A DNA stretch of 48,492 nucleotides from Candidatus Stoquefichus massiliensis AP9. Its GTDB lineage: Bacteria > Bacillota_I > Bacilli_A > Erysipelotrichales > Coprobacillaceae. Every line of letters begins with the position of its first letter. Positions within the stretch are counted from its first letter, which is position 1. Shown in pieces: positions 1-48,492 of this stretch. The notes beneath the pieces were generated by a model that made no database searches, was not told where the DNA came from, and saw only the letters and a program-made list of their open reading frames with translations. Location: positions 1 to 48,492 of the forward strand of contig NZ_HG005291.1 of assembly GCF_000455285.1 (NCBI RefSeq), written 5' to 3'. A program made the position numbers and the translations under genes.

Positions 1-52
1 CTTCTAAAGTCAGGTTCTATATCATAACAAACCATACCTTAAAAATAAAGAT

Positions 53-239
53 TTTTTATTAAAATCACAATCAGATATAATTAATGACTTACATATTACC
101 TCAAGCAATGTTTCTGATTGGGTAAGTGCAAAAATATCCACAAATAGATAAAGTACAGATGATTGCCGATTATTTACATATTTATCAATCAAATCTTATA
201 AAAAATAAAAATGATGATGAATATATACTCACAAGCTGA
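53..239 (+). pseudogene. Remnant of XRE/CI-type phage repressor (helix-turn-helix)
   Basis: The plus strand reads a fragment containing DLHITSSNVSDWVSAK (86-133). This looks like the second half of a CI/XRE-type helix-turn-helix, where SNVSDWVSGK is a common recognition-helix pattern. That frame stops with TAA at 149-151. The sequence resumes one frame over at 144 as IDKVQMIADYLHIYQSNLI, the helices that normally follow in this family, and stops at 237-239. A single frameshift therefore splits a recognisable DNA-binding domain. I see no intact start, and the C-terminal peptidase or oligomerisation domain is gone. It is probably a leftover of a prophage or integrated element, but no other phage gene is visible nearby. 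Confidence 0.55.
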
Positions 240-253
240 TATTTCTTATATAA

Positions 254-391
254 TGGAGATATCGACTGGAATCTTGTGGATTTGTTAATGATAACATATT
301 TAATTATGTTGTTCCTGGTGATAGACCACATCCAAGAAAAGAATATTTTGCACAGATTGCCAAAGGTAACATCATAATTGAAGTTGTATAG
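254..391 (+). pseudogene. Unidentified decayed coding fragment
   Basis: An open stretch of 45 codons lies between a TAA (251-253) and a TAG (389-391), with no start codon and no ribosome-binding site. It reads protein-like, including FNYVVPGDRPHPRKEYFAQI, and differs in style from the AT-rich noise around it. I cannot place it in a family. It may be the downstream part of the same decayed locus as the repressor remnant or a separate gene relic. Confidence 0.3.
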
Positions 392-490
392 ATGATGTTT
401 CTGCATAGATAAGAACATAGCAACTTGTATGAACAAAAGGAACAACTTTATAATTTTGAAAGTTAATGAAGTTTAAAAACTTTATAAAAT

Positions 491-513
491 AAAAAAATGC
501 CTTTCTAAGGCAG
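491..513 (-). terminator. Rho-independent terminator of yceD-rpmF
   Basis: On the minus strand TGCCTT-AGA-AAGGCA forms a 6-bp hairpin (498-512) followed by seven T. It lies 5 bases past the rpmF stop codon. Confidence 0.8.
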
Positions 514-517
514 TTTT

Positions 518-685
518 TTATAACACTTTTTGTCCGTTGTAAGTTCCGCAATGTTTGCATACTCTATGAGATAATTTGTATTCTCCACATTCAGGGCAAA
601 CAACTACAGCTGGTACAGTTAACTTGTCATGTGTTCTTCTTTTGTTTCTTCTTGTCTTTGAAACTCTTCTTTGTGGTACTGCCAT
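518..685 (-). CDS. rpmF: 50S ribosomal protein bL32
   Basis: A 55-residue protein of the normal bL32 length, a small zinc-binding component of the large ribosomal subunit. It opens with [17 protein letters not shown], the conserved basic N-terminus of the family. It carries two CxxC pairs (VCPEC at 29-33 and VCKHC at 42-46), the zinc-ribbon type of L32. The start is fixed by AAGGAGGTG seven bases before the ATG. It follows yceD by 12 bases in one transcript, the classic yceD-rpmF pair of bacteria, with a terminator immediately behind it. Confidence 0.97.
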
Positions 686-697
686 AGGTACACCTCC

Positions 698-1210
698 TTA
701 TTCTTTATCCTTAAAATAATCTTTAAGTTTCGCTAAGCGAGGATCTATATAATCCTCATCCTCATGTTCGTCTTCTTCATTTAATACTTTCCAACCATTG
801 CCTTCGGTTTTCAAAGTTGCACCATCTTTGACGACGCGCATTGGGACATCCAACATGATTTCTTGGAAAATCACTGGAGTTAAATCTACTGTATCTCTTT
901 TCACTTCTATGACATCTTCGTCATCTAGCGGTTTATAAAAAGCAAAAGTTACAGAAGAATTAATTTCAAAAGGATAATCCACATCTTCTAACGAAACGGC
1001 ACATGGTAGAATCATTTGACCTTTGACTTTAAAATCAACGTATAAGTGACGATTTTTCATGTCTAGACGTCCTTGTCCAGTCACAAACACACTCTTCAAA
1101 CCATTGATTTGAGATAAGTTGTGGAACATTTCAGATGGAAAGTATAGTGTTTCTTCAAAATCAAAACACCCATCTTTCTGTTTCACAATCCATTGTAAAT
1201 TCCACTTCAA
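698..1210 (-). CDS. yceD: YceD/DUF177 family protein
   Basis: A 170-residue acidic protein of the YceD (DUF177) family, normally encoded just before rpmF. In some bacteria and plants it is linked to 23S rRNA and ribosome maturation; its molecular role is not settled. The MKWNLQ start, the central GQMILPCAVSLEDVDYPF segment (the usual GxLxLxCxRCL region, here with only one Cys) and the DPRLAKLKDYF tail fit the family. I place the start at the TTG at 1208-1210, because AAAGGGTG sits seven bases upstream. An in-frame GTG three codons earlier (1217-1219) lies inside that ribosome-binding site and is unlikely to be used. Confidence 0.85.
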   Translation of the reverse strand: MKWNLQWIVKQKDGCFDFEETLYFPSEMFHNLSQINGLKSVFVTGQGRLDMKNRHLYVDFKVKGQMILPCAVSLEDVDYPFEINSSVTFAFYKPLDDEDVIEVKRDTVDLTPVIFQEIMLDVPMRVVKDGATLKTEGNGWKVLNEEDEHEDEDYIDPRLAKLKDYFKDKE

Positions 1211-1238
1211 AAAAATCACCCTTTACACCGCATAGCCA

Positions 1239-1267
1239 ATTATATATAAAACTGCTAAATATGTCAA
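1239..1267 (-). promoter_or_regulatory. Sigma-A promoter of yceD-rpmF
   Basis: The minus strand shows TTGACA (1262-1267), a 17-base spacer and TATAAT (1239-1244), a perfect consensus. It predicts a start near 1232 and a short leader of about 22 bases. Confidence 0.85.
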
Positions 1268-1365
1268 TCATAATTTATCATATTTCAGCGAATAATTCAT
1301 TCTTTTTGTCTATAATCTACCCATAATGATAAAACTATGATAAACTATCCAAAAGAGGTGAGAAT

Positions 1366-2511
1366 ATGAAAGTTTTAGGGATCATTGTTGAATACAATCC
1401 ATTTCATTATGGACATCAATATCATATACAAAAAGCCAAAGAAATGATACAGTGTGATTATACAATTGCTATTATGTCATCTTCTTTTGTCCAAAGAGGA
1501 GAACCAGCTATTATTGACAAATGGAATCGTAGCCAATTAGCTATTGAATTTGGTGTTGATTTAGTGATTGAACTTCCTTTTGTATACAGTTGTCAAAGTG
1601 CAGATTATTTTGCAATGGGAGCCATTGATTTACTACATGCCATTGGTGTCACTGATATCTGCTTTGGAAGTGAAGATGGTCATATTGATACATTCATAGA
1701 AATTGCTCATGCCATTTTTAAAGATCAAAAAGAATATGACCTTGTTGTTCAAAAAGCAATGAAAGATGGTTTACGTTACCCTGATGCCTGTAATCAGGCT
1801 CTTAAACAAATTATGGGAAAAGAAGTTAGGACACCAAATGATTTATTAGGGCTCAGTTATGTGAAAGAAATCATTTCCCATCAGTATCCAATAACCCCTC
1901 ATTGTTTTCAAAGAACCAATGATTATCACGATACACAACTCAAGCATATTGCTAGTGCTACTGCTATACGACAAGCTATCTTTCAACAAATAGACTATCA
2001 GCACTCACTTCCTCATCCAGAATTATATGATAGAGAAGTCTATTCACTTGATGATTTTTATCCTTATTTGACTTATCGCCTTCTAACAATTGATAAACAC
2101 GAATTACATAATATCCATCTTGTAGATGAGGGATTAGAAAACTTACTAATTCAACACATTCAAAAAGCGCACTCTATGTCAGAATTCATTAATGCTGTTT
2201 CTTCAAAACGTTATACTAAACCTCGTATTCAAAGAATGCTCATTCATATCCTTATGAACAATAGTAAAAGTTCTATTCAAGAAGCTATGCATATCGATTA
2301 TTTACGAATCCTTGCTATGAATGAAAGCGGACGCGAATACTTATCCCATATTAAAAAGCAATGCCCTTATACAATTGTTACAAATATATCTCGTTATCAA
2401 CATCCAGCCTTAGATATAGAAATCAAGGCAACAAAACTTCTCTCTTTATTATCACCACAAAAAGAAGAATTTATAAAAAAGGAATATTCTCATATTCCTT
2501 ATCTTAAATAA
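1366..2511 (+). CDS. tmcAL: tRNA(Met) cytidine acetate ligase TmcAL
   Basis: A 381-residue member of the TmcAL family (formerly YlbM/DUF795). The characterised enzyme makes N4-acetylcytidine at the wobble base of elongator tRNA-Met from acetate and ATP. The N-terminus GIIVEYNPFHYGHQYHI is a nucleotidyltransferase-type HxGH site (Asn-Pro-Phe-His-Tyr-Gly-His, residues about 11-17). IMSSSFVQRGEPAIIDKW and ATAIRQAI are further conserved blocks. The start has AAAAGAGGTGAG before it. It diverges from yceD-rpmF; in Bacillus ylbM and ylbN(yceD)-rpmF are also neighbours. Its last eight bases overlap the convergent HAD gene. Confidence 0.92.
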   Translation: MKVLGIIVEYNPFHYGHQYHIQKAKEMIQCDYTIAIMSSSFVQRGEPAIIDKWNRSQLAIEFGVDLVIELPFVYSCQSADYFAMGAIDLLHAIGVTDICFGSEDGHIDTFIEIAHAIFKDQKEYDLVVQKAMKDGLRYPDACNQALKQIMGKEVRTPNDLLGLSYVKEIISHQYPITPHCFQRTNDYHDTQLKHIASATAIRQAIFQQIDYQHSLPHPELYDREVYSLDDFYPYLTYRLLTIDKHELHNIHLVDEGLENLLIQHIQKAHSMSEFINAVSSKRYTKPRIQRMLIHILMNNSKSSIQEAMHIDYLRILAMNESGREYLSHIKKQCPYTIVTNISRYQHPALDIEIKATKLLSLLSPQKEEFIKKEYSHIPYLK

Positions 2512-3382
2512 GATGTAATGTTTCTAAAATCTCAATTCCTTTTTTCACAGCACCTTGTTCATTTGTTACATCTAATGAATAAGATGCTTTTTCTTTTGCA
2601 GCGGCATGTGCATTTGCAGGTGCAAATGAATAAGGGAAACCTGCTAACATCCCTACATCATTAAGACCATCTCCAAAAGTTGCCACTTCTTCAATAGACA
2701 GCCCTTTCTCTTTTATAACTTCTTTAAGCATACTACCTTTATCATGAATATCACTTGTAATTTCAATATTTTCAGCATAAGAAGAAGATATATGTAAATG
2801 ACCTATTTCATCGAACAAATGGCTGACTCCTGCAACCATAGACGGATCTATATGACGAGCATCTATTTTTAAGGGCAATGCTCCTTGTTGATAAAGTTCA
2901 TCAATATGCTTAACAGGATGAACATTTCTTAAAAAACCCTTTCTTGTAAAAAATGCTGCATTGGGAAACAATGATTCATCTTCAATATTACGTGATTTTT
3001 TAAGAATATCAATATGTCTTTGATAATAAGTATCAATATCTTCAAAAATATATTTTCCCTGTTGTGTATGAACAGAAATATGATATTGATATTTTAACAA
3101 AATTTCCATAACTTGTTCAAAAGACTTTTGCTCCATTGGATAGTAATCATTAACATCACCACTATAGCTTCTATATTGTGTTCCATTATTAAGAATCAAT
3201 GGACTATAAACCTTTTTTAACTGACAAAAATCATCAACCATATCAAAATCTCTTCCTGTTGCAAACATAAACTCAATACCTTGTGCACGTTTTTCATTAA
3301 TCTTATGAAAACTCACTTCATCAAATGTATTATCATAATTTAATAAAGTTCCATCAATATCACATACAATTAATCTTATCAT
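2504..3382 (-). CDS. Cof-type HAD-IIB sugar/cofactor phosphatase
   Basis: A 292-residue haloacid dehalogenase phosphatase of the Cof/YbiV (HAD-IIB) type. Motif I is DIDGTLL at residues 8-14 (nucleophile and acid Asp). FATGRDF near 40 is the motif II region, and GDGLNDVGML near 237 is the magnesium-binding motif IV. A DKGSMLKEVI segment supplies the usual motif III Lys. These enzymes dephosphorylate sugar phosphates or small cofactors; the substrate cannot be read from sequence. It stands alone, tail to tail with tmcAL, and I see no clear terminator between the two convergent genes. Confidence 0.88.
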   Translation of the reverse strand: MIRLIVCDIDGTLLNYDNTFDEVSFHKINEKRAQGIEFMFATGRDFDMVDDFCQLKKVYSPLILNNGTQYRSYSGDVNDYYPMEQKSFEQVMEILLKYQYHISVHTQQGKYIFEDIDTYYQRHIDILKKSRNIEDESLFPNAAFFTRKGFLRNVHPVKHIDELYQQGALPLKIDARHIDPSMVAGVSHLFDEIGHLHISSSYAENIEITSDIHDKGSMLKEVIKEKGLSIEEVATFGDGLNDVGMLAGFPYSFAPANAHAAAKEKASYSLDVTNEQGAVKKGIEILETLHLI

Positions 3383-4057
3383 AATTTACTCCTTTTCAAT
3401 TTTACCTGAAAACCCTTAAATATTTTACCATTTTCATATTCCCAAACTATATACATCTCCAAGATTATAATACAAATAAATACCATCAAAACCATAAATC
3501 ATCTCATGCATAAACGTCCCTTTCAATACATATATTCAATCAATAGACTAACAATACGATCACCTATTCTTATATAATCAATCTTACACTTTCTTTTATC
3601 CTCTGTTGTAATACTCCGTCAAATGTTATATCCAACCTCTCTTTAAAAACAGTTTCATATAGACCTACCTCATCTTCATCTATTGTCTCACCTATTCCAT
3701 CTTTTCTAATTTCACAATCTCATTCTATTCAATAGAGGACTTTAAATCTTTAACAATAACTTGAAATAATATTTTTTCGTAATATTATTCGCTTTGAAAT
3801 TATCATTCTTTCGTCATAAGGTTTTCTTTGGATAATTCACATAATTTTCAATTTGATAGAGAGATTAAGAATATATTCATATACAATAGAACTATTCAAA
3901 AACGATTTTTATCTACTTCTTTTCCACCCTTTGCTCTTATTTATTTTACAGTATATTTAAAGACATTATAGCAATTTACAAAATAAGAAAATAATTTTAA
4001 TCAAGACTATGCAGAGACATCAATTTATGTTATAAATAAATACTGTGAGGTGAAAAC
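3383..4057. other. 675-base gap with decayed sequence
   Basis: There is no intact gene between the HAD gene and the ThrE pair. The part from 3400 to about 3720 still shows protein-like fragments on the minus strand, interrupted by stops (see the remnant at 3570-3719). The rest is AT-rich. The stretch just before 4058 presumably carries the promoter of the exporter genes; I cannot fix its boxes. Confidence 0.5.
3570..3719 (-). pseudogene. Remnant of an unidentified gene
   Basis: A 49-codon open stretch on the minus strand, with no start codon, reads GIGETIDEDEVGLYETVF followed by an ITFDGVLQQRIKESV segment and then TAA. A TGA precedes it at 3720-3722. A second protein-like run, RIGDRIVSLLIEYMY, follows in another frame at about 3520-3580. 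Composition and sense in two adjoining frames suggest a frameshifted old gene. I do not recognise the family. Confidence 0.3.
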
Positions 4058-4810
4058 ATGAACGATTTAGAAATATTAGAAATGATTAATGAAATAGGTT
4101 ATTTATTATTAAAACATGGTGCAGAGATTTATCGTGTAGAAGAATCTTTACAGCGTATGTGTCAAGGATTAGGATTTCAAAATGTAGAAGTTTTTGCGAT
4201 TCCTACTTATTTTACACTTTCCTTAACTCGTCATGATGGTACACCTTATCATTCGTCTAAACGTTCACGTACAAACCGTATGCATTTAGATCATCTTTAT
4301 GAATTAAATAATCTTGTTCGTCAAATCAGCAATCAAGAATTAAATAATAATGAAATACGTCAAAAAATTGATGAAATCAAATCTCAAAAATTAAATTTTC
4401 AATTAATCTTAATTGGTTATATTGTTTCTGCTGCTATGTTTTGTGTTTTCTTTGGTGGTGGATGGAATGAAATGCTCGTTTCAGCAATCATTGGATTTGT
4501 TTTATATTATTTTATATATTTAATGGAAAAATTAAATATGAATGGCATTGTAAGAACCATTCTATCAAGCATGGTCCTGTCAACCATTGCAATCATTGCA
4601 CATAAAATGAATTTGATTGGTGATCAGCAATCAGTTATTACAGGAACATTGATGTTATTGGTGCCTGGTATCGCTATTACAAATAGTTTAAGAGATATTA
4701 TTGGTGGTGACTTTGTGTCTGGTTTATCACGCATGATTGAAGCCATTTTAATTGCTGCAAGTATTGCAATCGGTGTTGGGATTATGATGATGTTATTGAA
4801 GGGAGCATAA
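4058..4810 (+). CDS. Threonine/serine exporter, ThrE N-terminal half (YjjP-like)
   Basis: A 250-residue inner-membrane protein of the ThrE/DUF1212 family. The cytosolic N-terminal part (about 1-115) carries the conserved LLKHGAEIYRVEESLQRM and PTYFTLSL blocks. About five membrane segments follow, with the family signature LVPGIAITNSLRDIIGGD near 207-224. Members with both halves export L-threonine and L-serine; substrate specificity here is inferred. The next gene, one base downstream, encodes the matching second half, so the transporter is the split two-subunit form. GTGAGGTG precedes the ATG. Confidence 0.85.
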   Translation: MNDLEILEMINEIGYLLLKHGAEIYRVEESLQRMCQGLGFQNVEVFAIPTYFTLSLTRHDGTPYHSSKRSRTNRMHLDHLYELNNLVRQISNQELNNNEIRQKIDEIKSQKLNFQLILIGYIVSAAMFCVFFGGGWNEMLVSAIIGFVLYYFIYLMEKLNMNGIVRTILSSMVLSTIAIIAHKMNLIGDQQSVITGTLMLLVPGIAITNSLRDIIGGDFVSGLSRMIEAILIAASIAIGVGIMMMLLKGA

Positions 4811-4811
4811 T

Positions 4812-5267
4812 ATGCAGGAAGTTATTCAGTGTCTATCAGCTTTTGTTGGCTGCTTTGGATTTACTTTTATATTTAGAATTCATAAGAATTTACGTTTTGC
4901 TTTTACAGGTTCTCTGATTGGAACCTTAGGATGGATGATTTATCTAGTGACCCAATTTCTAAATAATACTTTCTTACAAAGTTTTATAGCTATGCTCTGT
5001 GTTGCTTTGTTAGCTGAAATGATGGCTCGTTACTATAAGGCTCCTGCAACTATCTTTATTATTGTTGGTTGTTTCCCGCTTGTTCCAGGAAGTGGTATTT
5101 ATTATACTATGCTCTATGCTGTACAAGGTATGAATGATTTATTCATGGAAAGTTTCTTATCTACCTTAGGAATTGGTATTTCTTTAGCATTAGCTATTTT
5201 AATATCTTCTACCACATTACAAGTTTATAAACGTATAAAAACAAAGAATTTTATAAATGTAGAATAA
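4812..5267 (+). CDS. Threonine/serine exporter, ThrE C-terminal half (YjjB-like)
   Basis: A 151-residue membrane protein of the ThrE_2/DUF3815 family, with about four to five hydrophobic segments. It has the signature FPLVPGSGIYYTMLYAVQG (about residues 94-112), which mirrors the PG motif of its partner. Its ribosome-binding site (GAAGGGAG) lies inside the end of the upstream gene, so the two are translated together and should form one exporter. The last codons (Val-Glu-stop) are part of the long terminator stem. Confidence 0.85.
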   Translation: MQEVIQCLSAFVGCFGFTFIFRIHKNLRFAFTGSLIGTLGWMIYLVTQFLNNTFLQSFIAMLCVALLAEMMARYYKAPATIFIIVGCFPLVPGSGIYYTMLYAVQGMNDLFMESFLSTLGIGISLALAILISSTTLQVYKRIKTKNFINVE

Positions 5268-5298
5268 AAGAAGAGACACATCTCTTCTTTTATTCTAC
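5259..5298. terminator. Bidirectional terminator between convergent genes
   Basis: GTAGAATAAAAGAAGAGA (5259-5276), loop CACA, then its exact reverse complement (5281-5298) make an 18-bp perfect stem. Both convergent stop codons lie inside it. Confidence 0.85.
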
Positions 5299-6705
5299 TA
5301 TAGTGAAAGCTTGACTTCCCATACTCTTATAAGCTTTTTCAAATGCTTTACGTGAATACTTACGAACTCCAGATAAAGGATCATTCATTATAACATTATT
5401 TTCATCATAACCCACCAGTAATAATGAATGTTCTGCAATAGGAAAAGATATTCTTTGATTTGTATACTCTCCACTTATTGTTTTCACATACCATTTTTTT
5501 GTAGAAGAATATTTGACATCATTCATAGAAGCAGTCGCCCATACTTGAACTGGATAATCTCGTGCTATATAACTGAATAGTTCATCAACACTGACACCTG
5601 TTAAATCAATAACTTTCTCTTCACCAGATTGATTCTTTATCACTTTTTGAACAACCTTTATCATTGGTTTACAATAAATACCATATCCTTCACGGCTCAT
5701 ACTTCCTGTAAAAGCTTCATTTGGATCAGCTCCATAAAGTTTTCCATCTTTTGTTTGCAAAGGAATCGTTGGCACTTGTTTAACAAGTTTTGATAAAGAC
5801 ATCTCATAATCATGATATTGCAGCAACATAGTTGATGATGCTGATTCACAGCCATTATAATAGCCAGGATTTTGCATAATCATTGGCACATCTTTTATTT
5901 TATAGGAACGATTTGCAACAACGACTTCTCTTTTGATTTTTGCTTGATTACCAGCCTGATCACTGACCTGATAAACAATAGGATACACACCTATTTTTTG
6001 AGTATCAACATCTCCATTGACAGTTATATTAGCAGTACAATCACCATCTAAGTCATCAATTGCTTTTACACCTTTCAAAGGATCAAATGTATTCCCTACA
6101 ACAATCAATTGATTACCATAAGAAATAACTGGCGCAGTCTTATCTACAACATTCAAAGTCAATGATTCATGTGCTATATTCCCCGTTGAATCAGTTGCTT
6201 CAACTTCTACTGTATATTTTCCAATTTTATCAATGTTAAGATTAGACTTAATAATTTTTAACTGACACTCTTCTCCCGAATTATCATCTACTTGAATCCA
6301 CTTCATTAAATTAAAATTTTTGTCTTTATAAACTATATCAGACTGATATTGAATAGTTGGTGGCTGCGTATCTTGAACAATCAAAGCACACTCATAGATA
6401 TCATCTTGATAAACAACTTTCACTGGATACTCGCCTATTGCTGGATAGCTTTCTTCATCCATATACTCTATACTTTCAATAAGAATTTGTGCTGATTGAG
6501 AAATTTTTTCTTTTTCATGAGGAAGATAAAAGTTCAAATTAAGATACTCACTTGCATCATGACTTAATTTTTCTCCGGCCTCTAAATAAATACGACCGTT
6601 ATTTAACACATCAATATGACTACGATGATATAAACAGTAAATTAAACCTATGATACCAACAAATAAAATAGGCAAAACATAAACCCTTTTTTTTAAATGT
6701 CTCAT
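5290..6705 (-). CDS. Membrane-anchored Ig-like/C39-family cysteine peptidase
   Basis: A 471-residue surface protein. Residues 6-26 form a signal anchor. Residues about 95-262 form two or three bacterial Ig-like/DUF5011-type repeats, recognisable by DTQPPTIQY, DKTAPVISYGN and VSDQAGNQA. The C-terminal 200 residues resemble Peptidase_C39_2, with candidate catalytic Cys286 in NGCESAS, His426 in EHSLLLVGYD and Asn441-Asp442. The protein would sit outside the membrane and cleave or bind a peptide. The substrate is unknown, and no bacteriocin or ABC peptide exporter lies beside it. It is a single-gene unit behind pheT. Confidence 0.7.
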   Translation of the reverse strand: MRHLKKRVYVLPILFVGIIGLIYCLYHRSHIDVLNNGRIYLEAGEKLSHDASEYLNLNFYLPHEKEKISQSAQILIESIEYMDEESYPAIGEYPVKVVYQDDIYECALIVQDTQPPTIQYQSDIVYKDKNFNLMKWIQVDDNSGEECQLKIIKSNLNIDKIGKYTVEVEATDSTGNIAHESLTLNVVDKTAPVISYGNQLIVVGNTFDPLKGVKAIDDLDGDCTANITVNGDVDTQKIGVYPIVYQVSDQAGNQAKIKREVVVANRSYKIKDVPMIMQNPGYYNGCESASSTMLLQYHDYEMSLSKLVKQVPTIPLQTKDGKLYGADPNEAFTGSMSREGYGIYCKPMIKVVQKVIKNQSGEEKVIDLTGVSVDELFSYIARDYPVQVWATASMNDVKYSSTKKWYVKTISGEYTNQRISFPIAEHSLLLVGYDENNVIMNDPLSGVRKYSRKAFEKAYKSMGSQAFTIVE

Positions 6706-6729
6706 ATATCATTTCCTCCTACTATATTC

Positions 6730-6752
6730 AAAAAGGGACAATGTCCCTTTTT
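6730..6752 (-). terminator. Terminator of pheST
   Basis: AAAAAGGGAC-AAT-GTCCCTTTTT gives a 10-bp hairpin with its own U-tract, directly behind the pheT stop at 6754. Confidence 0.85.
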
Positions 6753-6753
6753 A

Positions 6754-9144
6754 TTATGCACGTAAATGAGCGTCATATTCTTTTGTAACAGCCTCAAGAA
6801 TCTGCTCCATAACTTCATTAATTGTTGTTTCATCCAACGTCTTTGTTGAATCCTGGAAAGTTAATGCAATAGCAACTGATTTTTTTCCTTCATCAATATG
6901 TTCACCAACATAAACATCAAAAATCTGTGTTTTAGAAATCAATCGTTTACTTGCTTTTTGAATAGTACGAACAACATCATATGTTGGAATATCCTGATTC
7001 ATAACTAAAGCAATATCTCTTGTTACTGAAGGAAATTGAGGAATTGGAGTAAACTTCAACGCTCTTGTTTTTAAATTTAAAAGAACAGAAAGATTTAATT
7101 CAGCAACATAAGTATCTTTTACATCATACTTTTTAGCCATACGTGGATGAATTTCACCAATCACACCAACAATATCTTTCCCCATAACAATATAACCACT
7201 TCTTCCTGGATGGAAATATTGATTGTTTTCTTCAACTGGTTTCAGTGTATATCGAGATTCTTCAATACATAATTTCTTAAAGATTGTTTCAACAAACCCT
7301 TTTACTAAATAGAAATCAGCCTTTTGAGATTGTTGTAACCATGGTACCGTATGATACATTCCTGAACAGGCAATCGATAGAGTTTGAATCTCTGTATCTT
7401 TTGAATATGTATGAGATAACTCATAAATACAAACATCTTTATTAGCATGTGAATTATTAAAATTAATAGCTTGTAGTAATGAAGGAATGACTGATTTTCT
7501 AGTCACACTTCTTTCTTCTCCTAAAGGCATCATTAATTCAATTGTATCCGCTTTATGGAAAAGATTAAAATCATTAACCATTGTAGGAGACGTTAATGTA
7601 TATGTCATGACTTCATGTAATCCTAAATCAGCTAATAAATGTCTAATAAACTTTGTTTTATCTTGCACTGGACTTAATGCCCCTTTGGTCATTTCCATAT
7701 ACGGTAATGTACTAGGAATATAATCATAGCCATACATTCTTGCGACTTCTTCAATCAAATCAGCTGCCATTGTCATATCATTACGATATGTTGGCACAGT
7801 CACTGTAAAAGATTCTTCGTCTAGAGTATAGTCAAAATGTAATCTTGTAAAGATATCTGCAATATCATCAGTAGAAATTTTTGTCCCTAACAAACCATTA
7901 ACACGTGTTGTTGTTAATGTGACAATTTTCTTTTCAGGTGTATAAGGCGTTGTAACACTCTTATAAATTTCTTTTGCATCTGCTAAATCTTTTAATAAAG
8001 ATGCACAACGATTCAAAACACGTTCTGTATTCGCTGTGTCAATAGCACCTTTAATATAGTGTTGAGATGCATCTGTTAATAAATTTAATCGACGTGCTGT
8101 ATTTCTTAAATTAGCACCATTAAAGGTAGCTGCTTCAATCACAATATTAACTGTGTTTTCATCAATCTTTGTATCATTACTTCCCATGACACCAGCAACA
8201 CATCCAATTCCATCATCAGTAGATACAATAATATCTTCTGGAAGAATATCATATTCTTGCCCATCTAATAAAATTGCTTTTTGCTGAAAACCTGTTTTAA
8301 TAACAAAACCTTTTGTTTTAAGTTTGTCATAATCATACATATGGATAGGTTGACCTGTTTCTATCATCACAAAGTTAGAAATATCAACGATATTATTAAT
8401 AGGTTTCATTCCACTTGCAAGTAATGCTGTTCTTAACCATTCTGGTGATTCTTTAGTGATAACACCTTTAACTAATTTAGCACCAAAGAATGGACATAAA
8501 TCAGTTTTTACTTCTACTGTGATTTCACTATCTAACTCATCCATATCAATCATTTTTGGAACTTTGACTTCACGATTTAGTAAAGCCCCTACTTCATAAG
8601 CTAAGGAAATCATTGCCATACAATCAGAACGATTTGGTGTTAATCCAATTTCTAAAACAGTATCATCATAACCCATATATTTCAAAGCATCAACACCAAT
8701 TGGTGCATCACTATCTAATACATGAATTCCCGCTTTATCTTCTTCTTTTAACAAACGTTGTTCAATTCCAAGCTCAGCAATTGAACAAATCATTCCATTA
8801 GACTCGACACCACGAATATGACTTTCTTTAATTTTAAAACCATCTCCCAAATCACATCCAGGTAATGCAACAATGACTTTTTGTCCTGCATCCACATTTG
8901 GAGCACCACAAACAATCTGATTCACAACACCTGGAGCAATTTCAACCTGGCATACATTTAAATGATCCGAATCTGGATGAGCGACTTTATCTTGAACATA
9001 TCCCACAACAAGTTTATCACCTCTTGCAAAGACATGCATACCTTCCACTTCATGACCAATTGATGTTAATTTAGCAGCTACTTCATCTGCTGTGAAATCA
9101 TCAACTTTTACATATTGATTCAATAATTTTAAACTTGCTTCCAT
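6754..9144 (-). CDS. pheT: Phenylalanine-tRNA ligase beta subunit
   Basis: A 796-residue protein of normal length for PheT. It pairs with PheS in the alpha2-beta2 enzyme that charges tRNA-Phe. Visible parts are the N-terminal EMAP-like tRNA-binding domain (residues about 40-150, with VCGAPNVDAGQKVIVALPG), the B3/B4 editing domain near 210-390, the B5 domain (RVNGLLGT near 410) and the C-terminal anticodon-binding domain (FPSVTRDIALVMN near 705). It follows pheS by three bases, and the T-box ahead of pheS controls both. Confidence 0.97.
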   Translation of the reverse strand: MEASLKLLNQYVKVDDFTADEVAAKLTSIGHEVEGMHVFARGDKLVVGYVQDKVAHPDSDHLNVCQVEIAPGVVNQIVCGAPNVDAGQKVIVALPGCDLGDGFKIKESHIRGVESNGMICSIAELGIEQRLLKEEDKAGIHVLDSDAPIGVDALKYMGYDDTVLEIGLTPNRSDCMAMISLAYEVGALLNREVKVPKMIDMDELDSEITVEVKTDLCPFFGAKLVKGVITKESPEWLRTALLASGMKPINNIVDISNFVMIETGQPIHMYDYDKLKTKGFVIKTGFQQKAILLDGQEYDILPEDIIVSTDDGIGCVAGVMGSNDTKIDENTVNIVIEAATFNGANLRNTARRLNLLTDASQHYIKGAIDTANTERVLNRCASLLKDLADAKEIYKSVTTPYTPEKKIVTLTTTRVNGLLGTKISTDDIADIFTRLHFDYTLDEESFTVTVPTYRNDMTMAADLIEEVARMYGYDYIPSTLPYMEMTKGALSPVQDKTKFIRHLLADLGLHEVMTYTLTSPTMVNDFNLFHKADTIELMMPLGEERSVTRKSVIPSLLQAINFNNSHANKDVCIYELSHTYSKDTEIQTLSIACSGMYHTVPWLQQSQKADFYLVKGFVETIFKKLCIEESRYTLKPVEENNQYFHPGRSGYIVMGKDIVGVIGEIHPRMAKKYDVKDTYVAELNLSVLLNLKTRALKFTPIPQFPSVTRDIALVMNQDIPTYDVVRTIQKASKRLISKTQIFDVYVGEHIDEGKKSVAIALTFQDSTKTLDETTINEVMEQILEAVTKEYDAHLRA

Positions 9145-9147
9145 ACA

Positions 9148-10182
9148 CTAATCCTTTCTCGTGAACTGATTTAAGAATCTTAAATCACCACTATAGAAAT
9201 TTCTAATATTATCAATACCATATTTCAACATTGCAACACGTTCTAATCCAATTCCAAAAGCAAATCCTTGATAAACATCAGGATCAAAACCACACATTTC
9301 TAGCACTTTAGGATTGACCATACCAGCTCCTAAAATTTCAATCCATCCTGTATATTTACACATTGGACAACCTTTTCCTTCGCAATTATGACAGCTAATA
9401 TCAACTTCAACACTTGGCTCTGTAAAAGGAAAATATGATGGTCTTAATCGAATTTCACGTTTTTCTCCAAACATTTGCTTAGCAAATAATTCCAATGTTC
9501 CTTTTAAATCAGCCATTGTAATATTTTTATCAATAACCAGTCCTTCACATTGACTAAACTGATGAGAATGTGTTGCATCATCATCATCTCTTCGATAAGT
9601 TTTTCCTGGACATATAATTTTAATTGGTCCTTTTCCTTTTGCATCCAGCATAGTACGCGCTTGTACTGGCGACGTATGCGTTCTCATCAAAGTATTTTCA
9701 TCAATATAAAGAGTATCCTGCATATCTCTTGCCGGATGTCCTTTTGGTAGATTCATTAATTCAAAGTTATAATGATCAGATTCAACTTCTGGCCCCTCAG
9801 CTATAGAATATCCCATACCAATAAACAATTCTTCTAATTCTTCTCTAATCATAGATAATGGATGAATACTCCCTAGTGCTAAAGCATTACTTGGTAAAGT
9901 AATATCAATTTTTTCACTCTTAAGTTTTTCATTCATCTCAGCTTCTTCTAAAGTTAATTTTTTCTCATCAATAGCTTGTGTTATTTCTTGTTTAACTTTA
10001 TTGGAAACCTGACCAAAAGAAGCTCTTTCCTCTTTTGACATATCTTTCATTGATTTCATTGCCGCTTGCATTGGCCCTTTTTTTCCTAGATAGAAGACTC
10101 TTAAATCATTTAATTCTTTTAATGATATACAATCATGAATCTTTGTTAAGGCTTCTTCCTTAATCTTTAATAGTTCGTCCAT
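9148..10182 (-). CDS. pheS: Phenylalanine-tRNA ligase alpha subunit
   Basis: A 344-residue catalytic subunit of PheRS. The N-terminal coiled coil (about 1-85) binds tRNA. Class II motif 2 is [15 protein letters not shown] and motif 3 is [28 protein letters not shown] cluster inserts before motif 3, as in other Firmicutes. The start is the ATG at 10180-10182 because AAGGAGG lies six bases upstream. An in-frame ATG 33 bases earlier (10213-10215) is part of the T-box terminator hairpin and is not credible as a start. Confidence 0.97.
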
Positions 10183-10200
10183 ATGTTCCTCCTTCAAAAT

Positions 10201-10425
10201 AAAAAATCGTTCCATCTAGGAACGATTATAATCGCGGTACCATCCTAATTCATAACAAACTCTTGTTATGCACTTAATTCACAGTAACGTTGTGTTGACG
10301 GCGATGATTAGTCGCACTCCAAGGTGAATTCAATAAATGCATTGTCAGAAAACTCACAGCAACTGTTTTCCTCTCTTTCACAATTTCTTTATCTACTTGT
10401 CCTCTTCATCGTGTTTACTGTTCAT
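10201..10425 (-). ncRNA. T-box leader, tRNA-Phe responsive
   Basis: The canonical T-box sequence AGGATGGTACCGCGAT is at 10231-10246 on the minus strand. It is followed by the terminator AATCGTTCC-TAGAT-GGAACGATT plus U-run (10201-10227). Upstream is a long Stem I. The segment GAATTCACC offers UUC (10326-10328) as the specifier codon, matching the downstream PheRS genes. Uncharged tRNA-Phe should favour antitermination and raise pheST expression. The left edge is set by the terminator and the right edge by the promoter, so Stem I limits are approximate. Confidence 0.92.
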
Positions 10426-10454
10426 ATTATAGCCAAAACTCAACATAAAAACAA
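10426..10454 (-). promoter_or_regulatory. Promoter of the pheST T-box transcript
   Basis: TTGTTT (10449-10454), a 17-base spacer and TATAAT (10426-10431) on the minus strand. Confidence 0.65.
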
Positions 10455-10475
10455 GTCTTTTTTATATAACACAAA

Positions 10476-11351
10476 TTATCCATTATATTTTTGATAAATC
10501 GTTTCTATTTCCTCTTCACTTAAACCTTCAAAGAAAATATGTTCACTATCAAATTCATGTAATTCATGATGAGATAACTCTTTCATAAATTCATCAAAAG
10601 AAATATCTCCCAGCATCTTTTCTTTTTCAAGTGAGACAAGTGCAACAATATAATGATCTGCTTCAATACTTTCACCCGTTTGAAAGTTTATACATGACAT
10701 AGGTATCATTGGTTTTAATGGAAAGATTGTATCAACAGTCGCTGTTACTGTATAGACCCCTAATATAGAATCATCTTGTGTTTTATACATATGAGCATTT
10801 GCATAATACAAGTCTTTTATCTGATTTTGATGCAAATCATTAGCAAAGTTTGTTAATGTTTTATCAGTTAGCCAATGCTGTACATCTTGAGAACGAAAAT
10901 AATAGGGCCACATTGTACAAAAGAAGTTACCATTATCATGATCATTCAAAAAAGACTGTAATGATGCATAACTAAAATCTTTAATATATGATTTCAATTC
11001 ATTGATTTCATTCAATGATTTTTCTTCACCATCCTGTATAAATGTTGTTGTTTTCCAAAGTTTGCAAAGATGTTCAATTAATAAATAAAGATCATCTATC
11101 TCTTCACTCGTTGTAGGTAATAACATATGCAAACCGATCTGCGATGCTTCATTTTCATTCCAAATCACACTGATTCCTCTAGCAATATGATCAGGATGAT
11201 AAATAGTCAATTCATTATCATTTCTTTCATCAGGAATCAAAACATAATTTTGATCATATCTTCCATAAGCAAACTGATCCATTAAAATATCTTTCATTTT
11301 TAATTTCTTTTTAAATAATCCTTGTTGATAAATTGTTATATCTACACTCAT
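10476..11351 (-). CDS. DUF4299 family protein
   Basis: A 291-residue soluble protein. The N-terminus (SLFKKKL-like GLFKKKLKMKDIL, then YGRYDQNYVLIPDE), the HIARGISV block and the LPTTSEEIDDLYLLI and WKTTTFIQDGEE segments match my memory of the Firmicutes family DUF4299, which has no known function. No signal peptide, membrane helix or catalytic motif is evident. It sits between the rRNA methylase gene, 17 bases upstream, and the pheST leader downstream, and probably shares the methylase transcript. Family assignment is from recall, not search. Confidence 0.6.
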   Translation of the reverse strand: MSVDITIYQQGLFKKKLKMKDILMDQFAYGRYDQNYVLIPDERNDNELTIYHPDHIARGISVIWNENEASQIGLHMLLPTTSEEIDDLYLLIEHLCKLWKTTTFIQDGEEKSLNEINELKSYIKDFSYASLQSFLNDHDNGNFFCTMWPYYFRSQDVQHWLTDKTLTNFANDLHQNQIKDLYYANAHMYKTQDDSILGVYTVTATVDTIFPLKPMIPMSCINFQTGESIEADHYIVALVSLEKEKMLGDISFDEFMKELSHHELHEFDSEHIFFEGLSEEEIETIYQKYNG

Positions 11352-11368
11352 TTTTCATTCTCCTCTTA

Positions 11369-12091
11369 TCATACTTGAAAATGATACATTGTTACTGCAG
11401 CTGCAATTGCAACATTTAAAGATTCAACAGTTTGAATTGGAATATAGAGCCGATGATTACATAAACCGAGAATATCCTCACTCACACCTTGCCCTTCATT
11501 TCCCATAATAAAAGCCATTCTCTCTTTTGAATTATATGAATCTATACTTTGCGCCTGATGTAAACATGTTCCATAAACATCAACACCTATATCTTGTAAA
11601 AATCGAATTGCTTCTGTTAAATTCATAATACAAACATTCATTTGAAACAACGCCCCTTGTGTTGCACGAACGACCTTATCATTATATAAATCAACGCAAT
11701 CTGGCGACATAATGATTTGATCATAGCCAAACGCTAAAGCCGTACGCATAATGGTTCCAACATTTCCTGGATCTTGCACCCTATCTAACAACACATATCT
11801 TTTACCATTTTCCTGAAGTTGTTGATTATGTGGTTTATGACACACTGCCATAATAGGCTGAGGCGTTTTTGTAAAAGCTAATTTTTTCATGATTGACTCA
11901 GAAACATATAAAGTTTCTTCATCAAAGTGTTGATCTAATGTTGTGATAATGTATCGAATACACTGATGTTTTCTAGCTTCTTCTACTAAATGAAAACCTT
12001 CTATAAGATAAAGATTCATCTCATCACGATATTTTTTTTGCTTTAACTTCATTATTTTCTTTATTGTTTCATTTTGAATAGATGTAATCAT
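11369..12091 (-). CDS. TrmH/SpoU-family rRNA 2'-O-methyltransferase
   Basis: A 240-residue SPOUT methyltransferase like Bacillus YsgA. The N-terminal 80 residues form the small RNA-binding (L30e-like) domain. The SPOUT knot carries the three SpoU motifs: DRVQDPGNVGTIMRTALAFG, MGNEGQGVS and IPIQTVESLNVAIAAAV. The enzyme would methylate a ribose in 23S rRNA using S-adenosylmethionine; the exact nucleotide is not readable. In Bacillus ysgA, sspI and pheS are also adjacent, so the neighbourhood is conserved. It overlaps the upstream metallopeptidase gene by 4 bases. Confidence 0.9.
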   Translation of the reverse strand: MITSIQNETIKKIMKLKQKKYRDEMNLYLIEGFHLVEEARKHQCIRYIITTLDQHFDEETLYVSESIMKKLAFTKTPQPIMAVCHKPHNQQLQENGKRYVLLDRVQDPGNVGTIMRTALAFGYDQIIMSPDCVDLYNDKVVRATQGALFQMNVCIMNLTEAIRFLQDIGVDVYGTCLHQAQSIDSYNSKERMAFIMGNEGQGVSEDILGLCNHRLYIPIQTVESLNVAIAAAVTMYHFQV

Positions 12092-12753
12092 ACATGTTTC
12101 TCCTTTAAACTTTTTAATCTACTTTTATAATCAGGCATTCTTTTTTCAATTTCCAGATAAAACTGAGAAGAATGATTAGGCTGTAAAAAATGTGCCAGTT
12201 CATGCACAATGACATAATCAATTAATTCTTTTTCTAAATGAACCAAAGAAAGATTAAAAGTTATTTTATTTTCTCGATAATAACAACTTCCCCATCTTCC
12301 TTTATATTTTTTGATTTCAATATGTGGCATATCTAGATCAAAGTCATGTGCTAAATATGCAATGACTTTCTCTTCAATGTAGTCTAACAATATTTTTTTT
12401 AAATAAATATCTATACAACTTTGAATATTTTGATGGTATACATATAATTTTTGATCATGTATCTGACACTTCTTTTGTTCAACATTTCTCAAAAGAATTT
12501 CATATTTATGATTGTAAATATAAATATAACCATGATTTTGATATTGAGCATAAGGTTCAAATATTTCTATTTGTTTCAATAATTGATGTTGATATTTTTG
12601 AATATTATCTTCAATAAATGAAATAGGTGTCAAATAAGGTGCACTCACAACAATTCTGCCATCTTTCACTCTCATCCGAATGGATTTCATTTGTTTAAAA
12701 TAAACATCATAATCAATAATTTGCTGATTTAAAACAATTTGATAACTTTTCAT
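12088..12753 (-). CDS. YgjP-like (DUF45) metallopeptidase-domain protein
   Basis: A 221-residue protein of the YgjP/DUF45 family. The zincin motif HELAHFLQPNH (HExxH plus a downstream His) is at about residues 172-182, preceded by the family marker KKYKGRWGSCYYRENKITFNL. Members are thought to be zinc-dependent hydrolases; in some genomes they sit near restriction genes, but not here. The start is the ATG at 12751-12753, with AAGGAGT six bases upstream. Longer in-frame readings have no ribosome-binding site. Confidence 0.85.
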   Translation of the reverse strand: MKSYQIVLNQQIIDYDVYFKQMKSIRMRVKDGRIVVSAPYLTPISFIEDNIQKYQHQLLKQIEIFEPYAQYQNHGYIYIYNHKYEILLRNVEQKKCQIHDQKLYVYHQNIQSCIDIYLKKILLDYIEEKVIAYLAHDFDLDMPHIEIKKYKGRWGSCYYRENKITFNLSLVHLEKELIDYVIVHELAHFLQPNHSSQFYLEIEKRMPDYKSRLKSLKEKHV

Positions 12754-12763
12754 ATAACTCCTT

Positions 12764-12793
12764 GAATAAACTCGATATAAATGACCTATATTA
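12764..12793 (+). promoter_or_regulatory. Candidate sigma-G promoter of sspI
   Basis: GAATA (12764-12768), an 18-base spacer and TATATTA (12787-12793) fit the forespore sigma-G pattern (GHATR / CATNHTA) with one mismatch, ahead of a spore-protein gene. Confidence 0.4.
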
Positions 12794-12813
12794 TATAAGA
12801 AAGGATGATACAA

Positions 12814-13005
12814 ATGCGTGAAGCTCTATTAATGAACTTAAAAGGCTTTTCAGCCTCTCAACTCCAACAGACAATAGATGATGGTATTGCCTCAAAAGAA
12901 GAAACAATTCTTGTTGGATTAGGTGTTTTATTTGAACAATACTATAATTCATTAGATACCCATTCTAAACAACAGTTTCTCCAAAATATTTCTGATTTAC
13001 TTTAG
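12814..13005 (+). CDS. sspI: Small acid-soluble spore protein SspI
   Basis: A 63-residue protein matching the SspI family in length and pattern. MREALLMNLKGFSASQLQQT aligns with the MNLRDAVIANVSGNSQEQLQ start known from Bacillus, and EETILVGLGVLFEQYY aligns with the EEKMLPGLGVLFE core. SspI is a minor spore-core protein made late in the forespore. The start at 12814 is chosen because AAAGGATG lies upstream; an ATG three codons earlier overlaps that site. It is the only plus-strand gene in this part, in the place it also occupies beside ysgA and pheS in Bacillus. It implies a spore-forming host. Confidence 0.88.
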   Translation: MREALLMNLKGFSASQLQQTIDDGIASKEETILVGLGVLFEQYYNSLDTHSKQQFLQNISDLL

Positions 13006-13452
13006 ACCAGTTTCTGGTCTGCTTTTTTTATCAATTATTTTATGCACCCATACAAATAACTCTGGCGTTCTTTTCCACATTTCCTTAATCATTCTTAAAC
13101 TTATTAATAAACATAAAATAAATAAATTGTATTGAAATAAATCAAGAATAGGAATAAAGAATATACAAATACAGAGAATCCATAAACCAATACATGGTAA
13201 AAAAGTCACTTTCTCTTCATAAATATCATAAACAATTTTTGATATTTCAAAAACCACATAATCAAACACCCACATTAAAAGAAAATATAAGGTTGTATAA
13301 ATATCAAAAACAAATAATCTTTGAATAGCTTCAGCAAATGAACACTGATAGTATTGAATCAACGAAATAATAAAAGCTATAAAAGCTGCCATTAAAGTCG
13401 CAAGAGCATTTCTAAACATATAAATAGTAACAAAATCTTTTCTACTTTTCAT
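12997..13452 (-). CDS. Hypothetical membrane protein
   Basis: A 151-residue protein with four strongly hydrophobic segments (about residues 12-32, 50-72, 83-102 and 103-120) and a basic tail. I recognise no family. It overlaps the gene before it by 11 bases, so the two are probably translated together. Its last bases overlap sspI and its terminator. The upstream partner is a membrane-anchored exported protein, which suggests a shared envelope function, but nothing more specific can be said. Confidence 0.7.
   Translation of the reverse strand: MKSRKDFVTIYMFRNALATLMAAFIAFIISLIQYYQCSFAEAIQRLFVFDIYTTLYFLLMWVFDYVVFEISKIVYDIYEEKVTFLPCIGLWILCICIFFIPILDLFQYNLFILCLLISLRMIKEMWKRTPELFVWVHKIIDKKSRPETGLK
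13004..13030 (+). terminator. Terminator of sspI
   Basis: AGACCAG-TTT-CTGGTCT (13004-13020) followed by GCTTTTTTTA. The hairpin begins inside the sspI stop codon and overlaps the 3' coding end of the convergent gene. Confidence 0.85.
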
Positions 13453-14308
13453 GACTATCCACCGCCTTAATTGCCCCTTTTAAATTTAGCATAAATGTAT
13501 ATCCCTCAGTGTCTGTATCTTTCTTTGTTAATGTCACTACACATCGAAGTTCACGTTCTAATAAAGATCCTTTATCATCATAGAAAGCAACAGTTTTATT
13601 TTTACCATTCAAAATATCTTCTGTCTTTCCTTTAACATAAGCAAAACGTTCATAATCATTAATATTGTCAACATCCCCATTTTCTTTCAAATAAAGATAA
13701 TCAATAATAATATAAGGATATTCCTTATCAATTTGTTTATCTGTTGAAACAAAATCCCCTGTTTTTAACCACGATGCTGTTGCATATACATTTTGCAAAG
13801 CATAATTCTTATTAGCTCCATTGTATGCAATAATCTGTTGCATATTCATTGGCAGCGTCTGTTCATAAACTTTCTCATCATCACGCTTTACAATAACTTC
13901 TAAACTTGTCTCTTTAAACTCATCACCAGACATCTGTTCTTGTGTTTTTTCATGATTCATAAAAAGAACTTCATTATCACTTTTCACATCTAATTGATGC
14001 ACATAACGCATTTCCTCTTTACCATTTTTAACAACAAAAGTCGCTATAACTTGATCACCTTCCAAAAAGAAACGATCATTTAATGCAACAATTCTTGCCC
14101 CACCATGACTTTGTTCATCATGATCTTTATAAAACTCATAACCATTAACACTCAAATCATCATTATTTCCCATAAAACAATACTGATAATCACTTGTGTT
14201 CACATATGTATGAAAAATAAAATTATCATACCAAAAAAACAATGTAACAACTAACATGCATAATAAAACAACTGATAAAATTAATTGTCTTTTGATTTCT
14301 TTATTCAT
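13442..14308 (-). CDS. Hypothetical membrane-anchored extracytoplasmic protein
   Basis: A 288-residue protein with a short basic start, one membrane helix (about residues 9-27) and a long hydrophilic C-terminal part rich in Asp, Glu and beta-type segments, which would face outside. I see no catalytic motif and no lipobox. It is separated from htrA by the htrA terminator and overlaps the next membrane-protein gene. The pair looks like a two-gene envelope unit of unknown function. Confidence 0.7.
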   Translation of the reverse strand: MNKEIKRQLILSVVLLCMLVVTLFFWYDNFIFHTYVNTSDYQYCFMGNNDDLSVNGYEFYKDHDEQSHGGARIVALNDRFFLEGDQVIATFVVKNGKEEMRYVHQLDVKSDNEVLFMNHEKTQEQMSGDEFKETSLEVIVKRDDEKVYEQTLPMNMQQIIAYNGANKNYALQNVYATASWLKTGDFVSTDKQIDKEYPYIIIDYLYLKENGDVDNINDYERFAYVKGKTEDILNGKNKTVAFYDDKGSLLERELRCVVTLTKKDTDTEGYTFMLNLKGAIKAVDSHEK

Positions 14309-14342
14309 AATATCACCATTTCACATTATATAGTTTTTATAG

Positions 14343-14371
14343 AAAAAAGGAAAGACCTTTCGTCTTTCCTT
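14343..14371 (-). terminator. Terminator of htrA
   Basis: On the minus strand AAGGAAAGAC-GAAAG-GTCTTTCCTT (14347-14371) is followed by a T-run (14343-14348). The stem includes the htrA stop codon. Confidence 0.85.
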
Positions 14372-15563
14372 AAGAAGATCCAAGTTTTACATTGACGTCA
14401 GATGTAGAACCATTATGATTTATTGTCAATTTCACAGTATCACCAGGATTTTTAGAATAAAGTTTTGTTAAAAAGTCTTTATATGACTGAATTTCTTCAC
14501 CATCGAATTTTGTAATAACATCGCCAGCCTGAATACCTGCTGAACTTGCTGCTGATCCACTTTGAACACTCGCAACATAAATACCTTTATTCAAATTTGT
14601 TTGAATACGATACATATACAGTTCATATGAAGAATATCCATCTAATGATAAACCAGAAATTCCTAATGTTGGACGATTGACTTTACCTGATGAAATAATT
14701 TCCTCTACAAGTTTAATCGCATCATTAATTGGTAAAGCAAAGCCCATACCTTCTACTTCTTCTGATGAATATTTCATTGAAGTAATTCCAACCAATTCAC
14801 CAACTGCATTTATCAATGCACCACCACTATTTCCAGGATTAATTGCTGCATCAGTTTGAATAACATTCATATCCCAGTCTTCTTTTCCATCACCATTTAA
14901 ATCAACAGAAACAGTACGTTTTGCAGCAGAGACAATTCCTTGTGTAACTGTGCCAGCATATTCAATTCCTAATGGACTTCCAACGGCTATAACAGGTTCA
15001 CCAGAATCTAACAAATCAGAATCTCCAGTTTTAAAAGCAGTCACATCAAAATTCACATTCATTTTCAAGACTGCAATATCTCCATATTGATCACTACCAA
15101 CCAACTCTGCTTTCACAGATTCACCATTTGAATAAATCACTTCAATAGATTGTGCTGAATCAATAACATGATGGTTTGTTATGACATATACTGTTTTTCC
15201 ATCAATCTTATAAACAACACCACTACCACTACCAGAAAGTTTATTATTCTGATAAACAGCAACACCAACAGTTGATTCTTTTGCTTTCTTAATCACATCA
15301 GTTAAATCCGTTTTCACATCATAATTAATTGTTTGAACTTTCGCATTAGTTGTTGAACCATTCGTAGAAGATGACGTTCCTAAAACCTTATACATCAAAA
15401 ATCCATTACAAGCCAAAGAGACAACTAATAAAACCGATACAATGAATTTAAAAATCGTATTCTTATTCCACTTATTTCGTGGTCCTTTTTGGCCATTTGG
15501 CTGATTTATATATTCATGGGACTCTTTGTTTTCTTCAAAAACATTTTCATTCATATCTTCCAT
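14370..15563 (-). CDS. htrA: HtrA/DegP-like S1C serine protease
   Basis: A 397-residue membrane-anchored quality-control protease. The cytosolic N-terminus is hydrophilic (1-35), one helix spans about 37-58, and a trypsin-like domain follows. Its triad is His132 (TNHHVID), Asp162 (YGDIAVLKM) and Ser246 (NPGNSGGAL). A single PDZ domain ends the protein (about 297-392, with GSAASSAGIQAGDVITKFDG). The VDLNGDGKEDWD loop before the active Ser is seen in other Firmicutes members. The start has AAAGGAAG upstream. It would degrade or hold misfolded exported proteins. It is a single-gene unit with its own promoter, a palindrome and a terminator. Confidence 0.93.
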   Translation of the reverse strand: MEDMNENVFEENKESHEYINQPNGQKGPRNKWNKNTIFKFIVSVLLVVSLACNGFLMYKVLGTSSSTNGSTTNAKVQTINYDVKTDLTDVIKKAKESTVGVAVYQNNKLSGSGSGVVYKIDGKTVYVITNHHVIDSAQSIEVIYSNGESVKAELVGSDQYGDIAVLKMNVNFDVTAFKTGDSDLLDSGEPVIAVGSPLGIEYAGTVTQGIVSAAKRTVSVDLNGDGKEDWDMNVIQTDAAINPGNSGGALINAVGELVGITSMKYSSEEVEGMGFALPINDAIKLVEEIISSGKVNRPTLGISGLSLDGYSSYELYMYRIQTNLNKGIYVASVQSGSAASSAGIQAGDVITKFDGEEIQSYKDFLTKLYSKNPGDTVKLTINHNGSTSDVNVKLGSS

Positions 15564-15601
15564 TTTACAATCTTCCTTTCTCTATGTATTGTTCTTACAG
15601 T

Positions 15602-15657
15602 ATTATCATATATGATAATTGACAAAACATTATTTTAAAAGTGTGTGAAAATGTCAA
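15602..15657 (-). promoter_or_regulatory. htrA promoter with downstream palindrome
   Basis: The minus strand has TTGACA (15652-15657), a 17-base spacer and AATAAT (15629-15634). Just past the predicted start lies the perfect 18-base palindrome ATTATCATATATGATAAT (15602-15619), a candidate repressor operator. Confidence 0.55.
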
Positions 15658-15664
15658 AAAATAT

Positions 15665-16507
15665 CTACAGAAGTAATTTTTTTATACTTTCAATATTTTT
15701 CATAGCTAAATCATAACCAAATCGATAAATACATTCTATCTTCTGTAAATCTTTTTCAAAAGAATCAATTTGAACTTTCTGAGTGGGTCTTAAAATAATA
15801 GCCTTTCCATCACGTTCCAACTGTTCACAATAAGCTACTGTTTGATTATAATGATCATGTCTTGTCAATAGTGGCTCTACAAGTTTTGGATACTTTTTCT
15901 TCAAACGACGACTCGCTAATACATTCGCCTTAGAAAGAGTTTTACAATATCCTTTTGGTCTTGTTAAGACAATGAGCATTTTCTCATGTCCATCTTCCAT
16001 TGCTTTTCTAATAGGAATCGGATCACAAATACCACCATCATAATATCCTTTTCCATTAAGATGAATCACTGGAAAAGCGAAAGGAATTGCACATGTTGCT
16101 TTAAGCATTGTACAATGTTCATCCAATTCTTTGCCATCTAAATACTCACATTGTCCGGTATCTACATTTGTGACGCCTACTTTAATTTGTGCTGGATTAT
16201 TTAAAAAACAATTCCAGTCAAAAGGATACAACTCATTTGGGATTGTTTCATAAGCAAATTTCAATCCAAACAAGCTTCGGTCACTTAAATAATTACGTAT
16301 TCCAACATAACGTTTATCATGACGATGATTCATGAGAATATCATAATTACGCTTCTTTTGTTTAGAAACATAAGAAAAGCCATCAGTGATGCCAGCCGAT
16401 ACACCAATAATATAAGGAAAATCAATACCAGCATCAAGCAATGCATCCATGACCCCACTTGAGAAGATGGGACGAAATGTTCCACCTTCTAAAATGAGTG
16501 CTCCCAT
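15665..16507 (-). CDS. Patatin-like phospholipase family protein
   Basis: A 280-residue cytosolic acyl hydrolase of the bacterial patatin/YjjU type. The oxyanion glycine stretch is LEGGTFRPIFSSGV (residues 6-19). The nucleophile elbow is GVSAG with Ser37, and the dyad Asp is in DGG (Asp157) of YYDGGICDPIPI. These enzymes hydrolyse acyl chains from lipids; the natural substrate of this branch is unknown. Its start overlaps the stop of the M42 peptidase gene by one base, so the two form one operon. Confidence 0.88.
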   Translation of the reverse strand: MGALILEGGTFRPIFSSGVMDALLDAGIDFPYIIGVSAGITDGFSYVSKQKKRNYDILMNHRHDKRYVGIRNYLSDRSLFGLKFAYETIPNELYPFDWNCFLNNPAQIKVGVTNVDTGQCEYLDGKELDEHCTMLKATCAIPFAFPVIHLNGKGYYDGGICDPIPIRKAMEDGHEKMLIVLTRPKGYCKTLSKANVLASRRLKKKYPKLVEPLLTRHDHYNQTVAYCEQLERDGKAIILRPTQKVQIDSFEKDLQKIECIYRFGYDLAMKNIESIKKLLL

Positions 16508-17577
16508 TATCTTTTATCCTCAACCATTGCAGTATATAAATTTTGATCTAATGTACGAATAAATGCAACTAACAATTGAACAGTCGCATCAAAATCATCC
16601 ACATGAATAATTGTACGATGGGAATGCATATAACGTGATGGAATAGATAACGTGATATTCATAACACCTGCTTCAACCTTGCTTAATTCTCCAGAGTCTG
16701 TTCCACCAGCCGCAATCATATCTAACTGATATGCAATATGATGTTCCTCACATAATGACTCTAACGCTTTTAATAAACCTGTATGAGCAATAACGCTACC
16801 ATCCATCACGCTTAACGCAACACCACTACCTAATTTCACATCTCCTTTTTCACTTGGTAAATCTTGTGAGAAAGTGACATCAATTGCAATCGCAATATCT
16901 GGTTTGACCATTTGTCCTACTGTTTTAGCTCCTCTAAGCCCAACTTCTTCTTGAACAGTTCCTGCTCCATACAATGTAGGGTAAATATCTTGTCCTTTTA
17001 ATTGACGCAAAACTTCGATAATGACCGCTACACCAATGCGATCATCCCATGCCTTTGACATCAAACATTTTTCATTTCCCATGACTGTAAACTCAGAAAC
17101 AGGTGTAATTGGATCGCCTTTATGAATTCCTAAATCAAGTGCTTCCTGTTTACTTAACACTCCAATATCAATAAATGAGTCTTTTGGCTCAACAACTTTA
17201 TTTCTTTCTTCTACTGACTTTCCATGTGGTGGTACAGACCCAAATACGCCCTTAATTTCACGTCCATCACGTGTTGTAATTGCCATTAAAGAAGATGGTA
17301 AATTCTGTCCCATCCAAGCACCAACTGGCTGCACTTTAATAAATCCACCTTCATCTATATCTTTCACAATAAACCCAATTTCATCAACATGTCCTGTTAA
17401 TAAAACCTTCAAATCACTTTGACCATTCTTAATTCCAATCAAACTTCCTAATTGATCATATTGAATTTCATCAACACAATCCTCAATATATGATTTCATC
17501 AAACGTGTTGCCTGTTTCTCAAATCCTGAAATTCCATTCACTAAACTTATTTTCTTTAACATTTCTAAATCTACCAT
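16507..17577 (-). CDS. M42 family metallo-aminopeptidase
   Basis: A 356-residue enzyme of the M42 family (FrvX, YsdC, TET-type, once called CelM endoglucanases). Family metal ligands and catalytic residues are visible: His in TGHVDEIG (about 64), Asp in AWDDRIG (about 178), the Glu pair in VQEEVGLRGA (about 210), Asp in IAIDVT and His in MHSHRTI near the end. Members form dodecameric shells that trim peptides. The patatin gene follows directly. A ysdC gene also lies near infC-rpmI-rplT in Bacillus, as here. Confidence 0.92.
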   Translation of the reverse strand: MVDLEMLKKISLVNGISGFEKQATRLMKSYIEDCVDEIQYDQLGSLIGIKNGQSDLKVLLTGHVDEIGFIVKDIDEGGFIKVQPVGAWMGQNLPSSLMAITTRDGREIKGVFGSVPPHGKSVEERNKVVEPKDSFIDIGVLSKQEALDLGIHKGDPITPVSEFTVMGNEKCLMSKAWDDRIGVAVIIEVLRQLKGQDIYPTLYGAGTVQEEVGLRGAKTVGQMVKPDIAIAIDVTFSQDLPSEKGDVKLGSGVALSVMDGSVIAHTGLLKALESLCEEHHIAYQLDMIAAGGTDSGELSKVEAGVMNITLSIPSRYMHSHRTIIHVDDFDATVQLLVAFIRTLDQNLYTAMVEDKR

Positions 17578-17599
17578 TTTTATAACCTCCTAGTCATAT

Positions 17600-17628
17600 A
17601 TTATATAACTATTTCTTATCATAAACAA
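17600..17628 (-). promoter_or_regulatory. Promoter of the M42-patatin operon
   Basis: TTGTTT (17623-17628), a 17-base spacer and TATAAT (17600-17605) on the minus strand. Confidence 0.65.
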
Positions 17629-17685
17629 ATCATTTCAACTGAATATGAACCAAACAAAGTATACACACTTTTTTTTATTTCATAC

Positions 17686-17706
17686 AAAAAACAGGCTAAG
17701 CCTGTT
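17686..17706 (-). terminator. Terminator of the MarR-ABC operon
   Basis: AACAGGC-TTA-GCCTGTT followed by TTTT on the minus strand, overlapping the stop of the ATPase gene. Confidence 0.8.
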
Positions 17707-18475
17707 AATCTACAAAGAGTTTCTGCGACTCTACTGAATTCACATCAACAATTTTATAAAAATAATCTTTTTGAGATAAATGACCTCTTTCAATTGTTTC
17801 CTCAATTTCCCCATCTTTGATATATAATAATTTTTGTGAATAACTCGCAATCATAGAATCATGCGTCACCATTAAAATTGAAACACCATCTTGATCATTT
17901 AACTGTTTAAACAATTCTAATAATTCATGTGAATTTTGACTATCAAGATTTCCTGTTGGTTCATCAGCAACAATCAGTTTAGGATTAGTAACTAATGCTC
18001 TTGCAATGGCAGCACGTTGCCTTTGACCTCCTGAACATTCATAAGGATACTTATTTAAGAGTTGATGTACATTTAACTTTTGAGCAACTGTTTCAACCCT
18101 TTCATTCATTTCTTGAAGTGGAATATTAGCTAATGAGAGAGGAACAGCAATATTTTCAAAAATTGTTAATGAATCCAATAAATTAAATTCTTGAAAAATA
18201 AAACCAAGATTCTCATAACGAAAACGACCAATTTCATTTTCTCCCATTGTTCTCACTTCTTTACCATCAATATAAACATAACCTTTTGTAGGTACATCAA
18301 TCGTTGAAAGATTATTAATAAATGTAGATTTTCCTGATCCTGATGGTCCCATCACACATATAAAATCCCCCTCATACATTGTTAAAGAAACATCTGACAA
18401 AGCTGTTACAGGATTCTTTGTCTCAATGCCATATATTTTCGTAACATGGTCAGCAACTAAAATTTCCTTATTCAT
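17705..18475 (-). CDS. ABC transporter ATP-binding protein (MacB/BceA type)
   Basis: A 256-residue ATPase with Walker A GPSGSGKST (43-51), Q-loop FQEFNLL, signature CSGGQRQR, Walker B LIVADEPTGNLD and an H-loop in MVTHD. This sequence type (LolD/MacB/BceA) pairs with FtsX-like permeases that move peptides, lipids or antimicrobials, or that sense them. It overlaps the permease gene by 8 bases. Expression should be under the MarR-type regulator that opens the operon. Confidence 0.93.
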   Translation of the reverse strand: MNKEILVADHVTKIYGIETKNPVTALSDVSLTMYEGDFICVMGPSGSGKSTFINNLSTIDVPTKGYVYIDGKEVRTMGENEIGRFRYENLGFIFQEFNLLDSLTIFENIAVPLSLANIPLQEMNERVETVAQKLNVHQLLNKYPYECSGGQRQRAAIARALVTNPKLIVADEPTGNLDSQNSHELLELFKQLNDQDGVSILMVTHDSMIASYSQKLLYIKDGEIEETIERGHLSQKDYFYKIVDVNSVESQKLFVD

Positions 18476-19769
18476 AATGAACTCCTTCCTTAAGTGCCTT
18501 TAACACAGCATTTTTATATGATATATAGGTTAACACTCCTGCTATTAAGGCAGACAATATTTGTGTCAGTATAACTGTTATCATGAATTCCAAACTAATT
18601 CCCTGATGTATGAATGCCTGAATCAATGTAACAATAATATAAACAAATGGTAATCCCAATAATATAGCATAAAATGAAGACACTTCTTTTTTTATAATAG
18701 ATAATAACTGATGATTTGTGTAACCCAATTTATAAAGATTATAATAAAACATTTTACGTGTTGTTGCTTCCATTGAATATTTATAAAGAATACTAGCCAG
18801 TAGCAATAATATAATCACAACAAATCCTACAATAGATGTAACCATCTCACGTGGATTATTCTGTTGCGAAATCATAATTGCAATCATCACACTTGATGAA
18901 ACAGCATATATACCAATAAGCAAAACTGCTCTACGCAATGAATAATAAAGATTTGATAAAGCAATAAGCCATAAGCGATTTGCTATAAAATGATTTTGTT
19001 TGAGTTTCATAAACAAAGATGAAAAACAATATTTAATCATACCTCCTGTTGCTACAGCTCCAATAAAGCACGGAAACAATGCTGAAGAGGACGTATATGG
19101 AGTACTCACAAGTAAAATAAACCCTAATACATAAACCACCCAATAAACTGAAGTAGGGATTTGTAAAATCCTTTCATCTTTTAAAGTATTTCTATTTTCC
19201 TGTGATAACATATATTGGATATCTTTACGATATACGAACCCTGAAGCATAAACAAGCTGTGCTCCAATTATTGCACAAATGCAAATCATTGTATCAAAGA
19301 TTGCATTGACAGGAATATAAAACATCGGTACCTGATAACTTAAGTATTGATAAATACACTGATTGACTCCTATTGATGCAATAGCTCCTAAACCAATACC
19401 AAGAGGAAACGCCATCAATGTCATTATCAAATTTTGATAGAATAAATACATAGTTGTATCCATAAATCCAGAACCAGACATAGTCATAATAGCAATTTCT
19501 TTAGTCTTTCGAGAAATATAGAAATTATTTGCAAAAATAATCATAAAAGCACAAAAAATAATAATGATAAATGATAATGTTGATGAAAAAGGAATATCTA
19601 TTCCTGAAAGAGAAGCATTTGTATGCCTTTCATTCATTAAATAAACATTATCAATAATATTAAAAAACAAGAATGTTACAGCAATTGTTAAAGATAATGT
19701 CAATGTATAAACCATGCTCTTCTTATACTCTTTTTTTAACATTCTTATAGAAAACTTCAATGTTCCCAT
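18468..19769 (-). CDS. FtsX-like ABC transporter permease
   Basis: A 433-residue membrane protein with about ten hydrophobic segments. A first helix near 17-38 is followed by a cluster of three near 65-170 that matches the FtsX domain (FYISRKTKEIAIMTMSGSG lies in its coupling region). A second set is near 285-425. It lacks the roughly 200-residue extracellular loop of BceB, so it is closer to short two-domain permeases of unknown substrate. It sits between the MarR gene (13 bases upstream) and the ATPase gene. Confidence 0.85.
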   Translation of the reverse strand: MGTLKFSIRMLKKEYKKSMVYTLTLSLTIAVTFLFFNIIDNVYLMNERHTNASLSGIDIPFSSTLSFIIIIFCAFMIIFANNFYISRKTKEIAIMTMSGSGFMDTTMYLFYQNLIMTLMAFPLGIGLGAIASIGVNQCIYQYLSYQVPMFYIPVNAIFDTMICICAIIGAQLVYASGFVYRKDIQYMLSQENRNTLKDERILQIPTSVYWVVYVLGFILLVSTPYTSSSALFPCFIGAVATGGMIKYCFSSLFMKLKQNHFIANRLWLIALSNLYYSLRRAVLLIGIYAVSSSVMIAIMISQQNNPREMVTSIVGFVVIILLLLASILYKYSMEATTRKMFYYNLYKLGYTNHQLLSIIKKEVSSFYAILLGLPFVYIIVTLIQAFIHQGISLEFMITVILTQILSALIAGVLTYISYKNAVLKALKEGVHYE

Positions 19770-19782
19770 CTTTCAAACTCCT

Positions 19783-20199
19783 TTATAAAACATTTTCTAA
19801 ACCCAATAAACATTCCTTAAATAAATCTGTATTTCCTCCTAATGCCAATATAATCTTCTTTTGAACACCATCAACAATTCCCTGAGTCTCTTCTAAAACT
19901 TCTCTGCCACGCTTTGATAATGCAAAAGAAGTTTGTCGACGATCTTTTTTAGAAATAGAAAAAATTAAAAAATCATGACGAATCATTCTTGATGTTAATC
20001 CTACTGCTGTAGGATGTGAAATTCCTAAGTATTGACAGATATCCTTTCCTATCACTTCACCTTTCTGCTGACTAATAAACCAAAGTATTAAGAATTGCTG
20101 AAAAGTTAAATGATATGGTTTTAACTTATGATTAATAGATGTCACTATCGCAGTTGATATTTTATAAATGTAAACACTGATATCTAGATTATCCATCAT
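19783..20199 (-). CDS. MarR-family transcriptional regulator
   Basis: A 138-residue winged-helix protein. The LTFQQFLILWFIS helix, GKDICQYLGISHPTAVGLTSRM recognition region and SKKDRRQTSFALSKRGREVL wing are typical of MarR. It is the first gene of the operon with the permease and ATPase. A perfect palindrome overlaps the predicted transcription start, so it most likely represses its own operon until a ligand releases it. The inducer cannot be read from sequence. Confidence 0.9.
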   Translation of the reverse strand: MMDNLDISVYIYKISTAIVTSINHKLKPYHLTFQQFLILWFISQQKGEVIGKDICQYLGISHPTAVGLTSRMIRHDFLIFSISKKDRRQTSFALSKRGREVLEETQGIVDGVQKKIILALGGNTDLFKECLLGLENVL

Positions 20200-20211
20200 C
20201 TTCCTCCGTTT

Positions 20212-20261
20212 ATATGTAGCATGCTACGTATAAGTATAAATTCTTACATATCACTTGTCAA
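20212..20261 (-). promoter_or_regulatory. Promoter and operator of the MarR-ABC operon
   Basis: TTGACA (20256-20261), a 17-base spacer and TATACT (20233-20238) on the minus strand. The 12-base perfect palindrome GTAGCATGCTAC (20216-20227), extended to 20 bases with one mismatched pair (20212-20231), covers the expected start site. Confidence 0.8.
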
Positions 20262-20285
20262 TAGAAAGCGTTTTCTTTTTTACAA

Positions 20286-20312
20286 AGAAAAAAACTACAC
20301 AATGTGTAGTTT
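20286..20312 (-). terminator. Terminator of infC-rpmI-rplT
   Basis: AAACTACAC-ATT-GTGTAGTTT (20292-20312 on the minus strand) followed by a T-run, right after the rplT stop. Confidence 0.85.
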
Positions 20313-20314
20313 GA

Positions 20315-20674
20315 TTATTTTGCTAAAGCTTTTTTTGCAGAATCTACGATTGCTGTAAATCCTTTAGGATCAGCAATTGCAATTTCAGATAACATTTTTC
20401 TGTTAATTTCCACATTAGCCAATTTTAAACCATGCATTAATTGAGAATATGAAATATCATTCATTCTTGCAGCTGCATTAATACGTGCAATCCATAATTT
20501 TCTCATTTCACGTTTTAAATTTCTTCTATCTCTATATGCATATTCTAATGAGTTCATGACTTGTTCATGAGCTGTTTTATATAATGTATGCTTTGAACCA
20601 AAATATCCTTTGGCTAACTTTAAGATTTTCTTTCTTCTACGTCTAGTTGTATATCCACCTTTAACTCTTGCCAT
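20315..20674 (-). CDS. rplT: 50S ribosomal protein bL20
   Basis: A 119-residue protein of standard bL20 length. It has the basic N-terminal tail [20 protein letters not shown] and the conserved [20 protein letters not shown] block. L20 is needed early in 50S assembly. In Firmicutes it also represses its own operon by binding the leader ahead of infC, and a leader with an attenuator is present here. It is the last gene of infC-rpmI-rplT. Confidence 0.97.
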
Positions 20675-20693
20675 ATTTCTTTCCTCCTATTTA

Positions 20694-20888
20694 TTACCCT
20701 TGTAATCTAGATTTAATTCTCTTCATATCTGAAGGGTGTACTAAAGTTGCTTTTGCTAAGTGTTTCTTTTGTTTATGAGTCTTGTTATGAGATAAATGTG
20801 AAACATACGCATGACTACGTTTCAATTTCCCTGAACCTGTTCTTTTTAAACGTTTTTTTAGACCACTGTGAGATTTCATTTTTGGCAT
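20694..20888 (-). CDS. rpmI: 50S ribosomal protein bL35
   Basis: A 64-residue, strongly basic protein with the conserved [24 protein letters not shown] start and the [14 protein letters not shown] core of bL35, at normal length. It lies between infC (15 bases upstream) and rplT (19 bases downstream). The start is preceded by a clear GGAGG. Confidence 0.97.
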
Positions 20889-20903
20889 AATTCTGTCCTC
20901 CTG

Positions 20904-21437
20904 TTATTTCTTCTTTGGTGCTAATATAGCTGTTAATGTTCGTCCTTCCATTTTTGCTGGTTTTTCGATAATACAATACTCAGCACATTCAGCAACGAAA
21001 TCATTTAGTATTTTTTGACCAATATCAATATGAGCTAATTGTCTTCCTCTAAAACGTACAGCAATTTTCACTTTGTCTCCATCTTCTAACCATTTTATCG
21101 TTCTCTTCAATTTGACATTTTTATCATGAACATCAATTGTTGGAGATAATTGTGTTTCTTTTAAAGAGACAACCTTGGAATTCTTCTTCATTTCCTTTTG
21201 TTTCTTTTGTTGTTCAAAACGATATTTTCCATAGTCCATAATACGACACACTGGTGTCTTTGCTTTTGCAGCTACACAGACTAAATCAAGATTAGCGTCA
21301 TATGCGATATTTCTTGCAGCATTACTCGACATGACTCCTAATTGATCACCATTTTGATCAATAACTAAAACTTCTTTAAAACGAATTTTTTCATTCACCA
21401 AGTCATCATTTGTTGTTTGGTTGTTATACTTGCTAAT
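20904..21437 (-). CDS. infC: Translation initiation factor IF-3
   Basis: About 177 residues. The N-terminal IF3 domain has VNEKIRFKEVLVIDQNGDQLG and VCRIMDYGKYRFEQQKK. The C-terminal domain has VKIAVRFRGRQLAH and KMEGRTLTAILAPKKK. IF-3 binds 30S and rejects non-canonical starts. There is no ATG near the N-terminus. An in-frame GTG (21444-21446) is embedded in the ribosome-binding site AGGAGGTG and cannot easily be used. The next codons with suitable spacing are two ATT codons (21438-21440 and 21435-21437). An AUU start, as in E. coli infC, is therefore likely; I take the second ATT, spaced eight bases. Confidence 0.93.
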   Translation of the reverse strand: MSKYNNQTTNDDLVNEKIRFKEVLVIDQNGDQLGVMSSNAARNIAYDANLDLVCVAAKAKTPVCRIMDYGKYRFEQQKKQKEMKKNSKVVSLKETQLSPTIDVHDKNVKLKRTIKWLEDGDKVKIAVRFRGRQLAHIDIGQKILNDFVAECAEYCIIEKPAKMEGRTLTAILAPKKK

Positions 21438-21446
21438 AATAGCCAC

Positions 21447-21597
21447 CTCCTATAAATTTTGTAGTACAAATAAAAAGTGAGCACATAAAGTACCCACATA
21501 TTGACATTAAGATATGATATCTTAGTGACGTTAGCCCAACGATGTTCTCATTCGGGCGAGAAGTAGGCACTTCTTCTTTCCACTACTTTTCATTTAC
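21447..21597 (-). ncRNA. Ribosomal protein L20-type leader with attenuator
   Basis: A leader of about 150 bases before infC. It ends with a Rho-independent terminator, GTGGGTAC-TTTAT-GTGCTCAC plus five T (minus strand, 21472-21497; two G-U pairs). Upstream segments such as GTGCCTACTTCTCGCCCGAA and AACATCGTTGGGCTAACG can pair (CGCCC/GGGC and neighbours), giving a structured domain. Position and the GTGCTCACTTTTT ending agree with the Firmicutes L20 leader, through which excess L20 lowers infC-rpmI-rplT transcription. The assignment is from position and recall. Confidence 0.7.
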
Positions 21598-21603
21598 TGA
21601 TAC

Positions 21604-21632
21604 ATCATAACGAATTCAATCGTATATGTCAA
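21604..21632 (-). promoter_or_regulatory. Promoter of infC-rpmI-rplT
   Basis: TTGACA (21627-21632), a 17-base spacer and TATGAT (21604-21609) on the minus strand. The TGA stop of the upstream pseudouridine synthase lies inside the TTGACA box. Confidence 0.85.
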
Positions 21633-22471
21633 CCTTTTTTGAAGAGTTTTTGAAAAGATTCTGGTGTTTGAGATGTAAAACGCATTTCCTTATGCGTAAT
21701 AGGATGAATAAACATCAATTCATGAGCATGTAATCCTAATCTTTTGATTGGATTTGTCTTTGCACCATATTTATCATCCCCAATAATAGGATGATGTAAA
21801 GAAGAAAGATGAACACGAATCTGATTTTTACGGCCTGTGTCTAGATAGACTTCTAACATACTATAATATTTATTTGTTTGAATTTGTTTATAATGTGTAA
21901 TAGCTTTTTTACCTTTTTCTTTGGTTGTTATATAAACATTTTGAGTCTTTGATTCAGTTAGATAGTTTTCAATTGTTCCTTTTGATTTTTTCATCTTACC
22001 TTCCACAATTGCTATATATCCTCTAATCTTTACATAATGATTCCAATCATGTGTTAATAGGTCATATAATTTTTTACTTTTGACAAACATTAAAATACCT
22101 GAAGTATATTGATCCAAACGATGCACCATATAAATATTTTCTTTATTTTTCTTAAGATATTGTTTGACAATATTATAAGCTGTTTTTTCACTTTCTCCAG
22201 CCGTTTGTTCACTTAACAAACCACAAGGCTTATCAATCACAATCAATTCCTTATCTTCATATAAAATAGAAAAAAGTAATTGATTTCCTTTTTTTGCTTG
22301 AATTTCAACAACTTGTCCTATTTGTAAAGGATATGCATAATAACTTTCAATATGCCCATCAACATAAATATTTTCAAATTTAAGTAGTTTTTTAATATCA
22401 TTTCTTTTCTTTTGCGTTTTATTAAGTAAAAACTCCATTAATGGCATTGCATGTTCAACATTATATTTCAT
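21629..22471 (-). CDS. RluA-family pseudouridine synthase
   Basis: A 280-residue RNA pseudouridine synthase. The N-terminal S4-like part is LLNKTQKKRNDIKKLLKFENIYVDG (about 13-37). The catalytic motif is HRLDQYTSGILMF, with the active Asp near residue 118. The later RKNQIRVHLSSLHHPIIGDDKYG block is typical of the family. The RNA target (23S rRNA or tRNA) is not predictable. The start ATG at 22469-22471 is served by GGAGGAAAT and overlaps the end of the glycerate kinase gene by 11 bases, so translation is coupled. Confidence 0.9.
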   Translation of the reverse strand: MKYNVEHAMPLMEFLLNKTQKKRNDIKKLLKFENIYVDGHIESYYAYPLQIGQVVEIQAKKGNQLLFSILYEDKELIVIDKPCGLLSEQTAGESEKTAYNIVKQYLKKNKENIYMVHRLDQYTSGILMFVKSKKLYDLLTHDWNHYVKIRGYIAIVEGKMKKSKGTIENYLTESKTQNVYITTKEKGKKAITHYKQIQTNKYYSMLEVYLDTGRKNQIRVHLSSLHHPIIGDDKYGAKTNPIKRLGLHAHELMFIHPITHKEMRFTSQTPESFQKLFKKG

Positions 22472-23585
22472 GTATAATTTCCTCCATATGCTTAAAAACA
22501 CATTTTTCTAACTGCGAGCGTCCATTTTTCAAAGCATAAGCCAACGCCATGTCTTCCGGTGTAATACTATAAACATTTTTAAATCCTAATTTTTTCAAAA
22601 TATCTCTATCTTCAATTTTACCAGCAAAAGCAAATACATCTTTATGATACTTTTGAGCAATCTTTAATACACCATATGGTGTTTTTCCATATTGAGTTTG
22701 ACGATCTATTTTTCCTTCTCCAACAATCACTTTATCACAAGTAGCAATATGTGTTTCTAAAGCAACAACTTTACTGACAATATCAAAACCCGGTTGAAGT
22801 GTTCCCTGACAGAAAGCTAATAAAGCATATCCTAATCCACCAGCGGCTCCAGCCCCTGAATAAAATCGATAATCACAACCATAGTATTGATCAACAAGTC
22901 TTGCATATTTTTCCATATTCTGGTCAATATGTGGCATATCTTCTAATAAAACACCTTTTTGACCACCATAAATATAAGTTGCACCTTGCTTCCCACATAA
23001 TGGATTTTTCACATCACATACACCAATAACTTGAACCTCTTGAATCATTGGATTGATATGTGATATATCAATATCACATATTTCCACTAAACCTTGCATA
23101 GTCAGTTTTACATCACATTTTTGTTGGTTATAAAAGCGAACGCCTAATGCAGTCAACATCCCTATTCCACCATCATTTGTTGCACTCCCACCCAAACAAA
23201 TCATGAGTTTCTTAGCTCCTGCATGCATTGCTTCTATAATAAGTTCACCCAACCCATATGTTGTTGTATGATATGGATTCTTTTGATTTTCTAATAATAA
23301 TTCTAAACCACAGACTTTTGCACATTCAATAATAGCTATTTTTCCAACATATCCTATTGGAGCTTCAATTGGTTCAAATAAAGGACCTGTCACCTGATAT
23401 GTTTTAATGATTCCTTGCATAGCATATACAAGTGTTTCAAGTGTTCCCTCCCCACCATCAGCTAAAGGCGTACAGATTGTTTCAATTGTACTATCATAAT
23501 GATGAATTGCTGATTGGATGGACAAAGCAGCTTCCATCGCATTCATGCTTTCTTTAAACGAATCTGGTGCTATAACAATTTTCAT
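22461..23585 (-). CDS. Glycerate kinase (GK-II/GarK-GlxK type)
   Basis: A 374-residue enzyme that phosphorylates D-glycerate, linking glyoxylate, serine or sugar-acid breakdown to glycolysis. Conserved blocks are MKIVIAPDSFKESM at the start, PLADGGEGTLETL (about 42), CLGGSATNDGGIGML (about 130), GAGAAGGLGYALLAF (about 245) and VGEGKIDRQTQYGKTPYG (about 293). It leads a two-gene unit with the RluA-type synthase, an arrangement with no obvious functional link. A hydroxypyruvate-reductase-like enzyme further along the window could supply its substrate. Confidence 0.93.
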   Translation of the reverse strand: MKIVIAPDSFKESMNAMEAALSIQSAIHHYDSTIETICTPLADGGEGTLETLVYAMQGIIKTYQVTGPLFEPIEAPIGYVGKIAIIECAKVCGLELLLENQKNPYHTTTYGLGELIIEAMHAGAKKLMICLGGSATNDGGIGMLTALGVRFYNQQKCDVKLTMQGLVEICDIDISHINPMIQEVQVIGVCDVKNPLCGKQGATYIYGGQKGVLLEDMPHIDQNMEKYARLVDQYYGCDYRFYSGAGAAGGLGYALLAFCQGTLQPGFDIVSKVVALETHIATCDKVIVGEGKIDRQTQYGKTPYGVLKIAQKYHKDVFAFAGKIEDRDILKKLGFKNVYSITPEDMALAYALKNGRSQLEKCVFKHMEEIIHEI

Positions 23586-23598
23586 TGATCATCCCTCC

Positions 23599-23626
23599 AA
23601 AAAAAGAGTAGAAATTATCCTACTCT
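23599..23626 (-). terminator. Terminator behind the P-type ATPase-like gene
   Basis: AGAGTAG-GATAATTT-CTACTCT (23605-23626) followed by seven T on the minus strand. The stop codon is inside the stem. Confidence 0.75.
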
Positions 23627-25566
23627 AAAATAAATGTTGCAGAAATCATAACAAAAGCACTAATACAGAATTCTATAAAAACAACACTCCAAAGTGGTAA
23701 TCCTGTAAATGAAATCACAGTAATCAAGATAGCTAGTTTCATAAACAGTGTTAATGCGTTATTAGCCACAGCAATTGAACGCATCTTTCGTGCAATCAAG
23801 AATGTTTCATAAACTCTATTTAATTCTGAATCAATTAAAACAACATCACTATTTTCTACAACCTTAGAGTCAGCCAAACCACCTCTAGATATTCCAACAT
23901 AACTCTTTTGCAACAATTCAATATCTTTGAAACTATCTCCAATATAAACAATAGGTCCCACCAATGAATCCATTTTTTCTAATTTTTCTTCAACAGATAA
24001 ATCATTATATATTGTATATTGATCATTTTCTAAAGCTACTGGTCCATCATTAAAAATCACCAGCACTCTTCCCATATGTGATAATTTCTTAAATAATTCC
24101 AATTCTTCCTCAGTCACCTCTACACCATCAAATCGATCATAAACAATCGTTTGCGTTGCATTAATAGAATCCAATCCTAAAGAAGATTCAATAATAATTC
24201 CATTTTGAAACGCTTTAGCAAATCCAGCCAGCATTCCTAATGATGTTGATTGGTCACTAGATAAAGCTCCAGATAACAACAATAAAATAGCACCTACATG
24301 AATATATTGCCCATAATCCTTAAAGTTAATAATTGGTAAAACAATTCCTAACACCAATCCTAAAATAACCATAATAGGTGTATAGAACTTAGATAATATT
24401 TTAACATATTTTTCTATTTTAGATTCAAAAGACGGTGCCACACTTGCTATATTCATAAGTTCAATATAATTTGAACTTTCATAAGTTTCACTGACCTTAA
24501 CATAAATAGGATTTTGACCAGCATTCACATCACCACTATGTACAATACTACCTTTTTTCACTTTAACCAATTCATAAGTACTTGTATTAGAATAAGTATT
24601 CAATTCAGAAGGTCCTTTTGTAACCTTTCCAGGAATAGGTATTGTTTCTCCCGGTTTAATCACAAGCACATCTCCAACCTCTACTTCATACAATGAAACT
24701 TCTTCTTCCTGATTATCAGCAACCTTTATACCTGTTTCAGGCATTTCTACTGCCTTATCAATCTTTTCTAAAGAACGCTCAAGAACTTTATTTAATAATG
24801 GTGTTGTCACCTGATATAAAACAATAGCAATACACGTTTCTAAATAGGCCCCTGATACAATCCCCATAATCATAGCACATAATGCTAAAACATCTTCCTT
24901 AAAAAATTTCTTTTGCATGATATCTTTAAAAGCATTTTTTAATACTGATTCACCTAATAATAACATAGTTATAAACCATAAAATTGGTGTTATTTGACTA
25001 TGGTCTTTAGATGTAATAATTGCAAGTGCAATGACAACAAGAAAAATACCAATACGAATATATGTCTGTAAATATTTCTGATTAAAAACATCCTGAGATC
25101 GAATAGGCTTACGATGTTCAATAATATCTATTGAAGGATTGATTTTAAACAATTCCTTACGAATCAAACTTAATACATCACGCTGTGATGAAATTAATGT
25201 TAATAATTTATTTTGTGAATCATAGCGAACATCATGATATCTTGTATCTTCTTCAAGATTCTTAACCAAGACATCAATATCATCTTCTGTTATCATATTT
25301 CTAAACATAAAATAATGTTTTGTTTCTTTTTTTTGTGCAAAATCATATTGGCGTTTCACGCCATCAACAATTTCTTTAATTGTTAATTCTTTATTAATCC
25401 CATGAATAAGGCGTATTAAAGCATCAATATCAATACAGTTAAAAGTAATGCTAGCCTTATTAATTTTAATATGTGAAACCTGTTCTCTTGAATTTAATTC
25501 AAGGCTCAATTTATTCAATTCTTCAACTGATTGAATATTTGATATTTCAAATGTTTTTTTCGACAA
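23620..25566 (-). CDS. Catalytically degenerate P-type ATPase-like membrane protein
   Basis: A 648-residue protein with the plan of a heavy-metal (P1B) ATPase. Two HMA-like domains (about 3-60 and 83-150) lack CxxC; membrane helices, an A-domain (GDVLVIKPGETIPIPGKV, about 298-314), more helices and a P-domain follow. The key motifs are lost. TGES aligns with TSTY (328-331), CPC with SGA (432-434) and DKTGT with DRFDG (477-481, Asp kept). GDGxND becomes GDSFKD (543-548). Only about 65 residues separate the last two, far too few for an ATP-binding domain. The frame is intact, so it is not a fresh pseudogene. ATP-driven transport is unlikely; sensing or scaffolding is possible. The start is TTG at 25564-25566, with AAAGGGTG seven bases upstream. 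Confidence 0.85.
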   Translation of the reverse strand: MSKKTFEISNIQSVEELNKLSLELNSREQVSHIKINKASITFNCIDIDALIRLIHGINKELTIKEIVDGVKRQYDFAQKKETKHYFMFRNMITEDDIDVLVKNLEEDTRYHDVRYDSQNKLLTLISSQRDVLSLIRKELFKINPSIDIIEHRKPIRSQDVFNQKYLQTYIRIGIFLVVIALAIITSKDHSQITPILWFITMLLLGESVLKNAFKDIMQKKFFKEDVLALCAMIMGIVSGAYLETCIAIVLYQVTTPLLNKVLERSLEKIDKAVEMPETGIKVADNQEEEVSLYEVEVGDVLVIKPGETIPIPGKVTKGPSELNTYSNTSTYELVKVKKGSIVHSGDVNAGQNPIYVKVSETYESSNYIELMNIASVAPSFESKIEKYVKILSKFYTPIMVILGLVLGIVLPIINFKDYGQYIHVGAILLLLSGALSSDQSTSLGMLAGFAKAFQNGIIIESSLGLDSINATQTIVYDRFDGVEVTEEELELFKKLSHMGRVLVIFNDGPVALENDQYTIYNDLSVEEKLEKMDSLVGPIVYIGDSFKDIELLQKSYVGISRGGLADSKVVENSDVVLIDSELNRVYETFLIARKMRSIAVANNALTLFMKLAILITVISFTGLPLWSVVFIEFCISAFVMISATFILE

Positions 25567-25607
25567 AATGATCACCCTTTCTCAAGACATCATAACATAT
25601 TTTTTCA

Positions 25608-25649
25608 TAAAAACAAACCCATCTTCAAAAATCTATATATCTTATGGGT
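25608..25649 (-). terminator. Possible terminator behind the CxCxC gene
   Basis: ACCCAT (25644-25649) pairs with ATGGGT (25617-25622) on the minus strand across a 21-base loop, followed by TTGTTTTT. The long loop makes it weak. Confidence 0.4.
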
Positions 25650-25866
25650 GAACAATGAGTTTAAAATGCTCTTTAAATTCTGTTTCATTACAACTCAAAG
25701 CAAACTCTTCACCATATATTTTATAATAATTCACTTCTGTGTCACTTGTTCTAATCATACAAGGATAAACCTTTTTAAACACAAAAAGAGTCATTTCTTG
25801 CTTACCTATAATCATTGTCATTTCTTCAATGCAACGACAATAACAACGTTTTCCATCATTAGCCAT
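25642..25866 (-). CDS. Small cysteine-rich protein with CxCxC motif
   Basis: A 74-residue soluble protein not known to me. It has a CYCRC cluster at residues 8-12 and further Cys at 36 and 59; its second half is acidic and aromatic-rich. The start is fixed by AAGGAGGTG eight bases before ATG 25864-25866. It lies 75 bases upstream of the degenerate P-type ATPase gene on the same strand, with a weak hairpin between. The Cys cluster next to a relic metal pump invites the idea of metal or redox sensing, but this is a guess from proximity. Confidence 0.65.
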   Translation of the reverse strand: MANDGKRCYCRCIEEMTMIIGKQEMTLFVFKKVYPCMIRTSDTEVNYYKIYGEEFALSCNETEFKEHFKLIVHP

Positions 25867-25972
25867 AAGTGACACCTCCTTTTCTATATAGTATCACTTT
25901 TTTCAAGGACAAGAAAGGTAGATGAGATATTTCAACATATTAACTTTTTCACAAAATATATCGACGAATATT

Positions 25973-25995
25973 AAAAAGACCTTCAAAAAGGTCTT
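25973..25995 (-). terminator. Terminator of prfC
   Basis: AAGACCTT-TTTG-AAGGTCTT followed by TTT on the minus strand (25973-25995), starting within the prfC stop codon. Confidence 0.75.
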
Positions 25996-27583
25996 AGTTT
26001 TGTGAAAACTCAGTTAATTGTAAATCTGGGTTCTTTTCTGTTGCCCAGCGAACACCCCATTCATTAGAGAATAGGAGTAAGTATTGTCCTTTTAAATCCT
26101 GTACTTTCTTTGTATCAGAAGATAAATTTAATGATTTTAAATCAATATCTCTATTTTGAATCCAACGAACATGCTGATAAGCAAGAGGTGTATTGACGAT
26201 TTCAACATTATATTCATTCTTTAAACGATATGCAAGAACTTCAAATTGCAATACACCAACAACTCCTACAATAATTTCTTCCATACCTCCACCTAATTCA
26301 GTAAATATCTGAATGGCTCCTTCTTGTGCTATTTGTTCAACACCTTTCACAAATTGTTTACGTTTCATTGTATCCGTATTTCTAATCATTGCAAAATGTT
26401 CAGGTGCAAATGTTGGAATACCTTCAAAAGCAAATTTATTTTTAGGCATACATAATGTATCTCCAATAGCAAAAACACCTGGATCAAACACACCAATAAT
26501 ATCACCAGAATAAGCAATTTCCACTTCTTCCCTATTTTCAGCCATAATCTGTTTAGACTGATTTAACTTAATTTTCTTATTTCCCTGATAGTGAAACACT
26601 TCCATACCTTTTGTAAACTTACCAGAACAAATACGCATAAATGCCATTCTATCACGATGAGCCTTATTCATATTGGCTTGAATCTTAAAAACAAAAGCAC
26701 TAAAATCTTCTGATAATGGATCAATATCTCCAATATTACTATGACGAGATACCGGAGATGTTGTCATATCTAGAAAATGTCTTAAAAATGGTTCGACTCC
26801 AAAATTTGTTAATGCTGAACCAAAACAAACTGGTGATAATTGGCCACTTTGTACACGTTCTAAATCAAACTCTGCTCCAGCACCATCTAATAATTCAATA
26901 TCATCTTGTAACTGCTGATATAACAATTCACCCAATGCATCTTTTAATGATTCATCTTGAGCCGAACAAATTTTAACATCAACTTCTTTTTTCCCACCTA
27001 GAACAGGAATAAAGCGAATTACCTCTTCTTTTTGACGTTCATAAACACCTTTAAATTCTTTCCCACAGCCAATTGGCCAATTGACTGCACAAGTTTCAAC
27101 CCCTAATTCTCTTTCAATTTCTTCCATAAGTTCATATGGATCTTTTGCTTCTCTATCCATCTTATTAATAAAAGTAAAAATTGGAATATGACGCATTGCA
27201 CAAACTTTAAACAATTTTCTTGTTTGATCTTCGACCCCTTTAGAACCATCAATAACCATAACAGCACTATCAGCTGCCATCAATGTACGATAAGTATCTT
27301 CTGAGAAATCCTGATGGCCCGGTGTATCTAATATATTAATACAAAAACCATCATAATTAAATTGCAGTACTGAAGAGGTTACTGATATACCTCTTTGTTT
27401 TTCAATTTCCATCCAGTCACTTACAGCATGTCTAGATTGTCTTTTTCCCTTAACCATCCCAGCTTCCTGAATAGCTCCTCCATAAAGAAGGAATTTTTCT
27501 GTTAATGTTGTCTTTCCTGCATCTGGATGGGAAATAATCGCAAATGTTCTACGTTTTTTAACTTCTTCTATAAATTCTGACAT
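25994..27583 (-). CDS. prfC: Peptide chain release factor 3
   Basis: A 529-residue translational GTPase that recycles RF1/RF2 after termination. The G1 motif is SHPDAGKTTLTEKFLL (17-32), the switch I region EKQRGISVTSSV, G3 LDTPGHQDFSEDT and G4 FINKMDREAKDP. The RF3-specific C-terminal part ends with LGGGMEEIIVGVVGVLQFEVL and WIQNRDIDL. Length and motifs are normal. It is a single-gene unit with a strong promoter and a terminator. Confidence 0.96.
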   Translation of the reverse strand: MSEFIEEVKKRRTFAIISHPDAGKTTLTEKFLLYGGAIQEAGMVKGKRQSRHAVSDWMEIEKQRGISVTSSVLQFNYDGFCINILDTPGHQDFSEDTYRTLMAADSAVMVIDGSKGVEDQTRKLFKVCAMRHIPIFTFINKMDREAKDPYELMEEIERELGVETCAVNWPIGCGKEFKGVYERQKEEVIRFIPVLGGKKEVDVKICSAQDESLKDALGELLYQQLQDDIELLDGAGAEFDLERVQSGQLSPVCFGSALTNFGVEPFLRHFLDMTTSPVSRHSNIGDIDPLSEDFSAFVFKIQANMNKAHRDRMAFMRICSGKFTKGMEVFHYQGNKKIKLNQSKQIMAENREEVEIAYSGDIIGVFDPGVFAIGDTLCMPKNKFAFEGIPTFAPEHFAMIRNTDTMKRKQFVKGVEQIAQEGAIQIFTELGGGMEEIIVGVVGVLQFEVLAYRLKNEYNVEIVNTPLAYQHVRWIQNRDIDLKSLNLSSDTKKVQDLKGQYLLLFSNEWGVRWATEKNPDLQLTEFSQN

Positions 27584-27614
27584 GATATTCCCTCCTATGT
27601 CGTTATCCTTTTAA

Positions 27615-27643
27615 ATATTAATGAAATTCTTAAGATTTGTCAA
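27615..27643 (-). promoter_or_regulatory. Promoter of prfC
   Basis: TTGACA (27638-27643), a 17-base spacer and TAATAT (27615-27620) on the minus strand. Confidence 0.75.
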
Positions 27644-27645
27644 TT

Positions 27646-28863
27646 TTAAAATACAAAGTTTCCATCTTTAAAGATCATAAATTCTTCATCACTCTCTAAC
27701 AATGCTGTTATTGATAAATCACTTGTTCCAATCATAAAATCAACATGTGTTAATGAATCATTAATACCTTTATCAAATAATTCTTTTTTTGTCATTTGTA
27801 AACCATTTTTCATGCATTCTCCAAATCCTTTTCCCAAGGCCAAATGACATGCAGCATTTTCATCAAACAATGTATTATAGAATAAAATACCCATATTTCT
27901 AATTGGAGAATCATAAGGAACCAAAGCCACCTCACCTAAATAATGACTTCCTTCATCTGTTTCAATAATACTTTTCAAAATTTCATATCCTACTTTGGCT
28001 GTATAATCAACAACCCTACCTTTTTTAAATGTTATAGAAAATTCATCAACAATATTGCCATTATAATTTAATGGCATAGAACTATAAACAATACCATTCA
28101 CTTGATTCTTATTTGGTGAAGTAAAGATTTCTTCAGTTGGTATATTAGGGAAAGAATAGACACCATCTGTTGTATAACTTCCACCACCAGCAAATAAATA
28201 ATCAGGATTCATTCCAATGATTAAATCAGTTCCTAAATCATTATGATAATGCAATGATTTTATTTTCTTCTCATTTAAAATTTGAACACGTTTTTCAAAA
28301 GAACGACGGTGTTCATTCCAGGCTTCTATTGGATTATCTTGATCACAACGTGTAACTTTAAAAATAGCTTGCCATAAAGCAGTAACTGCCTCTTTATCAC
28401 TCATATCTGGAAAAACTTTATTGGCCCATCCCACACTAGGAGCACCTACAATACACCAGCGATTAATTCCTAAATCTAAATGATCATAAAACGTTTGACA
28501 TGCAACATGTAAAGCATTGCTCCAAGTTTGAATTTTACTTGGATCAACTCCTTTCATTGCTTCTGGATCACTTGATGTAATTGTGACAATTGCAGCATGT
28601 TTTAAAGCGTATTGATTTCTAAGTTCAACTAAATATAATGGAACTTCTTGAAAATGTTCTACCTCACAGTTTTCATAACGTAAACGTGATATTTTTTCAT
28701 CAGAATAATGAACAATAACATCTTTTGCTCCAACCTGATAAGCAACATCCGCAATCAAACGAACAAGTTCATAACACTCAATCGATGCATCAATAACCAA
28801 TTCCTGATTTTTTTGTAAATTTACACCTTGTTTTACTATTAATTCAGCATATTTTTTTAACAT
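27646..28863 (-). CDS. M29 family aminopeptidase (AmpS type)
   Basis: A 405-residue metallo-aminopeptidase of the M29 (thermophilic aminopeptidase T/AmpS) family. Recognisable blocks are MLKKYAELIVKQGVNLQKNQ at the start, the NIPTEEIFTSPNKNQVNG segment that holds a metal-binding Glu, DEGSHYLGEVALVP, and the C-terminal HVDFMIGTSDLSI. It would release N-terminal residues from cytosolic peptides using two divalent ions. It is a single gene, divergent from the cold-shock gene. Confidence 0.93.
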   Translation of the reverse strand: MLKKYAELIVKQGVNLQKNQELVIDASIECYELVRLIADVAYQVGAKDVIVHYSDEKISRLRYENCEVEHFQEVPLYLVELRNQYALKHAAIVTITSSDPEAMKGVDPSKIQTWSNALHVACQTFYDHLDLGINRWCIVGAPSVGWANKVFPDMSDKEAVTALWQAIFKVTRCDQDNPIEAWNEHRRSFEKRVQILNEKKIKSLHYHNDLGTDLIIGMNPDYLFAGGGSYTTDGVYSFPNIPTEEIFTSPNKNQVNGIVYSSMPLNYNGNIVDEFSITFKKGRVVDYTAKVGYEILKSIIETDEGSHYLGEVALVPYDSPIRNMGILFYNTLFDENAACHLALGKGFGECMKNGLQMTKKELFDKGINDSLTHVDFMIGTSDLSITALLESDEEFMIFKDGNFVF

Positions 28864-28893
28864 AAATATCCACCTTTTCTCTCATTTATTAAA

Positions 28894-28921
28894 ATGATAC
28901 CCATTTCTTTATCAAAGTCAA
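28894..28921 (-). promoter_or_regulatory. Promoter of the M29 aminopeptidase gene
   Basis: TTGACT (28916-28921), a 16-base spacer and TATCAT (28894-28899) on the minus strand, back to back with the csp promoter. Confidence 0.55.
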
Positions 28922-28928
28922 CAATAAC

Positions 28929-28957
28929 TTGTATGATTTTAAAGACTATGATATAAT
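28929..28957 (+). promoter_or_regulatory. Promoter of the cold-shock gene
   Basis: TTGTAT (28929-28934), a 17-base spacer and TATAAT (28952-28957). Transcription should begin near 28964. Confidence 0.75.
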
Positions 28958-28963
28958 AATTTC

Positions 28964-29079
28964 AGCAAAGGAACATAGCACGCAGTTTTAAAAAGTATTA
29001 GTATTTCTTTAAAGATTTAGTAGTTGTTTTAAAAATGAGGTACTGGTTTTTTGCAAATTATTGAAGGAGGTACTTCATA
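28964..29079 (+). promoter_or_regulatory. Long 5' leader of the cold-shock mRNA
   Basis: About 116 untranslated bases precede the GTG start. Such long leaders act as RNA thermosensors in other csp mRNAs. Here GAGGTACT occurs twice (29036-29043 and in the ribosome-binding region 29067-29074). GAAG-GAGGTA-CTTC (29063-29076) can fold so that the ribosome-binding bases lie in a hairpin loop. Regulation is inferred. Confidence 0.5.
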
Positions 29080-29283
29080 GTGAGTACAGGTAAAGTAAAA
29101 TGGTTTAAATCTGATAAAGGATTTGGTTTCATCACAGTTGATGATGGTAAAGATGTATTCGTACATTTCTCAGCTATCAAAGCAGATGGATTCAAAACTT
29201 TAGAAGAAGGACAAACTGTTGAATTTGACATCGTTGAAGGAGACAGAGGGCCTCAAGCTGCTAACGTAACAGTTATCGGGTAA
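29080..29283 (+). CDS. Cold-shock protein (CspA/CspB family)
   Basis: A 67-residue single cold-shock domain with RNP1 KGFGFI (14-19) and RNP2 VFVHF (27-31). It binds single-stranded RNA or DNA and keeps mRNA unfolded at low temperature. The start is GTG, nine bases after GAAGGAGG. It has a long leader and its own tandem hairpins at the 3' end, so it is transcribed alone. Confidence 0.97.
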
Positions 29284-29291
29284 CCATGAAA

Positions 29292-29351
29292 CAATATCCT
29301 TAATAAGGATATTGTAAAAAGTCAGTATAGTTTAAACTATACTGACTTTTT
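29292..29351 (+). terminator. Tandem hairpins ending the csp transcript
   Basis: First hairpin CAATATCCTT-AAT-AAGGATATTG (29292-29314). Second is a perfect 28-base palindrome, AGTCAGTATAGTTT and its complement (29320-29347), followed by TTTTTCT. The second is the likely terminator; the first may protect the mRNA end. Confidence 0.85.
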
Positions 29352-29381
29352 CTATATTTAAAATTCGTCATTGATAACATG

Positions 29382-29759
29382 TTAAATACTTTGTACAGGT
29401 TTAGAAATTGTTTTAATTCTAAAGATAAAATAATAATATTTTATCAAATATAAACAAACAATCATTATTCTTATATAAATATTTGATGAAAATATAAGTG
29501 GGAAGGCGAGCATAATACTTGCAAATGTCAGAATGCAGATTTTTGTTTTTAACGTCATTGCACGTTGCTGAACAAACGAATCAAGATGATTTTTATATAA
29601 TTGCGTTGATAAAAACCAGTTATTGACTCTTGATGAACTTCTTGCAAAACAAAATGCGCATGCTAATAAAAATGGTGTTGTTGGAAGAATTGGTAAAATA
29701 ACACCAATTGCTCCTAAAGCAAAACAAACCATTCCTAAAATAAAATAAATAGACTTCAT
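29382..29759 (-). CDS. YbaN family (DUF454) membrane protein
   Basis: A 125-residue inner-membrane protein. The N-terminus GMVCFALGAIGVILPILPTTPFLLACAFCFARSS is the diagnostic start of DUF454/YbaN, followed by WFLST and two more hydrophobic segments near 72-110. The family has no firm function. It is the last gene of a four-gene operon with a CydDC-like ABC pair and a YgbA homologue. Confidence 0.85.
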   Translation of the reverse strand: MKSIYFILGMVCFALGAIGVILPILPTTPFLLACAFCFARSSSRVNNWFLSTQLYKNHLDSFVQQRAMTLKTKICILTFASIMLAFPLIFSSNIYIRIMIVCLYLIKYYYFIFRIKTISKPVQSI

Positions 29760-29767
29760 ATCGTTAC

Positions 29768-30055
29768 CTAACCTTTCATGATATGTTTAATTGCTAAAAT
29801 GGGATGATGAAAAATCATTCGCGGACCACTATAACGCATCACTTTTTTTATTTGTTCTTGCATATTCTTTTCATAACAATGGATTTTACAGCGACTGCAG
29901 AATGTCTTATCTTTTATCATGGGACATTTTTTAATTCTCAGAGTTGCATAATCAATTAATTCTTTTTCATTGATATCATTATGATGACAACAATAGAGAT
30001 TGATCATCAATTTAACAATATCAATCTCTTTTAGACGTTTGCTTTCGATATTCAT
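29768..30055 (-). CDS. YgbA-like protein (nitrous oxide-stimulated promoter family)
   Basis: A 95-residue protein matching the YgbA_NO family: a Cys-His-rich N-terminal part (YCCHHND), then CPMIKDKTFCSRCKIHCYEK (about 44-63) with four Cys, then YSGPRMIFHHPILAIKHI. In enterobacteria ygbA is induced by nitric oxide through NsrR and helps recovery from it. The conserved Cys suggest metal or thiol chemistry. Its start overlaps the upstream ABC gene by one base. The pairing with CydDC-like exporters points to thiol or nitrosative-stress handling, which is inference. Confidence 0.82.
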   Translation of the reverse strand: MNIESKRLKEIDIVKLMINLYCCHHNDINEKELIDYATLRIKKCPMIKDKTFCSRCKIHCYEKNMQEQIKKVMRYSGPRMIFHHPILAIKHIMKG

Positions 30056-31713
30056 TAACTGACTCTTCCTTGATTCATTGTGATCACTTGATCAGCAATT
30101 TTCATTGTAGACTCACGATGTGTTACCAAAACAATGGTTTTATCTTTTTGACTTTGTAAAGCCTTTAAAATAACTGCTTCATTTAAAACATCCAAGTTAC
30201 TTGTTGGTTCATCAAGCAAAATACATGGAGCATTACTTAAAAAAGCACGTGCTAATCCAATTCTTTGTTTTTCTCCACCTGATAATGATGACCCTAATTC
30301 TGCAACAGTTGTTTGATAGCCTTGCGGTAGTGACATAATAAAATCATGAATACTAGCATTTTTGCATGCTTCTATGATTTCTTCATCACTTGCTCCTAAG
30401 TGAGCGATACGAATATTATTAAGAATAGAATCATGGAAAAGTACAGTTTCCTGAGTAACATAAGCAAACATATGACGCATATTTTGGGTATTTATTTTTT
30501 GTAGTTCTTTCCCATTAATTGTCAATATTCCTGATGTTGGATCATAAAAACGCATAAGAAGTTTTAAAAGCGTTGATTTTCCACTACCACTTTTTCCAAC
30601 AATACCTGTTGTCTGATCTTTAAAAATATGAAGATTTAAATCTTTAAGAATCATTTCTTTCTCATATGCAAAAGATAAGTGCTGTGCTTTGATATCATCA
30701 AATTCAATAACAGGCTGATGAGTGATATCATGAATCAATTCTTCTTCATCCATCAAAGCAATGACGCGACGACCACTACTGAGTGTAGAAAGAAGATTAT
30801 TCGCTAAATTTGATAATGCTATCACTGGTCCAAAACTTGAAACCATCATAACAGTTGACATGATAACACTATAGAAACTCACATTTTGATTTTGATATAG
30901 GCCATACATCATAAGAAACATGAGAATAGCTGAAAGTGAAATAAGAATTTGTGAAGCAACAACCTGATCAGATTCAATGGATTTCATTTGTCTTTGTAAT
31001 TCTTCAATTTCATCATTTTGTTTTAACATTTCCTGAGTACGTAATGTTCCTATACGATACTGCAGTATCGTCGAAAGGCCTCTAAAACTTTCTAATATAT
31101 AACTACTCATATGGCCTATCTTATCTCTATTTTCTTGTCCAATAGCACGACCTTTATGATTGACATAAAAAGGAATAACTATTGCCATACCAAGATAAGA
31201 TAACACGGCTATAAACATGGCAACTATATGCATATGAGCAAAGCATATAAAAAGGATGATTGATGTCAAAACTGCAATCAAAACAGGTGAAATGGTATGA
31301 GCATAGAAGACTTCCAACAATTCAATATCATTGGTAATCAATGATATTAAATTTCCCTTATCTTTTCCATCCAATTTTGCTGGTGCTAACCTTCTTAGTG
31401 TTGTATAAACATGATCACGGATTACTGCCAATAATTTAAATGCAATATAGTGATTTGCCGCCTGTTCAGCATAATGCAAAACTCCACGCATAATTGCTAA
31501 CCCAATCAAGATAGGCAATAATATATTGATTGGTAAATGCGGATACATTCCACTCACTTGTAATAAAGCCATGGCTGAGAGAACAGGAATTCCAATGGCA
31601 CATACAAAACCAAGCACTCCCATCAAAACTGCAAAACACATTGGCAAAGTTAATGGTTTGACAAGTTTCATCATACGCCAGATGATTTGTAAATTATTCA
31701 TTTCTTTTTTCAT
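30055..31713 (-). CDS. CydC-like ABC transporter, fused permease-ATPase
   Basis: A 552-residue half-transporter: six membrane helices (about 15-290) and an ATPase domain with Walker A GIVGKSGSGKST, signature SLSGGEKQR, Walker B CILLDEPTSNLD and H-loop VLVTHRES. The HYAEQAANHYIAFKLLA and RLAPAKLDGKDKGNLI stretch resembles CydC-type thiol exporters. It would pair with the preceding gene to make a heterodimer. In E. coli, CydDC exports cysteine and glutathione; no cytochrome bd genes are in this window, so substrate is uncertain. Confidence 0.88.
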   Translation of the reverse strand: MKKEMNNLQIIWRMMKLVKPLTLPMCFAVLMGVLGFVCAIGIPVLSAMALLQVSGMYPHLPINILLPILIGLAIMRGVLHYAEQAANHYIAFKLLAVIRDHVYTTLRRLAPAKLDGKDKGNLISLITNDIELLEVFYAHTISPVLIAVLTSIILFICFAHMHIVAMFIAVLSYLGMAIVIPFYVNHKGRAIGQENRDKIGHMSSYILESFRGLSTILQYRIGTLRTQEMLKQNDEIEELQRQMKSIESDQVVASQILISLSAILMFLMMYGLYQNQNVSFYSVIMSTVMMVSSFGPVIALSNLANNLLSTLSSGRRVIALMDEEELIHDITHQPVIEFDDIKAQHLSFAYEKEMILKDLNLHIFKDQTTGIVGKSGSGKSTLLKLLMRFYDPTSGILTINGKELQKINTQNMRHMFAYVTQETVLFHDSILNNIRIAHLGASDEEIIEACKNASIHDFIMSLPQGYQTTVAELGSSLSGGEKQRIGLARAFLSNAPCILLDEPTSNLDVLNEAVILKALQSQKDKTIVLVTHRESTMKIADQVITMNQGRVS

Positions 31714-33431
31714 TATTGATAAACCTCCAATACTCTTTGTTGATTCAATAAATGATCATACAATCCTCTTTGTTTTCGTAATGAATGATGTGTTCCTTTT
31801 TCAACTAATTGACCATTTTTCATAACAAAAATCTGATCACAATTCTTAACAGTGCTCAAACGATGAGTAATCATTATAATTGTTTTTGACTTTGTCAACT
31901 CTTGAATCACAGATAAAATATTCTCTTCACTCTCAACATCAATATGACTCGTTGCTTCATCAAAAATATACAATTCACAATCTGCCAATAATGCTCTAGC
32001 AAGATTTAAGCGTTGTTTTTGCCCTCCAGACAAATTACTTCCTGATTCTAATAATTTTGTTTCTAACCCATTTAATTGTAAAAAATATTCATCTAAACAT
32101 ACTTTATGAAGTGCTTCTAATATCTGCTGGTCAGAATATTGATGAAAGAAATCAAGATTATCTCGTAATGTGCCTTTAAAAATCATCGGGTCATGAGTAA
32201 TATACACGACCTTATTTAAAAATTGCTGATCATTTATATCATATCTTTGTTTACCTTGAATTTTTAAATACCCCTTATAATTTTGATGATAACCCATAAT
32301 CAGTTTGGCAATTGTACTCTTACCTGATCCACTTTCTCCAACAATACCAACAAATTGATGAGGTTTAACCTGTAAAGAAATATCTTTAAGAAGAGAACGT
32401 TCTTGATCATATTGAAAAGAAAGATTTGATATATCAATATCGATATTATGAAAAGCCACACAAGATTCTCCTCTATGTTGATCTTTGATATCTAAAACTT
32501 TAAAAATCTTTTCACTAGCTGCCATACCATTCATTGCAATATGAAAGAAGGAACCTAACTGTCTTAGGGGAATAAAGAATTCAAACGATAGTAATATAAT
32601 CAATAACGCCCCAAATAAATCTATACTTTGATTCATATAATGACTCACTGCTAAATAACTTCCTAATCCAGCACCACCGTAAGCAACAATATCCATAATA
32701 CTAATACTATTTAATTGCATAATTAAAACACGCATTGTTATTTTTCTAAAATTTTCAGCTTCCTGATTCATTTGTTTTTGTTTATATTCATCACTTTGAT
32801 ATATTTTTAATGTTGTTAAACCTTGTAAGTTTTCTAAAAAACTATCCCCTAAAGTGGTATAACTACTCCAATATTTAGATAATAATTTTTTAGCAAATTT
32901 TTGTACAAGAATAATTGATATAGGAATAAATGGAACACATATCAATAAAACAAAAGCACCCCAAAAATCAAAGAATACTATAACTATAAATAATGACAAT
33001 GGTGCAAGTACACTATAAAACAGTTGTGGTAAATACAAGGCAAAGTAAATTTCTAACTGATTAATCCCTTCTACTGATAATTGCACCAATTCACTCGTCG
33101 ATACATAATCCTGATAATGTGTTCCTAAACTTAGAATCTTTTCAAACAATCTTTGACGCATTGCTTTCTTAACAAAACTTGCACCTTGATAAGAATAAAG
33201 AGTTGCCTTCTTCAAAACAATTGCTCTAATGATAAATAAACCAATAGCAGCAATACCACATATCAATAATTGATTTAACGTAAGTTTATTTTTATATAAA
33301 GCAACAAATACAAAACATAAACCAATTGTAAAAAGAATATTTGTTAATAAGGCAATCCATTGACAAATCACTTGCTTTATAACATATGGTTTTGTTTCAG
33401 GTAATTCTTTTATCAATCTTTTATCAAACAT
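31713..33431 (-). CDS. CydD-like ABC transporter, fused permease-ATPase
   Basis: A 572-residue half-transporter: about six membrane helices (25-290), then Walker A GIVGESGSGKST, signature NLSGGQKQR, Walker B LYIFDEATSHID and H-loop MITHRLST. It is the first gene of the operon; its stop shares one base with the start of the CydC-like partner. Together they should form the heterodimeric exporter. Twin inverted repeats overlap its promoter, so the operon is likely controlled by a TetR-like repressor encoded elsewhere. Confidence 0.88.
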   Translation of the reverse strand: MFDKRLIKELPETKPYVIKQVICQWIALLTNILFTIGLCFVFVALYKNKLTLNQLLICGIAAIGLFIIRAIVLKKATLYSYQGASFVKKAMRQRLFEKILSLGTHYQDYVSTSELVQLSVEGINQLEIYFALYLPQLFYSVLAPLSLFIVIVFFDFWGAFVLLICVPFIPISIILVQKFAKKLLSKYWSSYTTLGDSFLENLQGLTTLKIYQSDEYKQKQMNQEAENFRKITMRVLIMQLNSISIMDIVAYGGAGLGSYLAVSHYMNQSIDLFGALLIILLSFEFFIPLRQLGSFFHIAMNGMAASEKIFKVLDIKDQHRGESCVAFHNIDIDISNLSFQYDQERSLLKDISLQVKPHQFVGIVGESGSGKSTIAKLIMGYHQNYKGYLKIQGKQRYDINDQQFLNKVVYITHDPMIFKGTLRDNLDFFHQYSDQQILEALHKVCLDEYFLQLNGLETKLLESGSNLSGGQKQRLNLARALLADCELYIFDEATSHIDVESEENILSVIQELTKSKTIIMITHRLSTVKNCDQIFVMKNGQLVEKGTHHSLRKQRGLYDHLLNQQRVLEVYQ

Positions 33432-33451
33432 CTTATTTCCTCCTATATATC

Positions 33452-33508
33452 AGTTAGTTAAAACTAACTCAATATACGAATGTTAGCATAGACTAACTAA
33501 AATGTCAA
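33452..33508 (-). promoter_or_regulatory. Promoter with twin GTTAG-N6-CTAAC operators
   Basis: TTGACA (33503-33508), a 17-base spacer and TAACAT (33480-33485) on the minus strand. One repeat GTTAG-N6-CTAAC (33482-33497) fills the spacer. The second (33453-33468), extended to the perfect 18-base palindrome AGTTAGTTAAAACTAACT (33452-33469), lies just past the start site. The two centres are 29 bases apart. Confidence 0.75.
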
Positions 33509-33514
33509 ATAAAT

Positions 33515-33542
33515 AAAAAAGATATCCTTTACAAATATCTTT
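33515..33542 (-). terminator. Terminator of scpA-scpB
   Basis: AAAGATAT (33535-33542) and ATATCTTT (33518-33525) pair on the minus strand across a nine-base loop, followed by a T-run. Confidence 0.7.
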
Positions 33543-34128
33543 ATTCCACTTCACTATTTTCTGCACTCTCTGTGTATTTTGTATTAAAAATATCTTCCTG
33601 ATCAAAATCTTCCTTTATTTCTTTTAATTCAGGTAATTCATCTAAAGTTGTTAATGAGAAAGCATCCATAAATTCGTCAGTCACACCATAAAGAATAGGT
33701 TTCCCTGGTGTCTCCTCTCTGCCAATCTCTTTAATTAATGCTTTTGCAACGAGTTTACGAATCATGGCATCACATCCTACACCACGAATTTCTTCAATGC
33801 GTACACGTGTTACAGGCTGATTATAAGCAATAATTGCTAATGTCTCCAATGCCGCATTAGATAAACTGTTTTCGTTTTGTTCAACCATACGTTGATAATA
33901 TTCATGATGTTTAGATAATGTAGCAAATTTAAAAACTCCACCAAAATTAACAATTTCAAAACCTTTTATAATCTTTTCATTTTCTATTTGGATTAATTCA
34001 TCCATATATTCAGTTGCTTCTTTTTTAGATAACTGTAAAACTGATGAAATCTGTTTTATTGTCAAACCTTCATCTCCAGACAAAAAAAGCATACCCTCAA
34101 GAATACTTAATATTTCATTATGTTCCAT
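33541..34128 (-). CDS. scpB: Segregation and condensation protein B
   Basis: A 195-residue protein with two winged-helix domains, the non-SMC subunit that dimerises and bridges the SMC condensin complex. Typical blocks are EGMLFLSGDEGLTIKQI at the start, ALETLAIIAYNQPVTRVRIEEIRGV near 95-119 and GKPILYGVTDEFMDAF near 142-157. Its start overlaps the scpA stop by one base, the usual pairing. Confidence 0.95.
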   Translation of the reverse strand: MEHNEILSILEGMLFLSGDEGLTIKQISSVLQLSKKEATEYMDELIQIENEKIIKGFEIVNFGGVFKFATLSKHHEYYQRMVEQNENSLSNAALETLAIIAYNQPVTRVRIEEIRGVGCDAMIRKLVAKALIKEIGREETPGKPILYGVTDEFMDAFSLTTLDELPELKEIKEDFDQEDIFNTKYTESAENSEVE

Positions 34129-34856
34129 TAATTATTCTCCTTTAAATATATTTTTTCAAAGTTTCCCTCTTGTTCAATGATTAATTCATTCGTATTGACT
34201 AAAACAAGAATTGATAAAAATGTTACAACAAAGAAGATCTTTGTTGGTTCTTCAAAAAGATCTTCAAAATCAATTCTCTGATTTTTATGACTTTTAAAAT
34301 ATTGTCTAATTTGATCACTACGCTCTTCAATAGATATTTCAACACGTGCTATTCTTGATTCAAGAGGTGTTAATAAGGCTTTTCTTTGAAACATCTTTTG
34401 CATAGCTCGTATTAAATCATAGACTTCTAAATCTTTAGGAATCATATCACTTGTATCCACAACATAATCATCCATTAAAGCCGGTGCTTTTGTATGTAAT
34501 GTTTGTCGTTGTTCATAGGACTCTCTAAAGTCATCCAAAACATCTTTATATTTTTTATATTCAATTAATCGTCTAATTAATTGTTCACGTGGATCTTCCT
34601 GATAGTCGTCATCTAGTTCTACTTTTTCGTTAGGCAAAAGCATTTTACTCTTCATTTCAATTAATTGAGCTGCCATAACAAGATATTCAGACATTGCTTC
34701 TAACTGATCTGGAGACATTTGATCAATATAAGCCAAATACTGATCAGTAATAACAGAAACCTCTAATGTTTCAAGATCCATTTGTTTCTCTTTTATAAGA
34801 TGCAACAATAAATCTAATGGTCCCTGAAAATCATTAAGAACAACTTCATAACTCAT
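34128..34856 (-). CDS. scpA: Segregation and condensation protein A (kleisin)
   Basis: A 242-residue kleisin that links the two SMC heads. The N-terminal helix region FQGPLDLLLHLIKEKQMDLETL is diagnostic, followed by SEYLVMAAQLIEMKSKMLLP. The C-terminal winged helix lies near 165-240 (ARVEISIEERSDQI, FVVTFLSILVLVNTNELI). It is first in the scpA-scpB unit with an extended -10 promoter. Confidence 0.95.
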   Translation of the reverse strand: MSYEVVLNDFQGPLDLLLHLIKEKQMDLETLEVSVITDQYLAYIDQMSPDQLEAMSEYLVMAAQLIEMKSKMLLPNEKVELDDDYQEDPREQLIRRLIEYKKYKDVLDDFRESYEQRQTLHTKAPALMDDYVVDTSDMIPKDLEVYDLIRAMQKMFQRKALLTPLESRIARVEISIEERSDQIRQYFKSHKNQRIDFEDLFEEPTKIFFVVTFLSILVLVNTNELIIEQEGNFEKIYLKENN

Positions 34857-34877
34857 ACCATCACACTCCTGTTGGTT

Positions 34878-34886
34878 ATTATAGCA
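34878..34886 (-). promoter_or_regulatory. Extended -10 promoter of scpA
   Basis: TGCTATAAT on the minus strand (extended -10, 34878-34886). No convincing -35 box is seen. Confidence 0.5.
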
Positions 34887-34922
34887 TAATTATTTATAAA
34901 TTTCTTTATTTATTTTTTAGAT

Positions 34923-34960
34923 AAAGGATGGATTTCCCTTTAAAAGATTCTCCATCCTTA
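34923..34960. terminator. Hairpin behind the broken small gene
   Basis: AAAGGATGGA (34923-34932) and TCCATCCTT (34951-34959) can pair across an 18-base loop. The T-tracts are imperfect, so it is only a possible terminator for the CyuA-like transcript. Confidence 0.4.
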
Positions 34961-34961
34961 T

Positions 34962-35145
34962 TCATATGATTTTATATATTCTCCGACTTACTTCTCTAGA
35001 TTCTCTTTCTAATATGACTTTATGAAACTCAACAGAATTCAGTTGCTCAACCAATTTATCTTTTACATATTATATAAATTCAGATATTTCATAGTCCTTT
35101 CTTACTGAATTGATTAAATTCTCTTTGACCTGTCTTTCGTTTCAT
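34962..35145 (-). pseudogene. Broken small gene of about 61 codons
   Basis: Right after the desulfidase gene, AGGAGGG and an ATG (35143-35145) precede a frame that is lost after a few codons. Reading from 35141 one frame over gives NERQVKENLINSVRKDYEI and, in the same frame after a single TAA, VKDKLVEQLNSVEFHKVILE, ending at a TGA at 34962-34964. Deleting one A in the ATGAAACG start and changing one stop would restore an uninterrupted protein of about 61 residues. It is charged and probably helical; I do not recognise it. Its ribosome-binding site and operon position show it was once a real gene. Confidence 0.5.
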
Positions 35146-35150
35146 CCCTC

Positions 35151-36419
35151 CTAATCACACATCATCTTAATAATTTCTTTATCCGTTTCTTTCATTCCTT
35201 CACGTGATAAGCGTCCAATATTACGAATTGTATTTTCAACACCTTTTGAAACTATACCATCGCCACCCTTAAACTGATAGCCATTCTTATACATATAATA
35301 TCCTAAAATACCAGCATCTACACTTTCAGCAATCTTTGCAGCACATGATGGTTTAGCTCCATCACAAACAATTCCAGAATTAATTGCTAAGGCATTGACC
35401 AATGTATGGGCAATCGTTTGATAATCTCCACCCTTTAAATAAGCAATTCCACAACCTGCCCCAACACCAGCACTCACAGCTCCACAATACGCTGATAATC
35501 TACCAATTCCCGTTTTTTGATGAATTGTACATAGATTAGAAATAATCAAAGCACGGTATAATTTATCCTGTGATATGTTTTCTTCAAGAGCATAAATGAT
35601 AACTGGCAAAGAAGTTGTCATTCCTTGATTACCACTTCCAGAATTAATAATGACTGGCATTTCACAGCCACTCATTCTTGCATCACTACCAGCTGCTGCA
35701 TAGGCCTTTGCTTTTATCTTAACATCATCGCCATATGTTTTTAAAAGAATGCTGCCAATATTGGCTCCCCAGTCATGGTTAAGTCCTTCTTTAGAAATAG
35801 CTAAGTTACAATCAATCTGTCTTTGTAAAATTTCCTTGACATCATCAAGATTGACAGTTTGGGCAAACTCATAAATATCATGAACATTCAATAAACTGCG
35901 ATCAGTCAAAGAAGTGTCACTTGATGCAACAACCCCTGATTGATATAAAATATGACCATCTTTTTCAATATAAACAATATTTGTATGATAGCCGGCAATA
36001 CGTACTTTTGCATGATGATCATTTCCCTGAATATGAATACAAATGTCCAAAGCACAATCACTTTCAATAGGATGAACTTTCATCGGAATGATTTCTAAAA
36101 AATGTTTCATTTCTGTTTTTTGAAGTGGTGTAACCTCAGATATAACTTCTAATATTTTTGAACTTTGTCCAGCCACAATTCCTGCAGCAACACTGGCTTC
36201 AATACCTTTTAATCCATCAGTATTTGGAACAATAACACTTTTTACATTCTTAACAATATTTCCACTTACATATATATCTACAGATTGAACGTCATCACCA
36301 AGTGTATCAAAGCACTTACTTGCACAATATGCTAATGCAATGGGTTCTGTACATCCCATTGCTGGTACCAATTCCTCTTTTAATATCTGCACATAATTTG
36401 TATAAACTTTATTTTCCAT
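35151..36419 (-). CDS. L-cysteine desulfidase-like/UPF0597 (CyuA/YhaM family) protein
   Basis: A 422-residue member of the serine dehydratase-alpha-like UPF0597 family. The characterised member CyuA/YhaM breaks L-cysteine into pyruvate, ammonia and sulfide using an iron-sulfur cluster. Visible blocks are VPAMGCTEPIALAYCASK (cluster Cys near 23), GSGNQGMTTSLPVI, LSAYCGAVSAGVGAGCGIAYL and IVCDGAKPSCAAKI. These supply the remaining cluster Cys. The start is the ATG at 36417-36419, seven bases after GGAGG; another ATG two codons earlier is too close to it. A broken small gene follows in the same transcript. Confidence 0.85.
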   Translation of the reverse strand: MENKVYTNYVQILKEELVPAMGCTEPIALAYCASKCFDTLGDDVQSVDIYVSGNIVKNVKSVIVPNTDGLKGIEASVAAGIVAGQSSKILEVISEVTPLQKTEMKHFLEIIPMKVHPIESDCALDICIHIQGNDHHAKVRIAGYHTNIVYIEKDGHILYQSGVVASSDTSLTDRSLLNVHDIYEFAQTVNLDDVKEILQRQIDCNLAISKEGLNHDWGANIGSILLKTYGDDVKIKAKAYAAAGSDARMSGCEMPVIINSGSGNQGMTTSLPVIIYALEENISQDKLYRALIISNLCTIHQKTGIGRLSAYCGAVSAGVGAGCGIAYLKGGDYQTIAHTLVNALAINSGIVCDGAKPSCAAKIAESVDAGILGYYMYKNGYQFKGGDGIVSKGVENTIRNIGRLSREGMKETDKEIIKMMCD

Positions 36420-36465
36420 AATCATTCCTCCATATCTCTCTCTTCATTCTACCACTCTTTTTCTA

Positions 36466-36491
36466 AAGAAAAAAGGCAATCATTTGCCTTT
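36466..36491 (-). terminator. Terminator of the spoVA operon
   Basis: AAAGGCAA-ATGA-TTGCCTTT followed by TTTCTTT on the minus strand (stem 36472-36491). The SpoVAF stop codon is in the stem. Confidence 0.8.
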
Positions 36492-37754
36492 CTTAGGTTT
36501 TCTAATTATAAATTGTACTAATCCTTTCAAATCAAATGGAAAGAGTGGATATAAATATGACATTCCAAAAGGCTTTAGTCTTGCCAAATAAATCCATAAA
36601 CAAATATTAAAAATAATAAAACCATAAATATTCAATAACATAATACTTACAATTAACATAACTTTAATATATTTATTTGTAAGTGAAAGTTCATAATTAG
36701 GAGTTGCAAATCCACCAATAGCTCCTACAGCACAAAATAAAAGTATTTCTTCAGAGAAAAAACCTAAATCAATTGCAAACTGTCCTAATAACAATGCAGC
36801 GATTAACCCCATTGCATTGGAAATAGATTCAGGTGTATGAATTGTTGCTATTCTTAGAAGTTCTATTGAGAGTTCAACAAGAAGAATTTGAATAAAAAAT
36901 GTCCAATCCCATTTCATAAAAGATACGTACAATGCCCAAATAGATACTAAATAAATAGAAAGAAGTACTGCGCTTAATCGAATAATACGTATAAAAGTAC
37001 CTATTAATGGGGTTTGTCGATGTTCTTCCACATGTTCTAAAATTTCAAAAATTGTGGTTGGTAACATTAAAACCGAAGATGATGTATCACAAATAATAGC
37101 AATATATCCATGCTGTATATGCGTGGCAACAATATCAGGACGTTCACTATATCTTACCAACGGAAACGGATTATATCCCTGATCCAATAACAATTCTTCA
37201 ATAGCCCGATCACTCATAATAAGTTCTTGCGCATGAATTTCTTGGATACGGCTAAGAACCTGATTCAACACTTTCTTATCAACTTTATCTTCTAAATAAG
37301 TGACTGCAATATCAATAGGATTTTTAGTTCCAATTGTTTCTTTATGAAAACATAATTCTACTGACTTGATACGTCTTCTTAGTAGTCCTGTATTATTTAA
37401 AATTGATTCATTAAATCCATCTTTTGCACCTCGGACGCTTTTTTCCGTTTCTGGTTCTTCAATAGAACGATTAGGATAATTTTTTGTATCCATAATATAT
37501 GTTGTTTCACCATCAAACAAAGCACTGTTCCCACACATCAAAGCATATTGAATATTTTGAATATCATTTGTATTAACAATCTCAACATCTCCCATATTTA
37601 AGCAATTCTCTAAATCTTGACCTTGATTGTTTTCTATTCCTTCTACAAGTCTTGATATTAATGTATCATTAGAAAGACTCGCTAAAAAATAGAGATAAAT
37701 GAGTCTTCCTCTAAAGTTAAGGACACGTAACTTTAAATCATATGAATTGTTCAT
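36480..37754 (-). CDS. spoVAF: SpoVAF/GerA-family spore protein
   Basis: A 424-residue protein of the GerA/SpoVAF family. The hydrophilic N-terminal half (1-235) has the NDIQNIQYALMCGNSALFDG and RGAKDGFNESILNNTGLLRRRI blocks. The latter matches the RGPxxGFxExxxxNxxLIRRR signature. The C-terminal half has about five membrane helices (FIRIIRLSAVLLSIYL, IHTPESISNAMGLIAALLLG). In Bacillus SpoVAF is an accessory factor of germinant receptor signalling. Its start overlaps the spoVAE stop in ATGA, so it belongs to the spoVA operon rather than being a gerA receptor gene. Confidence 0.88.
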   Translation of the reverse strand: MNNSYDLKLRVLNFRGRLIYLYFLASLSNDTLISRLVEGIENNQGQDLENCLNMGDVEIVNTNDIQNIQYALMCGNSALFDGETTYIMDTKNYPNRSIEEPETEKSVRGAKDGFNESILNNTGLLRRRIKSVELCFHKETIGTKNPIDIAVTYLEDKVDKKVLNQVLSRIQEIHAQELIMSDRAIEELLLDQGYNPFPLVRYSERPDIVATHIQHGYIAIICDTSSSVLMLPTTIFEILEHVEEHRQTPLIGTFIRIIRLSAVLLSIYLVSIWALYVSFMKWDWTFFIQILLVELSIELLRIATIHTPESISNAMGLIAALLLGQFAIDLGFFSEEILLFCAVGAIGGFATPNYELSLTNKYIKVMLIVSIMLLNIYGFIIFNICLWIYLARLKPFGMSYLYPLFPFDLKGLVQFIIRKPKKGK

Positions 37755-38101
37755 GATTTTGGTTTAAAGATAATTGCAACCAAGAATCCAAAGAGAATGG
37801 CAGCTGTAATACCTGCTGCTGTTAAATCAAACATCCCAGAAGCTATACCAAAAATACCATATTTCTCTGTGGCTTCCATTGCCCCATGCATTAATGAATG
37901 TCCAAAACTTGTAATAGGAACTAAAGCTCCTGCATGAAAGATTTCTATCAGTTTATCATATATATGAAATAAATCTAAAAATGATCCAATAACAACAAAT
38001 AAACTGGTAATATGTCCTGGTGTTAATTTAGAATTATCATAGATCATTTGTGCCAAAAAGCATATAAAACCACTAAATAAAAATGCCATAACATAATTCA
38101 T
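37751..38101 (-). CDS. spoVAE: Stage V sporulation protein AE
   Basis: A 116-residue membrane protein, normal for SpoVAE (the Eb form). Three or four helices are seen with conserved TPGHITSLFVVIGSFLD and GALVPITSFGHSLMHGAMEA, a pattern shared with SpoVAC. It is a subunit of the channel that loads dipicolinic acid into the forespore. The ATG at 38099-38101 follows GGAGGTTG and shares one base with the spoVAD stop; an upstream in-frame ATG lies inside spoVAD and lacks a binding site. Confidence 0.93.
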   Translation of the reverse strand: MNYVMAFLFSGFICFLAQMIYDNSKLTPGHITSLFVVIGSFLDLFHIYDKLIEIFHAGALVPITSFGHSLMHGAMEATEKYGIFGIASGMFDLTAAGITAAILFGFLVAIIFKPKS

Positions 38102-39108
38102 TATTCTACAACCTCCAAACTGATTGCGTGTGCAACACAAGGTATACTTTCTTTTTGAGCACTCATCATTGGTGACAATAAGGCTCCCGTTGCTACTACT
38201 AAAACACGTTTTAATTTCTTTTCCTTTAATTGAGGATAAAGATATCCCATTGTCACTAAAGCACTACATGCACAGCCGCTTCCACCTTGAAAAACTTCTT
38301 GTTTTTGCGTATCATATAACATACATCCACAATCATTATAATGAACAACATCTATTTTTTGACGTTGAAGCATTTCTTTTAAAATTTGATGACCATAGGT
38401 AGAAAGATCTCCAGTAACAACCAAATCATAATCCTTAAAAGAACGTTTCAGATCCTGAAAATGTGTAGTAATTGTATCAAAAGCTGCAGGTGCCATTGCT
38501 CTTCCCATATCATTAGGATCATCTTGTGAATAATCAATGACTCGTCCTAATGTTAATGATTCTACACGTACCTGAGTTGGCTGATGTGTTAACAAAGTCG
38601 AAACAGCACCAGTAGCAGTAAATGTTGTTGTTGGTTTCTTTTGAACACCATATTCAACTGGATATCGATATTGACGTTCAGCGGTTGCATTATGACTTGA
38701 AACCATGGCTATAGCCTGATTCACAAATCCTGCTTCTATCAATAATGAGGACAATCCCATAGATAGAGCAAAACTAGAACATGCACCATAGATACCTATA
38801 AATGGTTTTGTGATTTCTCTAGCAAGATAATGAACTGTTGTATTTTGATTCATTAAATCACCACCCAAATAAATATCAATATCTTTATATTTCAATTTCT
38901 CTCGCTTTAAACATATATCTAAAGAATCTCTTAACATCTTTCTTTCAGCTTTCTCAAAAGAATCCTCACCACAATGATGATCATTAAATCCCTTATCAAA
39001 ATAAGTTCCTAAAGGTCCTTGGAATTCTAATGGACCACAAGTTGTTCCCGTTGAAACAATATAAACATTATTAAATTTAATTGAATTACCCAAAAAGCGT
39101 GAAGACAT
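38101..39108 (-). CDS. spoVAD: Stage V sporulation protein AD
   Basis: A 335-residue soluble, thiolase-fold protein that binds dipicolinic acid in the SpoVA complex. Recognisable parts are EFQGPLGTYFDKGFNDHHCGEDSFEKAE (about 28-55), YGACSSFALSMGL near 125, PVEYGVQKKPTTTFTATGAVS near 167-187 and CGCMLYDTQKQEVFQGGSGCACSA near 261-284. It overlaps spoVAC by 23 bases, so translation is coupled. Length and motifs are normal. Confidence 0.95.
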   Translation of the reverse strand: MSSRFLGNSIKFNNVYIVSTGTTCGPLEFQGPLGTYFDKGFNDHHCGEDSFEKAERKMLRDSLDICLKREKLKYKDIDIYLGGDLMNQNTTVHYLAREITKPFIGIYGACSSFALSMGLSSLLIEAGFVNQAIAMVSSHNATAERQYRYPVEYGVQKKPTTTFTATGAVSTLLTHQPTQVRVESLTLGRVIDYSQDDPNDMGRAMAPAAFDTITTHFQDLKRSFKDYDLVVTGDLSTYGHQILKEMLQRQKIDVVHYNDCGCMLYDTQKQEVFQGGSGCACSALVTMGYLYPQLKEKKLKRVLVVATGALLSPMMSAQKESIPCVAHAISLEVVE

Positions 39109-39538
39109 AACGAATCACTCCTAACAATGAAGCACTGACAATTCCATAAGTAATGACAGTTCCTCCCAGTTTAAACATATTACTTCCAATTCCCATAATC
39201 AGTCCTTCACTTTTACTATCTAACGCACTTGAAGTCATGCTATTGGCAAAACCTGTAATAGGAATAAAAGTGCCTGCACCCGCATGTTTGGCAATATTAT
39301 CATACAAGCCTAAACCTGTTAATAAACATGCTACAAATACAAGAGTAATGGTCATCATTGGAATCGCATCTTTTTCACTGCAATGATAAGCATTCATAAA
39401 AAATTCTAATAATCCTTGAGCAATGGCTCCAATTACTCCTCCATACAAAAAAGCATTTAATCCATTTTTAACTCTATGTCCGCCAGGTTTTAATTCTTCA
39501 GCTAAGCGATCATATTCTTTTCTATCCATAAATTTCAC
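39086..39538 (-). CDS. spoVAC: Stage V sporulation protein AC
   Basis: A 150-residue membrane protein with four helices, a mechanosensitive subunit of the dipicolinic acid channel. The segments GLNAFLYGGVIGAIAQGL, HAGAGTFIPITGFANSMTSSALDSKSEG and MFKLGGTVITYGIVSA are family markers. AAGAGGTG precedes the ATG. It heads the operon spoVAC-VAD-VAE-VAF; spoVAA and spoVAB are not present here, as in many Clostridia. I could not identify a convincing sigma-G promoter. Confidence 0.95.
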   Translation of the reverse strand: MKFMDRKEYDRLAEELKPGGHRVKNGLNAFLYGGVIGAIAQGLLEFFMNAYHCSEKDAIPMMTITLVFVACLLTGLGLYDNIAKHAGAGTFIPITGFANSMTSSALDSKSEGLIMGIGSNMFKLGGTVITYGIVSASLLGVIRYVFTLFG

Positions 39539-39649
39539 CTCTTACATAGTGTTTACATATTTTAAAATTTCAAACATCAATTTCATCTTACAAAATTCAC
39601 GTATTTTCTTATCACTTTTAACATATAATAGTTCAGGAAGGTGAAGATG

Positions 39650-39751
39650 ATGGAAAAAGTAAAAAATTGGTTTAAAAATTTCATATATCGCTACTTTGAA
39701 GTTGTAGAAGTTGATGAAGATGGAAATGAAAAAGTCATCAATTCAAAATAA
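39650..39751 (+). CDS. Small 33-residue protein
   Basis: A 33-codon frame with AGGAAGGTG six bases before the ATG, TATAAT 20 bases upstream (39624-39629), and a long terminator hairpin starting within its stop codon. The product has a basic, aromatic first half (KVKNWFKNFIYRYF) and an acidic second half (EVVEVDEDGNEKV), a composition unlike random AT-rich DNA. It is divergent from spoVAC. The family is unknown to me. A second ATG directly before (39647) is an alternative start. Confidence 0.5.
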   Translation: MEKVKNWFKNFIYRYFEVVEVDEDGNEKVINSK

Positions 39752-39800
39752 GATTCTATAGGATATGTATCAAGCAATACATAACCTATAGAATCTTTTT
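39751..39800 (+). terminator. Long terminator of the 33-residue gene
   Basis: AGATTCTATAGG-A-TATGTAT (39751-39770) pairs with ATACATA-A-CCTATAGAATCT (39777-39796), followed by TTTT. The A opposite A forms one internal mismatch. Confidence 0.8.
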
Positions 39801-39840
39801 CTCTAACATTAAACGCTTCATTTTGGTATTCATACTTAAT

Positions 39841-39874
39841 AAGAAAAGGATCAAAAAGCGTTGCTTCTTGATCC
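39841..39874 (-). terminator. Terminator of the ECF S-component gene
   Basis: GGATCAA-G-AAGC-AAC-GCTT-T-TTGATCC (39848-39874) followed by TTTTCTT on the minus strand. Confidence 0.8.
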
Positions 39875-40693
39875 TTATTTACGTTCAAGTCGTATAAATA
39901 CTCTTTTCATTAATTTAATTAATGTATATCCAATAAAAATTTCTATTGGTAAAACAGCACATTCTTTAATAACACGAATACATAAAGAAATCACAAAGGG
40001 AATTTTATACATCATATCTAACCATAATGGTGTTAAACAAAGCGTTACAATCACTTCTACTAACACAACACATAAGATCCATGTTGAAAATTCTTTTGCT
40101 TCCTGATCATGAATTTGTCTTTTTAAGACCATAATCAATATAATAAAGATAGCTGTCAATACTAAACAAATAGAAATCAAAGTTATCTTTTCTTGTAAAG
40201 TCATTAGATGAACAGTTTGAGATATTGTGACTTGGTCCATCGTATAAATATAACACGATGCACCTATTCCTAAAATAAGAATCAGTCCCATGACAATATA
40301 CTGCACAACCTTTTGACTTACTTTTTGCAGATGTTCTTTAACCAATGATGGAATCACACTCACAAGAATAGTTCCAAGTGTAAATCCTAAAAATGGAAAT
40401 CCTGTTGGAACCAGTATCAAACCTATCAGGTCACTACACAAACCAACTAAGAAAGCATAACTTGGTGATAAGAAAAAACCTGCAATCATCAAAGGAATAT
40501 ATTCAAAACCAATTTTTAAGCTTTCAGCTCCAAATAAGGGAATCATAATAGCTAACCTTTTACAGATTGCTGTTAAAATGATAAAAATAGCAGCAATCAC
40601 TAATTTCATGACATTTCCCTTTTCAAAAGGATAAAACTTAAATACATAAATCCCTAATACAATAATCATACTACCTAAAATAATTTGTTCCAT
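39875..40693 (-). CDS. ECF transporter S-component, folate-like family
   Basis: A 272-residue membrane protein with about eight helices. The core AICKRLAIMIPLFG, SLKIGFEYIPLMIAGFFLSPSYAFLVGLCSDLIGLI and PFLGFTLGTILVSVIPSL resembles FolT-type vitamin-binding S-components. The length exceeds the usual 170-200, with a further hydrophobic region in the C-terminal third. No energising EcfA or EcfT gene is nearby, as is usual for group II ECF systems. The first ATG (40691-40693) has no good ribosome-binding site. MKLVIAAIF at about residue 29 has AAAAGGG and may be the true start. The vitamin is not certain. Confidence 0.78.
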   Translation of the reverse strand: MEQIILGSMIIVLGIYVFKFYPFEKGNVMKLVIAAIFIILTAICKRLAIMIPLFGAESLKIGFEYIPLMIAGFFLSPSYAFLVGLCSDLIGLILVPTGFPFLGFTLGTILVSVIPSLVKEHLQKVSQKVVQYIVMGLILILGIGASCYIYTMDQVTISQTVHLMTLQEKITLISICLVLTAIFIILIMVLKRQIHDQEAKEFSTWILCVVLVEVIVTLCLTPLWLDMMYKIPFVISLCIRVIKECAVLPIEIFIGYTLIKLMKRVFIRLERK

Positions 40694-40816
40694 AACATAA
40701 TGCTACTTATAACAAATGTTTCCTGCTTCGTCCTCATTTCTAGTCCACAGGCGTTAATTCCGATCAATTGACCGTACATTCTTTGCTACTAATGTAGACT
40801 CCTCCTTCTTTTTAAT
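40694..40816 (-). ncRNA. Structured leader before the ECF gene, class unassigned
   Basis: About 120 G+C-richer bases precede the gene on the minus strand, starting at GAAGGAGGAGTC. Possible pairings are CTAC-ATTA-GTAG, an outer GAATGT/ACATT stem (about 40778 and 40720), CGGTC-AATT-GATCG, and GCCTG/CAGG around GGACTAGAAATGAGGACGAAG. The position before a vitamin S-component suggests a riboswitch. I could not match it to TPP, FMN, cobalamin or the THF consensus I remember. Confidence 0.4.
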
Positions 40817-40865
40817 ATAGGTCATATAATAATATGATTGTATACAAAATACAATAGTTTTCATA

Positions 40866-40900
40866 GAAAATAAAAGATTTCTAAACGAAATCTTTTATTT
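40866..40900 (-). terminator. Terminator of the dehydrogenase operon
   Basis: AAATAAAAGATTTC (minus) and its exact complement form a 14-bp stem (40868-40900) with loop GTTTA, followed by TTC. Confidence 0.75.
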
Positions 40901-40932
40901 CACAACTGATTGTTTTGTTGTCTATACAAAAT

Positions 40933-42324
40933 CTATAGATTCACAATATTTCTATCTTCACCTTTAAAAAAAGAAAGAATATTCTGATAAACTTCATCAA
41001 CACATCTTTGTCTTGCTTCAATAGACCCCCATGCAATATGAGGTGTTAAAATGATCTTATTCATATCTTTAATTGAATAAATTGCATCATCTTCTAATAA
41101 TGGCTCATGTTCAAAAACATCCAAACCAACGCCCGCTAAATGACCTTCATTCAACACTTTAACAAGAGCATTCTCTTCAATAATTCCACCACGTCCAACA
41201 TTAATTAAATAAGCATTTTCTTTCATTTTTCTTAAAGCTTCTTCATTAAATAAATAATGTGTCTTTTCATTAAGCGGAGCATGAATACTGATAATATCAG
41301 ATGTCTTCAATAATGTATCAAAATCAACCTGCAAATAATCACTTGTTGCATTATGTCCACTTGTAGAATAATATTGAGCCTTTGCTCCCATTGCTGTTGC
41401 AATCATCGCAACTTTACGTCCAATATCTCCTAATCCAACAATTCCCCAAGTCATAGTAGCAATATCATGAAATACATCATCAAAATAACTAAAACGACCA
41501 CTATGAGCATATTCTTTAGATTTTACATAATCATCATAATTTGCATTTTTTTCAACCAAATGCATTAATAATGCAAGTGTATGCTGTGCCACTGTATCCG
41601 TAGAATATCCCTTAACATTAGCAACTTTAATGTGGTGTTCTCGACAATATTCTAAATCCACATTATTTGTCCCTGTTGCAAATAAACAAATTAGTTTTAA
41701 ACGTGGTAATCCTTCTAAGACTTCTGCTGTCATTTGATTCTTATTGGTAATCACAATATCAGCGCCAAGAATGCGTCCTCTCACTTGATCTTCCCTTGTA
41801 TCTTCATACATCACAACATTTCCTAAAGTTTCTATCATTGACAAATCAACATCTTTTCCTACTGATGCACTTTGCAATACAACAATATGAAAATCTTCCT
41901 GTTTCAACAAAGTCATCATGTCATCAATAGTTCTTGCTTGTAGCATTTCTCCTAATCTAATCGTTTCATTTAAATCAAGAATCGATGTTTTATTAGCAAT
42001 ACCACACATTGTTTGTTCAACAATTTGAAATTGAAGAATTTTTTGTAGCATGGCAACACCTAATGCTTTTGATGTCATTGTTTTATCATCTTCTATAGCT
42101 GTTAAAATATTTTGTTTAAAATGTTTTTCTTTTTGTGAACATGCCTGTAAACAGGCTTCTATTGTATCGAAGTTCATAATTTCTACTCTTAAAGTATCAT
42201 TGTACAAGAAAGGTAAAACAAGATCATATAATTCCATAGGAACTGGCTTTCCATATCCTTTTGTAAAATTATAAAGAAGAGCTGTTCCTAAATCTTCATC
42301 TTTCATTTTATCAACAATTTTCAT
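40933..42324 (-). CDS. D-2-hydroxyacid dehydrogenase with extra N-terminal domain
   Basis: A 463-residue protein. Residues about 146-463 are a normal NAD-dependent D-2-hydroxyacid dehydrogenase. They show GIVGLGDIG (nucleotide fold, near 295), NVGRGG (Arg near 378), DVFEHEP (Glu) and LTPHIAWGSIEARQR (His near 429), closest in style to glycerate/hydroxypyruvate reductases. Residues 1-140 form an added domain (YNFTKGYGKPVPMELYDLVL, TSKALGVAMLQKIL) that I do not recognise and that the family usually lacks. The start is the second ATG (42322-42324), nine bases after GGAGG. It overlaps the phosphoesterase gene by 14 bases. Confidence 0.85.
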   Translation of the reverse strand: MKIVDKMKDEDLGTALLYNFTKGYGKPVPMELYDLVLPFLYNDTLRVEIMNFDTIEACLQACSQKEKHFKQNILTAIEDDKTMTSKALGVAMLQKILQFQIVEQTMCGIANKTSILDLNETIRLGEMLQARTIDDMMTLLKQEDFHIVVLQSASVGKDVDLSMIETLGNVVMYEDTREDQVRGRILGADIVITNKNQMTAEVLEGLPRLKLICLFATGTNNVDLEYCREHHIKVANVKGYSTDTVAQHTLALLMHLVEKNANYDDYVKSKEYAHSGRFSYFDDVFHDIATMTWGIVGLGDIGRKVAMIATAMGAKAQYYSTSGHNATSDYLQVDFDTLLKTSDIISIHAPLNEKTHYLFNEEALRKMKENAYLINVGRGGIIEENALVKVLNEGHLAGVGLDVFEHEPLLEDDAIYSIKDMNKIILTPHIAWGSIEARQRCVDEVYQNILSFFKGEDRNIVNL

Positions 42325-43777
42325 TTTCTTCATCCTCCCTAAATAGATAAACCTCTACACGCTGTCTTTCAGCTTTAGCCTTATCATCATAAAAAATCAT
42401 ACATGTTTTCATTTTCTTCTCTAAAGTATTATATTTTACAATATTATAAGATATATAACGACTCTGACTCTCTTTTAACCCTCCTGTTGCACTACCAGCA
42501 CCTATATAATAACGTTGTCCTTGACTTCTAAAAAAAGGTAAATGCTTATGTCCGTGGAATATATACTGAATATTTCGCTTTTTAATCCAATCAATTAAAA
42601 TTGGTGCATCAACCAATACCTTAGATGTTTCAACAATACGATTAATAAATGTTCTTTCATGCCACTTACTCTTAATAAACTGAGCTTTGGTAATCGGATA
42701 AACATGATGATGAAGCATTAAGATGATCGTATAACTCTCTAAATTATCGATAGCTGCTAATTCATCATCTATTTCATTTAATTGCCTTTGTCCAACTTTA
42801 CCCCTCGCAAGATTTCCTTCACTTGTTGTATCCATCTTAATCAAAATAATCTTTTCATTTTCTAAAACTCTGACACTTTCTCCTAATAAATAAGCAATGA
42901 CTTTACTCTTCTGATTACGTGCCATATTAAAGCCATGAACAATGACATCATGATTTCCTAGTATAAAAGTGACATTCGCTTTATATTTCTTTTTGAGACT
43001 ATTCATAAAATCATTCGCAAGATACATATTTTTACGATTAGGTGATTCCATTAAATCACCTGTAATTAAAAATTTGAGCTGCTGGTGTGATTGTAACAAA
43101 GGGATAATATAATCCAAAGAATTATACAATTGCATCAACCCTCTTTGTCTTTTGTTTTTACCCAAGTGAAGATCACTTAATTGAATAAAGTAAGAATCAT
43201 TTTGATAATCATTATAAATATCAAAGAGATTATCTCCTAAATCAATATGTTTAAACAATTGATTCCATTCCTCTTCATTTTGAATAGATGTAAATATTTG
43301 ATTGTACTGATTAAAAATTAATACACCAGGCCATAAATCAGCATGATTCATAGCACAAAAAAAAGCTGGGAAAGGATCAAAAAATGATAAATCTTTACGT
43401 TGAAATATATCTTCCACTATATAAATATATACATCATGATATGATGTATAATTCTTTTTAAAACAAGGCTGTGAGGAAAATCCTGGCAAGTATAATATAT
43501 GTGTTGCCTTTTGATATTGATCTGCCATGTCTCTTAACATTGCTGAGAATGGAATATGTAAAATATGATCAATATCTTCTGCCTTTAATCTCTTTGAAAA
43601 CAACTGAAAATCTTCTTTTGTTAATTGGTCTAATAAAAAGCAAGAAATATTACGCTTTTTTAACCATTGACAAAAGGCATGTGTATACTCATATGAAGAC
43701 ATGAGATCTCGCATATAAGCCAATTCGTTTTGATAAATGATATTAAAAAATGTATTTATGAAATCAATATCTTTCAC
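42311..43777 (-). CDS. Calcineurin-like metallophosphoesterase with unknown N-domain
   Basis: A 488-residue protein. From about residue 197 it carries all five phosphoesterase motifs: QLSDLHLG (Asp202, His204), TGDLMES (Asp241), GNHD (275-278), LHHHVYP and HGHKH, the set that binds two metal ions. Residues 1-190 are an extra domain rich in aromatic residues that I cannot assign. The start is GTG, with GAGGTG upstream. It is translationally coupled to the dehydrogenase gene behind it. The substrate (cyclic nucleotide, nucleotide sugar, protein or nucleic acid) is open. Confidence 0.82.
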   Translation of the reverse strand: MKDIDFINTFFNIIYQNELAYMRDLMSSYEYTHAFCQWLKKRNISCFLLDQLTKEDFQLFSKRLKAEDIDHILHIPFSAMLRDMADQYQKATHILYLPGFSSQPCFKKNYTSYHDVYIYIVEDIFQRKDLSFFDPFPAFFCAMNHADLWPGVLIFNQYNQIFTSIQNEEEWNQLFKHIDLGDNLFDIYNDYQNDSYFIQLSDLHLGKNKRQRGLMQLYNSLDYIIPLLQSHQQLKFLITGDLMESPNRKNMYLANDFMNSLKKKYKANVTFILGNHDVIVHGFNMARNQKSKVIAYLLGESVRVLENEKIILIKMDTTSEGNLARGKVGQRQLNEIDDELAAIDNLESYTIILMLHHHVYPITKAQFIKSKWHERTFINRIVETSKVLVDAPILIDWIKKRNIQYIFHGHKHLPFFRSQGQRYYIGAGSATGGLKESQSRYISYNIVKYNTLEKKMKTCMIFYDDKAKAERQRVEVYLFREDEENENC

Positions 43778-43849
43778 TATGATTCACCTCAGCGCTATTA
43801 TACTACAAAAATAATAAAATGAATATATTATTGATTGAAATTTCAAAAC

Positions 43850-43876
43850 AAAAGAAAAGAGCAGTTTCCTGCCCTT
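43850..43876 (-). terminator. Terminator of asnS
   Basis: AAGGGCAG-GAAA-CTGCTCTT (43857-43876, with one G-U pair) then TTCTTTTG on the minus strand. Confidence 0.75.
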
Positions 43877-45260
43877 AAAATTTAAGATTTCTTGGTGTTC
43901 TAGGAAATGGCTCTACATCTCTAATATTTTGCATACCAGTTAAATACATTAAGAAACGATCAAATCCCAAACCAAACCCAGCGTGTTTACATCCACCATA
44001 TCTTCTTAAATCCATATACCACTGTAAACCTTCTTTAGCCATACCTTTTTCATCCATGATTTTGTCTAAAACATCATATCTTTCTTCACGTTGACTACCA
44101 CCTACTAATTCTCCAATACCAGGAACCAATAAATCACAAGCTGCTACAGTTTTCCCATCATCATTAAGACGCATATAAAACGCTTTAATTTCTTTAGGAT
44201 AATCAGTTAAGAATACTGGTCCTCCAATAATTTCTTCACAAATATAGCGTTCATGTTCACTATTTAAATCCATTCCCCATTCAACTCTATTTTCAAACTT
44301 AACGTCTGCTTTTTCTAAGATTTCAATAGCCTCAGTATATGTCATACGTTTAAAATCACTATTCTTCACATGAGTAATACGTTTAATACAATCTTTATCA
44401 ATCATTGACTCAAAGAATTTCATTTCCTCTGGAGCATTATCTAAAACATAATCAATACAATATTTAACCATATCTTCAATCAAATCCATATCATCTTCCA
44501 AATCAGCAAACGCAATTTCAGGTTCAATCATCCAAAATTCACTTGCATGGCGTGATGTGTTAGAATTTTCAGCTCTAAAAGCTGGTCCAAAAGTATAAAC
44601 ATCTCTAAAAGCCATACAAAAAGCTTCAACATGTAATTGTCCAGTAACAGTCAAGAAAGCTTCCTTACCAAAGAAATCTTTATCAAAATCAGTGTTATCA
44701 ATAGTCGTTGCTCTAAACATTTCTCCAGCCCCTTCACCATCATTTCCAGTAATAAGAGGTGTATGAACATAAACAAATCCTTGTGATTGGAAAAACTCAT
44801 GAATAGCCATTGATAAAACACTTCTTAATCTAAAAATAGCGTAAAAAGTATTCGCACGTGGTCTTAAATGAGGAATTTCTCTCATATATTCAAAAGAATG
44901 TCTTTTCTTTTGAAGTGGAAAATCATCATCACATAACCCTTCCACAACTATTTGTGTTGCCTCAATTTCAAAAGGTTGTTTCGCATCAGGTGTCAATTTA
45001 AATTTTCCTAATACACGAATTGAACTTCCAGTACTAATATGCTTCACTTCATCATAGTTTTCTAATGTTTCAGCCAAATAAACAACCTGACAATTTCTAA
45101 AATATGTCCCATCATTTAATGCAATAAATCCAACTTTTCCATTATCCCTATTTGTACGCACCCAACCATCTAATTCAACATATTCTAAACTTTCAGTTTC
45201 AAACTCAACGCCTGCCATAACCATTTCATAAAGTTCTCTTACAGTCATAAATTCAAACAT
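43875..45260 (-). CDS. asnS: Asparagine-tRNA ligase
   Basis: A 461-residue class IIb synthetase. The N-terminal OB fold (about 1-125) includes [23 protein letters not shown]. The catalytic core has [21 protein letters not shown], motif 2 [21 protein letters not shown] and motif 3 [25 protein letters not shown] rather than the Asp-type pattern supports AsnRS. The start at 45258-45260 follows AAGGAGG; an in-frame ATG farther up lies in the T-box region. The T-box with an AAC specifier controls it. Confidence 0.97.
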
Positions 45261-45285
45261 CTTTTTCTTCCTCCTTTTTTGTAAT

Positions 45286-45513
45286 AAAAAAGTCATTCCA
45301 ATTAAGGAACGACTAATATCGCGGTACCATCCTCATTCATAATCTTTCAATTATGCACTCTGTAACATTAACGCTGTTTTGCGGGATAGTCTACTTATAT
45401 TTCTCCTATCCAGTTCATTGAGTGTTCCATACTTTCTTTGTTTCTCCTGCTTACACCATCCAGGAATCGCTAACAAACAAAATGAAAAATATGTTCTCAA
45501 ATCATCACTTGTT
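45286..45513 (-). ncRNA. T-box leader, tRNA-Asn responsive
   Basis: The T-box sequence AGGATGGTACCGCGAT is at 45318-45333 on the minus strand. The terminator AGTCGTTCC-TTAATT-GGAATGACT plus T-run is at 45286-45314. In the Stem I region GGAACACTC offers AAC (45424-45426) as specifier codon, fitting AsnRS. A second AAC at 45413-45415 is an alternative. The core is identical over 16 bases to the pheS T-box. Confidence 0.9.
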
Positions 45514-45519
45514 ATAATA

Positions 45520-45548
45520 TTATTAACACCTTTTCTTTATTATTTCAA
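45520..45548 (-). promoter_or_regulatory. Promoter of the asnS T-box transcript
   Basis: TTGAAA (45543-45548), a 17-base spacer and TAATAA (45520-45525) on the minus strand, beginning 13 bases behind the rex stop. Confidence 0.5.
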
Positions 45549-45561
45549 TACTTTTCGTATC

Positions 45562-46209
45562 TTATTCATCATTTGCATGCATTTTTAGAACCAATTCCTG
45601 AATAGCAACAACAACATCTACTGTTTGTACAGCCACATCACTACGAACTGTAAAATGAGTATGTGTAAAGTCAACAATTCCTTTGACCCCTAAATTCATC
45701 AAACGATCAACAGTTTCCTGAACTTGTTCACTAATTGCTAAAATAGCAATTTTACATCCATCAGGAAATGTTTTTTCAAGATCATCAATATGCAATAGTT
45801 TCACACCAAAACGTTCTCCTACTTTATTTTGGTCTTGATCATACCCACAAACAATTTTACCAACAGTATACTGCCAACGATTGTATTTTAAAATAGCACT
45901 TCCTAAATTCCCAACACCAATGAGTATAATAGGCTCATCTAAGCCTAAACCCAAAACATTATTAAGAATATTAATAATATCTTTCGTATCATAACCAATT
46001 CCTCTTTTACCAAGAGATTCCTTGCTTGTTAAAAAACCAAAGTCTCTACGAATTGTTGTATCCAAAATACTTGTTGCCTCAGCCAACTCACTTGACAAGA
46101 AATTTTCTTTACCCTCATGTTGCATATTACGTAAAGCTTTTAAATAAATTGGAAAACGAGACATTGTTGCTTTTGAGATTTTTTGATGTTTTTTTTCAAT
46201 ATTACTCAT
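45562..46209 (-). CDS. rex: Redox-sensing transcriptional repressor Rex
   Basis: A 215-residue protein. The N-terminal winged helix (about 10-80, with TMSRFPIYLKALRNM and LDTTIRRDFGFL) binds DNA. The Rossmann domain has IGVGNLGSAI (about 96-105) and reads the NADH/NAD+ ratio. In anaerobes Rex represses fermentation genes until NADH rises. The ATG at 46207-46209 follows GAGGAGG and overlaps the tsaD stop by 8 bases, so rex is co-translated with the t6A genes. Confidence 0.95.
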   Translation of the reverse strand: MSNIEKKHQKISKATMSRFPIYLKALRNMQHEGKENFLSSELAEATSILDTTIRRDFGFLTSKESLGKRGIGYDTKDIINILNNVLGLGLDEPIILIGVGNLGSAILKYNRWQYTVGKIVCGYDQDQNKVGERFGVKLLHIDDLEKTFPDGCKIAILAISEQVQETVDRLMNLGVKGIVDFTHTHFTVRSDVAVQTVDVVVAIQELVLKMHANDE

Positions 46210-47209
46210 CAACACTTTCCTCCTCTAAATCATATGATGGCTTGACACTCAAGTCAAGTGCTGAAAACTTCTGATATTCATACATAATCCGTGCAGCAGA
46301 TGCTATCATTGCAGCATTATCTGTACAATAACTCATCGGTGGAAAAAGAACTTTAATTGGGCTTTCTTTTGTGAGTTTTTCTCGTAATCCTTTATTGGCA
46401 CTCACCCCTCCTGCAACAATAATCTCTTTCACCTGATAATCTTTAGCTGCCTTTATTGTTTTAGAAACCATAACATCTATTGCAACTTCCTGAAAAGAAC
46501 AAGCCAAATCCTCTGGAATAATTTCTTCTCCACGTTGCGAAGCATTATGACATAAATTGATAACTGCTGATTTCAAGCCACTAAAAGAGAAATTATATGA
46601 ATCATCATTTAATGGTAATGGTAATGCATAACGATGTTTTCCCTCATGAGCCATACGATCAATAACAGGACCACCAGGATATGGTAAATGAAGAACTCTT
46701 CCTACTTTATCATAAGCCTCGCCAATAGCATCATCTAAAGTTTGTCCAATAACTTCAAAAGAAAACTCATGTTTCATATAGACAAGTTCGCTATGTCCAC
46801 CACTAACAACTAAACATAAGCAAGGATAAATAATATCTTCGACTAACTCATTTGCATAAATATGACCTGCAATATGATGGACACCAATCAATGGTTTGTG
46901 ATAAGCAAGTGCTAATGTTTTTGCTGCTTGCATGCCTACATGCAAAGAACCAACCAATCCAGGTCCTTTCGTTACTGCAATGGCATCAATATCCTGTATG
47001 TCTACTTGTGCCTGCTGTAAAGCTGTTTTTAATACTGTTGAAACACATTCAACATGCATACGACTTGCAATTTCTGGTACAACACCACCAAACAAACGAT
47101 GCGTATCTATTTGCGAAGCCACAACATTACATAAAAGTTCCCGTTTATCTTTCAATATAGCCATTGACATTTCATCACAACTTGATTCTATAGCAAGTAT
47201 TAAACTCAT
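46202..47209 (-). CDS. tsaD: tRNA N6-adenosine threonylcarbamoyltransferase TsaD
   Basis: A 335-residue ASKHA-fold protein that transfers the threonylcarbamoyl group to A37 of ANN-reading tRNAs. ILAIESSCDEMSMAI opens the protein. The metal-binding HHIAGH is near 110, SGGHSELVYM near 133, and GGVSANKGLREKL near 267. It works with TsaB and TsaE, both encoded just upstream. Length is normal for TsaD. Confidence 0.96.
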   Translation of the reverse strand: MSLILAIESSCDEMSMAILKDKRELLCNVVASQIDTHRLFGGVVPEIASRMHVECVSTVLKTALQQAQVDIQDIDAIAVTKGPGLVGSLHVGMQAAKTLALAYHKPLIGVHHIAGHIYANELVEDIIYPCLCLVVSGGHSELVYMKHEFSFEVIGQTLDDAIGEAYDKVGRVLHLPYPGGPVIDRMAHEGKHRYALPLPLNDDSYNFSFSGLKSAVINLCHNASQRGEEIIPEDLACSFQEVAIDVMVSKTIKAAKDYQVKEIIVAGGVSANKGLREKLTKESPIKVLFPPMSYCTDNAAMIASAARIMYEYQKFSALDLSVKPSYDLEEESVDE

Positions 47210-47211
47210 TT

Positions 47212-47655
47212 TTATCCCTCCAATCCTTTGACCATAAGATAAGCATCCTCATGATTATCTTGATAATAATCTTTACGAATAGCTACTGTCTCAAAGCCTA
47301 AACTCTGATACAATGAAATTGCTGGCTGATTAGAAATTCTCACTTCTAAACTCATCTTTTCACAACCCTGCTTCATAGCCAATTCAATCATTTCCTGCAT
47401 CAACATGCGTCCTAATCCACGTCGCCAATATGCTGGATCAACACCGATTGTCGTAATCTGAGATTGTTCATACATCAGCCAAACACCAACATATCCAATA
47501 ATTTGATCATTCTCTTCTAAAACATAGTTAAAAGAAAATTGATTTTCTAATAGTTCATAAATAAAATCTGATTTATTCCAAGCAGAAGTAAAGAGAATAT
47601 GTTCTAATTCAACAATCCTATCCAAATCATCAAGATCTATCGCTCTTATAAGCAT
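47212..47655 (-). CDS. rimI: Ribosomal protein S18-alanine N-acetyltransferase RimI
   Basis: A 147-residue GNAT acetyltransferase with the acetyl-CoA loop RRGLGRMLM (near 84-92) and the conserved GCEKMSLEVRISNQPAISLYQSLGFETVAIRKDYY end seen in RimI. It would acetylate the N-terminus of S18, although in many bacteria its targets are broader. It lies between tsaB (10-base overlap) and tsaD, the common tsaB-rimI-tsaD order. Confidence 0.93.
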   Translation of the reverse strand: MLIRAIDLDDLDRIVELEHILFTSAWNKSDFIYELLENQFSFNYVLEENDQIIGYVGVWLMYEQSQITTIGVDPAYWRRGLGRMLMQEMIELAMKQGCEKMSLEVRISNQPAISLYQSLGFETVAIRKDYYQDNHEDAYLMVKGLEG

Positions 47656-48251
47656 ATCTTTTTAGCCTCAACATCTTTTAAATAACACGGAACAAGAGAA
47701 TCAACATTTTCAATTGGTTCAACCAATTGAGCAAGTTCATAAAGATTCTTTGCCAAATCAACTTCCTGTAGTGGATATCCAATAACATCACATTGACCTA
47801 CAACAGCGTAATCTTTATACCCTTCCATAAATCCTTCAAACTCATCAATAGATATCAGTTCTTCTAGAGTCTGTGCCTTTCCATTTTCATAAACACAAAC
47901 AAATACTTTCTGACTTCTCGCATCAATAACAGATACACATTTCTGTAAACCGGCATAAGCAGACAGCGATGAAATTGCTTTGATGCGAATAGGTGCAATA
48001 ACACTGAGAGTTTTTGCAATAGTCATAGCTACTCTTTCACCAGTGTAAGAACCTGGTCCACGCGTAATAATCATTTCATCAATGGCTAATAACTCGATAT
48101 TATGTTTTTCTAGTAACGATGATAGATATGGAATAGCATTTTCAGATTGACGTTTAGATCCCAATTCCTGGATTGTTTCTAAACATTGTCCATCTTTATA
48201 TAATGAAACCATTAAATATTGATTTGATGTATCCATTATTAAACTTATCAT
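47646..48251 (-). CDS. tsaB: tRNA threonylcarbamoyladenosine biosynthesis protein TsaB
   Basis: A 201-residue ASKHA-fold partner of TsaD. The N-terminus MISLIMDTSNQYLMVSLY and the block ITRGPGSYTGERVAMTIAKTLS (about 65-86) are diagnostic, and VIDARSQKVFVCVY is the usual central segment. It lacks the metal-binding His pair of TsaD, as expected, and scaffolds the TsaB-TsaD-TsaE complex. Its start overlaps tsaE by 4 bases. Confidence 0.95.
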   Translation of the reverse strand: MISLIMDTSNQYLMVSLYKDGQCLETIQELGSKRQSENAIPYLSSLLEKHNIELLAIDEMIITRGPGSYTGERVAMTIAKTLSVIAPIRIKAISSLSAYAGLQKCVSVIDARSQKVFVCVYENGKAQTLEELISIDEFEGFMEGYKDYAVVGQCDVIGYPLQEVDLAKNLYELAQLVEPIENVDSLVPCYLKDVEAKKICL

Positions 48252-48492
48252 AATGCCATCTCCTTTGTTATCTCTTCATACACCTCGCCATGTGCCTCAA
48301 ATAAGAAAGAACGTGTCTCATCTTCATTTTTAATAATATGTATATCTAATCTTTCTTGAGGTAAAATATCCTGAATGAAAATGGGCCATTCAATGACACA
48401 TACTCCCTCATCTTCAAACATTTCCTCAAATCCCAACTCTTCATTTTGACCCTCTAAACGATAAGCATCAAAATGATATAAAGGAAGTCTCC
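48248..48492 (-). CDS. tsaE: tRNA t6A ATPase TsaE, C-terminal part (cut by window edge)
   Basis: Eighty codons of the C-terminal end are visible, and the frame runs off the right edge. LPLYHFDAYRL, GFEEMFEDEGVCVIEWP and the basic tail before the stop are characteristic of TsaE, the ATPase that resets the TsaB-TsaD complex. The Walker A lies outside the window. It is the most upstream gene seen of tsaE-tsaB-rimI-tsaD-rex. The reading continues in frame upstream of any internal Met, so I annotate it as partial. Confidence 0.92.
   Translation of the reverse strand, partial: RLPLYHFDAYRLEGQNEELGFEEMFEDEGVCVIEWPIFIQDILPQERLDIHIIKNEDETRSFLFEAHGEVYEEITKEMAL

Follow-up and report, generated by a model that had tools for sequence, protein, structure and literature searches.

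The pseudo-ATPase gene and its locus

The window analysed here is the whole 48,492-nucleotide stretch from Candidatus Stoquefichus massiliensis AP9. On its minus strand, an open frame of 648 codons occupies positions 23620-25566, with a TTG start at 25566 and a stop codon at 23620-23622. The Shine-Dalgarno sequence AGAAAGGGTG lies directly 5' of the TTG, bearing out an initial description of this gene (the first-pass annotation) as an open 648-codon frame with a ribosome-binding site. The frame encodes a homologue of P1B-type ATPases, referred to below as the pseudo-ATPase. The features of the locus are as follows (aa, residues of the encoded protein).

25976-25995, minus strand: terminator-like hairpin 3' of prfC, setting prfC apart from the small gene and the pseudo-ATPase
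25888-25896, minus strand: extended -10-like element 5' of the small four-Cys gene
25642-25866, minus strand: gene for a four-Cys protein of 74 aa, neighbour of the pseudo-ATPase
25589-25597, minus strand: extended -10 promoter-like element TGTTATGAT 5' of the pseudo-ATPase, common to most orthologues inspected
23620-25566, minus strand: pseudo-P1B-ATPase gene (PF00122 and TIGR01512 matches)
25351-25566, minus strand: HMA-like domain 1 (aa 1-72), beta-alpha-beta-beta-alpha-beta, without CxxC (predicted structure, motif table)
25111-25329, minus strand: HMA-like domain 2 (aa 80-152), same fold, without CxxC (predicted structure, motif table)
24751-25062, minus strand: transmembrane helices MA, MB, M1 and M2 (aa 169-272; predicted structure, P1B pump alignment)
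24421-24750, minus strand: actuator (A) domain (aa 273-382; Pfam, alignment with P1B pumps, motif table)
24574-24588, minus strand: NTSTY (N327-TST-Y331) at the TGES position of the A-domain (alignment, motif table)
24265-24273, minus strand: SGA (aa 432-434) at the CPC metal-site position of M4 (alignment, motif table)
23821-24201, minus strand: P-domain (aa 456-582), N-domain excised (3a1e structural match, P-domain alignment)
24124-24138, minus strand: motif I, DRFDG for DKTGT, D477 kept (P-domain alignment, motif table)
24040-24051, minus strand: motif II, NDGP for TGDN (aa 506-509), invariant (P-domain alignment, motif table)
23983-23985, minus strand: motif III Lys528, kept (P-domain alignment, motif table)
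23923-23940, minus strand: motif IV, GDSFKD for GDGxND (aa 543-548), both Asp kept, Asn replaced by Lys
23623-23820, minus strand: transmembrane helices M5 and M6 (aa 583-648; predicted structure, alignment)
23605-23626, minus strand: terminator-like hairpin over the pseudo-ATPase stop codon

No riboswitch was found at the pseudo-ATPase locus. Two T-box leaders scoring above the Rfam gathering score are present in the window, both on the minus strand (10215-10418 and 45302-45514).

Family assignment and predicted structure

The sole Pfam match of the 648-aa protein was the A-domain family PF00122 (E=1.9e-17), and the best NCBIfam match was TIGR01512 (Cd-type P1B; E=4.6e-41), well under the family cut-off. 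Its nearest solved relative was the Zn pump 4umv (PDB ZntA match, E=1.3e-21). Sequence similarity to P1B pumps extends up to motif I and resumes past motif II. An AlphaFold2 model (pLDDT 78, pTM 0.63) comprised two beta-alpha-beta-beta-alpha-beta domains, an A-domain, a P-domain and membrane helices, a predicted P1B architecture without the N-domain. The A-domain sits between M2 and M3 and the P-domain between M4 and M5, which, together with the homologous sequence, identifies a P-type ATPase fold of the P1B lineage. Using Foldseek and VIA-align, the full model matched the P1B structure 7r0g (Z 26.3, 470 residues aligned, rmsd 6.7 A), and the P-domain matched the P part only of the CopA P/N domain 3a1e (Z 18.4, 140 residues, 2.6 A). 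The order of domains (two HMA-like domains, eight helices, A-domain and P-domain) is that of ZntA, CadA and CopA, and we conclude that the protein derives from a Zn/Cd-type P1B P-type ATPase. Alongside it, the window's genome has two ordinary P1B pumps in which CPC, DKTGT, TGES and GDGIND are intact; one resembles ZntA and the other CopA.

Motif losses and the retained P-domain core

The pseudo-ATPase differs from ZntA, CadA and CopA in the excision of the N-domain, in the absence of DKTGT, TGES, CPC and the HMA CxxC, and in a motif II that reads NDGP and a motif IV that reads GDxxKD. The substitutions listed by the first-pass annotation (DKTGT to DRFDG, CPC to SGA, TGES to TSTY and GDGxND to GDSFKD) were all found as described, and neither HMA-like domain has CxxC, again as described. 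The N-domain had been called shrunken; it is indeed reduced, but more than shrunken, having been cleanly excised. Based on residue numbers and the P-domain alignment, 29 residues separate motif I from motif II (D477 to N506), compared with 137-151 in 14 intact P1B pumps from the window's genome and related genomes. The N-domain HP dipeptide, a trait of functional P1B pumps, is absent from the pseudo-ATPases.

These losses are common to the orthologues, as seen in 39 distinct motif-bearing sequences, a set that includes near-duplicates (the same species twice) and represents about 33 genomes. Motif I, in the context YDR(F/I/Y)D, reads DRFDG in 36 sequences, DRIDD in two and DRYDG in one, keeping only the Asp of DKTGT. 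At the TGES position the orthologues have NTS(T/S/E)Y, INGxx, IDGxx or VDGDD (e.g. INGSD, IDGSD), and TGE(S) is missing. The CPC position is occupied by variable small residues (SGA, SGS, SSG, AGS, ACS and others) in place of the Cys/His ligands of M4. CxxC was absent from both HMA-like domains in all 39 sequences; the motif table has four CLLC matches, but their positions put them where the membrane part begins and not in an HMA domain.

The further statement that every catalytic motif had been lost does not hold. The phosphorylatable Asp (D477), the motif III Lys (K528) and the two motif IV Asp residues (D544 and D548) are invariant in 39/39 sequences, as are the NDGP and GDxxKD motifs in which the site is now written. 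With the N-domain removed from the 14 intact pumps, NDG aligns with TGD and GDSFKD with GDGIND. The catalytic pocket has been rewritten rather than erased. No other domain is as conserved as the P-domain, where 27/127 positions are invariant versus 0-7 in each other region and mean pairwise identity reaches 66%, versus 37-50% for the remaining folded parts. Conservation is lowest in the membrane part, whose blocks each have 0-2 invariant positions. In most lineages a purely inert scaffold would not be expected to keep the core of its P-domain active site so well, and part of the constraint on the protein could be structural only.

Distribution and gene neighbourhood

Full-length orthologues without internal stops were found in 32/43 Coprobacillaceae genomes at 30-86% identity, so chance resemblance is not at issue. 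They occur in Longibaculum, Massilimicrobiota, Thomasclavelia, Faecalibacillus and Candidatus Stoquefichus (the NCBI family Coprobacillaceae was looked up for two of these genera), and in nearly every genome examined they lie at the same locus. No homologue at this locus in Coprobacillaceae had intact DKTGT, CPC and TGES. Neither 273 other genomes of the order nor 395 genomes sampled from the class outside the Coprobacillaceae yielded the gene. Scanning 84,980 species genomes for two motifs gave 27 confirmed loci, all of which look like the Coprobacillaceae lineage, and none outside it.

The usual gene order is prfC, the small gene, the pseudo-ATPase, often glycerate kinase, an RluA-type synthase, infC, rpmI and rplT. 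Seven genomes free of the pseudo-ATPase were examined, and six of them lacked both the pseudo-ATPase and the small gene in an otherwise intact neighbourhood; the pseudo-ATPase is therefore dispensable for some members of the family. A functional tie to the translation neighbours (prfC, the RluA-type synthase and infC) was set aside on the same evidence, since their order persists in those six genomes, which points to a stable neighbourhood and not to a pathway. In a prfC tree, holders of the pseudo-ATPase fall on both sides of the midpoint, so that the family's ancestor probably had the gene already, and a clade of six genera has kept the neighbourhood but lacks both genes.

Two related genomes, G002 and G003, carry a more degenerate homologue near prfC.

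L054:6011-7738 and L055:1936-3714, minus strand: degenerate homologues of ~594 aa in G002/G003

In these the P-domain motifs are gone yet the frames are open, which suggests that a non-catalytic scaffold has been retained in those lineages, each represented by a single sequence. In another genome (G009) the pseudo-ATPase has been lost and the small four-Cys gene is kept at a different site. As a separate observation, at one locus (L039, in G034) of a single complete-looking assembly each of prfC, glycerate kinase and the aminopeptidase is broken into two frames, which suggests sequencing errors in that assembly.

Selection and phylogeny

Pairwise Nei-Gojobori estimates of dN/dS for the pseudo-ATPase ranged from 0.05 to 0.18 over 18 orthologue pairs, with the P-domain lowest or nearly so (mostly 0.04-0.13). 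Between the two species of the window's genus, dN/dS was 0.099 for the pseudo-ATPase, 0.113 for ZntA and 0.098 for CopA, with reference values of 0.048 for prfC and 0.101 for the RluA-type gene; dS in this pair is ~0.9, and the ratios are therefore approximate. The comparison with ZntA and CopA is nonetheless fair because all of these genes have the same divergence. A dN/dS equal to that of intact pumps of the same genomes, and well below 1, excludes decay. Neither of the two signs of a decaying pseudogene named by the first-pass annotation, close relatives with intact motifs or a dN/dS near 1, was seen. This homologue has lost catalytic residues and is under purifying selection, as expected of a pseudoenzyme. 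Phylogenetically, the pseudo proteins fall on one side of a 100/100 branch and 11 intact P1B pumps on the other; long branches block a finer placement of the clade among the P1B pumps.

The small four-Cys neighbour

The gene directly upstream of the pseudo-ATPase encodes a 74-aa protein in which Cys 10, 12, 36 and 59 are invariant in 32 distinct sequences. It is predicted to form a small SH3-like barrel (pLDDT 86), but no known fold matches it strongly (the best hit has Z 5.5 over 60 residues at 3.2 A), and no Pfam or NCBIfam family was found. The Cys pattern might, at a guess, provide a Zn site. Among 316 genomes of the order, this family was found only in Coprobacillaceae, where it nearly always co-occurs with the pseudo-ATPase: 33 of the 43 genomes have both genes, eight have neither, and one each has a single gene. 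We treat the co-occurrence as supportive, and not as more than that, because it mostly reflects one joint loss in the six-genera clade of the prfC tree. A two-gene operon was considered and set aside. Each gene has its own -10-like element and other genes intervene in a few genomes, and for these reasons co-transcription is not claimed.

The start codon of the small gene also varies. In the window's clade it is ATG or GTG (ATG at 25864-25866 in the window itself). In every genome inspected on the Thomasclavelia/Faecalibacillus side (L045-L053, L071-L086) it is ATT or ATC with a strong Shine-Dalgarno sequence, the only near alternative being a GTG inside that Shine-Dalgarno. Starts of the ATT/ATC type are known to be screened by IF3, the product of infC, and infC lies a few genes from the small gene.

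Proposed function and alternatives

The first-pass annotation had proposed a maintained, non-pumping P1B scaffold, and the common motif losses, the dN/dS values and the predicted architecture support it; the roles that it suggested, metal sensing or regulatory partner, would be putative. We consider it probable that the pseudo-ATPase is a maintained pseudo-pump that is not driven by ATP and acts as a membrane sensor or regulatory subunit. In an ancestor of the Coprobacillaceae, a Zn/Cd-type P1B ATPase would have shed its N-domain, its transport-site cysteines, the metal ligands of its HMA domains and the actuator Glu of TGES. What remained would be the membrane part with its eight helices, two HMA-like domains stripped of their metal ligands, the fold of the A-domain and a P-domain under strong constraint. 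From the known mechanism of P-type ATPases, no ATP-driven pumping cycle is expected once the N-domain, TGE and CPC are gone. The likeliest ligands of the invariant P-domain pocket (D477, N506, K528, D544 and D548) are still Mg2+ together with a phosphoryl group, or else a partner protein, and the state of the pocket could be relayed through the A-domain and the membrane helices for sensing or regulation.

Alternatively, the P-domain could be chemically active, as a capless HAD phosphotransferase or phosphatase in which Asp477 acts not on ATP but on a phosphoprotein substrate or a small phosphodonor. The four residues invariant in 39/39 sequences and the strong constraint on this domain argue for such activity, and in P-type ATPases inorganic phosphate can phosphorylate the P-domain with no nucleotide present. 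HAD phosphatases and phosphotransferases share the Rossmannoid P-domain, the nucleophile Asp, the Lys and the motif IV Asp residues; they differ in that the P-domain here is fused to a P1B membrane scaffold and lacks their Asp at +2. That residue is F, I or Y, with D-R-(F/I/Y)-D placing the Asp at +3. Furthermore, Asn takes the place of the motif II Thr, the Glu of TGES that serves in dephosphorylation is missing, and the pocket is lost in G002 and G003. We regard an active enzyme as unlikely.

It is more doubtful still that the protein remains a transporter that moves some other cargo, either passively or with energy from a gradient or a partner ATPase. In its favour, none of the eight helices has been lost, and in the window's clade the Zn-pump positions still carry the Lys of M5 and an acidic residue in M6, where Glu stands in for the Asp of Zn pumps. 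However, these two residues are not kept in the Thomasclavelia/Faecalibacillus clade, the CPC position varies among small residues, and it is the membrane part that is conserved least. Lastly, a decaying pseudogene, which the lost catalytic motifs and the further P-domain loss in two lineages might suggest, or a sequencing-error origin is excluded for the main group by 32 stop-free orthologues with pump-like dN/dS, and decay is also at odds with the conserved promoter-like elements and invariant new motifs.

Relation to known systems and significance

Pseudokinases and pseudoproteases are well known. To the best of our knowledge, conserved non-pumping P-type ATPases are rare, and the human case, TMEM94, is disputed. 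TMEM94 is a protein of the ER that was earlier named ERMA, and by design it is the nearest analogue of the pseudo-ATPase. By cryo-EM and an activity assay it is reported to have a P-type ATPase fold without TGES and no detectable ATPase activity (PMC12134183); another report supports TMEM94 as a Mg2+ ATPase (PMC13322241). Unlike the pseudo-ATPase, TMEM94 is eukaryotic, has ten helices, keeps an N-like domain and is not a P1B relative. No precedent for a bacterial pseudo-P-type ATPase was found in the searchable literature, from which most subscription papers are missing.

For the pseudo-pump proposed here, a bolder and quite tentative version is that excision of the N-domain created an ATP-independent membrane sensor, gated by phosphate or a partner and paired with the four-Cys SH3-like protein, the two forming a regulatory module ancestral to the family. 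Annotation pipelines may label such pseudo-pumps as metal pumps. This family-wide case in the Coprobacillaceae, in which a small gene goes together with a cleanly removed domain and a rewritten yet invariant active site, is a tractable system for asking what a P-type scaffold can do without ATP.
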